From positions 1 to 35,866 of the forward strand of contig CALFAM010000199.1 in assembly GCA_937948815.1 (NCBI GenBank): a DNA stretch of 35,866 nucleotides, in the 5' to 3' direction. The translations under genes and the position numbers were made by a program. Positions 1 to 35,866 of this stretch are shown one piece after another. The notes under the pieces were generated by a model. That model ran no database searches, was not told the DNA's origin, and saw nothing but the letters and a program-made list of their open reading frames with translations. The stretch comes from an uncultured bacterium (GTDB lineage Bacteria; Acidobacteriota; Thermoanaerobaculia; Multivoradales; J023). The stretch's first letter is position 1, and every line of letters starts with the position of its first letter.

Positions 1-758
1 GCTGGGCCGGTCTGCGCCGCGACCTCGTCCGGGAGATCTTCCCGGCGAATCACCTCGGCGTCACCAAGGACCACGGGCCGCTCGATGACGGTGCCGAGCT
101 CACGCACGTTGCCCGGCCAGTCATAGGCCAGCAAACAGCGCCGGGCTTCCGGTGCGATTCCGATCGATTCCAGGCCAAGTTTGCGGCCATGTCGGCTGGC
201 CAGGTGGCGCGCCAGGAGGGGAATGTCTTCACGCCGGTCGCGCAGCGGCGGCAGCTCGCAGGTGATGACTTTGAGGCGGTAGTAGCGATCGTCACGGAAG
301 CGTCCCTCGGCAACCGCTTGCTCCAGATTCTGGTGGGTCGCCACGACCAACCGGACGTCGATGGAAATCGGCCGCACCGCGCCCACCCGCTCGATCTCCC
401 GCTCCTGGAGGGCGCGCAGCAGCTTCGCTTGTAGGCCGATCGGGATTTCGGCGACTTCGTCGAGAAAGAGGGTTCCGCGATGGGCAGCTTCCATCTTGCC
501 GATCTTCTGTCCCGTCGCCCCGGTAAAGGCGCCCTTTTCGTGACCGAAAAGCTCGCTCTCGAGAAAGTTGTCCGAGAGGGTCGCGCAGTTGACCGCAATG
601 AATGTCTGCTCGCGCCGAGGGCTCGTTCGATGTACCGCACGCGCAACCAACTCTTTGCCGGTACCGCTCTCCCCTTGAATCAGTAGGGTCGAATGGGCGC
701 GGGCCACCCGCGCAACGAGGTCGAGCACGGCGCGCATGGGCGCGCTCTCGCCGATCAT
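1..758 (-). CDS. Sigma-54-dependent activator, AAA+ part (partial, runs off left edge)
   Basis: This frame is absent from the ORF track because it has no stop before the window edge; I translated it by hand. It reads [19 protein letters not shown], then Walker A GESGTGKE, the sigma-54 contact loop GAFTGA, Walker B-like GTLFLDEV, the [10 protein letters not shown] arginine-finger region and WPGNVREL. These are the hallmarks of enhancer-binding proteins that remodel sigma-54 RNA polymerase with ATP. The C-terminal Fis-type HTH would lie left of the window. Upstream, the same frame continues through a GAF domain but is broken by TGA at 870-872. The start at 758 is simply the first ATG after that stop and would only be used by reinitiation. 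The track ORF at 50-646 on this strand is a frame-shifted shadow. Domain identity is secure; whether the gene still works is not. Confidence 0.85.
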
Positions 759-869
759 GTCGTGGCGTGCGTCCTCCTCGTCACGAAGCCAACGATTCTC
801 ACGCCGCAGCCAGCGTAGGTGTAGGACGTTTCGAAAGGCCAGGGACGCGACGGCGGCGGCGGCGTTGAT

Positions 870-1211
870 TCACTCGAGCTCGGACTCGCCCCAGGTAGCC
901 GATCTGCGAGTCAGATGAATCAAACCGAGCGCGTCGCCGTCCTCGCCAACCAGCGGTGCGGCCAAGCAGTAGGCGGCGTGAGGACCCTGGTCGGTGATGG
1001 TGGCACCGATCGAAAGGGCCTCTCCCATCACCTGCTGGACCATTGACGTGTCGATGGCGCCGGCTTCGCCGCCATCGGAGGTGACCCCAACCGAGGTGCC
1101 CCGTTGCGCGAGCATCTGGGGACCATCCATCCCGGGCTCCTGTAGGAGCACGGCGCCGTGTTCGACACCCGCTAGAGCTTCGAAGATTCCATCCAGCAGG
1201 CTGGCCGCCAA
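870..1211 (-). pseudogene. GAF sensor domain of the same sigma-54 activator, cut off by an in-frame TGA
   Basis: The 113-residue product looks like a GAF ligand-sensing domain: a starting helix (LLDGIFEALAGVEHGAVLLQE), a core (HAAYCLAAPLVGEDGDALGLIHL) and the usual terminal GESELE. It then stops at TGA. Without a frame change the next codons read [20 protein letters not shown], which is the expected helix linking a GAF domain to an AAA+ domain. A single base change therefore separates two halves of a GAF-AAA+ regulator. The listed start is TTG; the frame is open upstream only to a TAG at 1261-1263 and holds no ATG. Relatives often carry an N-terminal FHA or other domain, and none is readable here. 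Decay is my preferred reading; sequencing error or natural readthrough are alternatives. Confidence 0.7.
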
Positions 1212-1554
1212 AGGACCCTGTCGTTGATGGCAACCACGAGCCGGGGTCTCACCGCTGGCCTACGAACACTGTGCCTGCGAACACTGTGCCTACAAACACT
1301 GGGTCTCCAAACACCTTGTAGCTTGATTCAGGCTATGCGCCATCGCGGAGGTACCAGTCTCCTGAGCTTTCTAAAACTCAGGCCCGATCCGGTCAGGTCG
1401 GCATCATCAGAAGCCCAACTCGTCCTTGCCGAGACCACCCTCGGAAAAGCATCGGATACGACGGCGGGTTCTCCCTACATAGAGAGGGTACGCCACGAAG
1501 CAGCGCCACATGGCAGATCCAGACGTGATTCTCCTGAGACCCTGCGGACGGCGA
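1212..1554. other. Gap with no convincing gene
   Basis: This 343-bp stretch lies between the GAF fragment and the stop of the bactofilin-like gene, where the 5' end of the sigma-54 activator would be expected. The short ORFs on both strands have arginine/serine-rich shadow composition and no recognisable domain. It contains a 15-bp tandem repeat (1261-1320). A minus-strand stretch reading VVAINDRVL just before the GAF, but in another frame, could be a remnant of the original upstream coding sequence. That is weak. Confidence 0.5.
1261..1320. repeat. Imperfect 15-bp tandem repeat, four units
   Basis: Units start at 1261, 1276, 1291 and 1306, with the pattern tacgaacactgtgcc. The first two differ at one position and the last two are more diverged. 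The 15-bp period preserves frame, which fits a former coding repeat or slippage. It lies immediately 5' of the broken GAF/AAA+ regulator. Confidence 0.7.
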
Positions 1555-3303
1555 CTACGTTCGCCAGCCCGCGACGGGATCGAGGCCGAGCTCTCGTTCG
1601 ACGGGGGGCGGAGGCGGTGGCGGGCCGGTGAAGAGCTCCCGCTTGCCCCCGAAGGTGTCGAGCACGACAGCGCCCAGCCCCATGGTCCAGGCCAGGTAGC
1701 GGACGCAGAAGCCGACGGCGAGCAAGAGTATGCCGAGCGCGCCAAAGGGGAAAAAGAGGCGATCGAGAACTTCACCGACCAGCGACAGCCCCTGAATGCT
1801 CAACACACCGAGGAAGGCAACCACCAAGGGGCCATCGCCCTGTCGTCCCAAGCGTCGGCTCAGCCAATTGCCGACCGCAGCAGCCGCGCTGGCGTAGCCG
1901 AGAAGCGATGCCAGCACCATGACGATCAACACGACGGGGATCAGCAGCAGCAGCGGAATTCCGATGATCGACACCAGCAAGACGAGCGAGGCAATCGCCA
2001 GTAGTGGCAGGGTGGCGACCTGAACGGCAAGCCCGGTGGCAGCCGCTCGCCAGGGCGTTGTGTGCAGGCGGCGCGTCAGGCGGTCGGTCGCGCGGCGCGC
2101 CGTGAGCAGCAGGATCAGTGTGATCACGATCAGCAGCCCGGCATTGACCAACCGTTGGAACACGGCGGGGCTACCGAGGTCGAACCATTGCCACCGGTCC
2201 AGCCGGTAGTCGGTCCAGTCACCAATCCAACCGTCATGCCAAGGAAGATCCCGCCGCCAGGTCTCTCGCTCCCGGCGCTCCCGGGCCGACATTCGCGCAC
2301 CGTCTCCGCCCCGCGAAGCCGACGCTGGTTCGTCCTCACCCTCCAGCCAGCTCAGCGGTCGTCCGGTGGACACCTCGCTGATGCTGCCACGCACCCGGGC
2401 GCCGCGTGCGCGTCGAACCTCCCCGCCGACCGCTGTCGCATCTCCGCCGATCTCGGCATCCGGCCCGAGGATGATCGAGCCACCGACCGAAATCACGTCA
2501 CCGCGTACCGTACCTTCGACCTGCACCGAGCCACCGACCGCGACCGCGTCGCTGCGGACTTCGCCGAGCACGGTGACGCCGCCGAGCACCGCGACGGCTT
2601 CGCTGGCCGTCTCGTCGTGCTCGACGCGAACATCGCGAAACAGCCGAAATCGGTCGCCGCCCCGGCGCTTCGGCGTCGCGCCATGGTTCTTCCGCTCCTG
2701 TTCGCGATCACGGCGCGCGGCCTCATGTTCCTGTTCACGCGCCGCACGCTCCTCGGCACGGACTCGACGCTCGGCTTGCTCCTCACGCTCGCGCGCCGCA
2801 CGCTCCTCTTCGAGCGCTTGCTGATCGGCATCCGCCTCTGCGGTGCTGTCGCGACGCGCACCTCTCGGTACCCGATCGTCTGGGTCTCCGGTCTCGTCAC
2901 GGTCACGACCGTCGAGATCACCATGGCTACGCTCACGATCGGCATCGAGAAGCTGGCGTGCCGCCCGCAGCGCAGCAGGATCAGCGGTCAGCGCGGCCAG
3001 CGCGCGCAAGTGCTCGGTGTCAGCCTGGCCGACCCGCGCCCGGAGCTCCTCGTCGTTCACCGGCTCGCCATCGATGGCGGCCGCACCAGCCCGAACCTCG
3101 ACCAGCACTGAATCCTTGCCGGCCGACGTCTGCAAGGCATAACCGTCGGTCAGCGTGTGCACGACGAAGTGAGCCTCGAGGCGCGCCAGCAGCTCGGACA
3201 GGTCCTGAGCGCCAACCGCGGGCGCGGTCAGCAGCAAGGCCAGGGCAATGAGGGCTCGTGTGCAGAAAAGGCTAGGCGATTTCCAGCGGCGAGATCGATG
3301 CAT
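1555..3303 (-). CDS. Secreted/membrane protein with bactofilin-like repeat domain and C-terminal membrane segments
   Basis: The track starts this ORF at 3462, but the ATG at 3303 gives a proper signal peptide (RALIALALLLTAPAVGA) and overlaps the upstream gene by 32 bp, so I use it (582 aa). Order of parts: signal peptide 1-32; a helical region; a very charged Glu/Arg coiled-coil-like stretch about 158-208; a repetitive region about 233-312 with units like AVAVGGSVQVEGTVRGD, typical of bactofilin or polymer-forming beta-solenoid domains; a linker rich in Trp, Arg and Asp; then several hydrophobic segments including LLIVITLILLLTA and ASLVLLVSIIGIPLLLLIPVV. The tail is a run of prolines. It is third in an operon after an ECF sigma factor and an anti-sigma-like protein, so it may be the output or sensor of an envelope-stress circuit. 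Exact function unknown. Confidence 0.85.
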   Translation of the reverse strand: MHRSRRWKSPSLFCTRALIALALLLTAPAVGAQDLSELLARLEAHFVVHTLTDGYALQTSAGKDSVLVEVRAGAAAIDGEPVNDEELRARVGQADTEHLRALAALTADPAALRAARQLLDADRERSHGDLDGRDRDETGDPDDRVPRGARRDSTAEADADQQALEEERAAREREEQAERRVRAEERAAREQEHEAARRDREQERKNHGATPKRRGGDRFRLFRDVRVEHDETASEAVAVLGGVTVLGEVRSDAVAVGGSVQVEGTVRGDVISVGGSIILGPDAEIGGDATAVGGEVRRARGARVRGSISEVSTGRPLSWLEGEDEPASASRGGDGARMSARERRERETWRRDLPWHDGWIGDWTDYRLDRWQWFDLGSPAVFQRLVNAGLLIVITLILLLTARRATDRLTRRLHTTPWRAAATGLAVQVATLPLLAIASLVLLVSIIGIPLLLLIPVVLIVMVLASLLGYASAAAAVGNWLSRRLGRQGDGPLVVAFLGVLSIQGLSLVGEVLDRLFFPFGALGILLLAVGFCVRYLAWTMGLGAVVLDTFGGKRELFTGPPPPPPPVERELGLDPVAGWRT

Positions 3304-3838
3304 CAGAGGCGTCCACGGCGAGCAGGCGGCCGAGCCAAGTGAGCGCGCCAGCACAGGCGAGCACCGTGACGAGCACGACCAGAGCACCATCAGGACTGCT
3401 GAGCAGCGACATGGCCAAGAGGCGCATGCCATCCAACAGCTCCCAGCCAAAGCGCGCCACACGCGCGCCAGCGGCCAGCAGACTACCAGCGCGAATCGTG
3501 CCGGCAGCGAAGAGGTTGGAGCCTGAGAGGCTGGTGAGCATCAAGGTCGCACCGGCCAAGGACAGCGTCGTCCAAGCGCCGACCACCAATCCGATCAGCA
3601 CATATCGACGCCCTGCGGGCTGTCGCGGCACCGAACCTTCGGCGGCCGCGGCGGCCAGGACTCGCGATGTGAAGTCGGCTGCAGGCGCTGGCCGATCGAC
3701 CCGATCGAACCACGCCGCGAGGGCAGCCTCGGCCGCCGGCACGTCGTGCTGTGACTCAGCGCCCAGCCAGGCAGCGATCTGCTGCCGGTCGCGCCGCGAG
3801 CCCTTGGGTCGCTTTTGCTTGATGCTCGTCTCGCTCAC
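3272..3838 (-). CDS. Putative membrane anti-sigma factor
   Basis: The product is 188 aa. The N-terminal half is soluble and contains WFDRVDRPAPAADFTSRVLAAA, a pattern common in the cytoplasmic part of anti-sigma factors. Hydrophobic segments follow (VLIGLVVGAWTTLSLAGATLMLT, one around ELLDGMRLLAMSLL, and ALVVLVTVLACAGALTWLG). No HxxxCxxC zinc anti-sigma motif is present. It starts with GTG eight bases after the sigma factor stop, next to a GGGAGG, and its 3' end overlaps the bactofilin-like gene. Position right after an ECF sigma gene is the main reason for the call. Family assignment is inferred from context. Confidence 0.7.
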   Translation of the reverse strand: MSETSIKQKRPKGSRRDRQQIAAWLGAESQHDVPAAEAALAAWFDRVDRPAPAADFTSRVLAAAAAEGSVPRQPAGRRYVLIGLVVGAWTTLSLAGATLMLTSLSGSNLFAAGTIRAGSLLAAGARVARFGWELLDGMRLLAMSLLSSPDGALVVLVTVLACAGALTWLGRLLAVDASDASISPLEIA

Positions 3839-3846
3839 GGCCTCCC

Positions 3847-4515
3847 CTACGCCGGTGCCGTTCGCCGTGTTTCGCGCGCCGCGTTGCGTGCCGCCGCTGC
3901 CTTGCGCTTGCCGTGGCCCGCGACGGGCATGTCGAAGCCGAGGGTCTGGAGCTGCTCGGCCAAATGCTTGCGGGCGCGATGAAGATGGATCTTGACGGTC
4001 CCCATGGGCAGACCTGTGACCTCACAGATCTCGTCGTAGGCCAGCCCCTCCCGGAAGCGCAACTCGAGGATCTGTCGATAGGCCGGACGCAAATTGCCGA
4101 GCGCCTGACCAACCGCCGCCCAAAGCTCTCCTCCTGCAGCAGCCAGATCGGGTGCCTCGCTCTCCGGCGCCAGAACCACCTGTCCGCCGTCTTCGGGCGT
4201 CGGCTCACCGTGAGGGTTCAGCGGCACCATCGTCGGCTTGCGACGTCGCAGATAGTCGAGCGTCGTGTTGTGCGCGATGGTAAAGAGCCAGCTCGCAAAG
4301 CGTCGCTCGGGGTCGAAGCGCCCGAGGTGACGAAACGCCTTCAGGAACGATTCCTGTGCCAGGTCCTCAGCGACCGTCGGATCGCCGACGAGCCGCAGAA
4401 TCACGGTGAGAACCGGCCGCTCGAATCGCTTCATCAGGGCTCGGTAGGCGTCCTGAGAGCCATCCAGTGCACGCTGGACAAGCTCGGCGTCGGAAAGAGA
4501 TCGTAAAAATGCCAT
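3847..4515 (-). CDS. ECF-type RNA polymerase sigma factor (sigma-70 family)
   Basis: Region 2 begins near SDAELVQRALDGSQDAYRALMKRF and includes the core-binding DLAQESFLKAFRHLGRFDPERRFASWLFTIAHNTTLDYLRRRK. Region 4 is AYRQILELRFREGLAYDEICEVTGLPMGTVKIHLHRARKHL, a promoter -35-binding HTH. There is no region 3 or 1.1, as in group 4 (ECF) sigma factors. A basic, alanine-rich tail of about 30 residues follows. An in-frame TAG lies just upstream, so the start is confined to GTG (4518) or ATG (4515), both overlapping an AAAGAGGTGAT Shine-Dalgarno-like stretch. It leads an operon with the anti-sigma-like and bactofilin-like genes. Its own promoter may be at 4732-4760, or there may be another in the ~140 bp after the terminator. 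Confidence 0.95.
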   Translation of the reverse strand: MAFLRSLSDAELVQRALDGSQDAYRALMKRFERPVLTVILRLVGDPTVAEDLAQESFLKAFRHLGRFDPERRFASWLFTIAHNTTLDYLRRRKPTMVPLNPHGEPTPEDGGQVVLAPESEAPDLAAAGGELWAAVGQALGNLRPAYRQILELRFREGLAYDEICEVTGLPMGTVKIHLHRARKHLAEQLQTLGFDMPVAGHGKRKAAAARNAARETRRTAPA

Positions 4516-4657
4516 CACCTCTTTCTACGGAATCGGCGGGACGAAGTTCTGTCCTGGCGTTCTGAATTGCCCGCCAGGCGCCACCAGATAGACCGGCATT
4601 ACCCAGAGGCTGCCGACGGCTTCCGACCTCGGACAACTTTTTCGTGCTTTTTCGGAC

Positions 4658-4689
4658 AAAAAAAAGGAGGGGCGCTGTGTACGCCCCTC
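4658..4689 (-). terminator. Rho-independent terminator (minus strand)
   Basis: On the minus strand GAGGGGCG and CGCCCCTC form a perfect 8-bp stem with a 7-nt loop (4689-4682 with 4674-4667), followed after one C by eight T residues. It could end uppP transcripts, the candidate small RNA, or both. It sits between the 4732-4760 promoter and the ECF sigma start. Confidence 0.85.
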
Positions 4690-4725
4690 GTTGGGAGGGA
4701 TGAGAGGAGGATTTTGCCCCCTCGC
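4658..4725 (-). ncRNA. Candidate small regulatory RNA (about 68 nt) with anti-Shine-Dalgarno motifs
   Basis: A near-consensus sigma-70 promoter (4732-4760) would start transcription near 4725, and a strong intrinsic terminator ends at about 4658, giving a compact RNA of about 68 nt. Between a G-rich 5' end and the terminator stem the transcript is pyrimidine-rich and carries UCCUCC and CCCUCCC, which are complementary to ribosome-binding sites (GGAGG). Exposed CU-rich anti-SD motifs plus a 3' terminator with a U-run describe many trans-acting small RNAs. No ORF of interest is in the segment. The alternative is that this is the attenuated leader of the ECF sigma operon. Entirely sequence-based; no family recognised. 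Confidence 0.5.
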
Positions 4726-4731
4726 GCAAAG

Positions 4732-4760
4732 AAGATACACCGGGTTTTTCCCGGTGTCAA
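4732..4760 (-). promoter_or_regulatory. Sigma-70 promoter with an inverted repeat filling its spacer
   Basis: The minus strand reads TTGACA, 17 bases, TATCTT: a perfect -35 and a 4/6 -10 at optimal spacing. An 8-bp perfect inverted repeat, ACACCGGG-AAAAA-CCCGGTGT (4737-4757), fills the spacer and touches both hexamers, as an operator for a dimeric repressor would. Transcription would start near 4725 toward the small-RNA candidate and the sigma operon. Confidence 0.65.
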
Positions 4761-4830
4761 GAGCCAAATCAGCACAAGAACACCGATACTGGACCACGGC
4801 AATACCGATCAGTGATGCCTGATATCCGGA

Positions 4831-5643
4831 CTACCGAAACGCAAGCAAGAGCAAGATCGACGCCCCGAGAACAACGCGGTAGACGACAAACCAAGAAAGG
4901 CTCGAACGCTCCAGCCAACGAAGGAGGAAGTCAATGACGGCGTAGGCTGACACCAGCGAGACGACAAACCCAATCGCCAAGGCTTGGCCCGAGACCATCC
5001 CGGCCTCGGTCGAAGCCGGCGCGAGCAGAAGGTCGGCGGTGTCCTTTATCCAGGCCAGCAGGCCGACTGGAATGGCCAGCAAGAAGGAGAAGCGGGCCGC
5101 CGATGTTCGCTTCATTCCGAGCGCGAGAGCCGCAGTCATGGTAATTCCCGAGCGCGACGTGCCAGGAATCAATGCGAGGGCTTGGGCAACGCCTATGACG
5201 GCAACGTCACGCCAGGACAGCGTCTCGAGGCCACGGGAACGAGCGCCGATGCGATCTGCCCAGCCGAGCATCAAACCGAATCCCAAGGTCGTCAGGCCGA
5301 TGACAAAGGGCGTTCGTGCGCCTTCGGTCAGGAAGCCCTGAAAGACCAGGCCGAACGCCACCACAGGAATCGTGCCGACGAGCGCGCCGCGCATCGGCCC
5401 CGGCTCGCGCCAGTGGCGGACGAACGCATTGTTGGGTCCTCGAAAGAAGGCGACCAGGGTCTTGCGAAAGTAGATGATCGCCGCCAGCAGCGTCCCTGCG
5501 TTGGTGACCACGGCGAACCGCAAGCCGGCATCCGGCCACCCGACCACATATGGGACCAGGATCAAATGCGCGGTCGAGCTGATGGGAAGAAACTCGGTGA
5601 CGCCCTGGACCAGGCCAAGGACGATCGCCTGTAGGCTCGTCAT
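4831..5643 (-). CDS. uppP: Undecaprenyl-diphosphatase UppP (BacA)
   Basis: This integral membrane enzyme removes a phosphate from undecaprenyl pyrophosphate, recycling the lipid carrier for peptidoglycan and O-antigen synthesis. The 270-aa length is normal. Both family signatures are present: QGVTEFLPISSTAHL at about residues 13-27 (catalytic Glu and the Ser/His region) and PGTSRSG in the middle. The common ISSSGHL reads ISSTAHL here, a variant I also associate with Acidobacteriota. Hydrophobic segments run throughout. GGAG lies nine bases before the ATG. It is divergent from rfbB, so lipid-carrier recycling sits beside sugar-nucleotide synthesis. Confidence 0.97.
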   Translation of the reverse strand: MTSLQAIVLGLVQGVTEFLPISSTAHLILVPYVVGWPDAGLRFAVVTNAGTLLAAIIYFRKTLVAFFRGPNNAFVRHWREPGPMRGALVGTIPVVAFGLVFQGFLTEGARTPFVIGLTTLGFGLMLGWADRIGARSRGLETLSWRDVAVIGVAQALALIPGTSRSGITMTAALALGMKRTSAARFSFLLAIPVGLLAWIKDTADLLLAPASTEAGMVSGQALAIGFVVSLVSAYAVIDFLLRWLERSSLSWFVVYRVVLGASILLLLAFR

Positions 5644-5819
5644 GCAGAGTGACTCCGAATGGGGTACCCGATCGGGCGTTGCGGGCAGCTGCGGAACGGC
5701 TGGCTCATTCGCGCTGCTGAGCGCGCATGGCCGTCCAGCGAGGCATTGATTCTACTACGCTCGCTTCCCTCCGGGTCCCCTCCGTGCGACAATCGCGGCG
5801 CTTCGTGAGGGCGATCTAT

Positions 5820-6923
5820 ATGGAAAAAATCATCGTAACCGGTGGTGCCGGCTTCATCGGCGCCAATTTTGTTCATCTACTGCTCGCCGAAACCGACGCG
5901 CAGGTCATTGTCTACGACAAGCTCACCTACGCCGGGCATCTGGAGAGTTTGTCCTCCGTGGCCGACCACCCTCGTTACCGATTCGTGCGCGGGGACATCG
6001 TCGACCGCGGGCAGGTCGACGCGCTACTCGCCGAGGTTCGCCCGACCGCGATCGTCAACTTTGCAGCCGAGAGCCACGTCGACCGCTCGATCGATGGGCC
6101 CGGTGACTTCGTGAACACCAATCTCGTAGGCTGCTTCACGATGCTCGACGCGGCGCGCGCCCTGCATGCGGATCTCGACGCCGCGCACCGCGAGGCCTTT
6201 CGCTTCTTGCACGTGTCGACCGACGAGGTCTACGGATCGCTCGGCCCCACGGGCCTCTTCCACGAGACCACGCCCTACGCACCGAATTCTCCCTACGCAG
6301 CCTCCAAGGCAGGCGCCGACCACCTGGTACGCGCCTACGGCAAGACCTACGGCCTGCCGGTCTTGCTCACCAATTGCTCGAACAACTACGGTCCCTACCA
6401 ATTCCCCGAGAAGCTGATTCCGCTGATGATTCTCAATGCGGCGGAAGGTCGCCCGCTGCCGATCTACGGTGACGGCAGCAACGTCCGCGATTGGATCTTC
6501 GTCGAAGACCACTGTCGTGGCGTGCTCGCGGCCTTACGACGCGGTGAGCCCGGTGAGAAGTACAACCTGGGTGGCAACAACGAGTGCTCTAACGTTCAGG
6601 TCGTCCACACACTCTGCGACCTGCTTGAAGCAGCACGTCCGGCCGCTGACAATCCCAGCTTGGCCCGGGTCGGCGCGTCTTCTTACCGCGACCTGATCAC
6701 CTATGTCGACGATCGTCCCGGTCACGATCATCGCTATGCGATCGACACCACCAAGGCCGGGCAGGAGCTCGACTGGCAGCCCGCCCACGATTTTGCAGCG
6801 GGCATCGCGCGAACGGTGGACTGGTACCTCGACAACCCCGACTGGTGCCAGGCGGTCACTGCCGGCGCCTACGATCGCGAGCGCCTCGGCCTCGCCAGTG
6901 AAGGCGCGGAAGCGTCTACGTGA
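5820..6923 (+). CDS. rfbB: dTDP-glucose 4,6-dehydratase
   Basis: The enzyme converts dTDP-glucose to dTDP-4-keto-6-deoxyglucose, the second step to dTDP-L-rhamnose and other deoxysugars. It is an extended SDR protein: NAD-binding GGAGFIG at 8-14, STDEVYG from Ser133 with the catalytic Thr/Asp/Glu, and YAASK (Tyr159, Lys163). [17 protein letters not shown] and the late [12 protein letters not shown] are family signatures. I moved the start from 5727 to the ATG at 5820 (367 aa), because the upstream 31 residues are not family sequence and GAGGG precedes this ATG. A TGCGACAAT about 30 bp upstream could be a -10. rfbC follows after 64 bp. Confidence 0.97.
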
Positions 6924-6987
6924 TTCCGAGCATGCCCCGCCCGGGATCACATCCCTGAAACTCGGTCCTCTACGGAAAACAGTGACG

Positions 6988-7557
6988 ATGTCCCAGCCCG
7001 AAGAGATGTTTCGCCCCACACGGATTCCAGACGTCATTCTGGTCCAGCCTCGGGTCTTCCGCGACGAGCGGGGATTCTTTCTCGAGACGTACCACGACCT
7101 GCGGTATGCCGAGGGCGGGATTGGCGAGACCTTCGTCCAGGACAACCACTCGAAGTCGACCCAAGGCATCTTGCGTGGCTTGCACGCCCAGGAAAAGCAG
7201 CCTCAGGGCAAGCTCGTCCGGGCCGTCGAGGGTCGGATTTTCGACGTCGCCGTCGACATTCGACGTGGCTCCCCGACGTTTGGCCAGTGGGTCGGCGAAT
7301 TCCTGTCGGCGGACGATTTTCGCCAGCTCTACGTCCCGCCGGGATTCCTCCACGGCTTCTACGTGGTCAGCGAGACCGCGCAGGTCGAATACAAGTGCAC
7401 CGCGCGCTACGACGCTGCCGACGAGCTGGCCGTGCGATGGAACGATTCCGAGATCGGCATCGACTGGCCCGCGGGCACGCCCCAACTCTCTGACAAGGAT
7501 GCTGCTGCGCCGACGCTGCGCGAGGTCTGGGACCGGCTGCCCACTTTTCAAGCATGA
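6988..7557 (+). CDS. rfbC: dTDP-4-dehydrorhamnose 3,5-epimerase
   Basis: This cupin-fold epimerase acts on the product of rfbB to give dTDP-4-keto-L-rhamnose. The true product is 189 aa from the ATG at 6988; the track ORF adds 95 shadow residues. Visible signatures are [29 protein letters not shown] with the catalytic His66, [37 protein letters not shown] and [10 protein letters not shown]. The usual RGLHYQ reads RGLHAQ. It overlaps the next gene by ATGA. rfbA and rfbD are not in the window and must lie elsewhere, unless another gene replaces them. Confidence 0.96.
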
Positions 7558-9080
7558 CGGAATTGAGCGCACGAGACCGGGCGCAGCTCGAGCAACACGG
7601 CCTCGACCTCACCGAAGCCGAGCGCCAGCTCGATCTGCTGCGTCAGCCGCCAGCACCGATCCGCCTGCTCCGTCCTTGTACGCTCGGCGATGGCGTTCGC
7701 CGTTTGGACGAGGTGGACGGCACCGTCCTCGAGCGAGCTTGGGATGCGGCAGCGGCACGCGGCCGACTGTCGAAGCTGGTTCCCGCCAGCGGCGCCGCCA
7801 GCCGCATGTTTGCTCCCCTCGTCGCGCACCATCAGGGAACCGGCGGCGAACGCGAAGCCGAAGCTTGCCAGCGCTTTCGCCGTGATCTCCCCCACTTTGC
7901 CTTCTTTCCCCAGGTCGCCGAACGGCTTCGCCTCGCACACGGGGCTCGCAGCCTCGACGCCGTCGACGATCACGACCTCCTGACCCAGGTGCTCGACGAA
8001 GGCCTGGCGCTGGCCCACAAGCCCAAGGCCTTGATTCCGTTCCACCGCGATCCGAGCACCGGCAAAGGACGCACGCCTCTCGAAGAGCACCTGCTCGAGA
8101 GCATCGGCTACATACGGGATGCCGACGGTCACTGCCGCATCCACTTCACGGTTGGAAATCCGCACCTCGCGGAGATTCGCTCCTACCTTGCCTTTGACCC
8201 GAACCGCCTGCTGATCGATCGCGAGGAAGTCTTCGAGATCGCCTTCTCGACCCAGTCTCCCGCGACCGACACCTTGGCCCTCGATGCCAATGCCCAGCCA
8301 TTCCGGAAGGATGATGGCGATTTGTTGCTGCGTCCGGGCGGGCACGGCGCGCTGCTCGCGAACCTGCAGCGGATCGGCGGCGACGTGGTCGTGATCAAGA
8401 GCATCGACAACGTGGTGCCCGCGGCGCGGCAGGCAACCGTAGCCAAGAACCTTCGCCGCTTGCTCGGCCACCTCTTGCGCCTGGAAAAGCTGGCGCATCA
8501 GGCGCTGGCCCGCCTGCACGAGCCCGACTGCAGTGAACGGGCGGTCGATGATGCCCTTCGCCTGCTCGCCGACGAGCTCAACGTCAACAACGCGCGGGAA
8601 GTTCTGCGGCGCGACGCCGACACCAAACGGACCTTTGCCCTCGATCGTCTGCACCGCCCGCTGCGTGCTTGTGGCGTGGTGCTGAACGAAGGTGAGCCCG
8701 GAGGTGGCCCCTTCTGGGTGTGTGAAGAAGACGGCCGCGTCAGTCCCCAAATCGTCGAAAGCGCCCAGGTGGATCAGCGCGACGCCGAACAGCGAGCGAC
8801 CTTCTCCCGCGCGACGCACTTCAATCCCGTGCTGCTCGCGTGCAGCCTGCGCGATCATGAAGGAAACGCCTACGATCTGCCGCGCTTCGCAGACCCCAAC
8901 CGCGCCTTCGTGGCCGAAAAGACCCAGCAAGGGCGTCCTCTGCGGGCACTCGAGCACCCAGGTCTCTGGAACGGCGCCATGGCGCACTGGAACACCGTCT
9001 TCTTCGAGGTTCCGACCGCCGTTTTCGCGCCGGTCAAGACGGTCTTCGATCTCTTGCGCCCCGACCATCAGAGCGACTGA
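7554..9080 (+). CDS. DUF4301 family protein, possible sugar nucleotidyltransferase
   Basis: The 508-aa protein resembles DUF4301, a family without an assigned reaction to my knowledge. Three motifs recall nucleotidyltransferases of the UDP-sugar pyrophosphorylase type: [11 protein letters not shown] (76-86, like the glycine-rich NTP loop), KPKALIPFH (156-164, like the KPxLP loop), and [14 protein letters not shown] followed by IKSIDNVVP (261-289, like the PGHG and DN motifs). The C-terminus has FNPVLLACS and [13 protein letters not shown]. Its start overlaps the rfbC stop (ATGA), so it is probably co-translated with rfbBC. The nucleotidyltransferase role, perhaps making a sugar nucleotide for this cluster, is inference. 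An antisense 506-aa ORF here is a shadow. Confidence 0.82.
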
Positions 9081-9103
9081 GAAGCCGCACGGGCGAGTCG
9101 ACC

Positions 9104-10720
9104 ATGCTCTTCGAGCACGCTTCCTACGCCTTTCCGAGTGAGTGGATCATTCTGCTCGACGCCCTGCTGACCCTGGCCGTCGCGCTCCTCCTCTGGCTCC
9201 GCCCGCAGATGCTGGCACGCCCAGCGCGCGCGCTCGGCCGTCGCGCACGACGCCTGGCGCTGGGTCCACGATCGTCCCTTGTGGCACTCTTGGTCCTGGG
9301 TGCTGCCGGCACAGGCGTCTTGATCGCCATCCACGGCCCACCGCTGGCACGCATTCCAGACGAGAAGAGCTACCTACTGGCCGCCGACACGTTCGCTCAT
9401 GGGCGTCTGGCCAACCCTTCTCACCCCGCGCACGAGCACTTCGTCACCGCGCACGTGCTGCACGAACCGATTTACGCCTCTAAGTACCCACCCGCTCAGG
9501 GCATGCTGTTGGCACTCGGCCAAGGGCTCACCGGACACCCGGCCGCAGGATTGGTGCTGTCCAGCGCCTTGCTGTGCTGGGCGATCGGCTGGGCGCTCGC
9601 CGCGACTCTGCCGGCGCCGTGGCCACTGATCGGCGGGCTCCTGGCCCTGCTTCGCTTCGCGGTCGGTAGCTACTGGAACCAGAGCTACTGGGGCGGCAGC
9701 ATTGCCGCCATCGGTGGCGCGTTGGTCCTCGGCGCACTGCTGCGCCTGCCCACGCGGGCGGAAGCCAGCCGCGCGGAAACCAGCCGCGCGCGAATCGGCC
9801 ATGCGCTATTTCTGGTCACTGGCCTGGCACTGCTCGCCCACAGCCGCCCCGTCGAGGGGCTCAGCTTCGCGATCGGTGCCGCGGGCATCCTCTTCTGGAG
9901 CTGGTCACGATGCCGCCCGACCCGTGGCGTCTTGCTGACCCTCGTCTTCGGGAATGTGCTGATCATCGCTTCCATCGTCGGCTACAACCTCGGTGTCACG
10001 GGCCGAGCCCTGACGTTTCCCCACCAGCTTCACGCATCCCAATTTCCCGAGTACGTTCACTTCGTCTGGCAGCTCGGCCCGGGCTGGCCCGCCGAAACCG
10101 CTGCCCTGTGGGGCCGCAAGCTCGCGTTCACCTTCTACTTCTTCCTCGGCACCGGACCGATTCTCGCCTTGCTGCTGATGTCACGCACGGTGATCCAGGA
10201 CCGCGCGGCGCGCATTGCCATCATCCTCAGCTTCATGACTTTGTTGGCGCTAATGCCGATCCGGCCCTATCACGCGCATTACCCAGCGCCGCTCGCCGCC
10301 GCCCTGGTGCTTCTCGCCGTGCTCGCCCTGCGCGCCCTGGCGACGTGTCGGTGGCGTGGCCACCTGATCGGTCCAGCCGCGGTGACCGCCATCTTCGCGA
10401 TCCAGCTCGCCAGCTTCCTCCACCAGACTCCTGCCCACCGACCGGATGCGACGGACTGGGCACGGCAACGCGCCGAGATCCACCAGCAGCTCCTGGCATC
10501 GCCCGGCCAAGATTTGCTCCTTGTCGACTACCCGAACGGACGGCCGGATAGCTGGGTATGGAACGACGCCGATCTCGACGCCAGCGAGGTGGTCTGGGCC
10601 GAGTCTCTCGGTGAGACCCGTGATCGTGAGCTGATCGCCCAATTTGCCAACCGGCGCGTATGGCGGATCGACGCCAGCTTCGGCCCCGAGCGCCCGCCCT
10701 TGCGCGAGATCCGCCCATGA
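9104..10720 (+). CDS. Polytopic membrane protein, GT-C-like glycosyltransferase candidate
   Basis: The product is 538 aa with about ten or more hydrophobic segments. After the second segment comes PDEKSYLLAADTFAHGRL, an acidic DE motif in the first large extracytoplasmic loop, then SKYPPAQGMLLALGQ. This layout is typical of GT-C enzymes (ArnT/PMT-like) that use polyprenyl-linked sugars outside the membrane. A soluble C-terminal tail of about 90 residues follows the last membrane segment. It starts 23 bp after the DUF4301 gene, so it probably belongs to the rfbBC cluster and may transfer a sugar made there. An internal 15-bp duplication (9758-9787) adds EASRA/ETSRA to a loop. Substrate unknown. 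Confidence 0.75.
   Translation: MLFEHASYAFPSEWIILLDALLTLAVALLLWLRPQMLARPARALGRRARRLALGPRSSLVALLVLGAAGTGVLIAIHGPPLARIPDEKSYLLAADTFAHGRLANPSHPAHEHFVTAHVLHEPIYASKYPPAQGMLLALGQGLTGHPAAGLVLSSALLCWAIGWALAATLPAPWPLIGGLLALLRFAVGSYWNQSYWGGSIAAIGGALVLGALLRLPTRAEASRAETSRARIGHALFLVTGLALLAHSRPVEGLSFAIGAAGILFWSWSRCRPTRGVLLTLVFGNVLIIASIVGYNLGVTGRALTFPHQLHASQFPEYVHFVWQLGPGWPAETAALWGRKLAFTFYFFLGTGPILALLLMSRTVIQDRAARIAIILSFMTLLALMPIRPYHAHYPAPLAAALVLLAVLALRALATCRWRGHLIGPAAVTAIFAIQLASFLHQTPAHRPDATDWARQRAEIHQQLLASPGQDLLLVDYPNGRPDSWVWNDADLDASEVVWAESLGETRDRELIAQFANRRVWRIDASFGPERPPLREIRP
9758..9787. repeat. 15-bp direct duplication inside the GT-C-like gene
   Basis: Two adjacent units (gcggaagccagccgc and gcggaaaccagccgc) differ by one base. 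They encode AEASR-AETSR in a loop between membrane segments and keep the frame. Confidence 0.75.
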
Positions 10721-10734
10721 GGCCCATTTCAGGC

Positions 10735-10740
10735 TAGCAT
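10735..10740 (+). promoter_or_regulatory. Possible -10 box for a leaderless transcript of the XRE gene
   Basis: TAGCAT ends seven bases before the GTG start at 10747, so the predicted first transcribed base is the start codon. No Shine-Dalgarno is visible. No clear -35 was seen. Confidence 0.35.
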
Positions 10741-10746
10741 CAGCGA

Positions 10747-11151
10747 GTGAGCGCCCCATCCCAGTCGACGACTCCGCCGGCCTTCGCCGACCTGCGTGCG
10801 CAAGAAGCAGCCCGTGCCCTCGAGCGCTTGCGCCACTTGGTGCGGGCCAGCGGCAGGACCCAGCGCAGCATCGAGGTCGAGAATGGATTCCAGCGGGGCT
10901 ACCTGAGCCAGGTGCTCAAGGGCAACATCACACTCACAGTCCGTCACCTCCTCGGCATTCTCGGCTCCCTGGACGTCAAGGCTTCGTCATTTTTTGGCCG
11001 CCTGGAAGAAGGCGATGGCTCATCGGCCCCGCCCGCTGGACTGCTCGAAATCCGCGAGCGCATGGCCCGATACGACGCTGCTTTCGAGCAACTCGCCGAA
11101 CGAGGACTCCTCGAAGCGCCCCTCGCGGGCGATTCGAAGAAGCAGGACTGA
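10747..11151 (+). CDS. Small XRE-type helix-turn-helix regulator
   Basis: The 134-aa protein has a central HTH: a first helix RALERLRHLVRAS, then RTQRSIEVENGFQRGYLSQVLKGN and a last helix TVRHLLGILGSLDV, the arrangement of Cro/C1 (XRE) DNA-binding domains at about 23-80. The rest is a short C-terminal helix region with no ligand domain. It starts with GTG and lies 26 bp after the GT-C-like gene. It has no ribosome-binding site, but TAGCAT sits where a leaderless promoter would have its -10. It may regulate the sugar cluster or itself; no target is visible. The HTH is clear, the function is not. Confidence 0.8.
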   Translation: MSAPSQSTTPPAFADLRAQEAARALERLRHLVRASGRTQRSIEVENGFQRGYLSQVLKGNITLTVRHLLGILGSLDVKASSFFGRLEEGDGSSAPPAGLLEIRERMARYDAAFEQLAERGLLEAPLAGDSKKQD

Positions 11152-11516
11152 ACATCAGCCATGCCGCAATCAACAGCGCCTGACGCGAAGCCGCCAGAAT
11201 GGCACGCACCGGGAGTCCCCGGCCAAAGCGGCATCGCCCCACCGTCTTCTGTGCAGACGCAAGCCGCGGTTTCCAGCTCGCACTGTCGGCGGTCGAATGA
11301 CGTTCGGACCCATGAATCCCTGGACATCGCTGCGCGGTCGGTTCGCTCGACAAGACGACTTTTCGCGACCGCAGCAAAGCTGGCACGCCCTCTGCATATG
11401 GAAGGACCGTCTCTACCTCCTCCTCCTCGACGGCGCCGGGCTTTTCGCCCGGCGTCGGCACGTTTGGGCAAATGGATTCACGCCGCAAGGCACCCTAGTC
11501 TCCCCAGCGCCCACTG
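11152..11516. other. Intergenic gap of 365 bp
   Basis: No convincing gene was found; the ORFs on both strands are low-quality shadows. The only structure I see is a GC-rich hairpin at 11434-11454. A TAGTCT at 11496-11501 could serve as a -10 for rsgA, but it is weak. Confidence 0.5.
11434..11454. other. GC-rich hairpin in the gap before rsgA
   Basis: CGCCGGGC and GCCCGGCG form a perfect 8-bp stem around TTTTC. No T-run follows on either strand, so it is not a standard intrinsic terminator. It might act as a weak terminator or a structured leader element. Confidence 0.4.
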
Positions 11517-12788
11517 ATGCCCCGCCGATATCCCAAGAAGCGCGGCCGAGGCGAGGCGCGTCGGGCAGCCCGCCAGCTCCGTGGAAAGCTCGACCCATCC
11601 GAGGCGAGAGACGAGCATCCCGATGAGGCGGGCGACGGCACGCGCCAGCCTTCGCAGACAGACCCTGCAGCACCTCCCGCGGGCGACTTTAGTGGCGCTT
11701 CCAGCAGCGTCTCCGCCGAAGATCATCTCGACGATCACCTGCTCCAAGATCGGCGGCGCACGCCGTCCCGCCACGGCTCGCGCGACGCTGCACCTGTCGA
11801 ACCCACCTTCGCGGGTGACACGGTTCGCCGAGCCGGTCGCATCACCGGCAGCGCTTCGGGCTGCTGCTGGGTCACCCTTGAAGGTGAAACCCTGCTCTGC
11901 GCGCTGCCTTCCCGACTGGCGGCGCACCAACGCGAGATGGTCGCGGTGGGCGATCACGCGCGGATCTCTCAGGCTGAAGACAATGCTTGGTGGGTCACGG
12001 AGATTCTGCCGCGCAGTACCGAGCTGTCGCGCCCGGACCCGCACAATCCCCGGCTGCGACGCGTCCTCGCCGCCAACGTCGACTTGGTGGTGCACGTCGC
12101 TTCGGTGCGCAAGCCACCGCTGGTTCCCGCCCTCCTCGACCGCTTCCTGATCGCCATCGGGGAAAGCGGCGCCGAACCGGTGATCGTCATCAACAAATGC
12201 GACCTGCTGAGCACGGCTCCACCTCTCGGAAGGCTTCGGGCAACGCTCACCGGTCACGACGACGAGCTCGCCAGCGTCGAGCCGCACCGCCTCTCCGGCG
12301 TTCCGATCATCCTGTGTGCGGCAAAGACCGGCGGCGGTATCGATGCCTTGCGCGAGGCGCTCGCCGGCCGCACCGCCGTCCTCGCAGGCCACAGCGGCGT
12401 CGGCAAGTCGTCCCTGGTCAATGCGTTGGGCGGCGAAGGCCTCGCCGCGACCGGACAGGTGGCGGGTCATCGCCGCAGCCGGGGCCGGGGACGCCACACC
12501 ACGACCCGGGCCGCCATGCTGACACTCGACGACGGCATCGAGCTGATCGACACGCCGGGCATTCGTGAGCTCGGCCTGTGGCGATTCGACGCCACCGACC
12601 TCGATCGGCACTTTCCCGAGATCGCCGAGCTGGGCGCTCACTGCCGCTTCCGCAACTGCAGCCACAGCCACGAGCCGGCTTGCGCCGTCCAGGAAGCGGC
12701 GAGCACCGGAACGCTCGAGGCCGAGCGGCTCGACACCTACCACCGCATCCGCGCCTCGCTCGACGACGATCCCTTGCGCCCACGCTGA
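11517..12788 (+). CDS. rsgA: Ribosome small-subunit-dependent GTPase RsgA
   Basis: RsgA is a circularly permuted GTPase that checks late 30S ribosome assembly. The order is right: OB-like domain about 103-170; G4 NKCDL at 226-230; G1 GHSGVGKSS at 291-299; switch RHTTT at 326-330; G3 DTPG at 345-348; and the zinc site C376-x4-C381-x-H383-x5-C389. The protein is 423 aa, longer than usual, because about 100 N-terminal residues are basic and then low-complexity (Ser, Asp, Ala, Pro). If a later start is used this tail would be shorter, but no better start with a ribosome-binding site is obvious. It lies 32 bp upstream of the response regulator. Confidence 0.95.
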   Translation: MPRRYPKKRGRGEARRAARQLRGKLDPSEARDEHPDEAGDGTRQPSQTDPAAPPAGDFSGASSSVSAEDHLDDHLLQDRRRTPSRHGSRDAAPVEPTFAGDTVRRAGRITGSASGCCWVTLEGETLLCALPSRLAAHQREMVAVGDHARISQAEDNAWWVTEILPRSTELSRPDPHNPRLRRVLAANVDLVVHVASVRKPPLVPALLDRFLIAIGESGAEPVIVINKCDLLSTAPPLGRLRATLTGHDDELASVEPHRLSGVPIILCAAKTGGGIDALREALAGRTAVLAGHSGVGKSSLVNALGGEGLAATGQVAGHRRSRGRGRHTTTRAAMLTLDDGIELIDTPGIRELGLWRFDATDLDRHFPEIAELGAHCRFRNCSHSHEPACAVQEAASTGTLEAERLDTYHRIRASLDDDPLRPR

Positions 12789-12808
12789 TCGTGGCGGTCA
12801 TCGGCGAG

Positions 12809-12814
12809 TAGAAT
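12809..12814 (+). promoter_or_regulatory. Possible -10 box for a leaderless transcript of the response regulator
   Basis: TAGAAT ends seven bases before the ATG at 12821, placing the predicted start of transcription on the A of ATG. An AGGGG also lies just before the ATG, so readthrough from rsgA with ordinary initiation is possible too. Confidence 0.35.
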
Positions 12815-12820
12815 AGGGGC

Positions 12821-13597
12821 ATGCACACGCCTACACGCGGCTCGGTCGCCCTGGTCGACGACGAAGACCACATCCTGGAAACCGTTGGCTTCGCGCTCCG
12901 TCGCGAGGGCTACCGCGTCGACACCTACGGCGACGGCGAGGCTGCGTGGAACGCACTGTCGGATGCGCTACCCGATGTCGCCGTACTCGACATCACCATG
13001 CCGCGGATCGACGGACTGGAGCTCTGTCGCCGACTGCGCGGGGTGTCGGAATCCTTGCCGATCATCTTTCTGACCTCACGTGACGAGGAGTTCGACCGCG
13101 TGCTGGGTCTGGAGCTCGGCGCCGACGACTACCTGTGCAAGCCCTTCTCCATGCGCGAGCTGGTCGCGCGGGTCAAGGTGCTGTTTCGCCGCCTGGCGCT
13201 CAACCAGCACAATCCCGACTCTGACGAAGAAGTGCTGGCGGTCGGCGACCTGCGTCTCGACCTGCGCCGCTACACGGCCCAGTGGCTCGCCAATCCTTTG
13301 CCGTTGACGGTCACCGAGTTTCTGATCTTGCGCGCGTTGGTTCGCCATCCTGGTCACGTCAAGACCCGGGAACAGCTGGTCGAGGAAGGCTACCCGCACG
13401 ACACCTACGTCAGCGATCGCACCATCGACAGCCACATCAAGCGCTTGCGAAAGAAGCTGAACAACGCCGACCAGGGCTTTGATCGCATCGAGACCGTGTA
13501 CGGGCTCGGTTATCGCTACCGCCAGCCCGCTTCGGACGACGCTTCGGCGTCCGAAGCGGGAGCCAGCACCCAGCCGGTCGACGCCAAACGCCTATGA
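12821..13597 (+). CDS. Response regulator, OmpR/PhoB family (ChvI-like)
   Basis: Receiver domain at 1-125: acidic pair Asp13/Asp14, phospho-acceptor Asp57 in AVLDITMP, Thr85 and Lys107 in LCKPFS. The C-terminal winged HTH, about 140-235, ends with the classic RTIDSHIKRLRKKL and IETVYGLGYRY. The 258-aa length is normal, with a short extra tail of about 20 residues. Its stop overlaps the start of the histidine kinase by ATGA, so the two form a cognate pair. With that kinase's stimulus-sensing architecture the pair resembles ChvI/ChvG, known for envelope and acid sensing. Targets unknown. Confidence 0.93.
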   Translation: MHTPTRGSVALVDDEDHILETVGFALRREGYRVDTYGDGEAAWNALSDALPDVAVLDITMPRIDGLELCRRLRGVSESLPIIFLTSRDEEFDRVLGLELGADDYLCKPFSMRELVARVKVLFRRLALNQHNPDSDEEVLAVGDLRLDLRRYTAQWLANPLPLTVTEFLILRALVRHPGHVKTREQLVEEGYPHDTYVSDRTIDSHIKRLRKKLNNADQGFDRIETVYGLGYRYRQPASDDASASEAGASTQPVDAKRL

Positions 13598-15306
13598 GCA
13601 GCGTGGCCCGCGAGCCGGACTCGAGCCGGAGACTGTCGCGGGTCGGCGCGCCGAAGACGGCAATGGGCCGGGCGCTCGCCGCGATCACCCGTTTCGTGTC
13701 GCGCCTATCGATTCGGCTGCTCGCCTTCAACATCCTGCTCGTCTTCATGCCGGCGATCGGCATTCTGACGCTCGAGAGCTTCGAGGATCAGCTTCTAAGC
13801 GGGCAGGAACGGGCCATGGTTCAGCAGGGTCGCTTGCTCGCCGCTGCCCTGGGTGAGCGAGACATCCTCGACGCCGAGGAGGCCAAGCGCATCTTGGTCA
13901 ACCTCAACCAGCGGCAGGAGTACCGTCTGCGGGTCGTGTCGCCCAATGGAACCGTGGTCGCCGACTCCAGCAGCCTCGGACCACGACGCGAGGGCACGGC
14001 TGAGAGCACGACCGCGGCGACCTCCGAAGTGCGGGGTCGGCTCACGTACCGCATCGGTCTCTTCTTCTATCGGTTGATCGAGCGTGCGCTCGAATGGCCG
14101 ACTTCCAGCCCGCCCGTCGAGTCAGCGCCAGCGACCGCACCAGGCACCAGCGACCGCTTGCTGGCGCCGGAGGTTCGCCAGGCGCTCGCCGGTCGCTACG
14201 GCAGCGCGTCGCGGCCGTCACCGACGACCCGCTCGCTGGTCATGTTCAGCGCGCTGCCGGTGGAAAGTGAAGGCGTGGTCGTCGGCGCGGTCTTGGTGTC
14301 GCGATCGACCATCCGCATCTTGCAAGCGCTCTACGATTTTCGGACGGCGACGGTCGAAGTCATCCTGCTTTCGGTCGTGGTCGCCGCGGTTCTCTCGCTG
14401 CTGGTCTCCACCACCATCGCACGCCCCGTGCGCCGGCTGCAGCGCGACGCCCGTGCCCTGCTCGATCGCCGCGGCCGTCTGCGCCGCCCCTTCGAGCCCC
14501 TCGCCCGGCTCGACGAGATCGGCGACCTGTCGCGCGCCCTGGCACGGCTGACCCGCCGGCTCGAGAGCCACCAGAGCTTCATGGAATCGTTCGCGTCCGA
14601 CGTCTCCCATGAGTTCAAGAACCCCTTGGCGTCGATTCGCGGTGTGCTCGATGTGCTGCCGACGGTCGACGATCCCCGGGACCGCGCGCGCTTTCTGACC
14701 ATGGCCCTCGACGACGTCGCACGCCTGGAGCAGCTGCTCACCGCCGTTCGCGAGATCGCCGTCATCGACAGCCAGCTCGACCGTCAGGAGGTCGAGTCCG
14801 TCCCCTTGGCGACACTCGCGCGTGCCGCCATCGCGCGGCGGGCATTGACGGACAATGGCCACCAACCGCGCTTCAAGCTCGATGAGCATGTGTCGGCCGT
14901 GGCCGTGGCAGGTTCCTCGGTGCGCATGACACAGGTCATCGAAAACCTGCTCGACAACGCTGCCGGCTTCTCGCCTCCCGGCACAGAGGTCGATGTGACG
15001 ATCGATGACCACGGCGACCGCGCCACCCTCCGCGTGGCGGATCGCGGACCGGGCTTCCCGGTCAACAACCTCGAGCGCGTTTTCGACCGCTTCTTCAGCG
15101 ACCGGCCCGGCACGGTCAAGGGCGCAGGCGGCCACACCGGTCTCGGCCTGGCGATCGTCAAGTCGATCGTCGAGGGATACGGCGGCAACGTCCACGCCGC
15201 CAACCGCGAGGGCGGCGGTGCCGAGCTCACCGTCGAGCTGCCGATCGTCGCAGCATCGCAAGCAGAAGCCGAGGCATCGCTGAGCGCCCAGGAGAATTCC
15301 CGGTGA
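13594..15306 (+). CDS. Sensor histidine kinase (ChvG-like)
   Basis: The kinase is 570 aa: a basic N-terminal tail; TM1 at about 41-60; a periplasmic sensor of about 190 residues starting LESFEDQLLSGQERAMVQQGRLLAAAL, which resembles the stimulus-sensing domain of ChvG-type kinases; TM2 at about 255-278; HAMP; H-box SHEFKNPLASIRG with His339; then the ATPase N-box NLLDNAAGFSPPG and DRGPGFP/GHTGLGLAIVK. It is coupled by ATGA to its response regulator and by GTGA to a methyltransferase. Linkage to two SAM-using enzymes is unusual for this pair and suggests a common envelope function. Confidence 0.93.
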   Translation: MSSVAREPDSSRRLSRVGAPKTAMGRALAAITRFVSRLSIRLLAFNILLVFMPAIGILTLESFEDQLLSGQERAMVQQGRLLAAALGERDILDAEEAKRILVNLNQRQEYRLRVVSPNGTVVADSSSLGPRREGTAESTTAATSEVRGRLTYRIGLFFYRLIERALEWPTSSPPVESAPATAPGTSDRLLAPEVRQALAGRYGSASRPSPTTRSLVMFSALPVESEGVVVGAVLVSRSTIRILQALYDFRTATVEVILLSVVVAAVLSLLVSTTIARPVRRLQRDARALLDRRGRLRRPFEPLARLDEIGDLSRALARLTRRLESHQSFMESFASDVSHEFKNPLASIRGVLDVLPTVDDPRDRARFLTMALDDVARLEQLLTAVREIAVIDSQLDRQEVESVPLATLARAAIARRALTDNGHQPRFKLDEHVSAVAVAGSSVRMTQVIENLLDNAAGFSPPGTEVDVTIDDHGDRATLRVADRGPGFPVNNLERVFDRFFSDRPGTVKGAGGHTGLGLAIVKSIVEGYGGNVHAANREGGGAELTVELPIVAASQAEAEASLSAQENSR

Positions 15307-16127
15307 CCCAGCCGCGTTCGGCTGGCGAATCCTTCGTGTCCACGACGCCGGCAGCCGGCGATGCGTTCGACTCCTTGGCCGCGGACTACGACCAGGCTTT
15401 CACCCAAAGCATCACGGGCCGCGCCCAGCGCGAAGCCGTTCACCGCCGACTCGAGGCTCGTCTGGCCGTCGGCGATCGGGTTCTCGAGCTGGGCTGTGGG
15501 ACCGGCGAAGACGCGGTTTACCTGGCTCGGCGCGGCATGACCGTGCTGGCCACCGACCCCTCCGCGAAGATGCTCGAAGCCGCCCGGCGAAAAGCGACTG
15601 ATGCCGGCGTTGGTGAGGCCCTCGCGCTTCGGCGAATGGCCGCCGAGGGCCTGGCCGCGCTGCCGGACGATCACGCCTTCGACGCGGCCTTTTCCAACTT
15701 CGGCGCCCTCAACTGCGCGGCTGACCTGGCGCCGGTCGCCCGGGAGCTCGCGCGTCTGGTGCGCCCGGGCGGCGTGGTGATCCTCTGCTTGCTCGGCCGC
15801 TGGACAGCGTGGGAATGGCTGTGGTTCCTCCTGCACGGCCAGCCCCGGTCGGCCGTGCGGCGTCTGCGCCCCGGTGGCCTGCCATGGCGCGGAGCCCAGG
15901 TGCGCTATCCTCCTCTTCGGCAGGTTCGCCGTGCCTTCCGGCCCGCCTGGCGGCTAGTGCGCTCCGCCGGTGTCGGCACTTTCGTGCCACCGTCCTATGC
16001 CGAGCCCTGGGCCCGTCGTCACCCGCGCTTGGTGGCTACCCTGGCCCGGCTGGAACGGCGCACCGAGACCCTGTCGCCCGTCGTGCGCCTCGGCGACCAT
16101 GTTCTGCTCGAATTCGAACGCTCATGA
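15303..16127 (+). CDS. Class I SAM-dependent methyltransferase
   Basis: Motif I VLELGCGTGEDAVYLA is at about 60-75. ATDPSAKMLEAARRKA follows as motif II, and FDAAFSNFGALNCAADLAPVARELARLVRPGGVVIL as the later motifs of the Rossmann fold, as in ubiquinone/UbiE-like methyltransferases. A basic C-terminal part with a hydrophobic WEWLWFLL stretch could touch a membrane or bind a lipid substrate. The GTG start overlaps the kinase stop (GTGA), and the stop overlaps the radical SAM gene (ATGA). The acceptor cannot be told from sequence; co-translation with a B12-radical SAM enzyme suggests a lipid or natural-product tailoring pathway. Confidence 0.9.
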   Translation: MTQPRSAGESFVSTTPAAGDAFDSLAADYDQAFTQSITGRAQREAVHRRLEARLAVGDRVLELGCGTGEDAVYLARRGMTVLATDPSAKMLEAARRKATDAGVGEALALRRMAAEGLAALPDDHAFDAAFSNFGALNCAADLAPVARELARLVRPGGVVILCLLGRWTAWEWLWFLLHGQPRSAVRRLRPGGLPWRGAQVRYPPLRQVRRAFRPAWRLVRSAGVGTFVPPSYAEPWARRHPRLVATLARLERRTETLSPVVRLGDHVLLEFERS

Positions 16128-17587
16128 CCAACACCTCACATCGCACGCCGCACGCCGACCCGCGTCCAGTGGTCGTGCTGTACAACCCGCGAGCGGTGTT
16201 TTTCACCATGCCCCTCGGGCTCGTCGCGGTCGGCTCGCACCTCGACCGTGAACGCTTCCGGGTCGTGTTGATCGACGGTCGCCTGGAAGACGATCCGGCC
16301 GCCGCGGTCACCGCGCACCTCGAGAATGCGGTCTGTGTCGGCATGAGCGTTCTGACCGGTGGGCCGATTCGCGATGCCGTCGAGGTCGCCCGCGCTGTCA
16401 AGCGCCACTGTGCCGACCACCGGCTCGCGGACGTGCCCGTGGTGTGGGGCGGCTGGCATGCCTCGATGTTCGGTCGCGAATGCCTCGACGAGCCAGCCAT
16501 CGACATCACCGTCCAGGGCCAGGGAGAGGCGACCTTCGCGGAGCTCGTCGACCGGCTGGTCGCGGGCGAGGATCTCGAAGGGCTGGCCGGCGTCACGTTT
16601 CGCCGCGACAGCGGCGAGGCGGTGCGGAATCCGCCGCGTGCCTTCATCGACAACCAGGCGTTTACCGAGCACGATTACACCCTGATCGACAGCGAGCAGT
16701 ACTTCGATCGAAAGGGCGAGCGACAGCTCGACTACATCTCGTCCCAGGGCTGTCCGTTCCGCTGTGCCTTCTGCGCAGATCCCTTCGTCTACGGGCGCAA
16801 GTGGTCCGGCCTCGATCCGGAGCGGGTGGGACGCGAGGTCGAAGCCTTGTGGCACGCCTATCGCTTCGACGACCTCTCGTTTCAGGACGAGACCTTCTTC
16901 GTCTACCCGCAACGTGTCGAAGCGATCGCCGATGAGCTGATCGCGCGTCGGCTTCCGATCAGCTGGGCCGCTACGCTTCGTGCCGACCAGGGCACGCGCC
17001 TGGGAGAGGGTGTCTTCGCGAAATGCTGCGAGAGTGGCATGCGGCGGGTGTTGGTGGGCGTCGAGTCCGGTTCGCAGGCGATGATGGACCGGATCAAGAA
17101 GGACATCAAGCTCGAGCAGGTCTTCGAAACCGCCGAGCTTTGCCTGCGTCATGACGTGGCGGTGATCTTCCCGTTCATCGTCGGTTTTCCCGACGAGCCT
17201 GAAGAGAGCGTCCAAGCCTCCCTGGACGTCGCCAAACGGCTGCGCGCCATGAGCCCCGAATTCCATACGCCCTTCTTCTACTTCAAGCCCTACCCGGGCT
17301 CCGCCATCACCGCCCAAGCCGTCGCCAACGGCTACAAGCTCCCCGTTTCCCTCGACGAGTGGGCCGACTTTGATTTCATCGGCTCCGCCGGCCCTTGGGT
17401 GTCCGCGGAGACCCACCGCCGCGTCGAGCGCTTCAAGTTCTACCAGCAGATGGCCTGGAACCGCGTTCCCTTCTGGCAACGCCCCGTCCAGCACCTTGCT
17501 CGCTGGCGCCTCGGGCGCGACGCCTACGCCTTCCCAGTCGAGAAGGTCGTCGGCCGCTGGCTCCGCCCCGCCGCCGAGCTGTCGTAG
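16124..17587 (+). CDS. Radical SAM enzyme with N-terminal B12-binding-like domain
   Basis: The real product is 487 aa from the ATG at 16124, which overlaps the methyltransferase stop; the track ORF adds 105 shadow residues. The N-terminal 150 residues form a cobalamin-binding-like Rossmann domain (PLGLVAVGSHLDRERFRVVLIDGR, VVWGGWHASMF, GQGEATFAELVDRL). The radical SAM core has CPFRCAFC with Cys210, Cys214 and Cys217 for the 4Fe-4S cluster, then LSFQDETFFV, RRVLVGVESGSQAMMDRIKKD and FIVGFPDEPEESV. Such enzymes catalyse methylations, rearrangements or ring formation on lipids and secondary metabolites. The substrate is unknown. Confidence 0.93.
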   Translation: MTNTSHRTPHADPRPVVVLYNPRAVFFTMPLGLVAVGSHLDRERFRVVLIDGRLEDDPAAAVTAHLENAVCVGMSVLTGGPIRDAVEVARAVKRHCADHRLADVPVVWGGWHASMFGRECLDEPAIDITVQGQGEATFAELVDRLVAGEDLEGLAGVTFRRDSGEAVRNPPRAFIDNQAFTEHDYTLIDSEQYFDRKGERQLDYISSQGCPFRCAFCADPFVYGRKWSGLDPERVGREVEALWHAYRFDDLSFQDETFFVYPQRVEAIADELIARRLPISWAATLRADQGTRLGEGVFAKCCESGMRRVLVGVESGSQAMMDRIKKDIKLEQVFETAELCLRHDVAVIFPFIVGFPDEPEESVQASLDVAKRLRAMSPEFHTPFFYFKPYPGSAITAQAVANGYKLPVSLDEWADFDFIGSAGPWVSAETHRRVERFKFYQQMAWNRVPFWQRPVQHLARWRLGRDAYAFPVEKVVGRWLRPAAELS

Positions 17588-17620
17588 GCCGGCAAGAACC
17601 ACGGTCTGCCGCGACGCCGC

Positions 17621-18955
17621 TCACGCGACCGGCAGGCGGATGCTCGCGCGCAGGCCGCCGCCGCGTCGGTCTTCCAGCACGAGATCTCCACCGTGCTCCC
17701 GCGCGATCCGGTGGCAGATCGCAAGGCCGAGACCGATCCCCTCGGCGTCCCGGTCCCGGGCCGCCGGGCCACGGTAGTACGGCTGGATCACGAGCTCGCG
17801 TTCGTCGTCGGGAATGCCCGGGCCACGATCTTCGACATGAATCCAGATGTCCCGAGCGGCCTCTTCGACACGAAGGTGGGCTTGCCCCGCGTATTTGAGG
17901 GCGTTCTCCACCAGATTGCCCAGGGCACGGCGAATGGCTGTCGGGCGACAGCGCAGCGGACGTTCCGGCCCGGCGCCTCGCGTCACCGGCCGGCCCTCGG
18001 AGGAAAGGTCCGCAGCCACCGCGGCCAACAGCGCATCGAGATCGACCCGCTGAACGGACTCGCTCTCGTCACGCCCCTCCAACCGATGCAGAGACGCGGC
18101 CACCACGTCATCGAGAAAGCCCAGATCTCGCTCCAACCCGTACCGCACGGCCGCGTCGTCGATCAGCTCGACACGGAGCCTCATGCGGGTCAGCGGCGTT
18201 TTGAGATCATGCGAGATGGTCCGCAGCAGCCCCTCGCGTGCTTCCGAGATCTGCTGTCGCTGACGCTGCAGGCCGTTGACCGCCCGGGCGATTTGTCGGA
18301 GCTCCGGCGCACCCTCTTCGCCGAGGTCGAGGGTGTGCGGCGTGGTGAGGGCTGCCTGCGCACGGCGGGCCAGCCGTGGCACGGGCTTCAGCATTCGCAT
18401 CATCCAACCGATTGCCACCACCAGGGCCAAAGCCGTGAGTCCGATCGGGGCCCACGGTGGGGACGCCGCGGGCGGTGACGGATCGAGCGCCGTTGGCAGC
18501 CGGCCGTGCCACCACCGCCCTTCGGCCATCAGCATCTGAATGCGCAAGAATCCCGTGGCGGGCCCGCGGGCTGCGTCTGTTGGTGGGGAGGCTGTCGGCG
18601 CGGGTTCCAGATCGAGGTAGATCACGCGCCCCGGGTACGTCCGGTGCAGCCATGCGCTCAGTGTTTCGACCCACGCAACGTCAGCCCCGGGCGAATCCGT
18701 GACCGGCGCGAGGAGCGGTCCCGTCGGCATGACCTCGATTCCGACGGCCTGTGCCACCTGTGCGAGGCGCTCCGGTTGACGGATCGGAGTCGGAACGGCT
18801 GCCAGGAGAGGTGCGAGCTTCGAGCGCGCGATCTCGATTTCGAGATTCGTTCCGGCCGGCGCCCTGCAGCCATGCCGCCACCAGGCGAGCGCCGACAGCA
18901 CGGCCATGAGCACCATGACCGCTGCCAGCCGGATCCGCAGGGGTGCCTTGACCAT
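17621..18955 (-). CDS. Sensor histidine kinase, EnvZ-like
   Basis: The 444-aa kinase has TM1 near 8-27, a periplasmic region of about 140 residues, TM2 near 170-188, HAMP, an H-box RTISHDLKTPLTRMR (His249), N-box NLVENALKYA, DRGPGIP and GIGLGLAICHRIAREHGG. It resembles EnvZ/CpxA-type partners of OmpR regulators. The ATG at 18955 overlaps the regulator stop by one base; a GTG three bases earlier is also possible. It converges on the radical SAM gene with a 33-bp gap and no clear terminator. The divergent efflux operon is the likely target of this pair. Confidence 0.93.
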   Translation of the reverse strand: MVKAPLRIRLAAVMVLMAVLSALAWWRHGCRAPAGTNLEIEIARSKLAPLLAAVPTPIRQPERLAQVAQAVGIEVMPTGPLLAPVTDSPGADVAWVETLSAWLHRTYPGRVIYLDLEPAPTASPPTDAARGPATGFLRIQMLMAEGRWWHGRLPTALDPSPPAASPPWAPIGLTALALVVAIGWMMRMLKPVPRLARRAQAALTTPHTLDLGEEGAPELRQIARAVNGLQRQRQQISEAREGLLRTISHDLKTPLTRMRLRVELIDDAAVRYGLERDLGFLDDVVAASLHRLEGRDESESVQRVDLDALLAAVAADLSSEGRPVTRGAGPERPLRCRPTAIRRALGNLVENALKYAGQAHLRVEEAARDIWIHVEDRGPGIPDDERELVIQPYYRGPAARDRDAEGIGLGLAICHRIAREHGGDLVLEDRRGGGLRASIRLPVA

Positions 18956-19677
18956 CACGAGGTGCGCGATGCCGAGGGCGGCGCGAACACGTATCCCTCG
19001 CCGCGCACGGTCTTGATGTACGAGGGCGCACGCGCGGAATCACGTAGCCGCTTGCGCAAGCGGCCAACCTGTACGTCGATGGCGCGATCGAAGGCGTTGC
19101 CATCCGGCCCCTGAGTCAGGTCGAGCAGGCGATCGCGGCTCAGCACGAGATTCGGCCGCTCGATGAAGACCTTGAGCAGCCGATACTCGGCCCCGCTCAG
19201 GGCGACGACGACCCCATCCGAGTCGATGAGCTGGCGCGCCTCGGTGTCGAAGCGCCAGCGACCAATGCGCACCTGGCGTGCCGCGGACGTGACCCGTGAC
19301 CCGCGCATCGGGGCGCTGCTGCGCCGCAGCAAAGCCTTGATCCGTGCCAGCAGCTCACGGGGGCTAAAGGGCTTGACCAGGTAGTCGTCGGCGCCGACCT
19401 CCAAACCCACGACACGGTCGATTTCCGTGCCCCGCGCCGTCAACATGAGAACGGGCAGATCGCAGGTGGTGCGAAGCTGCCGGCAGAGATCGAGCCCATC
19501 CTGGCCGGGAAGCTGCAAATCGAGGATCAGCAGGTCGATGGCTTCCTGCTCCAGCAAGCGCATGAGCTGCCCTCCATCCGCGCGCGCCAGCACGTCAAAC
19601 CCCGCGCGAGAGAGATAGTCCGTCAGCAGCTCGCGAAGCTCCCGATCATCATCGACCACCAACAACCTTGCTGCCAT
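18955..19677 (-). CDS. Response regulator, OmpR family
   Basis: This 240-aa regulator has the phospho-acceptor Asp53 in LLILDLQLPG, an acidic triplet at 9-11, Thr80 and Lys102 in YLVKPFSP. The C-terminal winged HTH reads AEYRLLKVFIERPNLVLSRDRLLDL, RAIDVQVGRLRKRL and TVRGEGYVFAPP. A GAGGG seven bases ahead of the ATG supports the start. It is translated just before the kinase and diverges from the adaptor/ABC operon across a 196-bp region with an inverted repeat, so autoregulation and control of efflux are likely. Confidence 0.95.
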   Translation of the reverse strand: MAARLLVVDDDRELRELLTDYLSRAGFDVLARADGGQLMRLLEQEAIDLLILDLQLPGQDGLDLCRQLRTTCDLPVLMLTARGTEIDRVVGLEVGADDYLVKPFSPRELLARIKALLRRSSAPMRGSRVTSAARQVRIGRWRFDTEARQLIDSDGVVVALSGAEYRLLKVFIERPNLVLSRDRLLDLTQGPDGNAFDRAIDVQVGRLRKRLRDSARAPSYIKTVRGEGYVFAPPSASRTS

Positions 19678-19792
19678 GCTCGTCCCTCGATTGGTCGCAG
19701 CTCGTCGCAGCCGAGCCCCGTACGGAATCCAACGGGCTCACGCGCGCCACGAGGCGGCTGCACCGCTGGAAGACTTCATTCTGACGGGCTTC

Positions 19793-19810
19793 TGTGTCAA
19801 GCCGGACACA
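19793..19810. promoter_or_regulatory. Inverted repeat in the divergent region, candidate operator
   Basis: TGTGTC and GACACA form a perfect 6-bp inverted repeat around AAGCCG. It lies in the 196-bp gap between the regulator/kinase pair and the efflux operon. A minus-strand TTGACA overlaps it. I could not pick convincing -10 elements on either side. Confidence 0.35.
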
Positions 19811-19873
19811 AAACGCCAACCCTCAGACGCGCTTTGACATCGTCCGGTTACAAACGGCGGATGGAATCAGGAC

Positions 19874-21196
19874 ATGGAAGCCCGAGACCTCAGTGGCGCG
19901 GGTATGGATCGCGCCGTTCCAACGCAACACAGTCTCCGAGCCTGGGGCCTTTCCCTCCTGCTCCTCGTCGTCGCGGCCAGCGTGGGCACGTACCTCCTTC
20001 GCCGGTCGCCCGGGGGAGAACGCACCGTGAAGGCCAGTACCCTCGAGCTGATGACCGTGCACCTGGGCGGACTCTCCGACGAGATCCGAATCCGGGGAAC
20101 GGTGCTGCCACTCGAAACCGTCTCGCTCGATGCTGTGCAGGGTGGCCGGATCGAAGAAATCTGCGTCGACGAGGGTGCCCGGGTCGAAGCGGGTACCCGC
20201 CTGCTCCGGCTCAGCAATACCGCCTTCGAGCTTCGCCTGCTGGCCCAGGAGGTCGAGATCACGGGCCAGCTCCACACCCTCGAAGGCACCCGGTTGACCC
20301 TCGAACGCGAGCACCTCGCCCGGCAGCGGCAGATCCTGGCGCTCGAGTACCAGGTCAAACGCCTGACCCAGGACGCCGCGGACCAGGAGGCGCTGGTCCG
20401 CCAGCAGATTCTCAGCACGGCGGCCTACCGGGCGACCCGGCAGGAGCTGGCGTACAACCACTCCTTGCTCGAAGCCGAAACCCGCGGTCTCGCCCTCGAT
20501 GCCCAGATCCGGCAGCGACGGCTCGACCAGGTGGACCGCGACCTCGCGCGCCTCGAGACCAGCCTGCGGCTCATTCGCGAAAGCCTGGGCCAGCTCGTGA
20601 TCACCGCACCGATCAGCGGCCAGCTGACCCAACTCGATGCCGTCCTCGGCACCTCGATCGATACCGGCCAGCGGCTCGGCCGCATCGACCGTCCGCAAGG
20701 TTTCAAGGTCCGTGCCGACATCGACGAGTTCTACGTCGACCGCATCCGCACCGGCCAGACCGCCAGCTTCGTGGCCCAGGGGCAAGAACGAGAGGTGGTG
20801 GTCGACAAGATCTACCCCGAGGTCCGCGACAGCCTGGTTCGCGTCGACCTGACGCCCATCGACGCGGCGGCAGCGTCGTTCCCGCGCGGACAGACCCTTC
20901 ATCTTCGCCTCCTTCTGGGCGCACCGCGGGAAGCCCTGTTGCTCACCCGAGGCGCATTCTTCGAACAAACCGCGGGCGCCTGGATCTTCGTGCTCTCGGC
21001 AGACGGACGCCGAGCTGAACGGCGCGCCATCCGACTCGGACAAGCATCCCCCGAATCCTTCGAGGTCCTCGATGGCTTGGCAGCAGGTGACACCGTGATC
21101 ATCTCCAGCTACCGTGGTTTCGAAGATGCTCACAACCTTCGCCTCGTCGTGGACCCAATGCACAGCGCGCACGAGGCGGCCGGAGATCCCTCATGA
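19874..21196 (+). CDS. Periplasmic adaptor (membrane fusion protein, HlyD/MacA-like) of an efflux system
   Basis: This 440-aa protein has a single N-terminal membrane anchor (LRAWGLSLLLLVVAASVGTYLL). Then come the half-lipoyl domain (IRIRGTVLPLETVSLDAVQGGRIEEICVDEGARVEAGTRLLRL), a long alpha-helical hairpin of about 100 residues, the second lipoyl half (VITAPISGQLTQLDAVLGTSIDTGQRLGRI) and beta-barrel/membrane-proximal parts ending LDGLAAGDTVI. Such adaptors bridge an inner-membrane transporter to an outer-membrane channel. The ATG has an AGGA five bases upstream. The stop overlaps the ATPase gene (ATGA). No outer-membrane TolC-type gene is in the window. Confidence 0.92.
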   Translation: MEARDLSGAGMDRAVPTQHSLRAWGLSLLLLVVAASVGTYLLRRSPGGERTVKASTLELMTVHLGGLSDEIRIRGTVLPLETVSLDAVQGGRIEEICVDEGARVEAGTRLLRLSNTAFELRLLAQEVEITGQLHTLEGTRLTLEREHLARQRQILALEYQVKRLTQDAADQEALVRQQILSTAAYRATRQELAYNHSLLEAETRGLALDAQIRQRRLDQVDRDLARLETSLRLIRESLGQLVITAPISGQLTQLDAVLGTSIDTGQRLGRIDRPQGFKVRADIDEFYVDRIRTGQTASFVAQGQEREVVVDKIYPEVRDSLVRVDLTPIDAAAASFPRGQTLHLRLLLGAPREALLLTRGAFFEQTAGAWIFVLSADGRRAERRAIRLGQASPESFEVLDGLAAGDTVIISSYRGFEDAHNLRLVVDPMHSAHEAAGDPS

Positions 21197-21870
21197 TCGA
21201 GCTCGAGAACCTTCACAAGATCTACCGGCGCCGCGCGGTCGAGACCACGGCGCTGAACCAAGTGAGGTTGGACATCGCGGACGGCGAATTCCTGGCCGTG
21301 ATGGGCCCTTCCGGGAGCGGCAAGTCCACCCTGCTCAACATCCTCGGCATGCTCGACCAGCCCTCGAGCGGCAGCTACCGCTTCCTGGACCAAGACATCG
21401 CCGGCGCCAGCGAGCGGCGTCTCACCCAGCTTCGAAAGCAGCACCTGAGCTTCGTCTTCCAGAGCTTCAACCTGCTCGACGAGCTGACGGTTTCCGAGAA
21501 TGTCGAGCTGCCCCTGATCTATCGACCGCTCAGCGCCCGCGAACGCCGCGAGCAGGTCGACGATGTGATCGAGCGCGTCCACCTCGGCAACCGCCGTGAC
21601 CACTACCCCCAAGAGCTCTCCGGCGGCCAGCAACAGCGTGTCGCGATCGCGCGGGCGCTGGTGACCGAACCGAGGCTCATTCTGGCGGACGAGCCCACGG
21701 GCAATCTGGACTCCGCCAACGGACGCGAAGTGATGGGGCTCTTGCAGCGCTTCAACCAGGCCGGGACGGCGATCGTCATGGTCACACACTCTGCGACCCA
21801 CGCGCGCTACGGCCATCGCATCGTCCATCTCTTCGATGGTCGCATCGTCGAGCAAGAGGCGCTCAGCTAG
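21193..21870 (+). CDS. ABC transporter ATP-binding protein, MacB/LolD type
   Basis: The 225-aa ATPase has Walker A GPSGSGKST (38-46), the Q-loop FVFQSFNLL, signature LSGGQQQRVAIARA (from about 142), Walker B LILADEPTGNLD and the H-loop MVTHS. The LNQVRLDIADGEFLAVMG and DEPTGNLDS style is that of the LolD/MacB/FtsE group, which pair with FtsX-like permeases. GGAG sits seven bases before the ATG. It is co-translated with the adaptor and followed three bases later by the permease. Confidence 0.96.
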   Translation: MIELENLHKIYRRRAVETTALNQVRLDIADGEFLAVMGPSGSGKSTLLNILGMLDQPSSGSYRFLDQDIAGASERRLTQLRKQHLSFVFQSFNLLDELTVSENVELPLIYRPLSARERREQVDDVIERVHLGNRRDHYPQELSGGQQQRVAIARALVTEPRLILADEPTGNLDSANGREVMGLLQRFNQAGTAIVMVTHSATHARYGHRIVHLFDGRIVEQEALS

Positions 21871-21873
21871 GCC

Positions 21874-24309
21874 ATGAGCACGTTTCTCTTCAAACACTTC
21901 TGGCGCCACGCCAAGGTCGATCGCGCCACGTGGTCGATCAACGTCATCGGACTCGCAGTCGGCCTCTGCAGCGTCCTGGTCGTCGGGCTCTACATCGAGT
22001 ACGAGCTGCGCCACGACCGTCATTTCCCGCAGCTCGACCGTCTGTATCGTCTCAGCCTGGACATGGCCGATCACGAGGGCGGCGCGCGCCAGCGGGTGGC
22101 CGGTCTACCCGGGCCCGCCATGGACGCCGTGCTGGCCGAGAGCCGCGAGATCGAGATCGCGGCACGAGTCTTCCCGGTCAACGGCACCAGCCGGATCCGG
22201 GTCGGCCAGACACAGGCGAACGAGCTCGGGGTCGCGACCGTGGACCCCGGGTTCCTGGACCTTGCGGGTGTCACGTTTCTGGCCGGGGACCCTGCAAGCG
22301 CTCTCGATCGCCCCGACAGCGTCGTGCTGACGCGCAGCATGGCGAACAAGTGGTTCCCGGATGGCCAGGCGATCGGGCGTGTGATGAACATCTACCGGGC
22401 CGGCGACGTCACGGTCCGTGGCGTGATCGAAGACTTCCCCGCCAACAGCCATCTGCCCTTGACCGTGTTGGTGTCGATCCACAACCTGCCAGACGACTTC
22501 TTCCAGCTTCGCTTCTGGTGCTGCAACAACTTTCACACCTATGTGCGGTTGCTCACCGGTGCCAATCTCACGTCGGTCCAGCAAGCGCTCGACCGCGCAG
22601 TCGCGCGTCATGCCCCGGAGGAGGTCCGTCGAGAGCTCCGGATCGTGCCGTTTCCGGTTCGCGACATCCATCTCTTCTCGGACTTCCAGCGCGAGCTGCA
22701 GCCCCAAGGCCATGCCGTCAGCGTGCTGATCTTCACCAGCGTGGCCCTGATCGTGCTGTTGATCGCCTGTCTGAACTTCGTGAATCTGGCCACGGCCCGG
22801 GCCACCCAGCGTGCCAAAGAGATCGGATTCAAGCGCGCCATCGGCGTGCCCCGCGTTCGTCTCGCCGGCGAGATTCTGCTCGAGGCCGTGCTCGCGAGCC
22901 TGCTGGCAGCCACCCTCGCCGCCCTCGCCGCGCCGATCATGCTGCCGATCGTCAGTCAGGTAGCTGGCGTAAGCCTCAGCCCGACCCTGCTGCTTCGGCC
23001 CGGTTGGCTTCTCTGCCTGCTCGCGCTCGCCTGCGTGACCGGTCTCGCGGCCGGCCTCTACCCCGCGTTGGCGCTGTCACGACTGGCGCCAGTGGAAGCC
23101 CTGCGGGGAACGGTGGCGCGCGGGCGCAGCGGCCTGATGCTGCGCAACACCCTGGTCGTCACCCAGTTCACCATCTCGGTCGTGCTGCTGGTCGTGACCC
23201 TGGTGTGCCGCGCACAGATGCACTTTGCCGCCAACATGGAGCTCGGATTCCGGACCGAGCACACCGTCGTGCTCAACAATGTCGACGACGCGGAAATCGA
23301 CTACGCCGCCTTCAAGCAACGCCTGCTCGCCAACCCCTACATCGTTTCGGTCACAGCGGCCAGCCGCATGCCCGACGGTCGATGGCCGGACCCGGACTTC
23401 GCCCTCACCCGGCCCGGCCAACCCGACAAGACCTGGATGATGTCTCGCCTCGATATCGACACAGACTTCCTCGACGCCTTCGGTATCGAGCTGCTCACGG
23501 GCCGCATGCTCTCGGACCAGCGAAGCAGCGATCGGCTGCGGCGCCCGAATGCGGAGAATCCGCTAGGACGCGCCGCTTTCTTGGTCAGCCGTGCCGGCGC
23601 AGCGACCCTCGGCTTCACAACGTCGGACGCCGTCGGCGAGGTCATCGAGCAGCAGTACACACATCAAGGTCAGCGGGTTCGCGGTCCGATCGTCGGTGTC
23701 TTCGAGGACGTCCACTTCGCCTCGATCTATCAGCCGACTCTGCCCATCTTCCTCCAACTCAACCCCAGCAACTACAACACCATCGCGATCCGAATCGTGC
23801 CCCAGAACCGGCGCGCCACCCTCGCCTTCATCGACCACGTCTGGCAGGAAGTGTCGCCCGAGATGCCGATCCTGCGCTCGTTCCTCGATGCGCAATTCGA
23901 AGCGCTCTTTCGGCGCCAGGAACAGCAGATCATCCTATTCGAGCGATTCGCCCTGCTGGCGATCCTCGTCGCCTGCCTCGGGCTCTTCGGTCTGGCGTCC
24001 TACAGCACCGAGCGCAGGACCCGCGAGATCGGCGTCCGCCGGGTCTTCGGTGCGTCGACTTTCGACATCATGGTCCTGCTCAACCGATCCTTTCTTCGCC
24101 TGGTCCTGCTCGGCGCTGCCCTGGCGACACCAGTCGCCTACTTCCTGGCCACGCGGTGGCTCCGAGAGTTCGCTTTCCGGATCGACCTCGGCCCGAGCCC
24201 GTGGCTGCTCGGCATCGCCCTGGCCACGGCAACCGCCCTGGCGACGGTGTCCATACGCGTCTACCGCGCCGCCGCCGCGCGTCCGATCACGGCCCTTCGT
24301 ACCGAATGA
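21874..24309 (+). CDS. ABC transporter permease with two FtsX/MacB-like halves
   Basis: The 811-aa permease has a first membrane segment near 20-45, a large MacB-type periplasmic domain, an FtsX domain with segments near 283-400, a further segment near 425-445, a second periplasmic domain of about 240 residues, and a second FtsX domain near 690-800. That is eight membrane segments, twice the MacB number. The repeats match: TQRAKEIGFKRAIGVPR in the first half and RRTREIGVRRVFGAS in the second. It completes an adaptor/ATPase/permease efflux set under the divergent two-component pair. The substrate is unknown. A 799-aa ORF in another frame (21930-24329) is a shadow. Confidence 0.93.
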   Translation: MSTFLFKHFWRHAKVDRATWSINVIGLAVGLCSVLVVGLYIEYELRHDRHFPQLDRLYRLSLDMADHEGGARQRVAGLPGPAMDAVLAESREIEIAARVFPVNGTSRIRVGQTQANELGVATVDPGFLDLAGVTFLAGDPASALDRPDSVVLTRSMANKWFPDGQAIGRVMNIYRAGDVTVRGVIEDFPANSHLPLTVLVSIHNLPDDFFQLRFWCCNNFHTYVRLLTGANLTSVQQALDRAVARHAPEEVRRELRIVPFPVRDIHLFSDFQRELQPQGHAVSVLIFTSVALIVLLIACLNFVNLATARATQRAKEIGFKRAIGVPRVRLAGEILLEAVLASLLAATLAALAAPIMLPIVSQVAGVSLSPTLLLRPGWLLCLLALACVTGLAAGLYPALALSRLAPVEALRGTVARGRSGLMLRNTLVVTQFTISVVLLVVTLVCRAQMHFAANMELGFRTEHTVVLNNVDDAEIDYAAFKQRLLANPYIVSVTAASRMPDGRWPDPDFALTRPGQPDKTWMMSRLDIDTDFLDAFGIELLTGRMLSDQRSSDRLRRPNAENPLGRAAFLVSRAGAATLGFTTSDAVGEVIEQQYTHQGQRVRGPIVGVFEDVHFASIYQPTLPIFLQLNPSNYNTIAIRIVPQNRRATLAFIDHVWQEVSPEMPILRSFLDAQFEALFRRQEQQIILFERFALLAILVACLGLFGLASYSTERRTREIGVRRVFGASTFDIMVLLNRSFLRLVLLGAALATPVAYFLATRWLREFAFRIDLGPSPWLLGIALATATALATVSIRVYRAAAARPITALRTE

Positions 24310-24353
24310 ACGAGCGAGCCCACGGCTGAGGTTCAGCGCCGCGCGGGCCGGCC

Positions 24354-24917
24354 CTACTCGGGAGCCAGGCCGTCCAGCGCGAGCCCCGGGAGGCCGTCGA
24401 GGCTGTGGGCGTTCTTCTCGGTGTGGGTCTGGCGCATTCGCTCCGGCGAACGACTCTCGTGCAGGCGGGTGAGTTGGTCACGGTCACGCTCATAAGTCAT
24501 GCGCGGCACCGAGAAGCCGCAAGAATCGGCAATGCGCTGAACGTCGACCCGCAGGATTGCACGCGTGCCAGGGTGGGTCGGAAAGCGCGGCAGGAGAGCA
24601 TCGAAGTCGGGATGTCCCGGCTCCAGGGCTTCGACTCTGCCATGCAGCCGCAAGATGTTCGGCCGTCCCTCGAAGGCACAGAACATCACCACGATGCGGC
24701 CATTCTCTTTGGCGTGCGCCACGGTCTCGATGCCGCTTCCCGTGAGGTCGAGATACGCCACCGTCTTGGGTCCCAGCACACGAAACGTATCGAGCCCCTT
24801 GGGCGACACATTGACCAGACCATCCGCCGCCAGCGGCGCCGTGGCCACAAAGAAGATCGGCTGCGCCTCGATGAAGGCAATCAGGTCATCATCGAGCGCT
24901 TCGAATATCTTGCCCAT
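24354..24917 (-). CDS. Pyridoxamine 5'-phosphate oxidase (PPOX)-family flavoprotein
   Basis: The 187-aa protein matches the PPOX-type split-barrel fold: IEAQPIFFVATAPLAADGLVNVSPKG, VAYLDLTGSGIETVAHAKENGRIVVMFCAFEGRPNILRLHGRVEAL. Members bind FMN, F420 or heme; few are true pyridoxamine phosphate oxidases and this one lacks clear evidence for that. The C-terminal third is polar and variable. GAGG lies a few bases before the ATG. It is separated from the cytochrome gene by 440 bp holding a diverged repeat, so it probably has its own promoter. Confidence 0.88.
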   Translation of the reverse strand: MGKIFEALDDDLIAFIEAQPIFFVATAPLAADGLVNVSPKGLDTFRVLGPKTVAYLDLTGSGIETVAHAKENGRIVVMFCAFEGRPNILRLHGRVEALEPGHPDFDALLPRFPTHPGTRAILRVDVQRIADSCGFSVPRMTYERDRDQLTRLHESRSPERMRQTHTEKNAHSLDGLPGLALDGLAPE

Positions 24918-25361
24918 AGTTCCTCAAATCTCCTGAAGCTGGCGAGATCCCCGGCTGACCCTATGCGCCATTTCAGAAATCGACCTAGTACCAATTTCCC
25001 TCGCCTCGCCGCATCCAATCACACCAGCCGCCACCAAAGCACCCGCAGACTACCCACCACAGACCACCCGCGGCCGACCAACCATGACGACCCGCGGCCG
25101 GCCAGCCTCAGCTAGAGGAGGAAGCTGTCGGATCGAGGACGCGCGGAGATGTCTGAGCGTGTTCGCACGAGTTTCGGAGCGCCCGCACGCAGACCGGCAG
25201 CGGCCGACCAACCGTGCAGACCCGTGGCCGACCAACCGCGCTGCCCGAGGACGCGGGAGGATCGAGGACGGCGCCGAGATGTCTGAGCGCGTCTGCGCGC
25301 GAGTTTCGCAGGCGCCGCCCGCAGACCACCCGCGGCCGATCCGCGGCTGTGATCGAGAAAG
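24918..25361. other. Gap of 444 bp filled largely by a diverged repeat
   Basis: No credible gene was found. The ORFs here are read through repeats in several frames, giving recurrent GRPRVVCG and LRNSRADALRHL strings, which marks them as non-coding shadows. The part nearest PPOX (24918-25050) should hold its promoter; I see no convincing hexamers. Confidence 0.6.
25061..25345. repeat. Diverged tandem repeat, period about 127 bp, with short GC-rich satellites
   Basis: Two blocks of about 85 bp (from about 25131 and 25258) share ggatcgaggacg, gagatgtctgagcg, gcgagtttcg and a tail of cgcagacc plus cggccga. Between and around them cgcggccgaccaacc-like motifs recur (near 25070, 25090, 25200, 25227 and 25332). 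Divergence is high but the order of shared blocks is kept. It has no terminal repeats or transposase. Confidence 0.8.
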
Positions 25362-25892
25362 CTATTCGCGGCGCAGGGTCTCGAGGTAGGCGACGAGGGC
25401 TTCCCATTGCGCATCGTCGAGCCTGAAGCGTGGCATGACGGGCGAGAGCGCGGTGCCACCGGCGTCGACGCCTTCGGTGATGGCCTTCCGGAGCGCGTCG
25501 TGATCGGTGTAGGCCGGACGGGTGCGGCCGGTGGCCGAGCTCGGTAGATCAGCCATCAGGGCTTCCCATCGAATATCTGGCGGCGCCACATTCTGAACGG
25601 CGATACCGCCGCGTCCGTCGGCACCGTGGCACGTTCCGCAGGGCAGCGTCCACGCGGGAACCTCGACGGCGTTGTCGCCGCCGATTCCGATTTTGATCTC
25701 CTCGGCCGGATCGTCGCTCGCGCGCCCTTCGAGATAGATCCGCTTGCCGATCGCCAGCCGTGCGTCATCCTCCTTGGCCGTCTCCGCAGTCGAGAAATCT
25801 GCCAGCAGTGACCAGGGCAACACCATCACGAGCATCCGCACGACCTTCGCGTGCCTCCGAGTCATTGCTCGTCTCTCAGGGTCGAACGTCAT
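25362..25892 (-). CDS. Secreted c-type cytochrome (single heme)
   Basis: The 176-aa product has an N-terminal hydrophobic segment (VVRMLVMVLPWSLLADFSTAE), then a cytochrome c domain with one CGTCH heme site (about 85-89) followed by GADGRGG, and a likely axial Met in PVMPRFRLDDAQWEALVAYLETLR. I start at the ATG at 25892 because GGAG stands seven bases upstream and it lies two bases after the carbonic anhydrase stop; the track uses a TTG six bases earlier. An ATG at 25865 would shorten the signal region. The protein should carry electrons in the periplasm. Partner oxidase or dehydrogenase is not in the window. Confidence 0.92.
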   Translation of the reverse strand: MTFDPERRAMTRRHAKVVRMLVMVLPWSLLADFSTAETAKEDDARLAIGKRIYLEGRASDDPAEEIKIGIGGDNAVEVPAWTLPCGTCHGADGRGGIAVQNVAPPDIRWEALMADLPSSATGRTRPAYTDHDALRKAITEGVDAGGTALSPVMPRFRLDDAQWEALVAYLETLRRE

Positions 25893-25894
25893 AC

Positions 25895-26515
25895 TCAATC
25901 TCCAAGCACCTTGGCGTCTGGCCCACTACGGCTCACCCCCAGGTCGCGCAGGAGACCTGTGCCGAGCTCATAGAGCCAACCGTGAAGCGAGACCTTTTGT
26001 CCTCGCTGCCACGCGAAGATCAACGTTGGAAGCAATCCGATCGTCGCGACCTGGGCCGCGACATTCAACTCCGCCAGCCGCGTCCACCGCTCGTCGTAGT
26101 CCTCACAACGGTCGAGCTCCTTGTGATGGTCGCGGTTCACCGCGCGCAGGGGTGCCAGCCACTGCTCCATCGGCGGCCAGACCGATGGCCCGAGCGCAGC
26201 ACGTACCGCAGCACAGCGTTCATGGCCACAGACGATGATGTGCTCAACCTGAAGTACGTCAACAGCATACTTGATAACTGACAACGAGTTCGCATCCGTC
26301 GTCGAGACCAGATTCCCCATGTTGCGATGAATCAGCATATCGCCTGCTTCGAGGCCGGCAATCGTGGTGGGCGACACGCGGCTGTCGGCGCAACCGATCC
26401 ACAGATAGCGCGGATGCTGAGCCTTGAGCTGCCGCTCGAAGTAGGTTGGATCCTGGGCATTCCGTGCACGAACCCATGCACGATTGTTCTCGAAAACTTC
26501 CGGAAGACGTCGCAT
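25895..26515 (-). CDS. Beta-class carbonic anhydrase
   Basis: It interconverts CO2 and bicarbonate with a zinc ion. The motifs are all present: WIGCADSRV (Cys42, Asp44, Arg46), HRNMGNLV, and CGHERC (His98, Cys101), with SVIKYAVDVLQVEHIIVCGH between. The ATG at 26515 (MRRLPEVFENNRAW) aligns with the usual N-terminus of this family, giving 206 aa; the track start adds 13 residues. The stop overlaps the cytochrome c Shine-Dalgarno, so the two are probably translated together. The mocR-type gene diverges from it. Confidence 0.96.
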   Translation of the reverse strand: MRRLPEVFENNRAWVRARNAQDPTYFERQLKAQHPRYLWIGCADSRVSPTTIAGLEAGDMLIHRNMGNLVSTTDANSLSVIKYAVDVLQVEHIIVCGHERCAAVRAALGPSVWPPMEQWLAPLRAVNRDHHKELDRCEDYDERWTRLAELNVAAQVATIGLLPTLIFAWQRGQKVSLHGWLYELGTGLLRDLGVSRSGPDAKVLGD

Positions 26516-26805
26516 CGCAATGGAACGATGCCACGGCAGGTGCCCGGGCGACAAGTGCCGAGAGCAAGACCGCTCGAAACTCGCTGGCCGCGCGTCCGCT
26601 CGACCATAGATGGTAGGCGCATAGCTCCTTACATGATCGGACGGGCGACCATCCTTCGACGCGAAAGGCCGATTGGGCCCAGTCTTCGTGATGAAGTGGC
26701 CCTACGCAAAGACCAATTTGCGAACCTACAATAGGACCACACAGCAACGGCTGCGCTGCCCAGCAATCGGGCGGTGCGTCAGCCAACAGAATCCGGAGAG
26801 GCTCG
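26516..26805. promoter_or_regulatory. Divergent promoter region between carbonic anhydrase and MocR-type gene
   Basis: These 290 bp separate two divergent starts and must hold both promoters. A TACAAT at 26727-26732 (plus strand) is a plausible -10 for the regulator but lacks a good -35. MocR regulators usually bind direct repeats near their own promoter; the CCTAC words at 26701 and 26726 are possible but weak. Confidence 0.4.
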
Positions 26806-28266
26806 ATGCTGGTATCGATCGAAGGCAAAGGTCCCTTGTTTCAACGCGTGTACGATGCCCTCCGTGGCGCCATTCTGCGCGGCGACCTGGCGCAAGGCGC
26901 ACGCCTGCCCTCGAGCAGGGGTCTTGCCAGCGATCTCGGCCTTTCCCGAACCACCGTGCTGCTCGCCTACGAGCAGCTTCATGCCGAGGGCTACGTCACC
27001 GGTCGCGTGGGCTCGGGCACCTACGTGGCCACCGAGCTGCCCGACATGGCGCTCCGCAGCGCCGAGGTCGAGAGTGGAAAACCCTGCGTCGTGGCCGACG
27101 TTCGGGTCTCCCAATACGCCCAGCGCCTGGCCACCATGGCCGTCGTGCCCGAAGATCAGGCCCCGCGCGTCCGCTACGACTTCCGCTATGGCACGCCCGC
27201 ACTCGACGACCAGCTGATCGAAATCTGGCGACGAATGCTCACCCGCACGATGCGCAAAGCGTCACTTCGGTCCTTGCTCTATGGCCCCCCCGAAGGGTCC
27301 GAGAGCCTGCGCCAAGCCGTGGCGGCCTACCTGATTCGTTCGCGGGCCGTACGCTGCCGCCCGGAACAAGTGATCATCGTCAACGGCTCCCAACAGGCAC
27401 TCGACCTCACCGCCCGGGTGCTCGTCGATCCGGGAGACCGCGTACTGATCGAAGACCCTTGCTACTTGGGCACACGCAAAGTCTTCGCCGCGGCCGGTGC
27501 CAACCTGGTCGCGGCAGCGGTCGACGACGAAGGGCTCGACGCGGCCCAACTTCCGCCCGAGGCGGACGATGCCCGGCTGGCCTGTGTCGCGCCGTCCCAT
27601 CAATTCCCCTCCGGTGCCACGATGGCCCTCGGCAGACGCCTTTCCTTGCTCGGCTGGGCGGAAGAGCGGGGCGCATTCATCTTCGAAGACGACTACGACA
27701 GCGAGTACCGCTACGAGGGACGGCCGATCGAGTCGATGCAGGGACTCGACCAAACCGGGCGCGTGATCTACGCAGGGACCTTCTCGAAAGTCGTCTTTCC
27801 GGCACTGCGGGTCGGCTATGTCGTGCTGCCCGAATCGCTCATCGAGCCCTTCGTGGCAGCCAAGTGGCTGAGCGACCGGCATACACCGACCCTCGAACAA
27901 GACACCTTGGCAGCCTTCATTCGGGAAGGACACTTCGAGCGCCATCTGCGACGCGCCCGCACCCGCAACGCGGCCCGACGCGCGGCACTGCTCGATGCAC
28001 TGGACCGCTTCTTCGGGGATCGAATCGAGATTCAGGGGGCCAACGCCGGCATGCACATGGTGGTGTGGCTGCACGACACCACCGCCCCGCAGCTCGAACG
28101 GCTGATCACGCGCGCACGGGCGGCCGGTGTCGGCATCTCATCGGTCGCGCCGTACTATCAGCAGCCACCATCGTCAGCCGGGCTGCTGCTCGGCTACGCC
28201 AACCTGACCGAAACAGAGATCGACGCCGGCATCGCCTGCCTGGCAGCCATTCCGACGGACGCCTGA
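26806..28266 (+). CDS. MocR/PdxR-type regulator (GntR HTH fused to aminotransferase fold)
   Basis: The 486-aa protein has an N-terminal GntR winged HTH (about 10-77: LFQRVYDALRGAILRGDLAQGARLPSSRGLASDLGLSRTTVLLAYEQL) and a long class I/II aminotransferase domain with NGSQQALDL, the D-Y region and the PLP lysine Lys328 in GTFSKVVFPALRVGY. MocR proteins use bound PLP to sense vitamin B6, amines or amino acids rather than to catalyse. GGAGAG precedes the ATG. The divergent carbonic anhydrase/cytochrome pair, and perhaps the PPOX gene beyond, are candidate targets. Confidence 0.95.
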   Translation: MLVSIEGKGPLFQRVYDALRGAILRGDLAQGARLPSSRGLASDLGLSRTTVLLAYEQLHAEGYVTGRVGSGTYVATELPDMALRSAEVESGKPCVVADVRVSQYAQRLATMAVVPEDQAPRVRYDFRYGTPALDDQLIEIWRRMLTRTMRKASLRSLLYGPPEGSESLRQAVAAYLIRSRAVRCRPEQVIIVNGSQQALDLTARVLVDPGDRVLIEDPCYLGTRKVFAAAGANLVAAAVDDEGLDAAQLPPEADDARLACVAPSHQFPSGATMALGRRLSLLGWAEERGAFIFEDDYDSEYRYEGRPIESMQGLDQTGRVIYAGTFSKVVFPALRVGYVVLPESLIEPFVAAKWLSDRHTPTLEQDTLAAFIREGHFERHLRRARTRNAARRAALLDALDRFFGDRIEIQGANAGMHMVVWLHDTTAPQLERLITRARAAGVGISSVAPYYQQPPSSAGLLLGYANLTETEIDAGIACLAAIPTDA

Positions 28267-28308
28267 GCCGCCGTCACAGGTTGGGATTGCTCGCGTTGGC
28301 CGGTCGGA

Positions 28309-30096
28309 TCAGGAAGCTGGTTCGGCAGGTGCGGCGAGCCCAAGGCCCTCGAGGTATGCCTCGACACCCGGCTCGTTGAAGACGAAGCCCGCCTCACCCA
28401 GAAGCTCGTCCATCACTTCACCGAAGACCTGCTGCTGGCGCCGCGCGAAGTAGTCCTCGCGGACCTGATCCGAAACCTCGGCGAAGCTCAAGGGCTTCGG
28501 CTCGCGACGCTCCACGACCTGCAGGAGCTGAAGGGTGCCACTCTGTTGGAATGGCGCGGTGAAGCCTGGCCCGTTGAGCTTGGTCAGATAGAGCCGAATC
28601 TTCGGCTCGAGCAGCGCCAGGCCGCTCGGCCCGATCCACCCAGGCTCGAGCGCGGCGACGTCTGGACGCGCACTCGCCTCTTCGATGGTCATGCCACCGG
28701 TCTGAAGCGCGCCACGAAGCTGCTCGAGCTCGAGGAGTCGCGCCTCGGGGTCGGACCCGACATTCATGGCCAAACCCCCGACCAGGAGCTGCAGTGGGCT
28801 CTGGTAGAGGTGCTGGTTGTCCTCGTAGAAACCACGGATCGCATCCGGTTCGCGATCGATTCGCGACCAAATGCGCGCTTCCAGCCGATGATCGACCAGC
28901 CGCGCGAGCGCCAGCCGACGAATGCGCTGCTCGACGGCCTTCTGCGCGGCCGAATCGAGGAAACCCTCCGCCTCCGCCAATCGGCAGACCCGCTGGTGAT
29001 CGACCTGCCCTTGGTACAGCTCGACCAACCGATCCACGACCGGGATCAGCTGGACGCCGCTTTCGAGATAGGGCTCCGCCATCTCCTTCAAACGCTCGAG
29101 CGTCAGCTCGGCATCGCCGACTCGCATGATCACGGGCTCGGCCGTTGGCTGCCGGAACTGTTCGAGAAGCTCCTCGCGCTCCAGGATAAGGTCGTCCTCG
29201 TCAGTCGGTGCACGTGCCGCGAGCTCCGCCAGAGTCTCCAGGTTGGCGGTCTCGCGCAGCCGGCCCGCGAGCATGGGTCGAGCCTCTTCGAACGAGATCG
29301 AGATCGCTGGCACGATGTCCGAGACGTACAGAATCAACCCACCGTGCTCATTGAGAATCGGCTCGCTCGTCGTCTCGGGCTCGAGCGCGAAGACCACCTT
29401 CTCGAGCGGCGGGGGCAGCTTCCCAAGCTCCATCCAACCGATATTGCCGCCAAGCGTACGATTCTCGGAGTCCGAGTGCTCGCGGGCCAGGTCCCTGAAC
29501 GGTTCGCCGGCCGTCAAGCGCTCACGCAAGGAATTGAGGAACGCAGCGGTCTCGTCGGTCTTCGTGGCATCCTCGTGGCGTTTGAAGATGTGCCAGACCA
29601 TTCGCTTCTCGGGCTGGTCGAAGAGCGCCACGTTGGCGTCGTAGAGCGCGCGGAGCTCCTCTTCCCGGTCAGCCCGAGACGAGACTTCCTCCCCTTGCTG
29701 GGTGTTTGCGAAGACCTCGGCCGTGATGTTGCAGGAAAGCAGAATGAAATCCTGCCCCAGCTCTTCGCGAATGGTTTCGGTCGACGGATCGTCCGCCAGC
29801 ACCCATTGCCGTGCCGCCAGCACCTGAGAAGCCCGGCGGTAGCGATCAGCCCATGCCTCCGAAGGATCGGCTTCCGCGCTCTGGGCTTCGCTGCGTAGGA
29901 AGGTCTCGATCTCGGCGATCGCCAGGGAACCGTCCTCGAAGACGGCGGCAATGTCTGCAGCGATATCCGGGGCAGCGGGCTGCTGCCGACAGGCCAGCGC
30001 CGTCAACCCGGCGATCAGCACGATGCCGACACGTCTGCCCATCTTTGTCCCGCGTTCTCGTCGCTGGGATTCTTGCCCTGGGACTTCCCTGTTCAT
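28309..30096 (-). CDS. Lipoprotein with parvulin PPIase domain and a second degenerate parvulin-like domain
   Basis: The 595-aa protein has a lipobox LTALAC (Cys36). After an N-terminal helical chaperone-like region comes a parvulin domain at about 163-262: RMVWHIFKRHE, FRDLAREHSDSENRTLGGNIGWMELGKLPPPLEKVVFALEPETTSEPI. A weaker copy at about 430-560 has LEPGWIGPSGLALLEPKIRLYL and a SFAEVSDQVREDYFARR tail. This is the SurA/PrsA kind of layout for folding exported proteins. The start overlaps the sulfatase stop (ATGA); an ATG at 30042 would give a shorter, more usual signal peptide. It is last in a three-gene operon with a related parvulin first. Confidence 0.88.
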   Translation of the reverse strand: MNREVPGQESQRRERGTKMGRRVGIVLIAGLTALACRQQPAAPDIAADIAAVFEDGSLAIAEIETFLRSEAQSAEADPSEAWADRYRRASQVLAARQWVLADDPSTETIREELGQDFILLSCNITAEVFANTQQGEEVSSRADREEELRALYDANVALFDQPEKRMVWHIFKRHEDATKTDETAAFLNSLRERLTAGEPFRDLAREHSDSENRTLGGNIGWMELGKLPPPLEKVVFALEPETTSEPILNEHGGLILYVSDIVPAISISFEEARPMLAGRLRETANLETLAELAARAPTDEDDLILEREELLEQFRQPTAEPVIMRVGDAELTLERLKEMAEPYLESGVQLIPVVDRLVELYQGQVDHQRVCRLAEAEGFLDSAAQKAVEQRIRRLALARLVDHRLEARIWSRIDREPDAIRGFYEDNQHLYQSPLQLLVGGLAMNVGSDPEARLLELEQLRGALQTGGMTIEEASARPDVAALEPGWIGPSGLALLEPKIRLYLTKLNGPGFTAPFQQSGTLQLLQVVERREPKPLSFAEVSDQVREDYFARRQQQVFGEVMDELLGEAGFVFNEPGVEAYLEGLGLAAPAEPAS

Positions 30097-32267
30097 ACCG
30101 CACCCGCCATGTTGCGTGCCCGCTTGACGATCTGAGGATTACGGCAACGCCGTTCAATGACGTCGAGCGCCGTGGCCGCTTGCTCAGTCTCTTCCTGGCC
30201 GACGTAAATGGCCAGCCGCGCCAGGTGCGCCGGCCAGTAGCTGGGATTGAGCTGAATCGCCCGTTCGAGCTTCTCCAGCGCTTCGTCATAGCGCGTCAGC
30301 CCAAGAAGCATGACGGCGTAATTGTAGTGCCCGCGCTCGCTGAAGGGCTGGCTTTGCAACAGGGCTTCGAAGTGTTCGGTCGCAGCCTCGTGCTCCTGAC
30401 GCTTGGCAAGCTGAATCGCCAGGCTGAGGCGAGCGCGCAGCAGGTTGCCATCGAGCTCCAAGGCGGCTTCCAGCTCTTTCTCCCCGGCCTCCGCTTCGCC
30501 CGTGGCCAGCAGCATCTCACCGAGGAGATAGCGGCCATAGCCCGAATCGTGGGCCTTGATCAGCAGGCGAGCCAGCGCCAGACCGCGCTCCTGGCTACCG
30601 CTGGCGAAGACCCGCTGGGCCACCGCGAGGAAGGCCGAGTCGCTAACCGAAACCAGCTCCTCGGCTTCCTCGATCACCGAAGCCGCCTCGTCGACCTGGC
30701 CGAGGCCGAGGTAAGCCGAGGCGAGCAGCGAGCGGTAGAAAGCGTTTCCGGGATCGAGCTCGATCAAGCGCAGCACGCGTTCGCGGGCCTGCACGTACTC
30801 CTTGCGATCCAGAAGCTGCTTCGCCTGGCTCATCAAGGTGATGTCGTGGATGCGATCCTGGGGCGCGATGCCACCGTCGATCAGCTCTTCGGTCACCGTT
30901 CCGGGGGCATCGCCAGAGGACGACAGATAGCCAAGTGCGGCCAGGCGCTGACGAGTCTCAGCGTCCACGCTCTGCACCGCATCGGCGGACGAGCTGCTGG
31001 CGCGCCGCTCGATGAAGGCCGCAAGCGCCGCCTTCATCTCGGCAGCCTCCTCGTGCTGGGAAGGTGCCAAATCGTTCAGCTCACGCGGATCCGCCTCGAG
31101 GTCGAAGAGCTCGGGGCGCGGTCCATGAATGTACTTCGAGGAGCCATCGAAGAGCGCCCGCATCTCGCCCCAACCATGAGAGAAACGGGGCGACAGGGTC
31201 TCGGCGTAGTACAGCCCGCGGCTGTCACGCTCCTCCTCTCCACTGCGAATCCAGTCAGCCAGGGAACGGCCGTGGATCTGGTCGTCAATGGGTTGCTCGA
31301 AGAACTCCAAAATGGTCGGCACGATGTCGACCGTTCCGACCCTAGACTTCAGACGACGCCCCCCTTCGATGCCGGGTATCTTCATGATCAACGGCACGTG
31401 GAGCGTCGAGTTGTAGACCAGCATCGAGTGGCTGTCCTCACGATGCTCTTTTCGGCCCTCGCCGTGGTCGCCAACCACCACCACGAGGGTGCGATCTGCG
31501 ATCCCCGCCTCCTCGAGAAAGTCCAGCACCTTGCCGAAACTCTGGTCGACATAGGCAATCTCGCCCAGGTACAGATCATACGCATAGAGCTGATCAAAGG
31601 GCGACGGTGGAATCAGCGGCTGGTGCGCGTCCCAGTAGTGGATCCACGCCATGAAGGGCTCGTCAGCGTGCTCACGCAACCAGGGCAGAACGGCGTCGTT
31701 GACCTGATCAGCCGATCGCTCGTCGAAGTAGACGCCGCGCTGGGGCTCGGTTCGCTCACCTCGAAAGTTCTCCAGACCAACGGTGATGTGGTCGTCGAAG
31801 AAGTCGAAGCCCTGGGCAATGCCGAACTCGCGGGTCACCGGGTACGAGGCGACCACCGCACCGGTTGCGTAGCCGAGGTCGCGAAAGCGCTCCGCGATCG
31901 TCACCTCGCTCTCCGGCAGGGTGAACAGCCCGTTGTCGCGCACGCCGTGCGCCAGCGGATAGCGCCCCGTAAAGATGGTCGAGTGCGACGGCAAGGTAAT
32001 CGGCGCCGTCGTCATCGCCTGTTCGAACAGAAGCCCCTCGGCTGCCAAGCGATCGAAGTTCGGCGTCTTGATGTCTTCCCTGCCGTAGCATGCCAGGTGA
32101 TCCGCGCGCGTCGTATCGAGGGTGACGATCAACACATTCCAGGGCGGCTCGCGCGTGCAACCTGACGCCAGGATCGCCAACGCCATCAAGAAGGCCGCTT
32201 TCGCCAAGCGACTGGATGACACGCCGCGCGACGCTCGCGCGACGGTGGGTCTCGATCGTCCCGTCAT
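30093..32267 (-). CDS. Sulfatase-like (AlkP superfamily) lipoprotein with C-terminal TPR repeats
   Basis: The 724-aa protein has a lipobox LASGC (Cys37), then a sulfatase/AlkP fold: metal Asp in VTLDTTRADHLACYG, active-site APITLPSHSTIFTGRYP, metal pair VVGDHGEG and HVPLIMKIPG. The position of the formylglycine Cys/Ser (CxPxR) is Thr91 and the Arg is His95, so it cannot be a classical formylglycine sulfatase. Thr is the nucleophile in related phosphotransferases. About 480-715 are TPR repeats (YGRYLLGEMLLATGEAEAGEKEL, ALEKLERAIQLNPSYWPAHL). It overlaps both neighbouring parvulin genes by ATGA. Likely exposed to the periplasm; substrate unknown. Confidence 0.92.
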   Translation of the reverse strand: MTGRSRPTVARASRGVSSSRLAKAAFLMALAILASGCTREPPWNVLIVTLDTTRADHLACYGREDIKTPNFDRLAAEGLLFEQAMTTAPITLPSHSTIFTGRYPLAHGVRDNGLFTLPESEVTIAERFRDLGYATGAVVASYPVTREFGIAQGFDFFDDHITVGLENFRGERTEPQRGVYFDERSADQVNDAVLPWLREHADEPFMAWIHYWDAHQPLIPPSPFDQLYAYDLYLGEIAYVDQSFGKVLDFLEEAGIADRTLVVVVGDHGEGRKEHREDSHSMLVYNSTLHVPLIMKIPGIEGGRRLKSRVGTVDIVPTILEFFEQPIDDQIHGRSLADWIRSGEEERDSRGLYYAETLSPRFSHGWGEMRALFDGSSKYIHGPRPELFDLEADPRELNDLAPSQHEEAAEMKAALAAFIERRASSSSADAVQSVDAETRQRLAALGYLSSSGDAPGTVTEELIDGGIAPQDRIHDITLMSQAKQLLDRKEYVQARERVLRLIELDPGNAFYRSLLASAYLGLGQVDEAASVIEEAEELVSVSDSAFLAVAQRVFASGSQERGLALARLLIKAHDSGYGRYLLGEMLLATGEAEAGEKELEAALELDGNLLRARLSLAIQLAKRQEHEAATEHFEALLQSQPFSERGHYNYAVMLLGLTRYDEALEKLERAIQLNPSYWPAHLARLAIYVGQEETEQAATALDVIERRCRNPQIVKRARNMAGAV

Positions 32268-34102
32268 TCGCCTACCTCGATCTCTTCAATGCGCTGCTCC
32301 TCGAGCACCTTCTGCCGCAGCGCGGTGCCGATTCGCCGTCGTTCCGCTGTCATGAGCGCGGCGCGAATCCGCGGCCGAGCCTCGTCCAGGGAGAGTTGCC
32401 GTTCCGGTCGTTCAGCCACCAACTCGACCACGTAGAGCTCGCGGCCCTGCTGTACCAGGTTGGTCACCTGTCCGACGGCAAGCTCCGCCATCGCTGCGTC
32501 GACATTGTGACCAAGCTGCCACACCTGGACATCCGTCAACCATCCGAGGTCGCGCAGCTCGCCGCGCTCCCCCAGCTCGTGTGCCAGTGCTTCCAGCGTA
32601 TCGCCGCCTGACGCCGCCGTGCCCAAGTTCGAACCGGCAGCCTGAGCCCGCGCCGCGGCCAGGCGCGCCGCCGATGCGCGCAGCGCACGGTAGAAGTCTG
32701 CGCCGTAGGTGGCGTCACGGGAAACAGCAACCATTCGAAGATGGCGCGCTTGCGACTCGACCAGGTCGTCGCGACGCTGCTTGTAAAACGCCGCGATCGC
32801 TTCTTCGCTCGGCTCGAGATTCTTGCCCGCAGATTCGCGGTTGGCGACGAGCTGGGCGCGAATCTCCAGGTCGTCGAACACCAATGATGCTTCGTAGGCG
32901 GCATCATCCAGCAGCCCCCGGCGGCGGGCCTCGCGGGTGCGCGCTTCGTGAAGCACGCAGTCTCGAATGAAGGTATGTCGCTTTTCGGCGCTGAACGCAT
33001 CGATCGGCTTGCGGACACCATAGAGACGGAGATAACGGGTCAGCGCCTCGGTCGTCAAGGTCCGCGCCTCATCGCCGACGTTGAAGTGTGCCTCGATGGT
33101 CCGCGTCTTTCCGGCCGTTGGCTCGAATGGCACGATTCGCAGGCCCATGGCCGCGACCAGCCCATCGTCCAGGGCCTCGCGCGCCTGCTGGTAGCCCGCC
33201 TCGCGCAGCCGCGCCTCGACCCGCTTGCGCGCGCTGGCAAAGTCGATCTGCTCAGGCTCGAGAATCGCCGTGCAGCGCAGGAGGGTCACGCCATCCTCGG
33301 TTTCGATCACCTCGCTCACGTCGTTGACGCCGAGCTTCGAGACGGCACGTGCGACTTTCGGATGGAGGCGCGCCAACGCCGTGAACCCCAGATCCCCCCC
33401 GCGTAGCCGGGTCTCAGACTGCGACTCGGCGCGGGCCAGAGCCGAAAAATCGGCGCCATCGAGAATCTGCTGCCGCAGCTTCTCCAGGTGCGCGCGCGCG
33501 TGCTTCCGACTGTCTGCCACCGCGTCGGGAACGTCGCCATCTACGCGCAAGAAGATGTTGGAGAGCCGCCAACGCTTGGGCTTGTTGTAGCGCTCTGGCG
33601 CAGCGTCGAAGGCGGCGCGAATCTCGGCTTCGCTCGGCACCACCTCTCGCGTGACCGCCTTGTCGAGCAGCGTATTCGCGGTCTCGCGAGCACGGTAGAC
33701 ACGCTGTGCTTCGCGTTGCTCGCGCTCCGCAGGTGTCGCGCTGGAGCCGCTTTGGGCCGAGTCGTAGCGCGCTGCCAGCGTGCGGACCAAGACGAGATTA
33801 CGAATCGCAAAGTTGGGATTCGGCGAGCGGCCGTTGGCCCGAAGGAATGTGAGCCAGGCGTCCAGATCCGCCTGCATGATCACGCCGTCTCGATAGCGCG
33901 CAACGACGGACGTCGACGCAGCCGGGGAGCCCGTGGGAGGTGCGGACAGCGTTGCCGGCGTCCCGCTGGAAGGACGGCCGTCAGACGGCGTACGGCTCGG
34001 GCTTTGGGCCTCGACAGCGAGGACGGAGCCGATCAATAGGATCCCGGCGAAGCCGAGGGGAGCGATGCGAATGCTTGGAGGGTTGTGCCGTGTGTTTGCC
34101 AT
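32264..34102 (-). CDS. Exported parvulin-type PPIase, two-domain
   Basis: The ATG at 34102 gives 612 aa with a signal segment IAPLGFAGILLIGSVLAVEAQ; the track start is a GTG 45 bases earlier, and neither has a good ribosome-binding site. A Pro/Ser/Thr-rich linker leads to an N-terminal helical region, then a parvulin domain (KRWRLSNIFLRVDG, FSALARAESQSETRLRGGDLGFTALARLHPKVARAVSKL) and a second diverged one (ARHLRMVAVSRDA, LRDLGWLTDVQVWQL, VGQVTNLVQQGRELYVVEL). The layout is the same as the lipoprotein at 28309, so the two look like paralogues on either side of the sulfatase-like gene. It heads the operon. Promoter not identified. Confidence 0.87.
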   Translation of the reverse strand: MANTRHNPPSIRIAPLGFAGILLIGSVLAVEAQSPSRTPSDGRPSSGTPATLSAPPTGSPAASTSVVARYRDGVIMQADLDAWLTFLRANGRSPNPNFAIRNLVLVRTLAARYDSAQSGSSATPAEREQREAQRVYRARETANTLLDKAVTREVVPSEAEIRAAFDAAPERYNKPKRWRLSNIFLRVDGDVPDAVADSRKHARAHLEKLRQQILDGADFSALARAESQSETRLRGGDLGFTALARLHPKVARAVSKLGVNDVSEVIETEDGVTLLRCTAILEPEQIDFASARKRVEARLREAGYQQAREALDDGLVAAMGLRIVPFEPTAGKTRTIEAHFNVGDEARTLTTEALTRYLRLYGVRKPIDAFSAEKRHTFIRDCVLHEARTREARRRGLLDDAAYEASLVFDDLEIRAQLVANRESAGKNLEPSEEAIAAFYKQRRDDLVESQARHLRMVAVSRDATYGADFYRALRASAARLAAARAQAAGSNLGTAASGGDTLEALAHELGERGELRDLGWLTDVQVWQLGHNVDAAMAELAVGQVTNLVQQGRELYVVELVAERPERQLSLDEARPRIRAALMTAERRRIGTALRQKVLEEQRIEEIEVGE

Positions 34103-34205
34103 CGCGTTGGTAGACGTCGTGCGTTGCCCCGATCCTTCGAAGGTCACCGGTTGGAGATCGATTTCTTGCCTGCCGGTAAGTCGGAAACAATGGCACGGGA
34201 CACAA

Positions 34206-34244
34206 AACGGCCGGGTTCGCCTCGAAAGCGATTACCCGGCCGTT
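34206..34244 (-). terminator. Rho-independent terminator of the secreted-protein gene
   Basis: On the minus strand AACGGCCGGGT and ACCCGGCCGTT form a perfect 11-bp stem with a 17-nt loop, followed by TTTTGTG. It starts 44 bases after the stop at 34288 and separates that gene from the parvulin operon. Confidence 0.85.
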
Positions 34245-34287
34245 CAGGCTCCGCAGCTTATCGGGAGCCGAGCGATCTCCAGAAGGA

Positions 34288-35034
34288 TCAGTCGATCGCG
34301 AAGCTCATCAGCTCGACCGGCAGGTTTTCACCGGTGGCGCGCAAGATCGCGTTCTGCTGGAAGGCAACGCCGGAAGAGCCCACGGCCGTGATGGTCGGGA
34401 CGAAGCCGGTCGAGGTGAAGGCAATGCGGGCGCCGTTGAGCCCTTCGCCGATCGTGGCCGCACCCTCGGTGAGCGCGACACCGTCGCACGTGCTGTTGAG
34501 CGCCGATGCCGGCGGCGCACACTGCAGGCCGGTGTAGGCCGTGTTGCGGATCGCGGCGATGAAGTCACCCGAGTGCCCCGTGATCGGATCGACGGCCCCA
34601 CTGACGGTACCGACTGCAGCCATGATGGTCGAACCGGTCGAAGCGGTACCCGTAGGCACGCCTGTGATCAGAAAGCGACGAAGAAGCTGCGCGGTGCCGG
34701 CACCCGGATCCCAGATCGAGCCGACGACGCTGCCACCGTAGTTGCCCGCCAGACGGAACGTGATGGTGGTCACGCCATGGGGGTTCTGCAGCATGTTGAA
34801 CCGGTTGCCGACGGTGCCGTCGACCTGCGGATCACGCTGGAACGGCGTGTTGTTGTCGTAGGGGATGGTTCCGACGACGCCGTCCGGGATGCCGGCGACT
34901 GCGGGCGTCACGGTTGCCTTGATACCGGAACCTGCCGAAGCTTTCCGTTGGGGATTGTCTTGCGCTCCAACCTGACTCGCTCCCACGATCACGATGAGCA
35001 TCAATGTCAGGCGAAGAATCGCTGCGAACTTCAT
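34288..35034 (-). CDS. Secreted protein of unknown function ending in LPVELMSF
   Basis: The ATG at 35034 has AAGGAG six bases upstream, so I use it instead of 35061 (248 aa). A signal peptide (FAAILRLTLMLIVIVGASQVGA) is followed by a Gly/Thr/Ser/Val-rich region with short beta-type stretches, including VTTITFRLAGNYGGSVVGSIWDPGAGTAQ. Two cysteines (LQCAPPASALNSTCDG) could form a disulfide. The C-terminus is ENLPVELMSFAID; LPVELxSF is a string I associate with the ends or sorting-domain junctions of exported proteins in Bacteroidetes and Acidobacteriota. No domain recognised. It has its own promoter (35104-35133) and terminator (34206-34244). Confidence 0.85.
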   Translation of the reverse strand: MKFAAILRLTLMLIVIVGASQVGAQDNPQRKASAGSGIKATVTPAVAGIPDGVVGTIPYDNNTPFQRDPQVDGTVGNRFNMLQNPHGVTTITFRLAGNYGGSVVGSIWDPGAGTAQLLRRFLITGVPTGTASTGSTIMAAVGTVSGAVDPITGHSGDFIAAIRNTAYTGLQCAPPASALNSTCDGVALTEGAATIGEGLNGARIAFTSTGFVPTITAVGSSGVAFQQNAILRATGENLPVELMSFAID

Positions 35035-35103
35035 GGCCGCTCCTTGCTTTTTGAAAGACACGCCCGGAACGAAGACTCCGGGTACAAGTTCCGAGTTTCA
35101 AGG

Positions 35104-35133
35104 AGAATAGCAAGGCGCTCAGGTGGACGTCAA
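35104..35133 (-). promoter_or_regulatory. Sigma-70 promoter of the secreted-protein gene
   Basis: The minus strand reads TTGACG, 18 bases, TATTCT. Transcription would start near 35097, leaving a leader of about 62 bases with a small hairpin (CCCGGA/TCCGGG at 35063-35082) before the AAGGAG ribosome-binding site. Confidence 0.55.
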
Positions 35134-35163
35134 TGGTCCATTTCATCCAAACTCCCAAAACAA

Positions 35164-35207
35164 TTCGACCAGGCTCGCCCATTCGTTCGACCAGGCTCAC
35201 CCATTCG
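35164..35207. repeat. Two 22-bp direct tandem repeats upstream of the GntR gene
   Basis: Units at 35164-35185 and 35186-35207 begin ttcgaccaggctc/ttcgaccaggctca and differ by one base. They sit between the divergent promoters, next to the -35 of the GntR gene. The 22-bp spacing (two helical turns) is compatible with binding of a dimer to each unit, but this is conjecture. Confidence 0.7.
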
Positions 35208-35216
35208 TGCTGCTGC

Positions 35217-35250
35217 TTGCCGACGGCCCACTGTACTAGTACGATAGTAC
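35217..35250 (+). promoter_or_regulatory. Promoter and palindromic operator of the YtrA-like regulator
   Basis: TTGCCG (35217-35222), 17 bases, TACGAT (35240-35245) resembles a promoter. A perfect palindrome GTACTA-GTACGA-TAGTAC (35233-35250) covers the -10, as in autoregulated GntR/YtrA genes. The ATG at 35255 is only about three bases past the predicted start of transcription. Confidence 0.6.
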
Positions 35251-35254
35251 GGCG

Positions 35255-35680
35255 ATGTTCATTCGAATTCAGTCCGCCGACACCACTCCGATCTATCTTC
35301 AAATCGTCGAGCAGATCCGCCGCATGGCAGCATCCGGACGCCTCCCCGCCGGCTCGCGTTTGCCGTCGGTGCGCCGCCTGGCCGACCAGTTGCTCGTCAA
35401 CCACAACACGGTGGCACGTGCCTACCGGACCCTCGAACGGGAAGGCGTGGCCACCGGACGTCAAGGGCATGGTGTTTTCGTCACCGATCAGCGCTCCCCC
35501 TTCCGCGCCGCCGAGCGCACGGCGCTCCTTCATGACAGCGTCGACCGCCTGCTCACCGAAGCCGCGGAGCTCCGGGTCGAGGTCGAGGATGTGATTACCC
35601 TGGTCCGTTCCCGGGCGAGGCAGCACGCCGACTCGGAGGAAGCATCGGCCCAGTCGCAGGGTGAAGGACGATCGTCATGA
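35255..35680 (+). CDS. GntR-family regulator, YtrA subfamily
   Basis: The 141-aa protein has a GntR winged HTH (about 10-78: TPIYLQIVEQIRRMAASGRLPAGSRLPSVRRLADQLLVNHNTVARAYRTLEREGVATGRQGHGVFV) and only a short helical C-terminus, the size that defines the YtrA subfamily. These regulators usually repress an ABC-transporter operon with which they are co-transcribed. Here the stop overlaps the start of an ABC ATPase (ATGA), exactly that arrangement. A palindrome overlapping its -10 is a probable autoregulatory site. The mRNA appears nearly leaderless. Confidence 0.94.
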   Translation: MFIRIQSADTTPIYLQIVEQIRRMAASGRLPAGSRLPSVRRLADQLLVNHNTVARAYRTLEREGVATGRQGHGVFVTDQRSPFRAAERTALLHDSVDRLLTEAAELRVEVEDVITLVRSRARQHADSEEASAQSQGEGRSS

Positions 35681-35866
35681 GTGTCATTGCGATCGAAGCG
35701 CTCTCGCGTCAGTTCGGCGCCAAGCATGCGCTCTGCCAGGTCGACCTTGCGCTTCCCCGTGGCACCGTGCTCGGCTTGGTCGGTCAGAACGGCGCCGGCA
35801 AGACCACGCTGATCCGCCACGTGCTCGGCATGCTGCGGGCGCGCAGCGGAACGGTACGGGTCTTCG
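35677..35866 (+). CDS. ABC transporter ATP-binding protein (partial, runs off right edge)
   Basis: The first 63 residues read MSVIAIEALSRQFGAKHALCQVDLALPRGTVLGLVGQNGAGKTTLIRHVLGML with a complete Walker A (GQNGAGKTT), then ARSGTVRVF at the edge. The style matches drug- or peptide-type ABC ATPases paired with YtrA-like regulators. The ATG overlaps the regulator stop. Signature and Walker B lie beyond the window, and the permease should follow. Confidence 0.92.
   Translation, partial: MSVIAIEALSRQFGAKHALCQVDLALPRGTVLGLVGQNGAGKTTLIRHVLGMLRARSGTVRVF

Follow-up and report, generated by a model that had tools for sequence, protein, structure and literature searches.

Several small RNAs of Firmicutes, RsaE/RoxS among them, aim a C-rich single-stranded motif at ribosome-binding sites, and the CcsR or 'cuckoo' RNAs carry a CUCCUCCC-type motif. 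The latter, described in Rhodobacter sphaeroides and other Alphaproteobacteria, have a role in stress defence and are processed from a tandem array that is co-transcribed with a DUF1127 gene at the CIN1 locus (PMC10253847). The alpha-r14/NfeR1 RNA of Sinorhizobium meliloti (Rfam RF02344, ar14) acts in trans through ultraconserved anti-Shine-Dalgarno (anti-SD) motifs, CCUCCUCCC, and multiple mRNAs are its predicted targets; it folds into three hairpins that leave the motif unpaired, and its transcription is under conditional control (PMC10746234). Counts by phylum show that very few small RNAs have been catalogued outside the Proteobacteria and the Terrabacteria group (PMC9029176). Here we analyze a small RNA locus in a stretch of 35,866 nucleotides from an uncultured bacterium, referred to as the window herein. 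Its likeness to alpha-r14 lies in the anti-SD motifs and in trans action and conditional control of transcription, both of which are predicted here.

Architecture of the unit

An earlier note, made from the letters alone, had read on the minus strand of the window a TTGACA, a 17-bp spacer and a TATCTT that lead into a ~68-nt unit ending in an 8-bp GC stem and T8. Both the window sequence and our scans bear out this reading (Table 1). The 3.5 kb around the unit contain no sigma-70-like site other than this promoter, against 0.4 expected from shuffled sequences, and the terminator was recovered as a 9-pair match in the terminator scan. A transcript starting at about position 4725 would read GCGAGGGGGCAAAATCCTCCTCTCATCCCTCCCAACGAGGGGCGTACACAGCGCCCCTCC, followed by T8 ending at 4658. 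No Rfam family was found in the window at the gathering threshold, and the matches at E <= 10 were at chance level. A coding role was rejected: mechanical ORFs overlap the unit, yet no start codon inside it is conserved, which agrees with the earlier statement that no ORF explains it.

Table 1. Coordinates of the unit and of the genes on either side, as positions in the window
Feature	Position	Strand	Remarks
Whole unit, promoter to T8	4760-4658	minus	
-35 element TTGACA	4760-4755	minus	window sequence; promoter scan
Promoter spacer		minus	17 bp between TTGACA and TATCTT
Perfect 8-bp inverted repeat ACACCGGG-AAAAA-CCCGGTGT	4737-4757	minus	fills the spacer and overlaps both hexamers
-10 element TATCTT	4737-4732	minus	window sequence; promoter scan
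Predicted small RNA, ~68 nt	4658-4725	minus	conservation, folding; 5' end placed 7 nt past the -10
5' hairpin GAGGGGG-loop-CCUCCUC	4704-4723	minus	4723-4717 pairs with 4710-4704; holds the first anti-SD motif
Near-invariant core CCUCCUCUCAUCCCUCCCAA	4691-4710	minus	pairwise identity 0.993, 14 copies
Single-stranded linker UCAUCCCUCCCAAC, the predicted seed	4690-4703	minus	mean unpaired probability 0.97, window copy
Intrinsic terminator, 8-9 bp GC stem and T8	4658-4689	minus	compensatory changes in relatives
Terminator stem GAGGGGCG/CGCCCCTC	4689-4682/4674-4667	minus	followed by C, then T8 at 4665-4658
uppP/BacA (undecaprenyl-diphosphatase)	4831-5643	minus	Pfam BacA, 5.5e-71; upstream neighbour, same strand
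ECF sigma factor gene	3847-4518	minus	Pfam Sigma70_r2 and r4_2; downstream neighbour

Conservation among relatives

To follow the unit in related genomes, we used blastn and a covariance search, the latter already proposed in the earlier note, which had made its reading depend on a promoter/terminator unit conserved in relatives. That unit was found in 13 other genomes. Among 59 relatives, blastn returned strong copies in these 13, each time over the transcript. A covariance model run on the order (72 genomes) and the class (149 genomes) matched strongly in exactly these genomes and that of the window, 14 in all; its E-values are rough, as they come from short-calibrated models. The strong copies number 15, in 14 of the 72 genomes of the order and in four families (f1, 7/7 genomes; f6, 3/4; f7, 2/2; f8, 2/3). 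Families f2, f3, f4, f5 and f9 gave no strong covariance-model match, despite many good f4 genomes.

All copies retain the -35, the -10 and their spacing from the core. The -35 hexamer is 95.6% identical pairwise and reads TTGACA or TTGACT in 15 of 15 copies. The copies other than that of the window have a TAnnnT-type element as their -10. Pairwise identity of the 20-nt core reaches 99.3% (14 copies); that of the flanks (40 nt upstream, 30 nt downstream) is 29-30%, close to random. The UppP proteins of most carrier genomes are only ~48-59% identical. For instance, G020 shows 87% identity over 60 nt of the unit and 51% for its UppP, so that the core is kept far better than the neighbouring protein. 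G002 carries the unit twice in tandem, with a separate promoter and palindrome for each copy. With 14 further copies, the unit lies far beyond chance, and comparison of genomes confirms it as a real, previously uncatalogued small RNA gene, as far as sequence can do so.

Outside the order, the class-wide search left one weak candidate worth keeping, which may be distantly related and comes from a different family of the class (G147; 30 bits; L109:4824-4888, G147:C10, minus strand; also L084). Its core reads CCTCCTCCTCATCCCTCCC, and it consists of a hairpin AUGAGGA-UCCCUCC-UCCUCAU followed by CCCUCCC and a GC terminator. Phylum-wide matches were C-rich linkers before GC terminators that lack the core; we rejected them as homologues and take them to be analogues or chance. 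A separate observation concerns L199, L201 and L202 (same phylum, f20), where a C-rich linker, ACACCCCUCCCAUUCCUCC, stands before a GC terminator and is preceded by a sigma-54-promoter-like TTGGCAC-N5-TTGCT; this is a candidate for an unrelated conserved small RNA. We also noted in G006 a divergent second copy (L111:8440-8512, G006:C357, minus strand; also L081) in which CUCAUCCCUCCCA precedes a GC terminator and a C-rich loop and no TTGACA promoter is recognizable. The same genome has two further core-identical stretches of 17-22 nt (L160:6739-6755, G006:C432; L161:1520-1541, G006:C452), each just downstream of a transposase-like gene (IS21-like and IS3-like by eye) and each without a terminator hairpin; they are too long for chance and may be fragments, decoys or insertion scars. 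A mobile or viral origin of the unit was rejected, as viral contigs held no exact core and no plasmid or phage match was found.

Fold and anti-SD motifs

The transcript is predicted to fold as a 5' hairpin plus the terminator, with a z-score of -4.8 and none of 200 shuffles as stable, and both hairpins are kept across the strong copies. The earlier note had pointed to UCCUCC and CCCUCCC as complements of ribosome-binding sites. Both motifs are present; the correction needed is that the first is mostly paired in the 5' hairpin and that only the second is single-stranded. CCUCCUC, the 3' strand of this hairpin, is unchanged in all 15 strong copies, and the opposite strand varies between GAGGGGG, GGGGAGG and GAGGAGG with pairing possible each time through A-U/G-U exchanges. 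In the predicted folds of most copies, pairing takes up the first anti-SD motif and leaves UCAUCCCUCCCAA, the linker, open (0.82-0.97 unpaired). The folds of G021 and G027 favour the alternative, with the second motif paired to the 5' strand.

One terminator pair is G-C in some lineages and A-U in others. A structure-fitted alignment has 95.6% of its cells paired, and none of 500 shuffles was as good. It contains 7 pairs changed on both sides, a count that takes in the two divergent copies and leans towards the structure because the alignment was fitted to it; these changes were also well above slid controls. The first MAFFT alignment gave weaker figures because loop lengths differ.

Spacer palindromes and a TetR-family gene

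The spacer is filled, as the earlier note had it, by a perfect 8-bp inverted repeat around AAAAA (4757-4737), which is probably the operator of some regulator. G001, of the same genus, keeps this palindrome as CACCGGG-GAAAT-CCCGGTG without a T run after it. A multi-site regulon of the window palindrome was rejected, as its own genome has one perfect copy and near-matches equal the control count. In the f1 relatives G002-G006, the spacer holds the palindrome ACCGACTGGTTGGT instead, with one mismatch in G005. The exact 14-mer occurs 9 times in five f1 genomes, where a random 14-mer would be expected ~0.35 times (46.7 Mb, both strands, equal base frequencies assumed). Six of these occurrences are at RNA promoters; the other three, in G003, G005 and G006, each precede an orthologous TetR-family gene, whose product matches Pfam TetR_N and TetR_C_24. 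Taken genome by genome, G003 and G006 have the exact site at both places, G005 has one mismatch at the RNA and the exact site at the TetR gene, and G002 and G004 have the exact site at the RNA only. This common palindrome supports membership of the RNA in a TetR regulon in G002-G006.

The window and G001 do not have the TetR-type palindrome at the RNA promoter; both carry CACCGGG-N5-CCCGGTG there. The TetR orthologue of G001 nevertheless has a site of the TetR type (ACCAACCGGTTGGT) at its own promoter. Identity of the closest TetR relative is 43% in G000 and 48-55% in the other f1 genomes. Since the TetR gene of G001 keeps its site and the RNA promoter of G001 has the window-type palindrome, it seems that in the genus of the window the RNA left the TetR regulon and took another operator, although the direction of change is not established. 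A third spacer type, CACGTkGCTATT, is common to f7 and f8, and f6 has another. The view that the unit looks switchable is thus supported: an operator-like palindrome is present and relatives supply a TetR link, but that link is lineage-specific and the window palindrome has no second site.

The surroundings of the TetR gene were also inspected. In G003, the TetR operator (L155:4702-4715) lies between the TetR gene and a gene for a thiamine-pyrophosphate (acetolactate-synthase-like) enzyme (L155:4794-6575). The same enzyme gene adjoins the TetR gene in G006 (L156), and it is possibly a clue to the TetR ligand.

Neighbouring genes

The order common to carriers is uppP, the RNA, in some genomes an opposite-strand Chalcone_3 gene, the ECF sigma gene and a bactofilin-like gene. 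The last corresponds in the window to a long ORF (1555-3462) that follows the ECF sigma gene downstream and is bactofilin-like by eye, with polymer-forming repeats and membrane segments, but has no Pfam match; many carriers have homologues of it on the downstream side of the RNA. Positions 7554-9080 of the window encode a DUF4301 protein (Pfam 1.4e-156), and many carriers have a homologue in the vicinity of uppP and the RNA. The kinds of protein encoded nearby would point to Acidobacteriota; the assembly yielded no 16S gene, and named relatives of uppP stood no nearer than those from the same order. In five genomes (G004, G012, G020, G021 and G027), the RNA stands away from uppP. The unit persists there, and it is conserved as a unit. 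This supports a stand-alone small RNA gene with its own predicted sigma-70-type promoter and its own terminator. A role in envelope stress, which had been put forward from the location between uppP and the ECF sigma operon, finds no backing: the RNA is kept where uppP is not adjacent, and special complementarity to the core is absent from the initiation regions of uppP, ECF sigma, Chalcone_3 and TetR when these are compared with shuffled sequences.

Hfq and targets

Hfq is clear in all 13 of the other carriers (E <= 1.1e-14), and the assembly of the window, which is 82% complete, gives a sub-threshold Hfq match of 22.6 bits. Of two non-carriers of the order, G014 has an Hfq match and G047 has none, hence Hfq does not track the RNA strictly. 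The U-rich tail past the terminator stem is suggestive of Hfq binding. A search of 14 genomes for extended antisense sites (the 17-nt core complement with <=2 mismatches) gave none outside the RNA loci that was common to genomes, and matches outside these loci were about as rare as for a reversed control pattern.

Discussion

We propose, with a probability of roughly 0.6, that the locus encodes a trans-acting RNA of ~68 nt which, probably assisted by Hfq, pairs through its anti-SD motifs with several mRNAs and is controlled by a palindrome-bound regulator. The RNA would be transcribed from its own sigma-70-type promoter and stopped by its own terminator. Its exposed linker would pair with the purine-rich Shine-Dalgarno regions of several mRNAs and block their translation, CCUCCUC could pair as well if the 5' hairpin opens, and Hfq would probably help by acting on the U8 tail. 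A repressor or activator on the spacer palindrome would control transcription. For most f1 relatives, a TetR-family protein, which would bind at its own promoter as well, is the probable regulator, and in the genus of the window its site would have been replaced by the different palindrome. Hfq-assisted silencing at several ribosome-binding sites, as by NfeR1/alpha-r14, is the most economical model. Several observations weigh against it: the invariant core of 20 nt exceeds the length that anti-SD pairing alone needs, neither the extended antisense search nor the initiation regions of the neighbours gave a target, G021 and G027 are predicted to have the second motif masked by the 5' strand, the Hfq match of its own assembly is sub-threshold and the window palindrome stands alone in its genome.

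Two readings would tie the unit to the adjacent genes. It could be mainly the transcription terminator of uppP, a double hairpin with an incidental promoter match, since in the window, as in several relatives, it follows uppP by 50-145 nt on the same strand and the spacer palindrome of the window also scores terminator-like. However, five genomes keep the unit away from uppP, the conserved -35/-10 spacing and core are things a terminator does not need, the tandem copies of G002 come with two promoters and the G001 palindrome has no T run, all of which makes this reading very improbable. We find a cis-acting leader or attenuator of the ECF sigma operon similarly hard to credit. The ECF gene follows on the same strand 140 nt downstream in the window and the order uppP-RNA-ECF is widespread in carriers, but the gap widens to 0.77-1.25 kb in G002, G005 and G020, the opposite-strand Chalcone_3 gene intervenes in G002, and a strong terminator with a T run is present throughout, with no anti-terminator alternative seen. 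As the unit has no conserved start codon and no Rfam match and persists without adjacent uppP, we regard it as standing alone and as neither of these elements.

The main rival that remains is a protein-binding role for the C-rich core, in which the RNA would be a sponge for Rho, a cold-shock protein, ribosomal protein S1 or a pyrimidine-binding regulator. A core that is near-invariant over more nucleotides than SD pairing needs, that is pyrimidine apart from one A up to CCCUCCC and for which the core-complement search found no conserved mRNA partner is consistent with such a role; we nonetheless hold it to be unlikely, because in most copies the core has AA at its borders and lies in part within a hairpin, unlike a typical sponge, which is open, and because Hfq is present in the other carriers tested. 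Degenerate SD pairing would account for the same 20-nt invariance less well than a single long, conserved interaction, and the small RNA might accordingly pair extensively with one or a few specific mRNAs rather than with many ribosome-binding sites. This seems rather unlikely to us, as only the RNA itself was common to the 14 genomes in a search that covered the 17-nt complement with up to two mismatches, shorter or bulged pairings falling outside it. Quite doubtful, finally, is a lineage-specific mimic of the 16S rRNA 3' end that would act globally on initiation, with the G-rich 5' strand masking now the first and now the second anti-SD motif and the regulator handed over in each lineage while the RNA stays frozen. 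The usual 16S tail is ACCUCCUUUC, and the 16S 3'-end-like ACCUCCUCUC is present in several copies.

On the proposed model of a trans-acting anti-SD RNA, the locus is well suited to the question of how the targets of a small RNA can be retained when one regulator takes the place of another: the RNA sequence is frozen across four families and promoter control differs, f1 having a TetR-type site, the genus of the window a different palindrome, and f6 and f7/f8 other shared types of spacer sequence. The TetR gene with the same operator is a concrete handle for finding the signal that induces the RNA.

Comparison with known systems

Compared with alpha-r14, which has three hairpins, the predicted window RNA has one 5' hairpin and a terminator, and the lineage differs. 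Its match to RF02344 is 13.3 bits against a cut-off of 58.8, and in place of three hairpins that each expose CCUCCUCCC there are two in all. The motif is unpaired in alpha-r14, whereas in the window RNA CCUCCUC is in a stem strand and CCCUCCC in the linker. The CcsR RNAs are processed from a tandem array, whereas the window RNA appears as a single primary unit, with tandem copies in G002 only; among the examined neighbours of the RNA (ORFs >=70 aa; DUF1127 proteins can be shorter) we saw no DUF1127 gene of the kind that partners CcsR. RsaE/RoxS differ in structure and lineage and gave no Rfam match in the window. By score, the best weak Rfam resemblance is to ncr982, a Bacillus small RNA (RF02454) with a C-rich linker before a GC terminator, and at 21.6 bits, with the cut-off at 50 and E = 0.49, this match is at chance level. 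Taken together, the lack of an Rfam match at threshold, the departures from alpha-r14 in score, hairpin number and motif placement and the lack of a DUF1127 partner among the neighbouring ORFs of at least 70 aa indicate that the window RNA, judged by sequence and predicted fold, is a new family of the anti-SD-like kind of small RNA already known in Alphaproteobacteria.
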